Position numbers and translations under genes: made by a program. From positions 1 through 34,527 of the forward strand of contig PHEV01000021.1 in the NCBI GenBank assembly GCA_002843035.1: a DNA stretch of 34,527 bases, in the 5' to 3' direction. The DNA comes from Actinobacteria bacterium HGW-Actinobacteria-5 (GTDB taxonomy: Bacteria; Actinomycetota; Actinomycetes; Propionibacteriales; Propionibacteriaceae). The notes below the pieces were generated by a model. That model worked only from the letters and a program-made list of their open reading frames with translations, ran no database searches and had not been told where the DNA came from. Positions 1-34,527 of the stretch are shown here, piece after piece. Positions within the stretch are counted from its first letter, which is position 1, and each line of letters opens with the position of its first letter.

Positions 1-940
1 CCACCCGGTAGAACCGCTCGAACACCCGCTCGAGGTCGTCCGGCGCCAGACCCACGCCGGTGTCGGAGACGGTCACCAGGGCGAAGCCCCGGTCGCGCCC
101 GGCCGCCACGGTGATGCGCCCACCGGCCGGCGTCGCCCGCAGGGCATTGCCGACGAGATTCGTGACCACCTGCGCGATCCGGTCAGGGTCAGCCTCCACC
201 GGCAGCGGCTCCCCCGCCGCTGCCACGTCCAGGCCGATGCCGGCGTCCTCTGCCTGCGGACGCAGCCGCTCCGCAGCCGCGCGGGCGATCCCGCCGAGGT
301 CGCAGGGCCGCCGCTCGAGCCCGAGCCGGCCCTCCTCCGCCCGGCTGAGCGCCGACAGGTCCTCGCTCAACCGGCGCAGCCGCCGGGTCTCCTCTCCGAT
401 CTGGCCGAGGTTGTCGGTCGAGGTCGGCAGGACGCCGTCGATCATCCCCTCAACGTAGCCATCGATCACGGTCAGGGGCGTGCGCAGTTCGTGGGCCACC
501 TCCCCGAGCAGCCGGACCCGGCGCGCCTCGGTCTGCGCGAGCGCGTCCGCGAGCGTGTTCACGTCGCGGGCGAGGTCGCCCAGCTCCGGCTCGTGGGGTA
601 CCGGCGCCGGCACGTCGTAGCGGCCGCGGGCGAGTTCGCGGGTCGCTGCACGCACCGCACCGAGCGGTTTGATCACGCGGTAGGCGGCGAACACGCCGAA
701 GGCGGCGGCGGCGATCACGCCCACCGCGGCGCCGATCAGCAACGACTGGTCGACCGCGGCCGCGAACTGGTCCCGCAACACCTGGCCCTGGCCCTGGCCG
801 CGTCCGCCGGCCCACCCGGCGTGCTGGATGCTCTGGTCGAACAGTGCCGGCGCCAGCCAGCGAACGACGGCGAAGGTGGCAATGCCACCGATCACCGCAA
901 CCAGGACGTGGCTGAGCACCAGCCGCACGGTGAGCCTCAC
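1..940 (-). CDS. Sensor histidine kinase, 3' end cut off by the window edge
   Basis: Membrane histidine kinase paired with the response regulator upstream. The GTG start overlaps the regulator's TGA stop by 4 nt (GTGA), so the two are translationally coupled. About 313 codons are visible. There is an N-terminal membrane segment (about residues 7-30), a short extracytoplasmic stretch, a second membrane segment (about 66-88) and a HAMP-like linker. The HisKA motif GEVAHELRTPLTVIDGY follows, with phospho-accepting His150. The N box of the ATPase domain reads VVTNLVGNALRATP, and the visible end is the DTGVGL box plus FERFYRV. The extracytoplasmic part is only about 35 residues, so the kinase may sense within the membrane or through a partner. 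The signal is unknown. Only the last part of the ATPase domain is missing. Confidence 0.95.
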   Translation of the reverse strand, partial: MRLTVRLVLSHVLVAVIGGIATFAVVRWLAPALFDQSIQHAGWAGGRGQGQGQVLRDQFAAAVDQSLLIGAAVGVIAAAAFGVFAAYRVIKPLGAVRAATRELARGRYDVPAPVPHEPELGDLARDVNTLADALAQTEARRVRLLGEVAHELRTPLTVIDGYVEGMIDGVLPTSTDNLGQIGEETRRLRRLSEDLSALSRAEEGRLGLERRPCDLGGIARAAAERLRPQAEDAGIGLDVAAAGEPLPVEADPDRIAQVVTNLVGNALRATPAGGRITVAAGRDRGFALVTVSDTGVGLAPDDLERVFERFYRV

Positions 941-1656
941 GACGTCGCCTCCCCCGGCTTGGGGAGGAACTTGTAGCCGACGCCGCGGACGGTCCCGACG
1001 ATGCCGGGGCGGTTGGCGTCGTCGCCGAGGGCGCTGCGCAGCGTCCGGATGTGCACGTCCACGACCCGGTCGTCGCCGTAGAAGTCGTAGCCCCACACCT
1101 TCTCCAGCAGCTGGGCGCGGGAGAAGACGCGCCCCGGTGCGTCGGCGAGGGCGAGCAGCAGGTCGAAGTCGAGCGCGGACAGCTCCACGTCCGTCTCACC
1201 CACGCGCACCTCGCGGCGCTCGGGGTCGATGGTCAACCCGGAGAACCGGAGCACGGGGTCGGGCGGAGTGGCGTCCGCCGGCTCCCGGTGGACGCGGCGC
1301 AACACGGTGTTCACCCGGGCGACCACCTCCCGCGGGCTGAACGGCTTGGTCACGTAGTCGTCCGCGCCGACGTTGAGGCCGACCAGCTTGTCGACCTCCT
1401 CGGCGCGGGCCGTGACCAGGATCACGGAGACCTCGGAACGCGCCCGGATCGTCGTCAGCACCTCGAGCCCGTTCAGGTCGGGAAGGCCGACGTCGAGCAG
1501 CACCAGGTCGACCGGATCGGACGTGTCGAGCGCTCGTCGCAGAGCTTCGGCTCCGGTGTCGGCGTGCACCACGGCGAAGCCGTCGGCCTCCAGGTACGCG
1601 GCCAGGACCGTGCGGATGGCCGGCTCGTCGTCGACAACGAGGATCCGTCGCGCCAT
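937..1656 (-). CDS. OmpR/PhoB-family response regulator
   Basis: DNA-binding response regulator of 239 aa. The receiver domain occupies about residues 1-120, with the acidic pocket VVDDE near residues 7-11, phospho-acceptor Asp55 in LLDVGLPD, and the conserved Lys104 in YVTKPF. The C-terminal winged-helix effector (about 140-235) ends in the typical VVDVHIRTLRSALGDD and VRGVGYKF motifs. A good ribosome binding site (AAGGAGG) lies just before the ATG, which fixes the start. It is co-transcribed with the histidine kinase that overlaps its 3' end. The target genes are not evident. The secreted DUF2202 gene upstream points the same way but is separated by a strong terminator hairpin, so it is probably a separate unit. 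Confidence 0.96.
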   Translation of the reverse strand: MARRILVVDDEPAIRTVLAAYLEADGFAVVHADTGAEALRRALDTSDPVDLVLLDVGLPDLNGLEVLTTIRARSEVSVILVTARAEEVDKLVGLNVGADDYVTKPFSPREVVARVNTVLRRVHREPADATPPDPVLRFSGLTIDPERREVRVGETDVELSALDFDLLLALADAPGRVFSRAQLLEKVWGYDFYGDDRVVDVHIRTLRSALGDDANRPGIVGTVRGVGYKFLPKPGEATS

Positions 1657-1704
1657 GGCACTCCTCCTTCGGTTCCGATCAGCCTAGGGCGTGTCGCATC
1701 GGAC

Positions 1705-1745
1705 GGCCGGTTCGCCGGAGCGTTTCCGTCTCCGGCGAACCGGCC
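1705..1745 (-). terminator. Strong 16-bp hairpin downstream of the DUF2202 gene
   Basis: Perfect inverted repeat: arms at 1705-1720 and 1730-1745 (16 of 16 paired) with a 9-nt loop. It starts about 35 nt past the stop of the DUF2202 gene and about 50 nt before the response regulator start. There is no T-tract, which is common for actinobacterial terminators. It probably insulates the two-component operon from the upstream gene. A role as an operator is less likely because of the arm length. Confidence 0.75.
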
Positions 1746-1779
1746 CCCTCGGGGACGGGTGGCGAACCCACCCGTCGGG

Positions 1780-2526
1780 TCACCGCAGCGGGCAGGTCGC
1801 GGGCCGCACGCCCGTCCGGCCGTACCCCTGGCCGTTCGCTGGCCCCGCTCCGGCGCCTGCGCCCCGGGTCCAGGTGCCCGTTCCGCCCGTCGTGGCGTCG
1901 CTGCTCCAGCGGCGGCCGTTGCGCATCCCGGTCCCGTCCGCGGCGCCGAGCGTCTTGCCGTCGACGAGGGCGGTGAAGGCGGCGAGGTGGTTCTGCGAGC
2001 CGGCCAGCAGGTTGGTCAGCACCTGCGTGACGTCGGCGGGCAGTCCGCTCGTGGCGAGGATCTCCTTGAGGTCGGCGATGTCGGTCGTCTCAACGGTCAC
2101 TCCTGCTCCGTAGGCGTCGGTGAGCGACCCCTTCGCCTTGGCGAGCAGGTCGGCGTACAGCCTGGTCAGGTCGGCGTCCGCGTAGGTGCCGGCTGAGGAG
2201 TTCGCTGCGGGATCGGCGATCCCGTAGCGGGTCAGCAGCAGTCCGACACTCTCGAAGTGGCGCTGCTCGCTGGTGGCGATCCGGGTGAACGCTGTCGCGT
2301 TGTCCGGGTAGAGCTTCGCGATCGCCTGGTAGAGGTCGCGGGCCAGCCGCTCTTGCTCGCGCATGTAGGTGAGTTCCTTGGCCACCGCTGCGTCCACGGT
2401 GGCGGACGCGACGGGCGTCGGCGTCGGGGTCGGCGGCGCGGCCGTGGCCGCGACGGAGATGCCGAGGCCCAGTCCGAGGGTGGTGACCGCAGCGGCTGCG
2501 GTCCGGGTGATCCAGGTCCTGTTCAT
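1780..2526 (-). CDS. Secreted ferritin-like DUF2202 protein
   Basis: 248-aa exported protein. The N-terminal signal peptide (about residues 1-29) has a basic start, a hydrophobic core and an Ala-rich cleavage region ending ATAAP, followed by a Pro/Thr linker. Residues about 45-190 match the DUF2202 ferritin-like fold: a helical core with acidic and His residues in ELTYMREQERLARDLYQ, TSEQRHFESVGLLL and NHLAAFTALVDG, which could hold a di-metal centre. The last 50 residues are a low-complexity Gly/Arg/Thr tail ending in a Cys-containing segment. An AAGGAG ribosome binding site precedes the ATG. Metal or redox chemistry outside the membrane is an inference from the fold. The gene appears monocistronic. 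Confidence 0.85.
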   Translation of the reverse strand: MNRTWITRTAAAAVTTLGLGLGISVAATAAPPTPTPTPVASATVDAAVAKELTYMREQERLARDLYQAIAKLYPDNATAFTRIATSEQRHFESVGLLLTRYGIADPAANSSAGTYADADLTRLYADLLAKAKGSLTDAYGAGVTVETTDIADLKEILATSGLPADVTQVLTNLLAGSQNHLAAFTALVDGKTLGAADGTGMRNGRRWSSDATTGGTGTWTRGAGAGAGPANGQGYGRTGVRPATCPLR

Positions 2527-2645
2527 GGTGTGCTCCTTGTCCAGCGTGGTTCACCACTCACGCTAGGGAGCTGCGATGAAGGGGCCGTGGGCCGAACGTG
2601 AAGCTTGTGTGAGGGCGCGGTCGGCCCCTCGGCGAGCGGCGGGGC

Positions 2646-2911
2646 TCAGGCCGCGGCGAAGCCGCCGGCTGCCAGCCGGGCGGCGAGGGCGAGCCCTGCG
2701 GCCTTCGCCTGCTCCTGGGCGAGGGTCCTCGCGGTTGGCGCTGACTCCTCGAGGCCGTCCATGGCGGGGTTGACGCCGACGAGGGTGAGTCCTCGCTCGA
2801 CGACGGTGAGGTCTGCTCCCGGGCAAGGGGCGTCAGCTCCCGGAGCGCGCCGGGATGAGCCTCTTCCATTTCGTGGTCCACCTCGTCCTGGCAGGAGAGC
2901 CACTCTGCCAC
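2646..2911 (-). pseudogene. Small hypothetical ORF, apparently frameshifted
   Basis: Two overlapping minus-strand frames each look coding over only part of their length. From a GTG at 2911 one frame reads MAEWLSCQDEVDHEMEEAHP and continues to about TPLAREQ near 2815, then turns into Ser/Pro-rich noise. The neighbouring frame becomes plausible at the same point (DLTVVERGLTLVGVNPAMDG) and ends with an Ala-rich helix before a stop at 2646. A one-base shift would join them into an acidic, helical protein of about 88 aa. I do not recognise the family. It may be a decayed gene, a sequencing error, or two unrelated chance ORFs. Confidence 0.35.
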
Positions 2912-2966
2912 GAACGCAGAGACGCATCAGGCCCATACGGCACGCGCTGATAGCAGACGTTCCGGT

Positions 2967-3488
2967 TCAACTCCTGATGGCGGGTGGTTGGTATGACTCC
3001 CACGCGACGGTCTGTCGGAGACCCTTCGGGCCCCGTCCCGTGCCGACGCCAGTCTCCGTGAGCTCCTCTCCGGTTGAGAGCGTCACCACGACCTCGGATC
3101 TGGACCGGTAGATGCGCTCGGTCACGCGCCCGTTGATCACTGCCTCGATGATCTGGCGGGCCCGCTGAATGTCCGCGTCGCCGTACCCGAGCAGCCACGT
3201 GGCGCCGAGCCCCCCGACCTCTACCTCGAGCCAAGGTTCCCCTACCTCGAGCAACGATTCCCCGACAATCAGTAGCGCGCCACTGCCCGGGTTGCCCGGC
3301 TGCACCTCGACCATGCTGATCGCGCCCTCGTAGCAGTCCGATCTCTCGACGGACGCCCAGCTGCCAGCGAGCCCGCGCACGTGATCCTCCAGCGAGTCGA
3401 GGACTCGCTGCATTGCATCGACTGAGCCTCCGACAGCATCTCCACGAGCACGTCCGGATTCTCGTTCTCGGCGCCTTCGACGTATCAC
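2967..3488 (-). CDS. Hypothetical protein (173 aa)
   Basis: No family recognised. The frame is open further upstream, but a strong AGGAGGG ribosome binding site lies 8 nt before a GTG at 3488, which I take as the start. A second candidate is the ATG at 3413, preceded by GGAGG about 14 nt away. The first 35 residues are Arg-rich. The rest is an alternating hydrophobic/acidic domain, with SMVEVQPGNPGSGALLIVG and WLEVEVGGLGATWLLGYG suggesting beta strands, followed by a helix (DADIQRARQIIEAVINGRV) and a final strand pair. No signal peptide or membrane segment is visible. The size and fold pattern resemble small immunity-type or accessory proteins, but this is speculative. Confidence 0.6.
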   Translation of the reverse strand: MIRRRRRERESGRARGDAVGGSVDAMQRVLDSLEDHVRGLAGSWASVERSDCYEGAISMVEVQPGNPGSGALLIVGESLLEVGEPWLEVEVGGLGATWLLGYGDADIQRARQIIEAVINGRVTERIYRSRSEVVVTLSTGEELTETGVGTGRGPKGLRQTVAWESYQPPAIRS

Positions 3489-3758
3489 CGCAACGCCCTC
3501 CTGCCGCGAATAGTCGGGGCAGGCATCGCCTGCCTGCCGCGGTCGCTGTAGTGGGCAACCCGACAGCTTCCACCCAACACCGAGATTGGTCAATACCATC
3601 AGCCCGCCTGAAGCACCAGCACTCATCGACGTGGCGACCGAAGACGTCGTGCTCGGGTGAGCGCGGCCGGGGGCTACGCCCGCTCACCGCGGCAGAGGCC
3701 GATGTTGTGCCTGGCGCTGGGGCCGGCAACCTGTGCGACGCGCGTGCCATGATGGGCC

Positions 3759-4032
3759 ATGGCCAAGGTTCTTCCGCCGCCAGCGGAGCGTTTTGATCCG
3801 ATCACCGCGCGCTTGGCTGGTTCCCGGCGGTCCGCTCCACGACCCGCAGCGGGACAACGTCGATCCTGACCACGGCCAGCAGGTCAATCTGATCGGTCCG
3901 GTCCCCCCGGAACTCGCCGAACCCGACGCGCAGCCGTCACAGGATCGTGGTCGCCGGGCACGGCGTCGCTGGATGGTGCTCGCCATGGTCGTGTTGACCG
4001 TGCTGGCGATCGCCCTCGGCATCTGGTGGTGA
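3759..4032 (+). pseudogene. Small tail-anchored membrane protein, apparently split by a frameshift
   Basis: An ATG at 3759 opens MAKVLPPPAERFDPITARLA, which looks like a genuine N-terminus, but this frame stops at 3869. The neighbouring frame looks coding from about 3830 (GPLHDPQRDNVDPDHG) and runs through a Pro/Asp-rich stretch and a basic patch (RRARRRW). It ends in a clear C-terminal membrane anchor (MVLAMVVLTVLAIALGIWW). A one-base shift around 3810-3830 would join them into a protein of about 90 aa: soluble N-terminus, basic stop-transfer, tail anchor. No family recognised. If the second frame is used alone it lacks a good start. Confidence 0.4.
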
Positions 4033-4238
4033 CAATCGGGTCCGCAGCCCACCGAACCGCTCATCGGCACCTTCAACCGCGCGGGCCGCGGCGACGTCGG
4101 CTCTCTGGCGGTCATCGCGGGCGTGTTTGGGGTTACCGAGTCGCTCCGGCACCGGCTGGAGTGCCTTCGGCCTGGGCCGGACAGCCCAACCATGCTCGAG
4201 ACGGACGGGTCAGTGGCGCGTGCACTTCGGCACGACAG

Positions 4239-4271
4239 TGAATCCCGTTCTGGGATTCAAGAGAGTATCAT
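4239..4271 (+). promoter_or_regulatory. mazEF promoter with palindromic operator
   Basis: A perfect 8-bp inverted repeat TGAATCCC / GGGATTCA (4239-4246 and 4252-4259, 5-nt spacer) lies directly before a -10-like TATCAT (4266-4271), which is 6 nt from the ATG of the antitoxin. The palindrome would cover the -10/-35 spacer, the expected place for antitoxin or toxin-antitoxin complex autorepression. There is no Shine-Dalgarno sequence, so the transcript is probably leaderless. Confidence 0.65.
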
Positions 4272-4277
4272 CGACGT

Positions 4278-4511
4278 ATGAGCACTCAGATCGCAGTCCG
4301 GCTGCCCGACGACATGGTGGCCTTCCTCGACCATGCGGTAGCCCAGGGCAAAGCTGCGAGCCGTGCCGCCCTGGTTACCGCTGCGCTAGAGCGCGAGATG
4401 CGTCGACAAGCCGCCGAAGCCGACGCCACCATTCTCCTTGAGCGAGGCGCCGCCGACGACCTGGACGCCCTCGTCGACTGGACCATGCACAACGTCGAGG
4501 TCGCCGAGTAG
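4278..4511 (+). CDS. MazE-type antitoxin, ribbon-helix-helix
   Basis: 77-aa antitoxin. The N-terminus STQIAVRLPDDMVAFLDHAV is a ribbon-helix-helix DNA-binding motif (beta strand IAVRLP, then two helices through about residue 45). The acidic C-terminal tail (ADDLDALVDWTMHNVEVAE) is of the kind that wraps and blocks a MazF toxin. The toxin gene begins 1 nt after the stop. The upstream palindrome is the likely autoregulatory site. The type II toxin-antitoxin assignment is firm from order, sizes and motifs. Whether the pair is active cannot be told from sequence. Confidence 0.9.
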   Translation: MSTQIAVRLPDDMVAFLDHAVAQGKAASRAALVTAALEREMRRQAAEADATILLERGAADDLDALVDWTMHNVEVAE

Positions 4512-4512
4512 C

Positions 4513-4833
4513 GTGCGCGAGATCTGCCTGGCTCGACTGGACAAGACCCGACCGGTCGTGGTGCTCACCCGCGAGCCCGCTCGCGCGGCCATGACCAAAG
4601 TCACCGTCGCACCAATCACCTCGACCATCAAAGGGCTCAGCAGCGAAGTCGCGGTGGGTCCCAAGAACGGGCTCGACCAAGACAGCGTGATCTCGGCCGA
4701 CAACGTCGTCACAATCCCCGCGACGGCCCTCGGGCGAACCGTCGGTTACCTCACCTCCGGGCAGGACCTACTGCTCGCCCGAGCCATCATCCTTGCCTAC
4801 GACCTCGACGTTCCCCTCACCGACAACTCCTGA
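4513..4833 (+). CDS. MazF-family endoribonuclease toxin
   Basis: 106-aa toxin with GTG start one base after the antitoxin stop. Conserved MazF features are present in order: an N-terminal strand REICLARLDKTRPVVVLTRE, the VTVAPITSTIKGLSSEV segment carrying the conserved Thr/Ser and Arg-loop region, VGPKNGLDQDSVISADNV, and the closing TIPATALGRTVGYLT strand. Family members form dimers and cut mRNA, or sometimes tRNA or rRNA, at short sequences. The specificity here is unknown. The frame extends upstream of the GTG, but that would overlap most of the antitoxin's C-terminus and is unlikely. Confidence 0.93.
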   Translation: MREICLARLDKTRPVVVLTREPARAAMTKVTVAPITSTIKGLSSEVAVGPKNGLDQDSVISADNVVTIPATALGRTVGYLTSGQDLLLARAIILAYDLDVPLTDNS

Positions 4834-5087
4834 ACGAGCACGACTCTGGGGCGGGTGGGTGCGTCGGCCGGCAAACCAGCTCCTCGGCGGGCACCGGCTG
4901 ACCGCACAGGTCCAGGCGAACACCCGACTCACACCACCTTCGGCCGTGCAACCTCCAGCAGATGGCACACGACGACCAGCGACCACACAGCACACGCCAG
5001 AACCACCACCACGTGGCACGAAGACACTCGATCATCGGCCATGACCGGATATTGGCTCCGATGCTGGGCAGGATCGGCCAGCGAACC

Positions 5088-5831
5088 TCAGCCGACGGCG
5101 TGACCGACCAGGCGTCCGATCCAGTAGGTGACGCCCATCGCCAGCAGGCCCCCCACCACATTCCGCAGGATGGCCCGCGCGATCGGTGACCCACCCGCGC
5201 GGGCGCTCAGGTAGCCGGTGAGGATCAGGGCCGCGGTGACCGCCGCCACCGTCACGGGGATCTTCAGGTCGGTCGGCGAGAGCACGATCGCCAGCAGCGG
5301 CAGGACCGAGCCCACCGTGAACGAGACCGCCGACGACACCGCAGCCACCAGCGGGCTGGTCAGGTTGTCCGGATCGATGCCGAGCTCGGTCTCGGCGTGC
5401 GCGGCAAGAGCGTCGTGGTCGTGCAACTGCTCGGCCACCTTGCGCGCAAGGTCGGGGTCGAGCCCCTTCTGCTCGTACAGGCCCGCCAGCTCGGCCAGCT
5501 CCTCTTCCGGCATCTCCTCAAGCTCGCGGCGCTCCTTCTCCAGCAGCGCCCGCTCGGTGTCGCGCTGGGCGCTGACCGACACGTACTCCCCGACGGCCAT
5601 CGACAACGCGCCCGCGGTGAGTCCGGCGATGCCCGCGGTGAGGATCGGGAACGGGTCCATCGTGGCGCCGGCCACGCCGATCACGATGCCGGCAGTGGAG
5701 ACGATGCCGTCGTTCGCCCCCAGCACCGCAGCCCGCAGGCTGTTCAGCCGGGCGTGATGGGATCCGTCGGCGGCTTCGGCGGCCTGGTAGGCGGCAGGGT
5801 CGTCCCCGGCGAGCGGCTCGGTCGTCGGCAT
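5088..5831 (-). CDS. VIT1/CCC1-family iron/manganese transporter
   Basis: 247-aa membrane protein of the VIT1/CCC1 family, which moves Fe2+ or Mn2+ out of the cytoplasm in exchange for protons. The hallmark first helix NSLRAAVLGANDGIVSTAGI (about residues 30-50) and the second, LSMAVGEYVSVSAQRDTE (about 76-93), are intact. The following cytoplasmic Glu-rich helical region (KERRELEEMPEEELAEL through about 140) corresponds to the metal-binding domain. Three further membrane helices follow. An AGGAG ribosome binding site precedes the ATG, and a perfect 10-bp hairpin overlaps that site. It follows the DUF2231-cytochrome b5 gene in the same direction with a gap of about 64 nt. Confidence 0.93.
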   Translation of the reverse strand: MPTTEPLAGDDPAAYQAAEAADGSHHARLNSLRAAVLGANDGIVSTAGIVIGVAGATMDPFPILTAGIAGLTAGALSMAVGEYVSVSAQRDTERALLEKERRELEEMPEEELAELAGLYEQKGLDPDLARKVAEQLHDHDALAAHAETELGIDPDNLTSPLVAAVSSAVSFTVGSVLPLLAIVLSPTDLKIPVTVAAVTAALILTGYLSARAGGSPIARAILRNVVGGLLAMGVTYWIGRLVGHAVG

Positions 5832-5839
5832 TCAGACTC

Positions 5840-5862
5840 CTCTCGGCTGGAACAGCCGAGAG
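5840..5862 (-). promoter_or_regulatory. 10-bp hairpin overlapping the VIT ribosome binding site
   Basis: Perfect inverted repeat with arms CTCTCGGCTG (5840-5849) and CAGCCGAGAG (5853-5862) and a 3-nt loop. On the minus strand its 3' arm runs into the GAGAGGAG ribosome binding site of the VIT gene, whose ATG is 8 nt further on. No T-tract follows. It could be a protein operator, an RNA element that hides the ribosome binding site, or a weak terminator of the upstream gene. Confidence 0.6.
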
Positions 5863-5895
5863 CCTAGCCCTCGCCGGTCGTCGCCGGTCGCGCGA

Positions 5896-6690
5896 TCAGG
5901 AGAGCGGGCCGAGCAGGAAGCCCTTCAGCACCGTCTCGGGACGCGACTGGCCACCGTGCTGGCCGACGAACCCGGAAGTGCCGTCCTTGCCGCACAGCCC
6001 GAGGATGACCCGCGGTCCGCCCGGGTGCTGATTGACCCACTTGGTGAGGTCGTACACGTTGCCGTTGATGGCGCTCCAGCACGAGGACGCGTCCGCGTGC
6101 TTGGCCACGTCCGCCATCGTGTAGCTGCTGGCGCTGGCGCTCGCCGAGGCGGACGGCGTCTTCGCCGACCCGGACGCCGTCGGCGCAGCGGCCACCGACG
6201 CCTGGCCACCCGCCACAGCGGTGCCCGACCAGGCCGCTTCGGCGCCGGTGTGCCCCACGAGCACCGTGACCCCGGTGACCACCAGGGCCATCAGCGCCGC
6301 GAGCACACCGAGGATGGTCGTCGCCGCCGAACGCGGCCGTCCCCCCGAGCTGTTCCTGCGGTGCAGGACGTACCACGCAACCGCCAGCACGAGCAGCCCT
6401 ACCGACAGGAACGGCAGCTGGTCACCCCACGCAGCGTGTGTCGCCGGCATCCCCATGTGGGACGCGAGCGCCTCGCCCGACTCCTTCGCCACGAAGGCCG
6501 CAGCCGTCCCGCCCGCGAGCGCGAGCAGCGTGAGCAGGCCGTACCGATCGGCCCACTTGGGCACGATCACGAGCAGGACCAGGCCCAGCGCGGCCAGCGG
6601 CAGGAGCACGACAGCGAAGTGGACGACGAGCGGGTGGAGAGGCAGACCGGAGATCACATCGAAGAAACCGGACTCAAGGGGCGTCAGCAT
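5896..6690 (-). CDS. DUF2231 membrane domain fused to extracytoplasmic cytochrome b5-like domain
   Basis: 264-aa fusion. Residues 1-150 form a DUF2231 four-helix membrane domain beginning with the family signature LPLHPLVVHFAVVLLP and carrying further His residues (78, 85, 147) that could ligate heme. An Ala/Ser/Thr-rich linker (about 155-190) leads to a cytochrome b5-like heme domain (about 190-255) with the diagnostic NQHPGGPRVI (His222) and a second likely axial ligand, His245 in FVGQHGG. Cys204 and Cys233 could form a disulfide, fitting an extracytoplasmic location. I chose the ATG at 6690 because a TACGTT box sits 7 nt upstream. An in-frame TTG 33 nt upstream is less likely. The role is presumably membrane electron transfer; partner unknown. 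Confidence 0.85.
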   Translation of the reverse strand: MLTPLESGFFDVISGLPLHPLVVHFAVVLLPLAALGLVLLVIVPKWADRYGLLTLLALAGGTAAAFVAKESGEALASHMGMPATHAAWGDQLPFLSVGLLVLAVAWYVLHRRNSSGGRPRSAATTILGVLAALMALVVTGVTVLVGHTGAEAAWSGTAVAGGQASVAAAPTASGSAKTPSASASASASSYTMADVAKHADASSCWSAINGNVYDLTKWVNQHPGGPRVILGLCGKDGTSGFVGQHGGQSRPETVLKGFLLGPLS

Positions 6691-6697
6691 GTCACCG

Positions 6698-6714
6698 AAC
6701 GTACCGGGGGGTAC
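6698..6714 (-). promoter_or_regulatory. Putative leaderless promoter with GTACC palindrome
   Basis: On the minus strand a -10-like TACGTT (6703 to 6698) lies 7 nt before the ATG of the DUF2231-b5 gene. It overlaps a short palindrome with arms GTACC and GGTAC around four G:C pairs (6701-6714). The G/C-rich centre flanked by GTAC is loosely reminiscent of metal-sensor operators such as those of CsoR, but it is shorter than those, so that comparison is weak. Confidence 0.4.
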
Positions 6715-6802
6715 CTCAAGCAAACCTCAAGCCGGTGCCAAGCCTCGGCAAACCCCCGCGCACGGGCGTGGACGCCGCGAGGAAGACCCGTGCCGGCTCG
6801 CC

Positions 6803-7195
6803 TCACTCGTGATGGAACTCGGGCCGCCCGTCCACGCAGGACGCGAACACCTTCACCTCGCCGTAGTCGTCGGAGTCCTTCGACTCGAAGTCGACGCGGA
6901 GGCGCTCGGGGCCGCTCTCGTAGGGCCTCACCGTGTACCCGACGTCGGGGAACGCCGAACCGAGCGAGATTGCCTCCCCTGTGCAGATCGCGGTCACCCG
7001 GCCGCCGGTGCCTGACCAGGTCCGGGAACTCACCGCCGGCGCGGCGCTCGGCGACTCGGTACTGGTGACCGTCACCCGGGACGGCTGCCCGACCCCCCCG
7101 CCCGCCGCGGAGATCACTCCCCAACTGAGCGCAGAGGCGCCGGCGACCGTGCCCAGCCACAACAGGGCGATCAGGAGGATCCGGCGTCCGTTCAC
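6803..7195 (-). CDS. Small secreted or membrane-anchored hypothetical protein
   Basis: 130-aa protein with GTG start. The N-terminus (MNGRRILLIALLWLGTVAGA) is a signal peptide or signal anchor, followed by a Thr/Ser/Pro linker and a small extracytoplasmic domain of about 75 residues containing two Cys (AICTGEA and FASCVDG), probably disulfide-bonded. No lipobox is evident. I do not recognise the family. It is divergent from the two-component system, with about 50 nt between the start codons, so the genes probably share a control region and the protein may be an accessory sensor or a target. That link is inferred from position only. Confidence 0.75.
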   Translation of the reverse strand: MNGRRILLIALLWLGTVAGASALSWGVISAAGGGVGQPSRVTVTSTESPSAAPAVSSRTWSGTGGRVTAICTGEAISLGSAFPDVGYTVRPYESGPERLRVDFESKDSDDYGEVKVFASCVDGRPEFHHE

Positions 7196-7233
7196 TGACC
7201 CATGATTGCACTGCGCGCGGGCAAGGGCCGGAG

Positions 7234-7239
7234 TACGTT
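7234..7239 (+). promoter_or_regulatory. -10-like box of the second two-component operon
   Basis: TACGTT lies exactly 6 nt before the ATG of the response regulator, and no Shine-Dalgarno sequence is present. This spacing places the transcription start on the start codon, so the mRNA is probably leaderless. Confidence 0.45.
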
Positions 7240-7245
7240 ACGGCC

Positions 7246-7938
7246 ATGACCCGCGTGTTGGTGGTGGAGGACGATCCGGCGATCGCCCGCTTGCTGCGCC
7301 GCAGCCTCACCGATCGGGGCGACTCGGTCGAGGTGGCGTCCGACGGAGCGACCGGGCTCACCATTGCCATGCGCGACAAGCCGGACGTCGTGCTGCTCGA
7401 CCTCGGCCTGCCCGACCTCGACGGGCGCCAGGTCCTCCAGATGCTGCGGGCGGTCAGCCAGGTGCCCGTGATCGTGGTCACCGCCCAGGACGACGACCGC
7501 ACCGTCGTGCAGGCGCTGGACGCCGGCGCCGACGACTACCTCGTCAAACCGTTCGGCAGCGAGCAACTGGCCGCCCGGATCCGCGCGGTGCTGCGGCGAT
7601 CCGGACCCGGTTCCGCAACGGACGCCACCGTGCGGATCGGCGAACTGGAGATCGACCCGGCCGCACGCCGCGTCCTCGTCGACGGGGAGCCCGTGGAGCT
7701 CTCCCGCAAGGAGTTCGACCTGCTCTGGCTGCTCGCCAGCCGCCCCGGCGAGGTGATCACCAAGCGCGACATGCTGGCCGAGGTGTGGGGGCTGCCGTTC
7801 GGCGGCGGCGACCGCACGGTGGATGTGCACCTGAGCTGGCTGCGCCGCAAGCTCGGCGAGACCGCAGCCGAGCCGCGCTACCTCTACACCGTTCGCGGGG
7901 TGGGGGTCCGGCTCGCTCCGCCTGGTGACGCGTCCTGA
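7246..7938 (+). CDS. OmpR/PhoB-family response regulator
   Basis: 230-aa regulator with receiver domain (VVEDDPAIARLL, phospho-acceptor Asp52 in LLDLGLPD, Lys101 in YLVKPF) and a C-terminal winged helix (about 130-225) ending VDVHLSWLRRKLGE and VRGVGVRLAPP. It overlaps its cognate histidine kinase by one base (TGATG). The ferric-reductase, FMN-binding and ApbE genes follow in the same direction within 51 nt of the kinase, so this system is the obvious candidate regulator of that redox module. An inverted repeat just upstream of the flavocytochrome start could be its binding site. Confidence 0.95.
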   Translation: MTRVLVVEDDPAIARLLRRSLTDRGDSVEVASDGATGLTIAMRDKPDVVLLDLGLPDLDGRQVLQMLRAVSQVPVIVVTAQDDDRTVVQALDAGADDYLVKPFGSEQLAARIRAVLRRSGPGSATDATVRIGELEIDPAARRVLVDGEPVELSRKEFDLLWLLASRPGEVITKRDMLAEVWGLPFGGGDRTVDVHLSWLRRKLGETAAEPRYLYTVRGVGVRLAPPGDAS

Positions 7939-9239
7939 TGCGTCGTCAGGTCAGCCTGCTGATGGCGGTGATCAGCACCGCCATCGTCGCGTCGTTCGTG
8001 ATCCCGCTGATGCTGCTGGTGCGCACCCTCGCGGAGGATCGTGGCATGGCGGTGGCGAACGAGCAGGCGAACACCGTGGCGGTACTCGTCTCCAGCCTGA
8101 ACCAGGACCCGCGCCTGGACGACCTGCTCGGGCCCAGCCTCAGCACCTCCCCCGCAGCCACCAGCGTGGTGCTCGCCGACGGCCAGGTGCTCGGCACACC
8201 CTGGCCGAACGCGACCGCGGACGCCGCTTACCAGCGGGCCGAACAGGGCGAGGCGTTCTCGGTGCGGGACGAGAGCGGCGGCAGGGTGTACGTGCCCGTG
8301 CTGCTGGACAGCGGCGTCGCGGTCGTCCGTGCCACCATGACCAGCGAGCAACTGGCTGACGGTGTGCCGCTGGCCTGGGTGAGCATCATCGCGCTCGGCC
8401 TGGTGCTGAGCGGGGTCGCCGTGTTCGTCGCCGCGCAGGCCGGACGGGGGGTGAGCCGCCCCCTGCTCGCCGTGGCGGACACCGCGCACCGGCTCAGGGA
8501 GGGCGACCTGGCGGCCCGCGCACCACTGGCCGGAACCCCGGAGACGATCGAGGTCGGCTCCGCCCTGAACGGCCTGGCCGACCGGATCGAGCAGCTACTG
8601 GCTGCCGAGCGCGACAACGTCCGCGGCCTCGCCCACCGGCTGCGCACCCCGGTCACCGCGCTGCGGCTGCAGGCCGAGCAGGTCGACGATCCCGAGACCC
8701 AGTCCGACCTCACCGAACTCGTCGGCCAGCTGCAGGAAGCCATCGACGCGGTGGTGCGTGAGGCCCGCCGTCCACTCAGGGAGGATCTGCCTGGTGGTTG
8801 CGACGCCGTCGGCGTCGTGGCCGCCCGTACCGAATGGTGGCGCCCGCTCGCGGAGGACCAGGACCGCGTCTTCGACGTCGGCCTGCCCACCTCCGGACTG
8901 CGGGTGGGGTTGAGCGCGCTGGAACTCGGCGACGTGGTCGACATCTGCATCGACAACGTCTTCGCCCACACCCCCGAGGGCACCGGGCTCTCGGTGAAGT
9001 TGGCCAGTGAGGGCGACGCGGTGACCCTGGTCGTGCGGGACAACGGCGCCGGCTTCCCCGCCCAGCGCTCGGAACCGCGTCCGGGCACCTCGGGGCTGGG
9101 GCTGCAGATCGCCCGCCGCCTGGTCGAGCACGCCCACGGCAGCCTGACCACCTCCGCCCCGGGCGCTCCCGGCGAAGTGCGGATCACGCTGCCCCGCACC
9201 GTCTCACAGGACCCGCACAGGCACCCCTCACGACCCTGA
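7938..9239 (+). CDS. Sensor histidine kinase with HRLRTP phospho-acceptor motif
   Basis: 433-aa kinase. First membrane helix about residues 7-29, extracytoplasmic sensor about 30-143, second helix about 145-168, HAMP about 169-220. The phospho-acceptor is His233 in LAHRLRTPVTALRL, with Arg in place of the common Glu after the His. The ATPase N box is DICIDNVFAHTPEGTGL (Asn340), where an Ala-His pair replaces the usual Ala-x-Lys/Arg region. DNGAGFP and GLGLQIARRLVEHAHG complete the nucleotide pocket. These changes are, as far as I recall, shared by a recognised actinobacterial subfamily, so the kinase is probably active. It is paired with the regulator that overlaps its start. Confidence 0.94.
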   Translation: MRRQVSLLMAVISTAIVASFVIPLMLLVRTLAEDRGMAVANEQANTVAVLVSSLNQDPRLDDLLGPSLSTSPAATSVVLADGQVLGTPWPNATADAAYQRAEQGEAFSVRDESGGRVYVPVLLDSGVAVVRATMTSEQLADGVPLAWVSIIALGLVLSGVAVFVAAQAGRGVSRPLLAVADTAHRLREGDLAARAPLAGTPETIEVGSALNGLADRIEQLLAAERDNVRGLAHRLRTPVTALRLQAEQVDDPETQSDLTELVGQLQEAIDAVVREARRPLREDLPGGCDAVGVVAARTEWWRPLAEDQDRVFDVGLPTSGLRVGLSALELGDVVDICIDNVFAHTPEGTGLSVKLASEGDAVTLVVRDNGAGFPAQRSEPRPGTSGLGLQIARRLVEHAHGSLTTSAPGAPGEVRITLPRTVSQDPHRHPSRP

Positions 9240-9256
9240 CGGGGCGACCCGCAAGA

Positions 9257-9285
9257 GTCCTGTCCAGAGCCCGACTGAACAGGAC
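9257..9285 (+). promoter_or_regulatory. Inverted repeat overlapping the flavocytochrome ribosome binding site
   Basis: GTCCTGT (9257-9263) and ACAGGAC (9279-9285) form a perfect 7-bp inverted repeat with a 15-nt spacer. The right arm contains the AGGA ribosome binding site of the flavocytochrome gene, whose ATG is 5 nt further. It may be a response-regulator binding site or an RNA hairpin limiting translation. Confidence 0.45.
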
Positions 9286-9289
9286 CCCG

Positions 9290-10726
9290 ATGACTCTCTT
9301 GGCCGACTCGCCGACCTCCGCGCCGGTCACGCACCCGCGTCCGGTGCCCGCAGCCTTCCGGCCGCAGGGCAGGGCACACGTGCCGGGCTGGTGGCGCGAC
9401 GCGATCGGTGTGGCGACCTGGACCAGCATGCTCGTCGTGGTCGCGTTGTGGGTGGCCGGCGGTGGCGTCCAGGCATTAGCGGGCTGGGCGCCGGGTGTGA
9501 CCAGCGTGGGCCGGCTGACCGGCCTGGTCTCGGCGGACCTGCTGCTGGTCCAGGTGCTGCTGATGGCCCGGATCCCGGTTGTTGAGCGGGTCTACGGGCA
9601 GGACGAACTGGTCGCCAGGCACCGGCTGGTCGGGTTCTGGTCGTTCTGGCTGATGGTGGCCCACGTCGTGGCGGTGTCCATCGGCTACGCGGCGAGCGCG
9701 GGCCTGAACCCGTTCGTCCAGTTCTGGGAGCTGGTCGTCGACTACCCCGGCATGCTGCTCGGCCTGGCGGGCACGCTGCTGCTGGTGCTGGTGGTCGCAA
9801 CCAGCATCCGGTGGGCGCGACGCACGCTGCGCTACGAGTCCTGGCACCTGCTGCACCTGTACGCCTACCTCGGCGTGGGCCTGGCGCTGCCGCACCAGCT
9901 GTGGACGGGCCAGGAGTTCCTGACCAACCCGGTCGCCACCGTGTACTGGTGGACGCTGTGGGCCGCAGCGGCCGGATCGATCCTGATCTGGCGGGTCGCA
10001 CTGCCGCTGTACCGCAGCCTCACCCACGACCTGCGGGTCGAGAAGGTCGTGCGGGAAACCCCGGACATCGTCTCGGTCACCATGCGCGGCCGCGGGCTGG
10101 ACCGGCTGGACCCGGTCGCGGGCCAGTTCTTCAACTGGCGCTTCCTCACCGGGCCGGGCTGGATGCGCGCGCACCCCTACTCAATCTCGGCCGCCCCGGA
10201 CGGGCTGTCGCTGCGGGTCACGGTGAAGGACCTCGGTGACGGCAGCCATGCGCTCGCCGCAGTGAAGCCGGGCACCCGGGTGTGGTTCGAAGGGCCCTAC
10301 GGCCGGCTCCACACCGGGGTCCGGACCCGGCGCAAGGTCGTCCTGATGGCCTCGGGGATCGGGATCAGTCCGATGCGGGCGCTGCTCGAGGCGCTGCCGC
10401 AGGAACCCGGCGACGTGACCCTGATCTACCGCGCCCGCCGCGAGGCCGACCTCGCCCTGAAGGCCGAGATCGAGAGCCTCGCTGCGAAGTCCGGAGCCCG
10501 GCTGTTCTACGTGCTCGGACGCCGGATCGCCGGACGCGACACCTGGTTGCCCGAGACGGCCGCCGGCCTTTCCGACGCCCAGGCGCTGCACCAGCTCGTC
10601 CCCGACATCGCCCAGGCGGACGTGTTCCTGTGCGGCGCCACCGCATGGATGGACGCCGCCACCGCGGCCGCGATCGGCTGCGGCGTCCCGGCCGACCACA
10701 TCCACACCGAGCGCTTCAGCTGGTAA
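9290..10726 (+). CDS. Ferric-reductase-like flavocytochrome, heme membrane domain plus FAD/NAD(P)H reductase domain
   Basis: 478-aa membrane oxidoreductase. Six membrane helices lie in residues about 40-240, with paired His heme ligands in the ferric-reductase pattern: His111 and His125 (HRLVGFWSFWLMVAHV), then His186 and His189 with His202 nearby (WHLLHLYAY, PHQLW). The cytoplasmic half is a ferredoxin-NADP-reductase module. It has HPYSIS (about 295) for FAD, GPYGRL, the nucleotide-binding GIGISPMRALLE (about 356) and the C-terminal FLCGATAWMD. It should take electrons from NAD(P)H across the membrane. Gene order with an FMN-binding protein and ApbE suggests the acceptor is the covalently flavinylated partner. 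That acceptor is inferred. Confidence 0.92.
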   Translation: MTLLADSPTSAPVTHPRPVPAAFRPQGRAHVPGWWRDAIGVATWTSMLVVVALWVAGGGVQALAGWAPGVTSVGRLTGLVSADLLLVQVLLMARIPVVERVYGQDELVARHRLVGFWSFWLMVAHVVAVSIGYAASAGLNPFVQFWELVVDYPGMLLGLAGTLLLVLVVATSIRWARRTLRYESWHLLHLYAYLGVGLALPHQLWTGQEFLTNPVATVYWWTLWAAAAGSILIWRVALPLYRSLTHDLRVEKVVRETPDIVSVTMRGRGLDRLDPVAGQFFNWRFLTGPGWMRAHPYSISAAPDGLSLRVTVKDLGDGSHALAAVKPGTRVWFEGPYGRLHTGVRTRRKVVLMASGIGISPMRALLEALPQEPGDVTLIYRARREADLALKAEIESLAAKSGARLFYVLGRRIAGRDTWLPETAAGLSDAQALHQLVPDIAQADVFLCGATAWMDAATAAAIGCGVPADHIHTERFSW

Positions 10727-10753
10727 CCCCGGCACCCGAGGAGGAATCGACTC

Positions 10754-11269
10754 ATGCGCAAGATCGTCACCGCCATCATGGGCACCATCAGCGGACTCGT
10801 GCTGCTGTTCAGCTACCACACCAGCACGAACAACGAGGCCGCCACGGTCACGGGCGGAACCGACACCGGCAACACCGACGACAACCAGTCCGCGACCAGC
10901 ACGCCCAACGCCGGCGAGAGCTCCGGCCCGGCACCCTCTGCGACCGCCGAGCCGTCATCCTCCAGCACCTCCTCCTCCGGTTCGAGCTCCACCTCAGGCA
11001 CCTACGCCGGTGACGCGGTCCAGACCCGCTGGGGCACCGTGCAGGTCCAGATCACGGTCAAGAACGGGAAGATCACCTCCGCCGACGCGATCCAGTACCC
11101 GAACGAGAACAGGCGCGACCAGCAGATCAACGCCTACGCGATCCCGCTGCTGAACGCGGAGGCGGTGGACGCGCAGAGCGCCAACATCGACACCATCTCC
11201 GGCGCCACGGTCACCAGCGACGGCTACCTCCAGTCCTTGCAGTCCGCCATCGACAACGCACACCTGTGA
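10754..11269 (+). CDS. Membrane-anchored FMN-binding domain protein
   Basis: 171-aa protein. The N-terminal hydrophobic segment (KIVTAIMGTISGLVLLFSY) anchors or exports it. Residues about 25-82 are a Ser/Thr/Asn-rich spacer. Residues about 84-171 are an FMN_bind domain ending with DTISGATVTSDGYLQSLQSA. The SGAT motif (149-152) is the recognition site where ApbE transfers FMN to Thr152 through a phosphoester. A strong GAGGAGGAA ribosome binding site precedes the ATG, and its stop overlaps the ApbE start (GTGA). It probably carries electrons from the flavocytochrome on the outer face of the membrane to a downstream acceptor not encoded here. Confidence 0.93.
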   Translation: MRKIVTAIMGTISGLVLLFSYHTSTNNEAATVTGGTDTGNTDDNQSATSTPNAGESSGPAPSATAEPSSSSTSSSGSSSTSGTYAGDAVQTRWGTVQVQITVKNGKITSADAIQYPNENRRDQQINAYAIPLLNAEAVDAQSANIDTISGATVTSDGYLQSLQSAIDNAHL

Positions 11270-12381
11270 CCAGCACCGTGCACCCGCTCACGCTCCCGGG
11301 GGAGCCTCCCGAGGAGCGGGAGTGGCGCCCCGACGGGCCCTCCCCCACCGGACTCCCTCGCCGCGCCTTCGTCGCCCAGATCATGGGGCTGCCGATGAGC
11401 GTCCACGTCCGTGGCCCGCACGCCCGCGGAGAAGCCGTCGCCGAGGCGGTCGAGCAGGCGTACGCGGAGCTGCGGGCGGACGAGGCGATGTTCAGCATCT
11501 GGCGGCCGGACAGTCCGGTCAGCCGGATCCGGGACGGACGCGACTCGCTGCGCGACGCGCATCCGCGGATCCGCCATGTCGCCTCGCTGTGCGAGCTCGC
11601 CGGCCAGCGCACCGGCGGCGCCTTCTCCGCCTGGCTCCCGGACGGCGAGAGCACGATCCGGTTCAACCCGACCGGACTGGTCAAGGGCTGGTCGGTCGAG
11701 CAGGCATTCACCGGTCTGGTCGGACGCCTGCACGACCTCGGCGCCCACGACGCCCTGATCAACGCCGGCGGCGACATCGCCGTCCACTGCGCCCGGACGG
11801 ACACGCCCGCCTGGAGGGTCGCCGTCGAGGACCCCCGTGACCGCAGCCGCCTGCTCCGCACGGCGGCGTTGCGGACCGGCGCCGTCGCCACCTCGGGGAC
11901 GGCGGCCCGCGGCCACCACATCACCGACCCGGCCACCGGCGTCCCGGCCACGGGGTTGCTCTCGGCGACCGTGATCGGCCCCGAGCTGACCTGGGCAGAC
12001 GTCTACGCCACGGCGGCCTTCGTGAAGGGCCCCACCGCAGTGGGCTGGCTGGCCACACTCCCCCGCCACGCGGGCCTCCTGGTCGGACTCGACGGCCGGG
12101 TCACCGCCGTCCAGGCCCCGTCTGAGCAACGCACCGCCTCGCGCGCGGGGTTGGCATCAGTCGAGGTCCTCGCCGGCCAGCGCGCGAGCGGCGAGCCGTT
12201 CCTCCTCGCTGACCTCCCAGACTTCCTTCGCGGCGCGCAGGGCCAGCGCGACGATGAAGCAGCCCAATGCCAGGTCGGGTATCCCGGACCCGGTCCACAC
12301 CGTCACGCCGGCCATCACGATGATCGCGGTGTTCACCAGCACGTCGTTGCGGGCCGACAGGAACGCCGCCCGGCTCAGTGA
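11266..12381 (+). CDS. apbE: ApbE-family FAD:protein FMN transferase with long C-terminal overrun
   Basis: 371-aa ORF. Family motifs: MGLPMSVHVRG near residue 40, FSAWLPDG and NPTGLVKGWSVEQA in the middle, INAGGDIAVHC (about 164-174) and TSGTAARGHHITDPATGVPA (about 208-227), the region that holds the Mg/FAD site. It transfers FMN from FAD to the Thr of the SGAT motif in the gene just upstream. No signal peptide is visible, although the target domain is predicted to be outside. The conserved part ends near residue 285. The last 75 codons run antisense over the 3' end of the convergent transporter and look non-conserved, so a native stop may have been lost. Confidence 0.88.
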   Translation: MTSTVHPLTLPGEPPEEREWRPDGPSPTGLPRRAFVAQIMGLPMSVHVRGPHARGEAVAEAVEQAYAELRADEAMFSIWRPDSPVSRIRDGRDSLRDAHPRIRHVASLCELAGQRTGGAFSAWLPDGESTIRFNPTGLVKGWSVEQAFTGLVGRLHDLGAHDALINAGGDIAVHCARTDTPAWRVAVEDPRDRSRLLRTAALRTGAVATSGTAARGHHITDPATGVPATGLLSATVIGPELTWADVYATAAFVKGPTAVGWLATLPRHAGLLVGLDGRVTAVQAPSEQRTASRAGLASVEVLAGQRASGEPFLLADLPDFLRGAQGQRDDEAAQCQVGYPGPGPHRHAGHHDDRGVHQHVVAGRQERRPAQ

Positions 12382-12801
12382 GCCGCCGTGCTGACGGACT
12401 CTCGCCAGCAGCCAGGCCGCCGTCCCGTTGACGACGATCGCGCCGAGCGACGCGAACACCACGGGCAGCACCTCCGGCGGCGTCGGGTCGCGGAACTTCT
12501 CGAACGCCTCCCAGCCGGCGAGCAGCGCAGGGCCGAGGATCAGCACGCTCATCACCTTGCCCATCACCGACCGGTGCACGAGCGGCCAGCCCAGCGCGAG
12601 GAAGATCAGCGCGTTCACCGCCGTGTCCTCGAGGAAGTCGACGCTGTCGGCGAGCAGCGCGACCGAGCCCGCGGAGAGCGCGACCGCGAACTCGACGAAG
12701 AAGTAGGCCAGGTTCAACCCGGCCACGATCAGGACCGTGCGCCGCAGCCGGCCCGGGTCGACCTGCTCCCCGGCCTCGCCGTGCGGTTCGGTTGCTGTCA
12801 C
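12157..12801 (-). CDS. CDF-like cation transporter lacking the canonical His ligands and the C-terminal domain
   Basis: 214-aa membrane protein resembling the transmembrane part of cation diffusion facilitators: helices at about 22-44, 46-75, 82-100, 112-134, 150-172 and 173-190. The helix-2 motif is LLADSVDFLEDTAVN, with Asp55 and Asp59 at the metal-site positions. Helix 5 reads FLSARNDVLVN, where Asp153 is kept but the His four residues earlier (usual HxxxD) is Ser149. The cytoplasmic C-terminal domain of classical members is absent and the protein ends in a short charged tail. The substrate is unknown; a site without His may favour Mn, Fe or another ion. The 3' end is antisense to the apbE tail. 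Confidence 0.82.
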   Translation of the reverse strand: MTATEPHGEAGEQVDPGRLRRTVLIVAGLNLAYFFVEFAVALSAGSVALLADSVDFLEDTAVNALIFLALGWPLVHRSVMGKVMSVLILGPALLAGWEAFEKFRDPTPPEVLPVVFASLGAIVVNGTAAWLLARVRQHGGSLSRAAFLSARNDVLVNTAIIVMAGVTVWTGSGIPDLALGCFIVALALRAAKEVWEVSEEERLAARALAGEDLD

Positions 12802-12873
12802 CCGCTCACGATAGGCCAGCGGCGCGCGGGGGACCGGAACCGCCGGGCCCGGACCCAGACCGGCAGCCTGGCG

Positions 12874-12955
12874 GTTGTCGCCATCTGGCCGCCCACCCCG
12901 TCAGCCCTGCCCCACCTGTCACACCTCGAGGCTCGGGCGGTCAGATCGCGACCGC
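12874..12955 (+). repeat. 82-nt palindromic element, copy A
   Basis: 17-nt imperfect inverted arms (12874-12890 and 12939-12955) around a 48-nt centre. The arms contain CATCTGGCC on the left and GGTCAGATCGCGACC on the right. The centre carries CTGTCACACC at the same offset as CCGTCACACC in copy B. It lies just past the 3' end of tRNA-Arg, upstream of the CDF-like gene. Confidence 0.75.
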
Positions 12956-12970
12956 CGCCCGATGTGGGTC

Positions 12971-13046
12971 TGGCGCCCCCGGCAGGACTCGAACCTGCGC
13001 ACGACAGATTAGAAGGCTGTTGCTCTATCCACTGAGCTACGGGGGC
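12971..13046 (-). tRNA. tRNA-Arg (anticodon TCT)
   Basis: 76-nt tRNA with encoded CCA (12971-12973 on the complement). The acceptor stem GCCCCCG pairs with CGGGGGC, the D arm is GCTC/GAGC, and the T arm is GCAGG/CCTGC around TTCGAGT. The anticodon loop CTTCTAA gives anticodon TCT, decoding AGA (and AGG). The discriminator base is G. The anticodon stem has one C/T mismatch next to the loop. Confidence 0.97.
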
Positions 13047-13102
13047 CGACGCAGAATCGATGGTATCTGGCCCTTGTCGGAGCCGCGATGCAGGATGGCA
13101 GC

Positions 13103-13645
13103 ATGAATACTCTCGACGTCGTGCGCGACTCGCTGGGCCGCGTCCATGAACTCATCCCGGCAGTGCTGGACGGACTCACCGGCGACGACCTGCTCTGGCG
13201 GGCCGATCCGGAGGCGAACTCGATCGGCTGGCTGATCTGGCACCTCACCCGGGTCGAGGACGACCACCTCGCCCACCTGGGCGGCGTCGAACAGGCATGG
13301 ACCGCCGACGGTTGGTACCAGCGGTTCGGGCTGCCCTACCTCAAGCAGGCCCACGGATTCCGGATGACCCCGGTCGAAGTCGGCGCCTTCAACGTCACCG
13401 ATGCCCACCTGCTCGCCGGCTACTCGGCGGCGACCTGGGAGCAGACCCGGGCCGTGCTCGCCTCGATCGCCGAGGACCGGCTCGACGAGGTGATCGACAC
13501 CCGCTACACCCCGCCGGTCACGGTCGGCGTCCGCCTCGTCTCGGTGCTGGTCGAGACCGCCCAGCACATCGGCCAGGCCGGATACGTGCGTGGCTTGCGG
13601 GAACGCAGCCGCGGTATCGACTCGGGATGGTCGGGCACCGCATGA
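13103..13645 (+). CDS. DinB-fold (DUF664-type) protein
   Basis: 180-aa soluble four-helix-bundle protein of the DinB/YfiT superfamily, DUF664-like branch. The hallmarks are an N-terminal helix (LDVVRDSLGRVHELIPAVLD), IGWLIWHLTRVEDDHLAHL with metal-ligand His47, and a late VETAQHIGQAGYVRG helix with the second His. In actinomycetes such proteins are often metal-dependent thiol (mycothiol) transferases; the substrate here is unknown. I chose the ATG at 13103, preceded by AGGA at proper distance, over an ATG 15 nt upstream. The orn gene follows in the same direction about 46 nt away. Confidence 0.88.
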   Translation: MNTLDVVRDSLGRVHELIPAVLDGLTGDDLLWRADPEANSIGWLIWHLTRVEDDHLAHLGGVEQAWTADGWYQRFGLPYLKQAHGFRMTPVEVGAFNVTDAHLLAGYSAATWEQTRAVLASIAEDRLDEVIDTRYTPPVTVGVRLVSVLVETAQHIGQAGYVRGLRERSRGIDSGWSGTA

Positions 13646-13678
13646 CCACCCGGTGGCCGGCGCCAATCCCGAACGCCG

Positions 13679-13684
13679 TAAAGT
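13679..13684 (+). promoter_or_regulatory. -10-like box of orn
   Basis: TAAAGT lies 7 nt before the GTG start of orn, and there is no Shine-Dalgarno sequence. This matches the leaderless layout seen at several other genes in the window. Confidence 0.4.
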
Positions 13685-13691
13685 AGCGCCC

Positions 13692-14321
13692 GTGAACGAA
13701 CACCTGGTGTGGGTCGACTGCGAAATGACCGGCCTCGACCTGAAAGCGGACGCCCTGATCGAGGTGGCGGCGCTGGTCACCGATTCGGAACTCAACGTGC
13801 TCGGCAACGGCATCGAGGTGGTGATCAGGCCACCCGCAGAGGCCCTTGCGCAGATGGGCGAGTTCGTCCGCACGATGCACGAGAACTCCGGGCTGTTGCC
13901 GCTGCTCGAGAACGGCATGACCATGGCAGACGCGGAGGAGGAGGTGCTCGCCTACGTGCGCGAGCACGTCCCGGAGCCCCGCAGGGCCCCGCTCGCCGGC
14001 AACACCATCGGCACCGACCGCGCATTCCTCGCCCGGGACATGCCCACCCTCGAAGGCCACGTCCACTACCGCAACGTGGACGTCTCCAGCATCAAGGAAC
14101 TGGCCCGGCGCTGGTACCCGCGCGCCTACTACAACACTCCGTCGAAGTCCGGGAACCACCGGGCGCTGGCCGATATCCGGGAGTCGATCGAGGAGCTCCG
14201 GTACTACCGCGAGGCGCTGTTCGTCGCGCCGCCCGGGCCGAACACGGACGTGCTGCGCGAGCTTGCCGCCAAACATCAGGGTTCGCTCACCGGCGAGGCG
14301 GCCGCGGCCGACGACCACTGA
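13692..14321 (+). CDS. orn: Oligoribonuclease
   Basis: 209-aa 3'-5' exonuclease that degrades 2-5 nt RNA fragments, including the c-di-GMP product pGpG, to mononucleotides. All DEDDh residues are present: Asp9 and Glu11 (WVDCEMTGLD), Asp109 (IGTDRAFL), and His156 with Asp161 (NHRALADI). The family signatures YRNVDVSSIKELARRW and NTPSKSGNHRALAD are intact. The GTG at 13692 starts the protein right at the conserved N-terminus; the upstream open frame belongs to the end of the DinB-fold gene. tRNA-His follows downstream, an arrangement I recall from other actinobacteria. Confidence 0.97.
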   Translation: MNEHLVWVDCEMTGLDLKADALIEVAALVTDSELNVLGNGIEVVIRPPAEALAQMGEFVRTMHENSGLLPLLENGMTMADAEEEVLAYVREHVPEPRRAPLAGNTIGTDRAFLARDMPTLEGHVHYRNVDVSSIKELARRWYPRAYYNTPSKSGNHRALADIRESIEELRYYREALFVAPPGPNTDVLRELAAKHQGSLTGEAAAADDH

Positions 14322-14373
14322 TTTCTGCTGTCGACCGCCGAGCCGCTAAGCTGGGCCAGCCCGAGTGGCGCAT

Positions 14374-14450
14374 GGTGGGTATAGCTCAGCTGGTAGAGCA
14401 CCTGGTTGTGGTCCAGGATGTCGCGGGTTCGAGTCCCGTTACTCACCCCA
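14374..14450 (+). tRNA. tRNA-His (anticodon GTG)
   Basis: 77-nt gene including the encoded G-1 (14374), which pairs with discriminator C73, the identity element of tRNA-His, and a genomic CCA end (14448-14450). The acceptor stem GTGGGTA/TACTCAC has one G-T pair. Anticodon stem CCTGG/CCAGG surrounds loop TTGTGGT (anticodon GTG). The T arm GCGGG/CCCGT surrounds TTCGAGT. The 198 nt after it hold no gene that I can support. Confidence 0.97.
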
Positions 14451-14648
14451 ATGGCAACCCGTCCTGGCCGGCAGATGAGTCAGGCGGGCAGCTTCATCGC
14501 CGCACCTACACCGCCGCTCCCACCAGGATTCCACCCACACTCGCGGACTCACCCCCGATCGCTCCTCAGCTCGGTCGTGCGCCCCAGGTGGACAGCCTGC
14601 GGCACGCGCCGATTCCGTTCCGCGCCGCCGACGGGCCGCAGCGGCGGT

Positions 14649-15278
14649 TCAGCCAGCGAGGTGCGCGTCCAGCCACTGGATCAGCGGACGGCAGTCCCGC
14701 CAGTCGGCTCGCACCCTTTCCAGGGCTTCCGGCGTCCCGAGCCAGTCGGGCACGCCGTGCTCAACCGTGACGAGCACGGTGCGGTACCGGAGCAGGCGGA
14801 TCCTCGGGTGCCCCGGATCGACACCGCGCGGCGCAGTCTTCAACTCCTCGCCGTGTACCTCCGCCCCGTCCTCCTCGAGCACCGCGACCATCGACGCCAG
14901 CGCCTCACCGCTGTCGTCGTCGAGCACTGCGGCGCGGTAGGCGTCCAGCTGGCCGGGCTCAGGACGCCACCAGCCCGCCCCCGCGAGCAGGCCCTGGCTG
15001 CTCACCTGCACGTACAGACCCACGCCCGGCGAGGTCGCCACCACAGCGCCCTGGTGCGTCTTGTAGGGGGTCTTGTCCGAGGAGAACCGCACGTCTCGGT
15101 AGGGACGGAACAGCTTCGCCTCCCCGAACTCGTCGGCGAGCCCGTCGCAGAGCCTCTCCATCGGCTCTCGAACGGATCGCCGCCACCGTTCCTGGTTCGC
15201 CGTCCACCAGGCGCGCTCGTTGTGCAACTCCAGCTCGGCGAAGAAGTCCACCGCGTCGACAGGGATACCCACCGGCAC
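14649..15278 (-). CDS. DUF2461 family protein
   Basis: 209-aa soluble protein of the DUF2461 family (TIGR02453 type). Family features: the N-terminal VDFFAELELHNERAWWTANQERW, the central RPYRDVRFSSDKTPYKTHQGAVV (about 58-80), and GLYVQVSSQGLLAGAGWWRPEP with the aromatic GAGWW. The biochemical function of the family is not established to my knowledge. The start is a GTG; a second in-frame GTG lies two codons later. It stands alone, divergent from the SGNH hydrolase gene. Confidence 0.9.
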   Translation of the reverse strand: MPVGIPVDAVDFFAELELHNERAWWTANQERWRRSVREPMERLCDGLADEFGEAKLFRPYRDVRFSSDKTPYKTHQGAVVATSPGVGLYVQVSSQGLLAGAGWWRPEPGQLDAYRAAVLDDDSGEALASMVAVLEEDGAEVHGEELKTAPRGVDPGHPRIRLLRYRTVLVTVEHGVPDWLGTPEALERVRADWRDCRPLIQWLDAHLAG

Positions 15279-15388
15279 ACTCTGGCATCAGGACGCACTC
15301 ACCGGAAGGGCCCACGGCGGGACAGCATCGCCGTCCGGGGCGCGGGCGCTACCGTGATTTCGCCCCGGAGTGAAAGCAGGTGGAGCAG

Positions 15389-16168
15389 ATGGCCGTTCCC
15401 TGGCGCAGGTACGTCGCGATCGGCGACTCGCTCACCGAGGGCATCGCCGACTTCGACGCGTCCGGTGAAGCGGTCGGGTGGGCGGACCGGCTCGCCCAAC
15501 TCCTCGCCAACCGGGCCGGCGAGCCCGTCCAGTACGCGAACCTCGCGATCCGCGGACGCCTCCTGAAGCCGATCCTCGACGAGCAGGTCGCCCCGGCCCT
15601 CGCACTGCAGCCCGACCTGGTCTCGCTGTGGGGCGGCGGCAATGACGTGCTGCGCCCGGACGCCGACCCGGACGCCCTCGCCGCCGCCATCGAGGAAGCC
15701 GTGGCGGGCTTCCGGGCGACCGGCGCCGACGTGCTGGTCGGGCTGGGCTTCGACCCGAAGGACTCCCCCGTGGTCAGCCTCACCCGAAAGCGGGTGGCGA
15801 TCTACAACATGAACCTCGTCAGCGTGTGCACCCGTCACGGCGCGCACGTCGTGAACACCTGGGGCCTGCGCTCGCTGCACGACTGGCGGATGTGGCACGA
15901 CGACCGGCTGCACCTGAACTCGCTCGGTCACGCCCGGGTGGCGCAGGCGGCGCTGGTCGGGCTCGGCCTGGAGCCCGACACCCCTGACTGGGACGAGCCA
16001 TTGCCGCCCGCGCCCGCAATGAGTTCGCGCGAGCGAAGGGACTGGAACATCGTCTGGGCCCGTGAGCATCTCGCGCCGTGGGTCGGCCGCAGGATCCGCC
16101 GGACCTCCTCGGGCGACGGACGCAGCGCCAAGCAGCCCACCTACCGCGACGTGCTGCCCGGCCACTGA
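15389..16168 (+). CDS. SGNH/GDSL-type esterase
   Basis: 259-aa hydrolase. Block I is AIGDSLTEG with the nucleophilic Ser near residue 13. Block II Gly is in NLAIRGR, block III is GGGND with Asn, and block V is DRLHLNSLGH, supplying Asp and His of the catalytic triad. There is no signal peptide, so it is probably cytoplasmic. It ends with a basic tail. The ATG at 15389 is preferred; a GTG three codons upstream falls inside the purine-rich AGGTGGAG that probably serves as ribosome binding site. The substrate (ester, acyl-thioester or carbohydrate acetyl) is unknown. Two palindromic repeats follow its stop. Confidence 0.9.
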   Translation: MAVPWRRYVAIGDSLTEGIADFDASGEAVGWADRLAQLLANRAGEPVQYANLAIRGRLLKPILDEQVAPALALQPDLVSLWGGGNDVLRPDADPDALAAAIEEAVAGFRATGADVLVGLGFDPKDSPVVSLTRKRVAIYNMNLVSVCTRHGAHVVNTWGLRSLHDWRMWHDDRLHLNSLGHARVAQAALVGLGLEPDTPDWDEPLPPAPAMSSRERRDWNIVWAREHLAPWVGRRIRRTSSGDGRSAKQPTYRDVLPGH

Positions 16169-16173
16169 TCGCC

Positions 16174-16255
16174 GCTGTCGCGATCTGGCCACCGCCCCGA
16201 TCCCAGCCGTCACGCCCGTCACACCGGACGCCGGAAGCGGCCGGATTGCGACACG
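16174..16255 (+). repeat. 82-nt palindromic element, copy B
   Basis: Arms GCTGTCGCGATCTGGCC (16174-16190) and its near-complement starting GGCCGGATTGCGACA (16239-16255), around a 48-nt centre containing CCGTCACGCCCGTCACA. It begins 6 nt after the stop of the SGNH gene, in the same orientation as copy A. Confidence 0.85.
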
Positions 16256-16313
16256 CGAGCCGGAAGAGTGGCAGGCGGGTCGGCAGGCAACCGCCCAGGC
16301 GGCAGCGTGCGGC

Positions 16314-16395
16314 GCTGTCGCGATCTGGCCGCCGTGCCGCCGTGCTGTGACGGGAGTGACGGGTGGGTTGCGGAACGTGGCCAGATCCCGACAAG
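16314..16395 (-). repeat. 82-nt palindromic element, copy C (inverted)
   Basis: Left arm (16314-16330) is identical over 17 nt to that of copy B. Right arm (16379-16395) is GGCCAGATCCCGACAAG. Its centre matches copies A and B only when reverse-complemented (CCGTCACTCCCGTCACA at the same offset), so it lies in the opposite orientation. 58 nt separate it from copy B, within the gap between two convergent genes. Confidence 0.85.
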
Positions 16396-16416
16396 CCCCG
16401 ACCAGCGGTCCTCGCC

Positions 16417-16908
16417 TCAGCCCTCGGCAAGCAGGGCGTCGATCTGGTTCGTGGCGAGGGTGGCGCCTTCCTCCATGCCCATCTCGAGCACCTGCTGCAG
16501 GGCTTCGGGAGTCTCGTAGGTGGTCGTGAAGACCGCGCGCGTGCCGGAGGCGGTGGGCTCTAGGGTGAACTCCGACGTCGAGACCGGCATGCCCGGCGTG
16601 GGCGTGAACGACTCATCGCCGGCGAAGAAGTCCTCGAAGGTGAATCGGTGCGGCTCCTCGACCGCGAGCACACGCCAGCCGCCGTAGTACTTCTCACCCT
16701 CCGGAGAGGTCATGTAGTAGTGCATCCGCCCACCCGGGGTGAGCGAGTGCTCGACCACGGTGGCGGGGTGGGTCGGCGGCCCCCACACCCGCTCCAGCTG
16801 GCGAGGATCGGCGTACACCTGCCAGACCCGCTCCACGGAGGCGGCGAACTCTGCGGTGATGACCAGCGAACGGGCGTCGAGGTCCTTGGTGACGTTGGTG
16901 ACGGGCAT
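16417..16908 (-). CDS. SRPBCC (AHSA1/START-like) domain protein
   Basis: 163-aa protein of the AHSA1-like SRPBCC superfamily, a helix-grip fold with a hydrophobic cavity. Typical segments are VITAEFAASVERVWQVYADP at the start, LERVWGPPTHPATVVEHSL, GGRMHYYMTSPEGEKYYGGW, and the C-terminal helix ALQQVLEMGMEEGATLATNQ. AGGAGG precedes the ATG at 16908 by 6 nt, so the in-frame codons further upstream are not used. It follows the ArsR gene by one base. This ArsR-SRPBCC pairing is very common in actinomycetes; the ligand is unknown. Confidence 0.93.
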   Translation of the reverse strand: MPVTNVTKDLDARSLVITAEFAASVERVWQVYADPRQLERVWGPPTHPATVVEHSLTPGGRMHYYMTSPEGEKYYGGWRVLAVEEPHRFTFEDFFAGDESFTPTPGMPVSTSEFTLEPTASGTRAVFTTTYETPEALQQVLEMGMEEGATLATNQIDALLAEG

Positions 16909-16909
16909 A

Positions 16910-17236
16910 TCAGTCCTCCTGGATGAGTTCATCAATTCGTGCAATCCGGCCGCGCCAGACGTCCTCGAGCTCGGTGAGCATCGATGCGACCGAACGCAGC
17001 GCCTCCACGTCGCCGCTGGCCAGCTGTTCGCGACCCTGACGCCGCTTGGACAGCAGGCCGGCCCTCTCGAGGACGGCGACGTGCTTCTGCACCGCGGCGA
17101 AGCTCATCGGGTAGCTCGCCGCAAGCGCCGTGACCGAATGCTCTCCGGCCAGCACCCGCCGCAGGATGTCGCGCCTGGTGCGGTCGGCGAGGGCGTGGAA
17201 GAACGCGTCCGCCCGGTCCTCGTCCGCTTCAATCAC
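16910..17236 (-). CDS. ArsR-family transcriptional repressor
   Basis: 108-aa winged-helix regulator. The core is HALADRTRRDILRRVLAGEHS, then the recognition helix in YPMSFAAVQKHVAVLERAGLL, then the wing SKRRQGREQLASG, with a C-terminal dimerisation helix. There are no Cys residues, so it is not a classical metal sensor. It belongs to the group paired with SRPBCC proteins. I start it at the GTG at 17236 because a TATGTT box sits exactly 6 nt upstream (leaderless). An upstream in-frame TTG lies inside the operator. It is divergent from murT and likely represses its own operon through the inverted repeat. Confidence 0.92.
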   Translation of the reverse strand: MIEADEDRADAFFHALADRTRRDILRRVLAGEHSVTALAASYPMSFAAVQKHVAVLERAGLLSKRRQGREQLASGDVEALRSVASMLTELEDVWRGRIARIDELIQED

Positions 17237-17240
17237 CCGG

Positions 17241-17270
17241 ACAACATACAACTGATTGGTTGCATGTTGT
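17241..17270 (-). promoter_or_regulatory. ArsR operator over the arsR promoter
   Basis: Inverted repeat with 12-nt arms, ACAACATACAAC (17241-17252) and GTTGCATGTTGT (17259-17270), 11 of 12 paired, 6-nt spacer. The arm nearer the gene contains the -10-like TATGTT on the minus strand, so bound repressor would block RNA polymerase. It is AT-rich against a GC-rich background. Its edge is 65 nt from the murT promoter box, so it could also affect that gene. Confidence 0.8.
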
Positions 17271-17334
17271 CAAGCGCACGGACGTGCCGGTCGTCGTTCG
17301 GTGGCGTCGAACCCGAGCCACGTCCGCGACTTGG

Positions 17335-17340
17335 CACAAT
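17335..17340 (+). promoter_or_regulatory. -10-like box of murT
   Basis: CACAAT followed by GGGCGC and the ATG of murT. The same 12 nt, CACAATGGGCGC, precede the GTG of the GntR gene. There is no Shine-Dalgarno sequence, which suggests a leaderless mRNA. Confidence 0.5.
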
Positions 17341-17346
17341 GGGCGC

Positions 17347-18645
17347 ATGCCGAGCACGCTGAGCACGCCCGCCGAGCCCGCGTCCCTGACCCGGGCAGAG
17401 CGGCTGAGGCTGTGGACGGCGATCCGGGTCGGCGACGTCGCTGCGCTTGCGTCCCGGTTGGCCGGACGGGGCTCGGGAGCCTCCATCCGCGGCCAGGTGC
17501 TCACCCGGCTCGACCCGAACGCCTTCGCCGACCTGCTGCAGGGACATCGCGTGCTCGCAGTCTCGGGCACCAACGGCAAGACGACCACCACGCATCTTCT
17601 CGCCGCAGCGGTGCGTTCCGGACTCGGAGCCGACGCCCGCCGCCTGGTCACCAACGCGGACGGCGCCAACCTGCACTACGGCATCGCGTCCGCGCTCAGC
17701 CAGCAGCCGAGGTCGGACATCGCAGTGCTCGAAACCGACGAGCGGGTGGTCTCGGACATGATCGCCCACGCCCGACCCGAACTCCTGGTACTGCTGAACT
17801 TCAGCCGGGACCAGCTCGACCGCCACCACGAGATCAAGGCGCTCGGACGCTCCTGGCGGGCAGCACTCGCCGCGGCCGGCGCCGTCGGTCCGACGATCGT
17901 GGCCAACGCCTGCGACCCGCTCGTCGTGTGGTCGGCCGGCACGGCCGCGAAGGTCGTCTGGGTGGAGACCGACACCACCTGGAGCGCGGACGGAGCACTC
18001 TGCCCGGCGTGTGGGACGGTGCTGCGGCGCGTCCCCATCGATGAACGGGCGCGCTGGGACTGCCCCGGCTGCGAACTCACCCAGCCCGAGGCGAGCTACC
18101 GGGTGGACGGGGAGCGAATCGTGCTGCCGAACGGCAGGATGGTGCACCCCGACCTGCAGGTGCCGGGCTCGTTCAACGTCTCCAACGCGGCGTGTGCGCT
18201 GGCCGCCGCCGTGGAGTTCGGCGTCCCCGTGCCGGAAGCACTGGCCGGCATGCACACCGTCACTGCCCCCGCCGGGCGGTTCGCCACTACGCACTTCGGC
18301 CGCACCCGCGCCCGGCTTCTGCTGGCCAAGAACCCTGCCGGCTGGGCCGAGGCGCTGCCGCTGGCCACGTCCGACCCGGTGATCCTTGCGATCGACTCGG
18401 TGGCCGCGGACGGCAAGGACGTCTCCTGGCTGTGGGACGTCGAGTACGAGCAGCTGGCCGGACGCCGGGTGGTCTGCACCGGCCCGCGGGCGCAGGATCT
18501 GGCCGTCCGGCTGAGCTACGCCGGAGTGGAGCACGAGGTCGAACCGGACCTGCGGGCGGCGCTGGGCGAGCGCGACATGCCGGTGGACGTGATCGCCACC
18601 TACACGCCGTTCCAGCGGCTGCTGAAGATGGCGGGGCTGCGATGA
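17347..18645 (+). CDS. murT: Lipid II isoglutaminyl synthase subunit MurT
   Basis: 432-aa Mur-ligase-like subunit. With GatD it amidates the D-glutamate of lipid II to D-isoglutamine at the cytoplasmic membrane, using ATP and glutamine-derived ammonia. The ATP-binding loop SGTNGKTTT lies at about residues 74-82. The Mur-ligase middle domain contains VLETDERV and LLNFSRDQLDRHHEIK. A Cys4 zinc ribbon typical of MurT is formed by Cys219, Cys222, Cys239 and Cys242. The C-terminal DUF1727 region carries DGKDVSWLWDVEYE. The stop overlaps the gatD start (ATGA). The ATG at 17347 is supported by the box 6 nt upstream; the longer open frame would cross the arsR operator. Confidence 0.96.
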   Translation: MPSTLSTPAEPASLTRAERLRLWTAIRVGDVAALASRLAGRGSGASIRGQVLTRLDPNAFADLLQGHRVLAVSGTNGKTTTTHLLAAAVRSGLGADARRLVTNADGANLHYGIASALSQQPRSDIAVLETDERVVSDMIAHARPELLVLLNFSRDQLDRHHEIKALGRSWRAALAAAGAVGPTIVANACDPLVVWSAGTAAKVVWVETDTTWSADGALCPACGTVLRRVPIDERARWDCPGCELTQPEASYRVDGERIVLPNGRMVHPDLQVPGSFNVSNAACALAAAVEFGVPVPEALAGMHTVTAPAGRFATTHFGRTRARLLLAKNPAGWAEALPLATSDPVILAIDSVAADGKDVSWLWDVEYEQLAGRRVVCTGPRAQDLAVRLSYAGVEHEVEPDLRAALGERDMPVDVIATYTPFQRLLKMAGLR

Positions 18646-19370
18646 AGCCGGTCGAGATCGTCCTGGTCTACCAGTCGCTGCTGGGCATCTACGGCGACCG
18701 GGGCAACGCGATGGTGCTGCGGCAGCGCCTGGCCTGGCGCGGGATCGACGCCACCCTCACCGTGGTCGACCCGGGCGACGACGTGCCGTCCACCGGATCG
18801 GTGTACCTGCTCGGCGGCGGGGAGGACGCGGCGCAGATCTCGGCGGTGAAGGCGCTGAAGGCGGACGGCCACCTGTTCCGGGCGATCGACGCCGGCGCGG
18901 TGCTGTTCGCCGTGTGCGCGGGCTACCAGATCGTCGGCGAGACGTTCACCGTCGGCGAGAACGACGAGGTCATCGAGGGGCTCGGGCTGCTCGACGTGAC
19001 CACCCGCCGCGGCCCGGAGCGTGCCGTCGGCGAGGTGCTGAGCGCGTGGACGCGTCCGGACGGCACCGAGAGCCTGGTCACCGGCTTCGAGAACCACGGC
19101 GGCTTCACCTACCTCGGCGTCAACGCCGAGCCGCTTGCCCGGGTCGAGATCGGCGTCGGCAACTGCGGTGACGGCACCGACGGCGCCGTCCAGGGCAACG
19201 TGCTGGGCATCTACCCGCACGGCCCGATCCTGGCCCGCAACCCCGAGCTCGCCGACCACCTGCTGGAGCGGGCGCTCGGGCACGAACTCGATCCGCTGCC
19301 GAATCCCGAGCAGGACGAGCTGCGCCGCCAGCGCATCGCCGCCGTCCGCCGGACTGGCCTGCGCCGCTGA
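18642..19370 (+). CDS. gatD: Lipid II isoglutaminyl synthase glutaminase subunit GatD
   Basis: 242-aa class I-like glutamine amidotransferase that supplies ammonia to MurT. The nucleophile is Cys92 in FAVCAGYQIVGE and the catalytic His193 is in GIYPHGPILARNPELAD. The conserved N-terminus VYQSLLGIYGDRGNAMVL and the GFENHGGFT segment agree with the family. It is translationally coupled to murT by a 4-nt overlap. A pair of REP-like hairpins starts right after the stop codon. Confidence 0.96.
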   Translation: MKPVEIVLVYQSLLGIYGDRGNAMVLRQRLAWRGIDATLTVVDPGDDVPSTGSVYLLGGGEDAAQISAVKALKADGHLFRAIDAGAVLFAVCAGYQIVGETFTVGENDEVIEGLGLLDVTTRRGPERAVGEVLSAWTRPDGTESLVTGFENHGGFTYLGVNAEPLARVEIGVGNCGDGTDGAVQGNVLGIYPHGPILARNPELADHLLERALGHELDPLPNPEQDELRRQRIAAVRRTGLRR

Positions 19371-19371
19371 T

Positions 19372-19404
19372 TGGCCGGAAAGGGGACGGTTCTCGTTTCC
19401 GTCC
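19372..19404 (-). repeat. REP-like hairpin, unit 1 (inverted)
   Basis: Minus-strand hairpin with 11-nt arms (9 of 11 paired) around AACCGTCC. It shares with unit 2 a perfect 23-nt stretch in inverted orientation (19372-19394 against 19438-19460), so the two also form one large cruciform with a 43-nt loop. It is located one base after gatD. Confidence 0.8.
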
Positions 19405-19426
19405 ACCCGCGAGCTGGCCGGGTAGA

Positions 19427-19460
19427 TGGCCGAAAAGGAGAACCGTCCCCTTTCCGGCCA
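19427..19460 (+). repeat. REP-like hairpin, unit 2
   Basis: TGGCCGAAAAGG and CCTTTCCGGCCA pair with one mismatch around a loop containing AACCGTCC. It shares the 17-nt core GAACCGTCCCCTTTCCG with unit 3 at 29713-29747. It lies between convergent gatD and the TetR gene, where it may also terminate transcription. Confidence 0.8.
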
Positions 19461-19483
19461 GACACCGTCTCGTGGTTCGTCCG

Positions 19484-20035
19484 TCAGGCGGAGAGCCCGC
19501 CGAAGAAGACATCGAGCAGGTCATCGATCGAGTCGGCATCCACGGCGGGGCTGCCTCGCGGGGCGAAGAACGGGTAGAGCATGCCGAGCAGGATCCACAC
19601 GACCAGGGACGGGTCCTTCGCGACGAACTCACCGGACGCGACCCCGTCCGCGACGATCTGCTGCAGCGGGCCGATGAAACGGTCGACGTAGGCGGCACCG
19701 AAGGACGCACGCTGCTCCGGCTCCAGCTGGCCGACGTCGTGCATGGCCAGCCGCATGATCGCCCTGCGCCCGGCGGGCAGCGCGAACAGCTGCCGCACGA
19801 GCCAGCGCAACCGCTGCTCGCCGCCACCGTGGTCGGCACTGGCCCCGACCACTGCGGCGATCTCGTCGAGGTAGCCGGTGAAGATGGCGTTCAGGACGTC
19901 GGACTTGCCGGTGAAGTGGTAGTACAGCGCAGCCTTGGTGATCCCGCAGGCCTGGGCAATCTCGCGCATCGCTACGCCCTCGTAGCCCCGGGCGACGAAC
20001 ATCCCGGTCGCTGTGGCCAGGATCCGCTCACGCAT
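19484..20035 (-). CDS. TetR-family regulator
   Basis: 183-aa repressor. The N-terminal helix-turn-helix lies in about residues 5-50 (ERILATATGMFVARGYEG, then VAMREIAQACGITKAALYYH and FTGKSDVLNAIF), which is the clear TetR signature. The C-terminal all-helical ligand and dimerisation domain has no recognisable specificity. The start overlaps the end of the MFS exporter gene by 8 nt, so exporter and repressor form one operon. The perfect 9-bp palindrome upstream of the exporter is its probable operator, giving autoregulation with ligand-induced release. Confidence 0.94.
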   Translation of the reverse strand: MRERILATATGMFVARGYEGVAMREIAQACGITKAALYYHFTGKSDVLNAIFTGYLDEIAAVVGASADHGGGEQRLRWLVRQLFALPAGRRAIMRLAMHDVGQLEPEQRASFGAAYVDRFIGPLQQIVADGVASGEFVAKDPSLVVWILLGMLYPFFAPRGSPAVDADSIDDLLDVFFGGLSA

Positions 20036-21440
20036 GCGCGACTCCCGCCTCGCCGGGTCCGTGACTCTGGACGGGCCGCGCCTCGGCGTCCCGCGACTTC
20101 AGGAACAGGGCCGCGACGACCAGCGCCGCCGAGAGGACGCCGACCAGCGCAAACGCCGTGTCATAGCCGGCTGCGCCGGTCGCGGACGCAGCCACCGCTC
20201 CCACCACGGCGCTGCCCAGCAACTGGCCGGTGCTGGTGAAGGTCGTCACCAGGCCCTGTGCGGCAGAACGCTCCGCCGGGGTGGTCTCGTTCAGCGTCAC
20301 GTAGCGGACGGGGGCCCCGAGCAGCGCCGACAGGCCCAGGCCGATCAGCAGCCCGGAGACGATGAACATCGCCAGCGACGACGAGGTCTGGCTGAGCAGC
20401 ACCATGCCGACGGCCAGCACCGCGACGCCGGCCACGATCACCGTCCGGGAGCCGAGCTTGTCGAGCAGGCGCCCGGCCAGCGGCGAGCCGACCGACATCG
20501 CGACCACCACCGGCATCAGCAGGTAGCTGCCCGCGGACGCAGAGACGCCGAGCGACACCACCGCCAGCGTCGGCATGAAGACCAGGCTGGCCTCGCCCAG
20601 GCCCGCGCCTGCGGTGAGCAGGAAGCCGAGCCGCAGCTGGCGGCGCCCGAACAGGGCGATCGGGAATACCGGGTTGGCCGCGTTTCGCTCGACCCGGACC
20701 AACACCAGCCAGGCGACGACCGAGACCAGCAGCCAGGGCCAGACGTCCCGGCTGGTCAGGCTCGCCCAGAAGCTGCTGGTGTCGATCGCTCCGAGGCCGT
20801 AGGCGAGCGCGCCGAGCGCCGCCGCGAGGGCGGTCATGCCAGCCCAGTCGAAGCCGCCCGCGTCAGCGACACGGTGGTGGGGCAGCAGGCGCCACGCCAG
20901 TGCGACGACGACAACGGCGATGGGCAGGTTGATCAGGAACAGCCACTGCCAGCCGAACATCAGCAGGACGCCGCCGATGATCGGGCCGATGATGAACGCC
21001 AGCCCGAACACGGCGCCGATCAGGCCGAGCGCGCCGCCCCGCTTCTCGGGCGGGAAGGTGTCACCGATCACGGAGCTGGCAACCGGGAAGATGCCGCCCG
21101 CGCCCAGACCCTGCACCGCGCGACCGAGCAGCAGCAACCAGAACGCACCGGAGCCGTGGGAGAACGCGACGACGAGCGAACCGGCGGCGAAGAGCACCAC
21201 GTCGAGGATGTAGATCGCGCGCCGACCGAAGAAGTCGCTGAGCTTCGCCATCAGCGGAGTGCCGATCAGGTTCGCCAGTACGTACGCACTGAACACCCAC
21301 GAGGTCGCCCGGGTATCCAGGCCGAACTCGCTGCGGATCGCGGGCAGGGCCGGCCCCACGATCGCGATGTCGAGCGCCCCCATCAGAACGCCCACGAACA
21401 GGACGCCGAGGAGGCGGTTGCGTTGTTTGTCGTCCACCAT
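20028..21440 (-). CDS. MFS drug exporter, DHA2-like (14 helices)
   Basis: 470-aa proton-driven exporter of the major facilitator superfamily. The first helix contains LDIAIVGPALPAIR, a motif typical of the EmrB/QacA group. Motif A (LMAKLSDFFGRRAIYILD) lies between helices 2 and 3, and GRAVQGLGAGGIFPVASS follows. Length and helix count fit the 14-helix DHA2 branch. AAGGAG precedes the ATG, with the operator palindrome immediately upstream. With the co-transcribed TetR regulator this is a ligand-inducible efflux unit; the substrate is unknown. Confidence 0.93.
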   Translation of the reverse strand: MVDDKQRNRLLGVLFVGVLMGALDIAIVGPALPAIRSEFGLDTRATSWVFSAYVLANLIGTPLMAKLSDFFGRRAIYILDVVLFAAGSLVVAFSHGSGAFWLLLLGRAVQGLGAGGIFPVASSVIGDTFPPEKRGGALGLIGAVFGLAFIIGPIIGGVLLMFGWQWLFLINLPIAVVVVALAWRLLPHHRVADAGGFDWAGMTALAAALGALAYGLGAIDTSSFWASLTSRDVWPWLLVSVVAWLVLVRVERNAANPVFPIALFGRRQLRLGFLLTAGAGLGEASLVFMPTLAVVSLGVSASAGSYLLMPVVVAMSVGSPLAGRLLDKLGSRTVIVAGVAVLAVGMVLLSQTSSSLAMFIVSGLLIGLGLSALLGAPVRYVTLNETTPAERSAAQGLVTTFTSTGQLLGSAVVGAVAASATGAAGYDTAFALVGVLSAALVVAALFLKSRDAEARPVQSHGPGEAGVAHA

Positions 21441-21446
21441 GCTCCT

Positions 21447-21466
21447 TACTTACCGGTCGGTAAGTA
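21447..21466 (-). promoter_or_regulatory. TetR operator
   Basis: Perfect palindrome TACTTACCG-GT-CGGTAAGTA with 9-bp arms and a 2-nt centre, a classical TetR-family operator shape. It starts 6 nt before the exporter ATG and abuts its ribosome binding site, so bound repressor would cover the transcription start or early leader. Confidence 0.9.
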
Positions 21467-21528
21467 GTGTAGCGCTCGCGGCGAAGTGCTTATTCCGTCG
21501 GTCGGGGTGTGCGCGCATGATCACAGCC

Positions 21529-22188
21529 ATGCGCATCGCAGTTCTGGGAACGGGAATGGTCGGGCAGTCGCTGGCGGGCGGTCTCGCCCGAATCCGGCAC
21601 CAGGTGACGGTGGGCACGCGCGACCCGAAGGCATCGCTGGCCCGGCTCGGTGAGGGCGGCTTCGGGACCTGGGCCGCCCAGCACGCCGAAGTAGGGATCG
21701 CGACGTTCGCGGACGCCGCCGCAGGTGCCGACCTCGTGGTCAACGCGCTGTCCGGGGACGCGTCGCTGGCCGGCGTCGGCGCCGCCTCGATCGCCGACGG
21801 CACGGTGCTGCTGGATGTGGCGAACCCCCTCGATGCCAGCCACGGGATGCCGCCGAGCCTGTTCGTGGCGAACACCGACTCCCTCGGCGAGACGCTGCAA
21901 CGCACGTTCCCGGCCCTGCGCGTGGTGAAGAGCCTGAACACGATGACCGCGTCGCTGATGGTCGCGCCCGGCGACCTCGCGGACGGCGACTTCAGCACCT
22001 TCGTCTGCGGTGACGACACCGAGGCGAAGACCTTGGTCACGGAGCTGTTGACGAGTCTCGGACACCGCGACGTGATTGACCTCGGCGACATCACCGCGTC
22101 CCGCGGCGTCGAGGCGATGATGCTGATCTGGCTGCGCCTGTGGGGGGTCGTCGGCAGCTCGATGTTCACCTACAAGATCGTGCGCTGA
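21529..22188 (+). CDS. NADPH-F420 reductase-like NAD(P)-binding protein
   Basis: 219-aa soluble Rossmann-fold protein of the F420-dependent NADP reductase-like group. The N-terminus MRIAVLGTGMVGQSLAGGLA is the nucleotide-binding GxGxxG motif, and VTVGTRDPKA supplies the basic residues after strand 2 expected for NADP preference. Later LLDVANPLD and VVKSLNTMTASLMV match the family's conserved core. Whether it uses F420 cannot be told. An in-frame ATG four codons upstream (21517) is an alternative start; neither has a clear ribosome binding site. It is divergent from the MFS exporter operon, with the TetR operator between them. Confidence 0.87.
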   Translation: MRIAVLGTGMVGQSLAGGLARIRHQVTVGTRDPKASLARLGEGGFGTWAAQHAEVGIATFADAAAGADLVVNALSGDASLAGVGAASIADGTVLLDVANPLDASHGMPPSLFVANTDSLGETLQRTFPALRVVKSLNTMTASLMVAPGDLADGDFSTFVCGDDTEAKTLVTELLTSLGHRDVIDLGDITASRGVEAMMLIWLRLWGVVGSSMFTYKIVR

Positions 22189-22281
22189 GCGCCACTCGCA
22201 CCGTCCCCGGTCGGCACGAACTCGAGCACCGGAGCGAAGCGGCGTCCGAGTGCCGTGTGGACGGGCGCGGTCCCACCCGCC

Positions 22282-22896
22282 TCAGAGCACGGAGTAGTCC
22301 CCGGGCAGGCTCCCCCGCCCGGTCGCGGCGAGCAGCAGCGGGCCCGCCTCGCCCCGGGCGACGGCGAGATCGCAGAGCAGCCGCAGCGTGACCGCTGCGG
22401 GGAGCGCGGGTGGCTCCACGGGCAGTCCGAGTGCGGTGGCCAGGTCGGCGGTGTGCACGGTGAGCTCAAGGATGCGGGTGGGCAGGTAGTCGACCAGGCG
22501 CATACCGCCGGCGATCGTGGTGGGCACTTCGTCCCCGGTCATCCGGTCGACGAGGGCGAGCACCCGCGCCGCGATGGTCGCGACCGACGCGGCCGGGTCG
22601 GCGCCGAGCGTCTTGCCCGCGTCCCGCCCCCGCTGGACAACGCCGGGTCCGGACGACAGCGCATGCGTGGCCAGGTAGTAGGCGACCGGTGAGTCCACGA
22701 TCACGGCCGCGGCGGGCTGCTTGAGGTAGGCCTCCACGGTGAGCAGCGAGCGGCTGGTGTGGCCGACCAGGGCGCGGACGTCCCACTCCCCCAGCCCGGG
22801 CTCGCCCCACCGCCCGTTCACCCGCGCGACGATCGCCTGGAACCAGGCGGCCGCCTCCCGATAGGCCTGTTGGGACTCCTGCCATGGGTACGTCAT
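22282..22896 (-). CDS. Mycothiol-dependent maleylpyruvate isomerase-like (TIGR03086-type) protein
   Basis: 204-aa DinB-fold protein. The metal triad of the maleylpyruvate isomerase group is present: His46 (RALVGHTSRSLL), Glu144 and His148 (RILELTVHTADLATALGL). This fits a divalent-metal, mycothiol-using enzyme, although many members have other or unknown substrates. The GGAGG ribosome binding site sets the ATG at 22896; the long open frame further upstream is the shadow of lutC. It lies 53 nt downstream of lutC in the same direction and may be the last gene of the lut operon. Confidence 0.9.
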   Translation of the reverse strand: MTYPWQESQQAYREAAAWFQAIVARVNGRWGEPGLGEWDVRALVGHTSRSLLTVEAYLKQPAAAVIVDSPVAYYLATHALSSGPGVVQRGRDAGKTLGADPAASVATIAARVLALVDRMTGDEVPTTIAGGMRLVDYLPTRILELTVHTADLATALGLPVEPPALPAAVTLRLLCDLAVARGEAGPLLLAATGRGSLPGDYSVL

Positions 22897-22949
22897 CGGG
22901 AACCTCCTCCGCGGTGATCCTCGCAGGGTACTCCCGAGCGATGCGAGGA

Positions 22950-23600
22950 TCAGCCGACGAGAACCACCAACAGGTTGCGGGGCCCGTGCACGCCCTCGAC
23001 GCGGCTGAGTTCGATGTCGGAGGTGGCGGAGGGACCACTGATCCAGGTCAGCGGCGCGCCGTCGGTGACGGCTCCCGCAAGCCGGGCGACCGCCTCCGGG
23101 ACGTCGGAGACGACCTGGTCGGACCGGACCACGACGAGGTGGGTGTCCGGGACCAGGGTGAGTGCGCGACGGCCCTGGTCGGGCGCGTGGTCGAGCACGA
23201 TCGTCCCGGTCTCCGCGATGCCGACGGCCGCGGCGGTGACGACGCCGTCGATCGCGTCCAGCTCGGCGCGCGACAGCGGGGGCTCGTCGCCATGGACGGT
23301 GATCCCGGCCGACTCGATGGCCTGCCGCCAGGGCTGCTCTACCCCTGACGGCAGGACCACCGAGCGCACCCCGGCGGAACCGAGGAGCTCGGCGACCCTG
23401 GATGCGAGACTCCCTTCGTCGCACCGGGCCACCGTTGCCTTGTAGTCCTCGCACATCTCGACGAACCGGGCCAGCACCTCCGGCATCGCCGTCGGCCTGC
23501 CGTACTCCCAATCGATCGGCACGTCGGCGACGGGATCGCTGACCGAGACGTCCACCAGGGCGGAGCGAACCCGGCCCAGGATCTCCTCGCGCGCGCTCAC
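22950..23600 (-). CDS. lutC: L-lactate utilization protein LutC
   Basis: 216-aa LUD-domain (DUF162) protein, third subunit of the LutABC iron-sulfur lactate dehydrogenase complex. The core motif is GIAETGTIVLDHAPDQGRRALTLVPDTHLVVV, beginning near residue 125, and the terminal HGPRNLLVVLVG is typical. The GTG start overlaps the lutB stop by 4 nt (GTGA). It has no Cys cluster, as expected. Order A-B-C with 4-nt overlaps indicates one transcript with stoichiometric coupling. Confidence 0.93.
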   Translation of the reverse strand: MSAREEILGRVRSALVDVSVSDPVADVPIDWEYGRPTAMPEVLARFVEMCEDYKATVARCDEGSLASRVAELLGSAGVRSVVLPSGVEQPWRQAIESAGITVHGDEPPLSRAELDAIDGVVTAAAVGIAETGTIVLDHAPDQGRRALTLVPDTHLVVVRSDQVVSDVPEAVARLAGAVTDGAPLTWISGPSATSDIELSRVEGVHGPRNLLVVLVG

Positions 23601-25081
23601 TGCTGCTCCTCCCCGCGGTTGGTGCGCCACCACTTCCGGAACGATTCCGGCGGCGGCATCGGCAGGTCACGGGCCCGCGTCCACGCCGAGGCGGGCCAGG
23701 GCAGCGGGCCGAGGAACGTGGTGTTCGGCAGCGCCCGCGCAGCGAGCCCGGCCACTCGTTCCGCCAGCTCGAAGTGCTTGTGGTCGGCCAGCACCCAGCC
23801 CGCAGCAGCCATTGCGGTCGGCTCCAGCTTGGGCTTGCCGCGCTTGTGGTCGGCCACTTCCTTGCGCAGGTGCACGAGGATGTCGGGGATCGGGATCCGC
23901 ACCGGGCACACCTCGAAGCACGCCCCGCACAGGCTGGACGCGTAGGGCAGCGACTGGTCGATCTCGTGGCCGATCCCTCGCAGCTGCGGGTTCAGCACCG
24001 CTCCGATCGGGCCCGGGTACACCGAGCCGTAGGCGTGCCCGCCGACCCGCTCGTAGACCGGGCAGATGTTCAGGCAGGCCGAGCAGCGGATGCAGCGCAG
24101 CGCCGGGCGACCCTGCGGGTCGGCGAGCGCGTTCGTGCGTCCGTTGTCGACGAGCACGACGTGCACGTCCTGGGGGCCGTCGCCGGGCGTGACGCCGGTC
24201 CACATCGAGGTGTACGGATTCATCCGCTCCCCGGTGGACGAGCGCGGCAGCAGCCGCATGAACACCTCGAGATCGGCGAACGTGGGCAGAACCTTCTCGA
24301 TGCCGACCACCGAGATCAGGGTGTCGGGCAGGGTGAGGCACATCCGCCCGTTGCCCTCGGACTCGACGACCACCAGCGTCCCGGTCTCCGCGATCGCGAA
24401 GTTCGCCCCGGAGATGGCCACCTTGGCCCTCAGGAACTTCTCCCGCAGGTGCCGCCGGGCGGCGCCGGCGAGCTCGGCCGGGTCGTCGGTGATGTCCTCC
24501 GGAGCCGGCGTCCCGTACTGCTTCATCTCGCGCAGGAAGATCTCCCGCACCTCGGAGCGGTTTCGGTGGATCGCCGGGACGAGGATGTGGCTCGGCCGGT
24601 CGTGGCCCAACTGGACGATCAACTCGGCAAGATCGGTCTCCCAGGCCGCGATGCCGGCCTCCTCGAGAGCTTCGTTGAGCTCGATCTCCTGGGTGGCCAT
24701 GGACTTGACCTTGACCACCTCGTCCACGCCCTTGGCCTGCACCAGGCCGACGACGATCCGGTTGGCCTCCGCGGCGTCCCGGGCCCAGTGGACCTTCGCG
24801 CCGGCCTTCTGCAGGGAATCCTCCAGCTGCACCAGATAGGTGTCGAGGTGGCGCAGGGTGCGGTTCTTGATCGCCTCTCCCGCGAGCCGCAACTCCTCCC
24901 ACTCCGGCACTTCCTCGACCCGGGCGGCCCGCTTGGCACGGATGGTGCCGGTGGCGTGGCGAAGGTTCTTGCGCAACTGCTCGTTGGCGAGTTGCTCCTT
25001 CGCGTTCTTCTGGAACTTCGGCATGCCCAGGTAGGTCCCGGGCGGCGGCGCGGGCGTGCGGCGCTGGGCCTGGGCGGTCAT
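23597..25081 (-). CDS. lutB: L-lactate utilization iron-sulfur protein LutB
   Basis: 494-aa subunit that combines an N-terminal LUD domain (about residues 70-300, with VAISGANFAIAETGTLVVVE) and a ferredoxin-like part. Two cluster motifs are visible: Cys330, 333, 336 and 340 (CIRCSACLNICP), and Cys385, 388 and 392 (SLCGACFEVCP). The C-terminal 90 residues form a helical extension. It conducts electrons from lactate oxidation to pyruvate toward the membrane chain. The ATG overlaps the lutA stop (ATGA); the frame upstream of it is the antisense-like shadow of lutA. This is the longest gene of the operon and appears complete. Confidence 0.96.
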   Translation of the reverse strand: MTAQAQRRTPAPPPGTYLGMPKFQKNAKEQLANEQLRKNLRHATGTIRAKRAARVEEVPEWEELRLAGEAIKNRTLRHLDTYLVQLEDSLQKAGAKVHWARDAAEANRIVVGLVQAKGVDEVVKVKSMATQEIELNEALEEAGIAAWETDLAELIVQLGHDRPSHILVPAIHRNRSEVREIFLREMKQYGTPAPEDITDDPAELAGAARRHLREKFLRAKVAISGANFAIAETGTLVVVESEGNGRMCLTLPDTLISVVGIEKVLPTFADLEVFMRLLPRSSTGERMNPYTSMWTGVTPGDGPQDVHVVLVDNGRTNALADPQGRPALRCIRCSACLNICPVYERVGGHAYGSVYPGPIGAVLNPQLRGIGHEIDQSLPYASSLCGACFEVCPVRIPIPDILVHLRKEVADHKRGKPKLEPTAMAAAGWVLADHKHFELAERVAGLAARALPNTTFLGPLPWPASAWTRARDLPMPPPESFRKWWRTNRGEEQQ

Positions 25082-25839
25082 CGGTCGCCTCCTTCGGTGT
25101 GGGCGAGGATCTCGGCGAGGTGGATCGTCTTCACCCCGGAGTTCTCCCGGTGCAGGATGCCGCCGATGTTCATCAGGCAGGCGTTGTCGCCGGTGACCAG
25201 GTACTCGGCGCCGGTTTCCATCACGTGCCTGGCCTTGTCGGAGGCCATCGCGACGGACACGTCGGGGTTCTTCACCGAGAAGGTGCCGCCGAACCCGCAG
25301 CACTGGTCGGCGGCGGGCAGGTCGACCAGGTCGATCCCCTTCACCGCCTGCAGCAGCCGGTAGGGCCGGTCGCCCACTTTTGCGACTCGCACCGAATGGC
25401 AGGTGGGGTGGTAGGTGACCCGGTGCGGGAAGTACGCGCCGACGTCGGTGACGCCGAGGACGTCGACGAGGAACTCGCTCAGGTCGTAGGTGCGTGCCAC
25501 CACCTCGTCCACGGCCCTGCCCAGCCCGGCGTCCCTGGCGTGCTCGGCGAGCATCGGGTGCTGGTGCCGCACGGCACCGACGCACGAGCCGGAGGGGCCC
25601 ACGACGTAGTCATAGCCGGTGAAGGCCTTCACGTAGTTGCGGACGTTGGGCACCGCAGCATCGAAGTAGCCGGTGTTGGTGAACATCTGGCCGCAGCAGG
25701 TCTGGTCGAGCGGGAACTCCACCCTGCAGCCCAGCCGCTCGAGCACCTGGACGACGGCCTTCGGCGTACCCGGGAACATCACGTCGTTGATACAGGTGGC
25801 GAACAGCGCGACGGTGATGCCCTTCGCATGGATCGTCAT
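25078..25839 (-). CDS. lutA: L-lactate utilization CCG-domain protein LutA
   Basis: 253-aa (Fe-S)-binding subunit with two cysteine-rich CCG domains: DQTCCGQMFTNTGYFD (Cys48-Cys49) and DQCCGFGGTFSVK (Cys180-Cys181), with supporting Cys16, Cys86 and Cys147. Similar domains in glycolate oxidase and heterodisulfide reductase bind non-cubane or 4Fe-4S clusters. GAGGAGG lies at proper distance before the ATG. It is the first gene of the operon, divergent from the GntR regulator, with a TGGTC-A-GACCA palindrome in the promoter. Confidence 0.95.
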   Translation of the reverse strand: MTIHAKGITVALFATCINDVMFPGTPKAVVQVLERLGCRVEFPLDQTCCGQMFTNTGYFDAAVPNVRNYVKAFTGYDYVVGPSGSCVGAVRHQHPMLAEHARDAGLGRAVDEVVARTYDLSEFLVDVLGVTDVGAYFPHRVTYHPTCHSVRVAKVGDRPYRLLQAVKGIDLVDLPAADQCCGFGGTFSVKNPDVSVAMASDKARHVMETGAEYLVTGDNACLMNIGGILHRENSGVKTIHLAEILAHTEGGDR

Positions 25840-25881
25840 CGTTCCTCCTCGCCGACACCAGTGTCCGGTTCGAGTTCGTAT

Positions 25882-25892
25882 TGGTCAGACCA
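25882..25892. promoter_or_regulatory. GntR (FadR-subfamily) operator in the lutA-gntR intergenic region
   Basis: TGGTCAGACCA is a perfect 5-bp palindrome with one central base, matching the tnGTnnnACna pattern of FadR-subfamily GntR proteins such as LldR and PdhR. It lies 43 nt before the lutA start and 68 nt before the GntR start. The FCD-type regulator encoded next door is the obvious ligand-responsive binder, with lactate the likely effector by context. Confidence 0.75.
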
Positions 25893-25947
25893 TTTCTGAG
25901 TCTGGACCCCAGCTCCCCGCACGTCAAGTGCACGGCCGAACTTCCGC

Positions 25948-25953
25948 CACAAT
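25948..25953 (+). promoter_or_regulatory. -10-like box of the GntR gene
   Basis: CACAAT followed by GGGCGC and the GTG start, identical over 12 nt to the murT upstream sequence. No Shine-Dalgarno sequence is present, so leaderless transcription is likely. Confidence 0.5.
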
Positions 25954-25959
25954 GGGCGC

Positions 25960-26691
25960 GTGAGTTCGACTGGGGAACGCGACGGCCTGCACGCCTACGA
26001 AGTGGTGCTGAAGCATGTCGAGGCCGGCATCCTCGCCGGGACGCACCACCCCGGCGACCAGTTGCCGACCGAGCGCGACCTCGCCACCCAGCTCGGCGTG
26101 AGCCGGTCGGCGGTACGCGAGGCGATGCGGGTACTGCAGACCCAGGGTCTGATCACCTCCAGCACCGGACCCGGCCGGGGCACCCGGATCGCGCCGGCCC
26201 GGGGGGACGCACTGGCACGCATCTTCCAGCTCCACCTGATGCTCTCCGACGCCGGCACCGCCGACCTGACCGAGACCCGGATCGCCCTGGAGCGCTCCTC
26301 CGCCGCCCTCGCCGCCCAGCGTGCCAACCCACGCTCCGTCCGCAAGCTGCGCGGGCTCATGACCGCAATGGAGGACATCGAGGCGGTGGACGAGTTCAAC
26401 GACCTCGATACCGAGTTCCACGTCCAGATCGCACGGACGGGCCAGAGCGAACTCGTCGCCGACCTCACCGTCGCGATCCGACAGGCCGTACGCGAGGTGA
26501 TCCGGACGGCCTCGACCGCCCTGCCGAACTGGGCCGAACACCGTGACCAGCTGCGCCACGAGCACAGCGAAATCCTCGCCGCCATCGAGTCCGGCGACGC
26601 CGCCGCGGCAGCGAACCTGGTGGAACTGCACATCCGGCGGGCCTACGTCACCCTGGGCATCACCACCGCAGTAGCGCCAACCGCCGACTGA
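25960..26691 (+). CDS. GntR/FadR-family regulator, probable lactate-responsive LldR type
   Basis: 243-aa regulator. The N-terminal winged helix (about residues 10-80) has the GntR signature GDQLPTERDLATQLGVSRSAVREAMRVLQTQGL. The C-terminal FCD domain (about 95-225) is all-helical with candidate metal and ligand residues: Asp at about 147 and His in DTEFHVQIAR, His in HRDQLRHEHSEIL, and a final His in VELHIRRAY. The divergent position next to lutABC and the palindrome between them point to control of lactate use. Whether lactate is the effector is inferred. Confidence 0.92.
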   Translation: MSSTGERDGLHAYEVVLKHVEAGILAGTHHPGDQLPTERDLATQLGVSRSAVREAMRVLQTQGLITSSTGPGRGTRIAPARGDALARIFQLHLMLSDAGTADLTETRIALERSSAALAAQRANPRSVRKLRGLMTAMEDIEAVDEFNDLDTEFHVQIARTGQSELVADLTVAIRQAVREVIRTASTALPNWAEHRDQLRHEHSEILAAIESGDAAAAANLVELHIRRAYVTLGITTAVAPTAD

Positions 26692-26758
26692 CGAATCGGC
26701 GAGCGCGAATCCGCCCAAACGGAGTGGGGGCCCGGCCAATCGGCGGCGCCCCCTGTGA

Positions 26759-26800
26759 CGAACCTCTTCGCGGCCTGCCCGCCGGTGCCGAGCAGGTTCG
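26759..26800. terminator. Possible bidirectional terminator hairpin
   Basis: CGAACCT (26759-26765) and AGGTTCG (26794-26800) are perfect 7-nt inverted arms with a 28-nt GC-rich interior, lying between the convergent GntR gene and the small acidic-protein gene. No T-tract. Confidence 0.35.
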
Positions 26801-26811
26801 GGTCCCGGCGC

Positions 26812-27015
26812 TCAGGCGGGCGGGGCGTCCTGGGTCGCGTCCGGGCCGTGCCGGAACGTCACGACCTCCTCGTCCTCTGCGGCCTCACCGAGGTACGGCC
26901 CTTCCGTGGGGCCGGGTCCGTGCTCGACACCGCGTCCGGGGCCACGCGGCGGCAGCGGACGATCTGCCTGGGTGCTGTCCGATCCGGGGTCGTTCTGGTT
27001 CGCCCTGTCCGACAT
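26812..27015 (-). CDS. Small acidic hypothetical protein
   Basis: 67-aa polar protein with no hydrophobic segment. It is rich in Asp, Glu, Pro and Gly, with MSDRANQNDPGSDSTQADRP at the start and a central GPYLGEAAEDEEVVTFRHGP. It is probably disordered. The ATG at 27015 is strongly marked by GGAGGAGG 4 nt upstream, which is why a longer in-frame start is rejected. No family recognised. It lies 113 nt downstream of the DUF218 gene on the same strand. Confidence 0.65.
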   Translation of the reverse strand: MSDRANQNDPGSDSTQADRPLPPRGPGRGVEHGPGPTEGPYLGEAAEDEEVVTFRHGPDATQDAPPA

Positions 27016-27128
27016 GGTTCCTCCTCCGCGAGGGCTGGTGGTCCCCACGTTCAGGTCTACCCTCACCGGAGCCTCCTCACCAGAGGCACTGCGCAGGGCT
27101 CACCCCCCGCAGCGACGCTGCCGATGGG

Positions 27129-28532
27129 TCAGCTGACGGTCACCGCCACGGACCTGCTCGAGCCAGCCAGCGTGGAGTTCCCGGCGTACTTCACCGTGAG
27201 CGTCCGCTTGCCCTTCCAGCCCAGCTTCGGGTAGCTGAGCGACACCCGGCCCTTGTCGTCCTTGTCGAGGGTGACGGTCTTCAGCCACTTGCCGTCGAGG
27301 TAGAACCGCACCTTCCCGGTCGGTGTCACCCCGCTCGCCGCGGACGCCACGACGACCTTCATCACGACCCGGGTCTTCTTGCGCTTCACCTTGGTGGTGG
27401 ACGGGGTGGCCTTCGTCGTGCTGGACGCCTTGACGATCGTGTAGCCGAAGGATGACGTCTTCGTCACCGATCCGTCGGTGTAGGACGCCGTGGCCGTCCC
27501 GGTCCCCACCGCGGCGGAGGAGAAGCCCGAGACCTTCGCGGCGCCGGTGACGATCGCGGTGTAGACACCCTTGTTGTAGACCGCCTTGACGACCAGGCCC
27601 TTGGTGCTCAGTTTCTCCCCGACCGCGTAGGTCACCTTCGCGGGCGCGGTCACGCTGACCCCGGTCAGGACCGCGTCGGATGGCGGCGAGGCGAGCAGCT
27701 TCTTGTACGACGTCGTGACGCCGAACAGGCTGGCCACGTTGCCGGCGGTGTAGGACACCGACCAGTCTGCGAGCGGAACCTGGCCCGCGTTCTTCATGTC
27801 CATGTAGGCGACGTTGCCCTCACGCGAGATCGACCAGGCCTTGCCGCTCTGCTCCTGCACCCGAACCTTCGCGGCGTCGAACAGGATGGACGCGCGGCGA
27901 AGGTGGGAGGAATCGGAGATCAGGCTGTAGCTGGTGTACGTCGAGGACTTGGCGAGAATAGCCATGGAGTTCCTGGCGTTGTCGATCGTGTCGGACGCCT
28001 TCTTCTCCACCAGGATTCGCGACTTCGACACGCCGTTCGCGACCAGCCACTTGTATCCAACCTCGGCTTCAGTGTGGCCCTTCTTCGGTTTGCCACCGGT
28101 GACCAGCACCTTCGCCTTCGGGTATTTCTTCGCTGCTTTCACCGCAAGCTTGAGCCGGCGCGCGAACTTCGTACTCAGCTTTCCGGACGACGTCAGCCCC
28201 GAGCCCAGCACCACGAACACGTGGCCCTTCGTCGGCAGACCCGAGGGCACCGAGGAGTTCATCGTCATCGCATTGTTGATCGAAGACCAGGACGCCACGA
28301 ACCCGGTCCACAGCTCGGCCTCCCAGGTCGAGGAGGCGGCCATCGTGCTCACCGCGAGGTCGCGCCGCTCGGCGTCGCGGTCCTGCTGGAAGTAGATCGC
28401 CTGCGCCTTGAGCTGGGCTACCGAGGCGGCCTCTGCTGCGTGTGAGACCGGTTCCACGACGACCCCGCTGCTGAAGGCGAGGAAGACGGTCGCGACGAGT
28501 GCCGCGACCAGTGCGCGAGCCGTCCTGACCAT
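27129..28532 (-). CDS. Secreted DUF218 (YdcF/SanA-like) protein with bacterial Ig-like domains
   Basis: 467-aa exported protein. The signal peptide spans about residues 1-33 (cleavage near SHAAEA). A helical spacer follows, with Trp-rich ASSTWEAELWTGFVASW. The DUF218 domain lies at about 103-225: HVFVVLGSGL, VLVTGGKPKKGHTEAEVG, ILVEKKASDTIDNARNSM and SLISDSSHLRRA, which match the conserved Gly-Gly, Glu and Asn/Ser/His elements of SanA/ElyC-type proteins. Two Ig-like modules follow: a Big_3-type repeat (about 288-368, LTGVSVTAPAKVTYAVGEKL) and a Big_5-type repeat (about 380-467, TPTGKVRFYLDGKWLKTV). DUF218 proteins are linked to envelope metabolism; the Ig tail suggests binding to cell wall or surface polymers. 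The enzymatic activity is unknown. Confidence 0.85.
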   Translation of the reverse strand: MVRTARALVAALVATVFLAFSSGVVVEPVSHAAEAASVAQLKAQAIYFQQDRDAERRDLAVSTMAASSTWEAELWTGFVASWSSINNAMTMNSSVPSGLPTKGHVFVVLGSGLTSSGKLSTKFARRLKLAVKAAKKYPKAKVLVTGGKPKKGHTEAEVGYKWLVANGVSKSRILVEKKASDTIDNARNSMAILAKSSTYTSYSLISDSSHLRRASILFDAAKVRVQEQSGKAWSISREGNVAYMDMKNAGQVPLADWSVSYTAGNVASLFGVTTSYKKLLASPPSDAVLTGVSVTAPAKVTYAVGEKLSTKGLVVKAVYNKGVYTAIVTGAAKVSGFSSAAVGTGTATASYTDGSVTKTSSFGYTIVKASSTTKATPSTTKVKRKKTRVVMKVVVASAASGVTPTGKVRFYLDGKWLKTVTLDKDDKGRVSLSYPKLGWKGKRTLTVKYAGNSTLAGSSRSVAVTVS

Positions 28533-28795
28533 TTGAAGAGCCTTTCGTATTCTGTTCCCGGGCGCGCCAATAACACCTGGGCATGCATTGTTGGGCGTCA
28601 CACCCGCCCCCGAATACGAGCGGCAACGCCAAATCCGCAGCCATTTCGGCCGCCGTTGTCGAGTCTCGCACGAGGGCCCCGTTGAGGCAGCTTTGGTTGA
28701 GACTTTGCCTCGGGTCGGGTTGAGGGTTCCCTGCGGTGCCGTCGCGGGCTGGTCCTGCGCAGGGCACCCCGAAGACCTCTGGCAGACTCGACCGC

Positions 28796-29716
28796 GTGCT
28801 GACCGTGACCGTTCCTGACGAGGACCTGCTGGCCCGGGTGTCCGATCTGTCCGGACGCGTCGAGCTCGTGCTGTGGGATCTCCTCGAGCCACTGCCGGAG
28901 GCGGTTGCCGCCCGGGTCGGCGTCGTTCAGATCGGCCACTACTGGGTTCAGCCCGACCGCTGGAAGCGACTCCACGACCTGCCGAACCTGCGCCACGTGC
29001 TACTGCCATCGGCGGGCTTCGAGCACGCGCTGCCGCTGATCCCGGAGCACGTCACCCTGTGCAACGGGCGCGGTGTTCACTCGACCGGCACGGCCGAGCT
29101 TGCGGTGGCACTGGTCCTGGCCTCCCAGCGTGGCCTGGTGGACGCCGTGGTGGCGCAGCAGGAGAGCCGCTGGTCGAATCCCGAGCTGCCGTCGCTGGCC
29201 GACCGCCGCATCCTCGTGGTGGGTGCGGGGTCGGTGGCTGAGGCGATCGTCGAACGCCTGCGTCCGTTCGAGGTGGAGATCAGCCTGGTCGGTCGCACGG
29301 CGAGGCGCGGCGTACACGGCGTCGACGAGTTGCCGGTGCTCCTGCGCCGCACCGACATCGTGGTGCTCGCCGTGCCCCACTCCCCCGCCACCCACCACCT
29401 GCTGGACGCGACCGCGCTGGCGGCACTGCCCGACGGTGCCCTGGTGGTCAACGTCGCCCGCGGACGCATCGTCGACCAGGCCGCACTGCTCGCCGAACTG
29501 CGGTCCGGCCGCCTCCGGGCCGCGCTCGACGTCACCGATCCCGAGCCGCTGCCGTCCGACCATCCGCTGTGGCACGCGCCGAACACCCTGATCACCGCCC
29601 ACCAGGGCGGCAACAGCGACGCCACCTACCCGAGGGTCGCCGCGCTGCTCCGCCGCCAGCTCGAGCACCTGCTCGCCGGCGAGCCGCTGGAGAACGTGGT
29701 CCGCGCCTCCGCGTGA
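28796..29716 (+). CDS. D-isomer-specific 2-hydroxyacid dehydrogenase family protein
   Basis: 306-aa NAD(P)-dependent enzyme. The Rossmann motif ILVVGAGSVAEAIVERL (about residue 137 onward) has Ala in place of the third Gly. The second conserved block VNVARGRIVDQAALLAELRSGRLRAALDV contains the catalytic Arg. DPEPLPSDHPLW supplies the Glu and ITAHQGGN the His, where most relatives have HxAG. The N-terminal substrate domain is short but complete. GTG start; a weak CAGACT box sits 7 nt upstream and there is no ribosome binding site. The substrate is unknown. The stop codon lies inside a REP-like hairpin. Confidence 0.9.
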   Translation: MLTVTVPDEDLLARVSDLSGRVELVLWDLLEPLPEAVAARVGVVQIGHYWVQPDRWKRLHDLPNLRHVLLPSAGFEHALPLIPEHVTLCNGRGVHSTGTAELAVALVLASQRGLVDAVVAQQESRWSNPELPSLADRRILVVGAGSVAEAIVERLRPFEVEISLVGRTARRGVHGVDELPVLLRRTDIVVLAVPHSPATHHLLDATALAALPDGALVVNVARGRIVDQAALLAELRSGRLRAALDVTDPEPLPSDHPLWHAPNTLITAHQGGNSDATYPRVAALLRRQLEHLLAGEPLENVVRASA

Positions 29717-29747
29717 ACGGGAAAGGAACCGTCCCCTTTCCGTTCAC
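29713..29747 (+). repeat. REP-like hairpin, unit 3
   Basis: Arms GTGAACGG-GAAAGG and CCTTTCCGTTCAC (one bulged G) around AACCGTCC. It shares the 17-nt core GAACCGTCCCCTTTCCG with unit 2. The dehydrogenase stop codon is part of the left arm. It is located between convergent genes, like units 1 and 2. Confidence 0.8.
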
Positions 29748-29804
29748 AGCGCGGTGGGCCGGTGCCCGAACGCGGACACCGGCCCCACCACTGCCCACCA
29801 GCGT

Positions 29805-30953
29805 TCAGCTGGCTGCGATCCCCTCCAGCGGATGCCCGACTGCCGAGCCCAGGCCGGTGCCGACCGACCCGAGCGAGGTCAGCGAGCCGCCGTGGCCGAC
29901 GCGGAGGGTCTCGACGGTGCCGTCGGCGCCGCTGAGCTGGAACACGTACCGGCCGTCCCTGGACGCGGCCAGGTCGATCGGCCCGCCGTCGGTGTGCGCG
30001 GCGGTGGCGTCGGACAGGCGCAGCCGGCCGTGCCGTTCGGTGAAGGCGGAGATGCTGTTCGAACCGGCGTTGGCCGCGTACAGGGTGCCGCGCACCACGA
30101 CCGACCAGCACGCGGCGGCCTGGCCGGTCGGCCCGACCGAGGACAGCTCGGTGAGGCGGCCGTCACCGGCGACGCGGTAGCTGGACGCGAGTCCGGTGGC
30201 GTCCACGACCAGCAGGTGACCGCCGCGGTCGAACGACAGGGCGAACGGCACCGCGCCGGAGGCCGTCGTGACCGGGGCGGCGGCGGGCCGTCCGCTGCGG
30301 TCGAGCGGGTAGCTCAGCAGCGTCCCATGGGTCTTGGTGGCCACGACGACCGCGCGCTGGTCGGGCGTGATCGCCACCTGCGACGGCGACTGCAGGAACT
30401 CCGGCTTGTCGTTCGGGGTCAGCTCGAGGGAGCGGGTGCTGCCCGGCAGCGGCACGACGCGTCCTGCGACGATCCGGTAGCCGGTGATCGAGCCGCCACC
30501 ACGGGCGTTCAGCACGTAGGCGAGGTCACCGACGACGCTCACCGAGACCGGCAGGTCACCGTGGGTGGGCAGCACCTGACGGCGCGTGAGGCTGCTGCCG
30601 TCGACGCCGAAGACGGTGACGGTGTCACTGCCACCGTTCACGGCGAACAGCAGCCGGTGTGGGCGGTCGAGGGTGAGCGCACCCTGGGACGCGAGCGGGT
30701 CGACGACCGCACCGTCCACGATCGCGCCGGAGCCGCCCGTCCCGACGGTGCCGGTCCTGGTCAGCGAGCCGTCGGGGGCGCGGTTGTAGGTGATCACGGA
30801 GTTGTGGGCGACGTCGTTGGTCAGGACGAAGACGGCCCCGACCGTGGCCCTGGTGGGAACGGATCCGGCGGCGACGGCCGGTGCCGCGCCGAGGGACAGG
30901 GTGATGGCTGCGGCAGCGGCTGTCAGCACGATGGACAAGCGTAGGTACTTCAT
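29805..30953 (-). CDS. Secreted lactonase-like/YVTN-type beta-propeller protein
   Basis: 382-aa exported protein. The signal peptide is about residues 1-28 (LTAAAAAITLSLGAAPAVAA). The rest is a repeated beta-propeller with recurring patterns such as GAVFVLTNDVAHNSVITYNR, RLLFAVNGGSDTVTVFGVDG, QVAITPDQRAVVVATKTHGT and TLYAANAGSNSISAFTERHG, each about 45-55 residues apart, giving roughly seven blades. It resembles the 6-phosphogluconolactonase/YncE group, but export argues against a role in the pentose phosphate route. GAGGAG precedes the ATG. It is divergent from aguA with about 200 nt between. The ligand is unknown. Confidence 0.85.
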   Translation of the reverse strand: MKYLRLSIVLTAAAAAITLSLGAAPAVAAGSVPTRATVGAVFVLTNDVAHNSVITYNRAPDGSLTRTGTVGTGGSGAIVDGAVVDPLASQGALTLDRPHRLLFAVNGGSDTVTVFGVDGSSLTRRQVLPTHGDLPVSVSVVGDLAYVLNARGGGSITGYRIVAGRVVPLPGSTRSLELTPNDKPEFLQSPSQVAITPDQRAVVVATKTHGTLLSYPLDRSGRPAAAPVTTASGAVPFALSFDRGGHLLVVDATGLASSYRVAGDGRLTELSSVGPTGQAAACWSVVVRGTLYAANAGSNSISAFTERHGRLRLSDATAAHTDGGPIDLAASRDGRYVFQLSGADGTVETLRVGHGGSLTSLGSVGTGLGSAVGHPLEGIAAS

Positions 30954-31144
30954 CGGTGGCGCTCCTCAGGAAGGTTGCGTGGACACCGGTCAGTCAACGC
31001 GCGACGCCGGATCGGCTCCATGACCCGGGGCTTACCCGCTCCTTACGCGGATCTGACATCTGCATGCGTTCGTCCGCGTCGCCGTTCGGCGTGGACCGGC
31101 CGCCAGATCGGGTGGGTACGACATCTGCCCGATGCGGTCTCCAA

Positions 31145-31150
31145 TACAGT
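31145..31150 (+). promoter_or_regulatory. -10-like box of aguA
   Basis: TACAGT, exactly 6 nt before the ATG of the agmatine deiminase gene. There is no Shine-Dalgarno sequence. Leaderless transcription is likely. The rest of the 203-nt divergent gap shows no clear operator. Confidence 0.45.
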
Positions 31151-31156
31151 CTGCCC

Positions 31157-32167
31157 ATGAGCGCGTGGGTGATGCCGGCCGAGACCGCGCCGCACGAGCG
31201 CACCTGGATGGCGTGGCCGTCGGCTCCGTACACGCTCGGCGACGGCCCCGGCGACGCGGAAGAGGCGTGGCGCACCTGGGCTGCGGTGGCGAACGCGATC
31301 GCCGCGTTCGAGCCGGTGTCGATGCTGGTCACGCCGCACGGACGCGCCGAGGCGCGCCGCCGGGTGAACGGCGCCATCGAGCTCCACGAGTGCCCGCTCG
31401 ACGACGCCTGGTACCGCGACACCGGTCCCACGTTCGTGCTGGACGGCGACGGCACTCTCGGCGCGGTGGACTGGGTGTTCAACGGCTGGGGGCAGCAGGA
31501 CTGGGCGCGCTGGGACGCCGACCAGCACGCTGCCGCCGTGGCGATCGCCGCCACCGGGGCGCGCCGGATCGGCTCCCCCCTGGTGAATGAGGGCGGCGGG
31601 ATCCACACCGACGGCGCCGGCACCTTCCTGGTCACCCAGACCGTCCAGCTCGACCCGTTCCGTAATCCGGGCCTGACGAGGGCGGACGTCGAGGCCGAAC
31701 TGGCCCGGACGGTCGGCGCCCACAGGGTGATCTGGCTGCCGCAGGGGCTCACCCGCGACTCCCGTACCTACGGCACGGGCGGGCACGTGGACATCGTCGC
31801 CACCTTCCCTGCGCCGGGCACCGTGCTGCTGCACGACCAGCGCGACCCTGCCCACCCCGACCACGCCGTGACCGCACGGCTGCGCGGGCTGCTCGAGGGT
31901 GCGAACCTCGAGGTGGTGGGCCTGCCCGCCCCGTCCGTCCTGCGCGACGCGGAGGGGTTCGTCGACTACAGCTACGTGAACCACTACGTGGCCAACGGTG
32001 TCGTGGTCGCCTGCGCGTTCGATGACCCGGCGGACGCCGAGGCGCGCGAGATCCTTGCCGCCGCCTACCCCGGACGCGAGGTCGTGTCCGTCGACGCCCG
32101 GCCGCTGTTCAGCCGGGGCGGCGGCATCCACTGCATCACCCAGCAACAGCCGCGCGCGGGCCGATAG
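31157..32167 (+). CDS. aguA: Agmatine deiminase
   Basis: 336-aa enzyme of the peptidyl-arginine-deiminase (PPAD) superfamily that converts agmatine to N-carbamoylputrescine and ammonia. Conserved elements: the N-terminal PAETAPHERTWMAWP, Asp88 in WYRDTGPTFV, NEGGGIHTDG (about 144), His210 in GTGGHVDIVA, and the catalytic Cys326 in GGGIHCITQQQP. No signal peptide, so cytoplasmic. The N-carbamoylputrescine amidase gene follows after 8 nt, which together gives putrescine. The ATG at 31157 starts exactly at the family's conserved N-terminus; the longer open frame upstream is discarded. Confidence 0.96.
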   Translation: MSAWVMPAETAPHERTWMAWPSAPYTLGDGPGDAEEAWRTWAAVANAIAAFEPVSMLVTPHGRAEARRRVNGAIELHECPLDDAWYRDTGPTFVLDGDGTLGAVDWVFNGWGQQDWARWDADQHAAAVAIAATGARRIGSPLVNEGGGIHTDGAGTFLVTQTVQLDPFRNPGLTRADVEAELARTVGAHRVIWLPQGLTRDSRTYGTGGHVDIVATFPAPGTVLLHDQRDPAHPDHAVTARLRGLLEGANLEVVGLPAPSVLRDAEGFVDYSYVNHYVANGVVVACAFDDPADAEAREILAAAYPGREVVSVDARPLFSRGGGIHCITQQQPRAGR

Positions 32168-32175
32168 GAGACGCC

Positions 32176-33120
32176 ATGGACACGATGGTCGCGGAGCCGC
32201 TCGACTCGCCCGCCCGGGTGCGCGAGAGCGCCCGTCCACCGCTGGTCGTGGGCCTCGTCCAGACCCGCTGGCACGCGGACGCCGACGAGCACGCAGCGGT
32301 GCTGGCCGACGGCGTCGCTTCCGCGGCCGCTGCGGGGGCCGAAGTCGTGTTCCTGCCCGAACTGACCCTGCTGCGCTACCCCGCCGACGTGAAGCCGGAC
32401 GCCCGGCCGGCGGCGCTCGCCGAACCGCTGGAGGACGGGCCGACGTTCCGGTTCGCGGCCCGCTGCGCCGCGGCGAACGGGGTGATCGTGCACGCCTCGC
32501 TCTACGAACGCGCGGACGGGCCGGACGGGCGCGGCTTCAACACCGCGATCCTGGTCTCCCCCGGCGGCCACCTGCTGGCGCGGACGCGGAAGCTGCACAT
32601 CCCGGTCACGGCCGGCTACTACGAGGACCACTACTTCCGTCCCGGGCCGGCCGACGACGCCTACCCGGTGACGCCGCTGGAGACGCCGTCCGCGGCGCGG
32701 GTGGGCCTGCCGACCTGCTGGGACGAGTGGTTCCCCGAACTCGCCCGCGCGTACAGCCTGGCCGGCGCGGAGGTGCTCGCCTACCCGACCGCGATCGGCT
32801 CCGAGCCTGATCACCCGGCCTTCGACACCGAGCCGCTGTGGCGCCAGACCATCATCGGCAACGCGATCGCCAACGGGTTGTTCATGGTGGTGCCCAACCG
32901 CTGGGGCGATGAGGGCCTGATCACGTTCTACGGGTCGTCGTTCATCTGCGACCCGTACGGACGTGTGCTGGCCCGTGCGCCCCGCGCCGGCGACGTCGCG
33001 CTGGTGGCGTCCCTGGATCTCGCCCAGCGCGACGACTGGCTGGAGCTGTTCCCGTTCCTGACCACCCGGCGACCGGACACCTACGGTCCGCTCATCGCCG
33101 GCGGCCCGGCCATGCACTGA
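32176..33120 (+). CDS. aguB: N-carbamoylputrescine amidase (nitrilase superfamily)
   Basis: 314-aa carbon-nitrogen hydrolase that removes the carbamoyl group from N-carbamoylputrescine, yielding putrescine, CO2 and ammonia. The catalytic triad is Glu62 (VVFLPELTL), Lys139 (RTRKLHIP) and Cys181 (GLPTCWDEWFPE). The segments HIPVTAGYYEDHYFRPG and CWDEWFPELARAYSLAGAEVL match the AguB group. AGGAG precedes the ATG and the spacing to aguA indicates one operon. The first 20 residues form a non-conserved extension. The specific activity is inferred mainly from the aguA neighbour. Confidence 0.93.
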   Translation: MDTMVAEPLDSPARVRESARPPLVVGLVQTRWHADADEHAAVLADGVASAAAAGAEVVFLPELTLLRYPADVKPDARPAALAEPLEDGPTFRFAARCAAANGVIVHASLYERADGPDGRGFNTAILVSPGGHLLARTRKLHIPVTAGYYEDHYFRPGPADDAYPVTPLETPSAARVGLPTCWDEWFPELARAYSLAGAEVLAYPTAIGSEPDHPAFDTEPLWRQTIIGNAIANGLFMVVPNRWGDEGLITFYGSSFICDPYGRVLARAPRAGDVALVASLDLAQRDDWLELFPFLTTRRPDTYGPLIAGGPAMH

Positions 33121-33209
33121 AACCGACCCACCGGCGCGCACCCAGCGGCGATCACGCCTGCGGCGCAACATCCTGCCCGGCAAGGTCATCGGGCAACGGG
33201 CGCACCTGG

Positions 33210-34527
33210 TCAGGGAACGTGGGCGAGGTCGACCACGAAGGTCGCGCCGCCGCCCGGCGTCCGCTCGTAGCTCAGGGTTCCGTCGTGATGCTCGACCACC
33301 TCGGCCGCGATCGCCAGCCCCAGCCCGGCCCCGCCCTGGCTACGCGAGCGTCCGGCATCCTCGCGGTAGAACCGCTCGAACACCCGGGTCTCGTTGCCTG
33401 GGCTGAGGCCGGGGCCGTGGTCGACGACGGCCAACCGGACGCGCTCCGCCCGCACCCCGACCTCCACCTGGATCGGGGTGTCCGTCGGCGTGTGCTTGAG
33501 CGCGTTCGCGAGCAGGTTCGTGATCACCTGCCGGAGCTGGCCGTCGTCCCCGAGGACGGTGGGCGCGGTGTCCTGCCAGGGCGGTTCGACCAGGTGCCGG
33601 ACCTCGATCTGCCGCCCGGGATCGCGGACGCGGGCGTCCGCCACGACGTCGGCCAACGGCGCCAGCAGGTCGACCGGTCGGCGCCGTGGATCCGGCGCGC
33701 TGTCCAGCCGGGCCAACACCAGCAGGTCGTCCACGATGCCCGACATCCGGATCGCCTCGGCCTCGATCCTGCTGGCGCTGCGGGCGACTTCCTCGGGACG
33801 GCTCGCCTCCCCCCGGCGGATCAGCTCGGCGTGCCCCCGGATCGTGGTCAGTGGCGTCCGCAGTTCGTGGCTGCCATCGGCGACGAACTGCCGCAGCCGC
33901 TCCTCGGTGCGGTCGCGCTGCGCGAAGGCTTCGCGGATCTCGACGAGCATGGCGTTCAGGGCGGCGGCCAGCCTGCCCACCTCCGTGTCCGGGTCGCCGG
34001 CCTCGATCCGACTCTCGAAATCGCCCGCGGCGATCTCGCCGGCCGTGCGCTCGATGGCGGTGAGCGGACGCAGCGCGATCCGGACCACCACGAGCCCGGC
34101 GAGCGCGGCGAGCACGAGGATCACCAGACCGACCAGGGTCGCGATCAGGGTCAGCCGGGCGACCGACTCCCTGGTCTCTGCCAGCGACAGCGCCAGGACG
34201 AGATAGTCGTCGTCCATCGTGGTCACCCGGGCCCGCCAGCCGGCGCCGTCGGGATTGGCGTTGCGGAGGGTGATGATCTGCCCGCTCGCAGCTGCCTCAG
34301 CCAGCGTCGAAGGGTCCAGCGAGGAGGGAAGTCCCTGGCCCGACGGCTGGGAAAGCGCGCAACTGATCGTCCCGGCCTTGTCGGCCAGGAGCAGGGCGTA
34401 CTCGCTCGGCATCCTCAGGCCGCCCGCGATCTGGTCCGGCTCGCACGAGGTGGCGAGCCGGCGCAGGACGGGGGGGATCGGCTCGTCCTGGAACGGCGCG
34501 GCCAGGGTCTCGTCGATCCGCTGCAGC
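33210..34527 (-). CDS. Sensor histidine kinase, 5' end cut off by the window edge
   Basis: At least 438 residues are visible and the frame is still open at the window end, so the N-terminus and first membrane helix lie outside. The visible part starts in an extracytoplasmic sensor region, then a membrane helix (LIATLVGLVILVLAALAGLVVV), a HAMP domain (RPLTAIERTAGEIAAGDFES), and HisKA with the motif FVADGSHELRTPLTTIRGHA. The ATPase domain follows with NLLANALKHTP, VVDHGPGLSPG, FERFYREDAGRSRSQGGAGL and LGLAIAAEVVEHHDG. The short region after its stop holds only a weak 6-bp hairpin. Its response regulator is probably beyond the right edge, upstream of this gene. The input signal is unknown. Confidence 0.95.
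   Translation of the reverse strand, partial: LQRIDETLAAPFQDEPIPPVLRRLATSCEPDQIAGGLRMPSEYALLLADKAGTISCALSQPSGQGLPSSLDPSTLAEAAASGQIITLRNANPDGAGWRARVTTMDDDYLVLALSLAETRESVARLTLIATLVGLVILVLAALAGLVVVRIALRPLTAIERTAGEIAAGDFESRIEAGDPDTEVGRLAAALNAMLVEIREAFAQRDRTEERLRQFVADGSHELRTPLTTIRGHAELIRRGEASRPEEVARSASRIEAEAIRMSGIVDDLLVLARLDSAPDPRRRPVDLLAPLADVVADARVRDPGRQIEVRHLVEPPWQDTAPTVLGDDGQLRQVITNLLANALKHTPTDTPIQVEVGVRAERVRLAVVDHGPGLSPGNETRVFERFYREDAGRSRSQGGAGLGLAIAAEVVEHHDGTLSYERTPGGGATFVVDLAHVP

Follow-up and report, generated by a model that had tools for sequence, protein, structure and literature searches.

A dispersed family of 82-nt palindromes in Actinomycetota and a predicted AbiEi-DUF559 partner protein

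Known systems and how the present locus compares

Short intergenic palindromes that are dispersed through the genome, form inverted doublets and have an enzyme gene beside them, with a matching family for each enzyme, are known from REPIN/RAYT systems (PMC3116915, in the part of the paper available). The same traits are found in a palindrome family with three copies in a 34,527-nt stretch of DNA (the window) from Actinobacteria bacterium HGW-Actinobacteria-5 (GCA_002843035.1, contig PHEV01000021.1). The enzymes differ: in REPIN/RAYT it is a Y1/HUH transposase, here it is an AbiEi-DUF559 protein with a predicted Vsr-like fold.

Type IV antitoxins are similar in another respect. The promoters of AbiEi and Rv2827c contain 23-bp inverted repeats, with gaps of 3 or 13 bp, to which the proteins themselves bind (PMC7319586, available part). 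In our case the AbiEi antitoxin structure 6y8q is the best fold match and inverted repeats stand before the protein's own gene. Gaps of 3 and 13 bp are about one helical turn apart (PMC7319586, same part), and three of the four '-+' gaps described below are 3, 3 and 13 nt. Unlike in AbiEi and Rv2827c, a nuclease-like domain is joined to the DNA-binding part in the present protein, and copies of the inverted repeats are scattered over the genome. The neighbours of the gene at this locus are tig and clpP. The homing endonuclease I-Bth0305I shares the fold of its catalytic domain with our protein (3r3p, TMt 0.73, E 2.2e-3) and matches it weakly in sequence (E 0.0038), whereas the present gene stands free between tig and clpP, and the repeats on its flanks have tens of copies elsewhere. 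Finally, bacterial MITEs resemble the non-coding doublets of about 225 bp with inverted ends, of which at least one subfamily is apparently dispersed. They differ in that the ends are here 82-bp composite palindromes, the gene-bearing version encodes nothing recognised as a transposase, and inspection by eye revealed no target duplication.

In a literature search that left subscription journals and bioRxiv mostly outside, we found no description of such a partnership in the source parts available and did not find DUF559 and AbiEi together; among the matches listed, going by titles and the starts of abstracts, none linked DUF559 to dispersed palindromes.

The palindrome family and its doublets

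The initial annotation of the window had proposed three palindromic elements of exactly 82 nt, lying between genes and occurring in both orientations, and all of this holds. Element A (12874-12955, plus strand) has a 78-nt core at 12876-12953 with inverted arms (own-genome profile E 1.4e-16). It lies between the 3' end of a tRNA-Arg (12971-13046, minus strand) and the 5' end of the minus-strand ORF 12157-12801, and no partner element was found within 400 nt. Elements B (16174-16255, plus; core 16176-16253; E 7.2e-16) and C (16314-16395, minus; core 16316-16393; E 4.3e-17) lie between the convergent ORFs 15380-16168 (plus) and 16417-16944 (minus). The first of these, going by its GDSLTEG motif, is presumably an SGNH/GDSL-hydrolase-like gene, and the second we take to be START/AHSA1-like. 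B and C have an identical 17-nt left arm, GCTGTCGCGATCTGGCC. The mismatches of the two arms to TGTCGCGATCTGGCC are 1 and 2 in A, 0 and 2 in B, and 0 and 1 in C. After reverse complementation C is identical to A at 54 and to B at 55 of 82 positions, directly at only 42 and 48, while A and B agree at 51 of 82 directly and at 46 reversed. The asymmetric centre of B (16200-16223, plus, converted from alignment columns 28-51) corresponds to a family consensus with GTCMC-like repeats at 9-nt spacing (columns 28, 37 and 46). The window by itself supports the arm pattern weakly, as 4 of 100 shuffles also reach the 7 matches found at up to three mismatches.

The initial annotation had suggested searching the genome for further copies, and many were found. 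With up to two mismatches the arm pattern gives 70 matches in the own genome against 9 for the reversed control. A sequence-only profile gives at least 37 distinct places at E ≤ 1.5e-7, a lower bound because 150 of 10088 first-look candidates were scored; the profile was built from 25 of 26 seed copies (one left out), whose places match by construction. Family copies are about 61% alike and have a common 78-nt core with arms TGTCGCGATCYGGCC; this layout comes from 107 copies, all inside fetched loci, and from a gapless profile that favours exact length. Mean identity within a genome is 0.61, equal to that of independent columns, and copies within a genome are mostly old. Profile matches are numerous in only three of 60 genomes, namely the own genome (G000, at least 70), G012 (at least 67) and G017 (at least 75), with 0-6 in the other 57 (matches on both strands, from no more than 75 scored candidates in each genome). 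The copy in G026 was left out of the three-genome comparisons. By crude gene calls, 63 of 75 element positions (clusters and single copies) are outside genes. Six cluster pairs share a well-conserved neighbour gene between species, besides tig-clpP.

Copies that are neighbours within 400 nt are always inverted, 28 as '+-' and 4 as '-+', with none in the same direction; together with the intergenic positions this agrees with the doublets of REPIN/RAYT. B and C form one such inverted doublet, which the initial annotation had missed, with B as its left and C as its right half. The gap between their 84-column blocks is 56 nt (16257-16312) and is in the common helical phase. Set against REPIN/RAYT, this phasing is a distinguishing trait. 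More specifically, '+-' gaps recur with a period of about 10.7 bp (for 26 doublets R is 0.82 at 10.5 bp, p~2.5e-8, and peaks with 0.83 at 10.7 bp; only gaps below 150 nt were used, which excludes two of 192 and 368 nt). None of 20000 jittered sets reaches the observed R, and after collapsing kin to 23 doublets R is 0.88. The '-+' gaps are 3, 3, 13 and 74 nt. As raw counts from crude gene calls, 13 of 26 '+-' doublets lie between convergent genes, 8 in tandem and 5 in divergent gaps.

Selection on structure, as suggested in the initial annotation, is not borne out. None of the 17 arm base pairs (columns 4-20) pairs above the independent-column expectation at p<0.05 in the 107 copies; three of these pairs never vary and are uninformative on covariation. 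Thus arm pairing is not kept by compensatory change, in contrast to REPINs, where such changes are described as common (PMC3116915, available part). Two of ten inner pairs have a covariation signal at p 0.02-0.03, and no Rfam family was found on the elements at gathering score. Since covariation is absent from the arms, they look like sequence that is read in duplex DNA, conserved position by position. Together with the helical phasing this supports the protein-binding palindrome that had been offered as one possibility.

The mobile miniature element, offered as another, is supported too, and both readings may be true. Five doublets in the relative G012 (L111, L113, L114, L115 and L119) look like dispersed copies of one unit of about 225 bp, homologous over the whole length as in MITEs: in the best pairs their modules agree to 80-87%, where the mean is 61%, the spacers can be aligned and the outer flanks are unlike. 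Spacer similarity, compared in four of them with L119 left out, gives z 9.4 for L111-L114, 4.5 for L111-L115, 4.0 for L111-L113 and 2.8 for L113-L115; the other two of the six pairs have z of 2.1 or less and are not among the 18 best. Among outer flanks, taken as control, 3 of 117 pairs have z>4 (maximum 5.9), and the similarity is strong for the pair L111-L114 only. By eye, no target-site duplication is seen in the flanks of the G012 doublets, whose unit boundaries are uncertain. A clean excision was not found either: at the B/C site of G024 the same neighbours enclose a different spacer of about 130 nt and no precise empty site. Two further ideas were rejected. The doublet spacer is not similar to the leader of the nuclease gene, of which it might have been a remnant (best z 1.8), and element-gene-element is not a general cargo cassette, as the two other long gaps examined hold unrelated genes, presumably a lipoprotein-like gene in L091 and PadR-like and membrane-like genes in L093.

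The gene between tig and clpP and its matched palindromes

One gene, which lies beyond the window and is absent from the initial annotation, goes with the family. In the own genome this gene (G000:C5:22741-23586) lies between tig and clpP with elements on both flanks, the 5' module 57 nt before the start codon, and G012 and G017 carry it there too, likewise with one module on either flank. Its product joins an AbiEi-like DNA-binding part to a domain that is DUF559/Vsr/homing-endonuclease-like. Pfam gives a DUF559/MTES_1575 match and no transposase domain; the Pfam entry describes DUF559 as a protein of unknown function. At E ≤ 0.1, 23 of 24 homologues match DUF559, 18 the PADLOC profile of AbiEi and 10 that of Hhe. 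The predicted structure of the G017 homologue (pLDDT 89.7) matches the AbiEi antitoxin 6y8q best, as the sole PDB entry under 0.001 (E 1.6e-4), followed by I-Bth0305I (3r3p) and Vsr (1vsr), among others. In the 24 sequences E184, D215 and D242 are invariant, and E226, D228 and H233 occur in 90% or more. These acidic residues and the model point to a putative Vsr-like/PD-(D/E)XK catalytic domain. Homologues at E ≤ 1e-20 are present in 39 of 197 sampled Actinomycetota genomes, and a single genome has as many as 10, with no more than 12 candidates scored in each.

The gene is absent at tig-clpP in G024, G026 and G001, all three among carriers in the tig tree, where the support of the two groups used is moderate (82/94 and 94/88). 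Occupied and unoccupied loci thus both exist. The 82-nt family is nearly absent in these three relatives (2, 6 and 1 profile matches, respectively); the counts rest on draft genomes, that of G024 being 72% complete. Despite the empty locus, G024 and G001 have more distant DUF559 homologues elsewhere. G026 has none at E ≤ 1e-10 and keeps at least one clean module.

Similar genes are flanked by matched palindromes of their own in other genera. We tested 30 homologues, 28 from the main search (only matches with a locus were entered) and L295 and L302 of 17 further loci, for palindromes matched on both flanks. In this test, which was not on fresh data because it was designed after many flanks were known, 12 of 30 DUF559 genes and 3 of 202 control genes have such a pair with 12 mismatches or fewer (Fisher 8e-10), and at a score of 10 or less the counts are 8 of 30 and 0 of 202. 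If the founding clade's four genes are taken out, 9 of 26 (1.4e-7) and 7 of 26 (1.1e-7) remain at the two cut-offs. All cut-offs from 10 to 18 were tried, and the contrast fades at looser ones (16 of 30 against 64 of 202 at 17, p 0.024; p 0.11 at 18); a rank test gives p 2.6e-4. An earlier, looser flank test had given 17 of 28 against 33 of 195. Note that 18 of the 30 homologues miss score 12, and that the G012 gene (L152) fails, though the profile finds its modules. Of the 12 flanked genes, 8 have the 5' module 52-58 nt ahead of the start and 4 have it 86-95 nt ahead. In 10 of them the 3' module lies between -17 and +7 nt relative to the last sense codon, and in the other 2 it lies at +136 and +144; the +136 gene (L162) has a further module at about +5. 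Outside the order, 29 loci were taken, two of which were too short and were dropped; 3 of the 27 scored reach 10 or less (L214, L219 and L220), 4 reach 12 or less, and 4 gave no pair. Among the homologues from outside the order L210 and L211 score best as homologues; they do not appear among the both-flank scores of 13 or less.

Dispersed matched arms are present in three other genera. Counting also the arms that flank the gene, own arms give 13 matches in G033, 20 in G034 and 26 in Micropruina sp. SSC1, against 1 for the reversed control in each, and two-armed copies are mostly 100, 96-97 and 79-81 nt long, respectively. Two-armed 76-nt copies lie away from the gene in G015, G021, G025 and G028; counts of single arms of this pattern exceed the control only modestly in several genomes and fall short of it in G008 (15 vs 17). 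As one more dispersed family G018 and G003 are weak, their 24 and 17 matches comparing with 12 and 6 in controls.

Interpretation and alternatives

We give a probability of roughly 0.6 to the reading that the palindromes are duplex-DNA recognition modules of a dispersed non-autonomous family, predicted to have the AbiEi-DUF559 nuclease-like protein as partner. The best reading of the likenesses is a REPIN/RAYT-like partnership built on an unrelated nuclease. We infer that the protein binds the arms and cuts, and that cutting drives copying. The AbiEi-like part would bind the inverted arms of one module cooperatively, and two inverted modules on the same helix face would be bridged into one complex. 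The Vsr/homing-endonuclease-like domain could then nick or cut at the module ends, and repair would copy the doublet (module-spacer-module, about 225 bp) into new intergenic sites. The module 5' of the gene is probably also an autoregulatory operator. More broadly, this may be an undescribed class of mobile or persistent DNA system of Actinomycetota. A stand-alone AbiEi-DUF559 protein would recognise and bridge its own modules of fixed length and spread them as helically phased inverted doublets, and enzyme and modules would co-evolve as matched pairs across genera, perhaps classes; the chances of this seem to us evenly balanced.

Alternatively, the protein might bridge phased modules in order to fold or insulate intergenic DNA, without being a mobility enzyme, the sites being selected and decaying once the protein is lost. 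The helical phasing, site-by-site conservation without arm covariation, the age of most copies, the share of '+-' doublets in convergent gaps and the near-absence of the family where the gene is missing all agree with such a role. Few element positions share neighbour genes between species, however, one doublet subfamily looks dispersed as a unit and in several genera the flanks of the gene resemble those of a mobile unit; the conserved nuclease-like domain would also be left unexplained. We consider this role possible and rather doubtful.

It is unlikely that the palindromes are ordinary MITE or REP repeats moved by a known transposase, with the link to DUF559 due to hitch-hiking or target preference. 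REPs and MITEs are indeed intergenic and often occur in pairs, and in many bacteria transposase genes have REPs on their flanks (PMC3733652 and PMC3116915, available parts). Yet here genes of one kind have different palindrome families beside them in several genera, the 82-nt family nearly vanishes where the tig-clpP gene is missing, and that gene has no transposase domain in Pfam.

A structured RNA or bidirectional terminator selected for folding is very improbable. Single copies with 6-nt flanks do fold well in silico (raw MFE -42.6 to -56.8 kcal/mol) and many adjoin gene ends, but the covariation and Rfam results speak against the structured RNA that the initial annotation had also listed, and so does the periodicity near 10.7 bp, because it is a property of duplex DNA. 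Doublets occur in convergent, tandem and divergent gaps, and therefore a pure terminator role is ruled out. That the modules mark the host chromosome while the AbiEi-DUF559 protein attacks unmarked DNA is hardly credible either, since the PADLOC matches that suggest defence may reflect shared domains only, and modules that flank the gene at repeated distances and form phased doublets speak against it.

If the broader reading of a separate class of system is true, the REPIN/RAYT way of life would have arisen in a second form, one that cuts duplex DNA where REPIN/RAYT relies on single-strand hairpin chemistry. If AbiEi-DUF559 fusions do act with dispersed palindromes as partners, some members of the DUF559 family would gain a function, REP-like repeats would be linked to a second kind of enzyme, and the helical phase of the doublets would offer a sharp and cheap handle on the mechanism. 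The matched pairs of gene and repeat also form a natural series from which to learn how AbiEi-type domains recognise DNA.

An 82-nt palindrome family and its conserved features

The three 82-nt palindromes reported for the window in the initial annotation (A, 12874-12955; B, 16174-16255; C, 16314-16395) are present as described, and the search for further copies in their own genome (Actinobacteria bacterium HGW-Actinobacteria-5, G000) revealed a family. At up to two mismatches the arm pattern gives 70 matches in 3.84 Mb (295 contigs) as compared to 9 for the reversed pattern. A sequence-only profile, built from 25 G000 copies that match by construction, recognizes at least 37 distinct places at E ≤ 1.5e-7 among the best 150 of 10088 candidates. 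The gapless layout of 107 copies, or modules, comprises 35 from G000, 34 and 37 from the compared genomes G012 and G017, and one from G026. The module core is TGTCGCGATCYGGCC at the start with its inverted partner 78 nt further on, and the centre consensus has GTCCC at column 28, a GTCAC-like motif at 37 and GTCAC at 46.

Mean identity between the copies is 0.61, the value given by independent columns. Watson–Crick agreement between the arms also equals the independent expectation: none of the 17 arm pairs covaries at p < 0.05 (three never vary), and 2 of the 10 inner pairs reach p 0.02–0.03. Selection on structure, as had been suggested, is therefore not supported. Since the arms agree no better than independent columns, each arm appears to be kept separately as sequence, and the hairpin would not be the conserved trait. 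With arm pairs that do not covary, we rejected an RNA family as a reading of the palindromes.

Gene calls around the elements are crude and the genomes are mostly drafts. The G026 module of this layout (L063; G026:C52:16441-16522) combines arms that are close to perfect with a centre unlike the others, and the rough gene calls place it within a reading frame. In this genome, where no partner gene was detected, it may be an orphan or a young arrival.

Doublets, helical phase and apparent spread

Among neighbouring copies up to 400 nt apart in the fetched loci, 28 pairs are oriented '+-', 4 '-+' and none in the same direction. Elements B and C form one such '+-' doublet, with a gap of 56 nt. Gaps below 150 nt (26 '+-' pairs) cluster at about 35, 45, 56, 67, 77 and 89 nt; at 10.5 bp R is 0.82 (p ~2.5e-8), its maximum being 0.83 at 10.7. 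None of 20000 jittered sets attains the observed value, and leaving out likely kin gives R at 10.5 of 0.88 (n = 23) or 0.87 (n = 21). The natural explanation is a pair of duplex-bound proteins that have to face one another; an insertion step sensitive to phase would serve equally well.

Five G012 doublets, whose modules are 80–87% alike in the best pairs, align across both modules and the spacer and not across the outer flanks. Spacer similarity has z 9.4 for one pair and is weak to modest for the others, the outer-flank control being imperfect (3 of 117 pairs exceed z 4). As modules and spacers align and outer flanks do not, the doublet looks like the unit of spread, one that would move seldom. 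At the B/C site of G024 no clean empty site was found: the neighbour genes are the same, and the different spacer has, by eye, its own hairpin.

Several neighbourhoods deserve mention. In G017, two modules (L093; G017:C140:5808-7233) enclose a PadR-like and membrane-like gene pair between what we take to be LacI-like and glucosidase-like genes, and in G000 a single module (G000:C245:9108-9189) lies between the same outer neighbours; cargo capture or loss is possible from this comparison. One G012 doublet (L119:2266-2457, contig C12) has a spacer with long C and G runs, which is either genuinely G-rich or misassembled, and another (L111, contig C4) is abutted, just left of 2108, by a long near-perfect, terminator-like hairpin (GATTGGGGACGGTTCC...). 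At window 13693-14450 a presumably oligoribonuclease-like gene adjoins tRNA-His; in G002 (L278) a tRNA-His-like sequence, seen by eye, directly follows an SGNH-like gene.

The putative partner gene and its flanks

Three long-gap pairs, one each in G000, G017 and G012, enclose a gene of ~285 aa between tig and clpP (in G000, C5:22741-23586, outside the window). Pfam finds DUF559 above and MTES_1575 REase below cut-off. For the G017 protein (61% identical to that of G000) the predicted model (pLDDT 89.7, pTM 0.75) best matches the fold of AbiEi antitoxin (6y8q, E 1.6e-4); among the weaker matches are I-Bth0305I, a homing endonuclease (3r3p; TMt 0.73, E 2.2e-3), as well as Vsr (1vsr, E 0.01). All 24 sequences compared share E184, D215 and D242, and nearly all of them have E226, D228 and H233. 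The leaders of the G000 and G012 genes start with ACAG. At L290:2940-2949 and L291:2941-2950, TCATCCACAG, which in our view resembles a DnaA box, overlaps the 5' module end and extends beyond the module ahead of the gene.

The gene is present in G000, G012, G017 and G027 and absent from G024, G026 and G001, where the locus itself was recovered; there tig and clpP lie 383, 410 and 1068 nt apart, respectively, versus 1286-1310 nt in G000, G012 and G017, and the G001 gap contains, by eye, a different reading frame. Profile matches, counted in at most 75 best candidates per genome, follow the gene: at least 70, 67 and 75 in G000, G012 and G017 versus 2, 6 and 1 in G024, G026 and G001. G027 has the gene at 53% identity, one profile match, and flanking modules of 77 and 78 nt with diverged arms. 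More distantly related DUF559 homologues occur in G024 and G001; at E ≤ 1e-10 none is found in G026. The tig tree groups carriers with non-carriers ((G000,G024) 98/96; (G026,G012) 82/94; (G001,G027) 100/98), so three losses would be the simplest account, the alternative being repeated gain at one site.

Palindromes with their own arms and almost the same length lie on both sides of several other homologues: 76/77 nt in G025, 76/76 in G028, 100/100 in G033, 96/97 in G034, 81/81 in G035, 77/77 in G010 and G023, and 61/61 in G032. In a both-flank test designed after inspection of many of these flanks, 12 of 30 homologues have ≤12 mismatches (18 miss this score) versus 3 of 202 control genes; without the founding clade it is 9 of 26. 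At ≤18 the contrast fades (18/30 versus 87/202). Of 27 loci scored from outside the order, 3 have ≤10 mismatches; these are L214, L219 and L220, individual homologues with matched flanking palindromes in genomes of the same phylum. For the 12 genes with the best flanks, the distance from the end of the 5' module to the start is 52-58 nt in 8 and 86-95 nt in 4, and the 3' module lies -17 to +7 nt from the frame end in 10. G084 and G176 of this phylum have 10 AbiEi-DUF559 homologues each among the best 12 candidates scored.

Own-arm matches, gene-flanking ones included, number 13 in G033, 20 in G034 and 26 in Micropruina sp. SSC1, versus 1 in each control. G015, G021, G025 and G028 have one or a few two-armed 76-nt copies at sites other than the gene, with single-arm counts just 2.5 to 4 times control, and G018/G003 arm dispersal is weak.

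A proposed role for the AbiEi-DUF559 protein

AbiEi and Rv2827c each bind ahead of their own gene, at inverted repeats separated by 3 and 13 bp (PMC7319586), which makes arm binding by the N-terminal AbiEi-like part the natural proposal. Phased bridging of two modules would follow from it, and the nuclease-like domain would be the likely motor, copying by repair. We put at about 0.6 the probability that, as these sequence comparisons suggest, the protein recognizes, bridges and spreads the modules. A bridging protein that organizes DNA and does not mobilize it would account for the helical phasing and for the dependence of the family on the gene; however, it leaves the dispersed doublet subfamily and the nuclease-like domain unexplained, and we consider it rather improbable. 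That the family is a classical MITE is not shown.

A literature link between DUF559 and such repeats was not found among the open-access papers listed, subscription papers and preprints lying outside the search. The REPIN/RAYT system, in which REP doublets go with REP-associated tyrosine transposases, differs in that the partner enzyme here is of another class and that compensating changes in the arms are absent from the 107 copies, but the partnership of palindrome and gene would work similarly (PMC3116915, PMC3733652).
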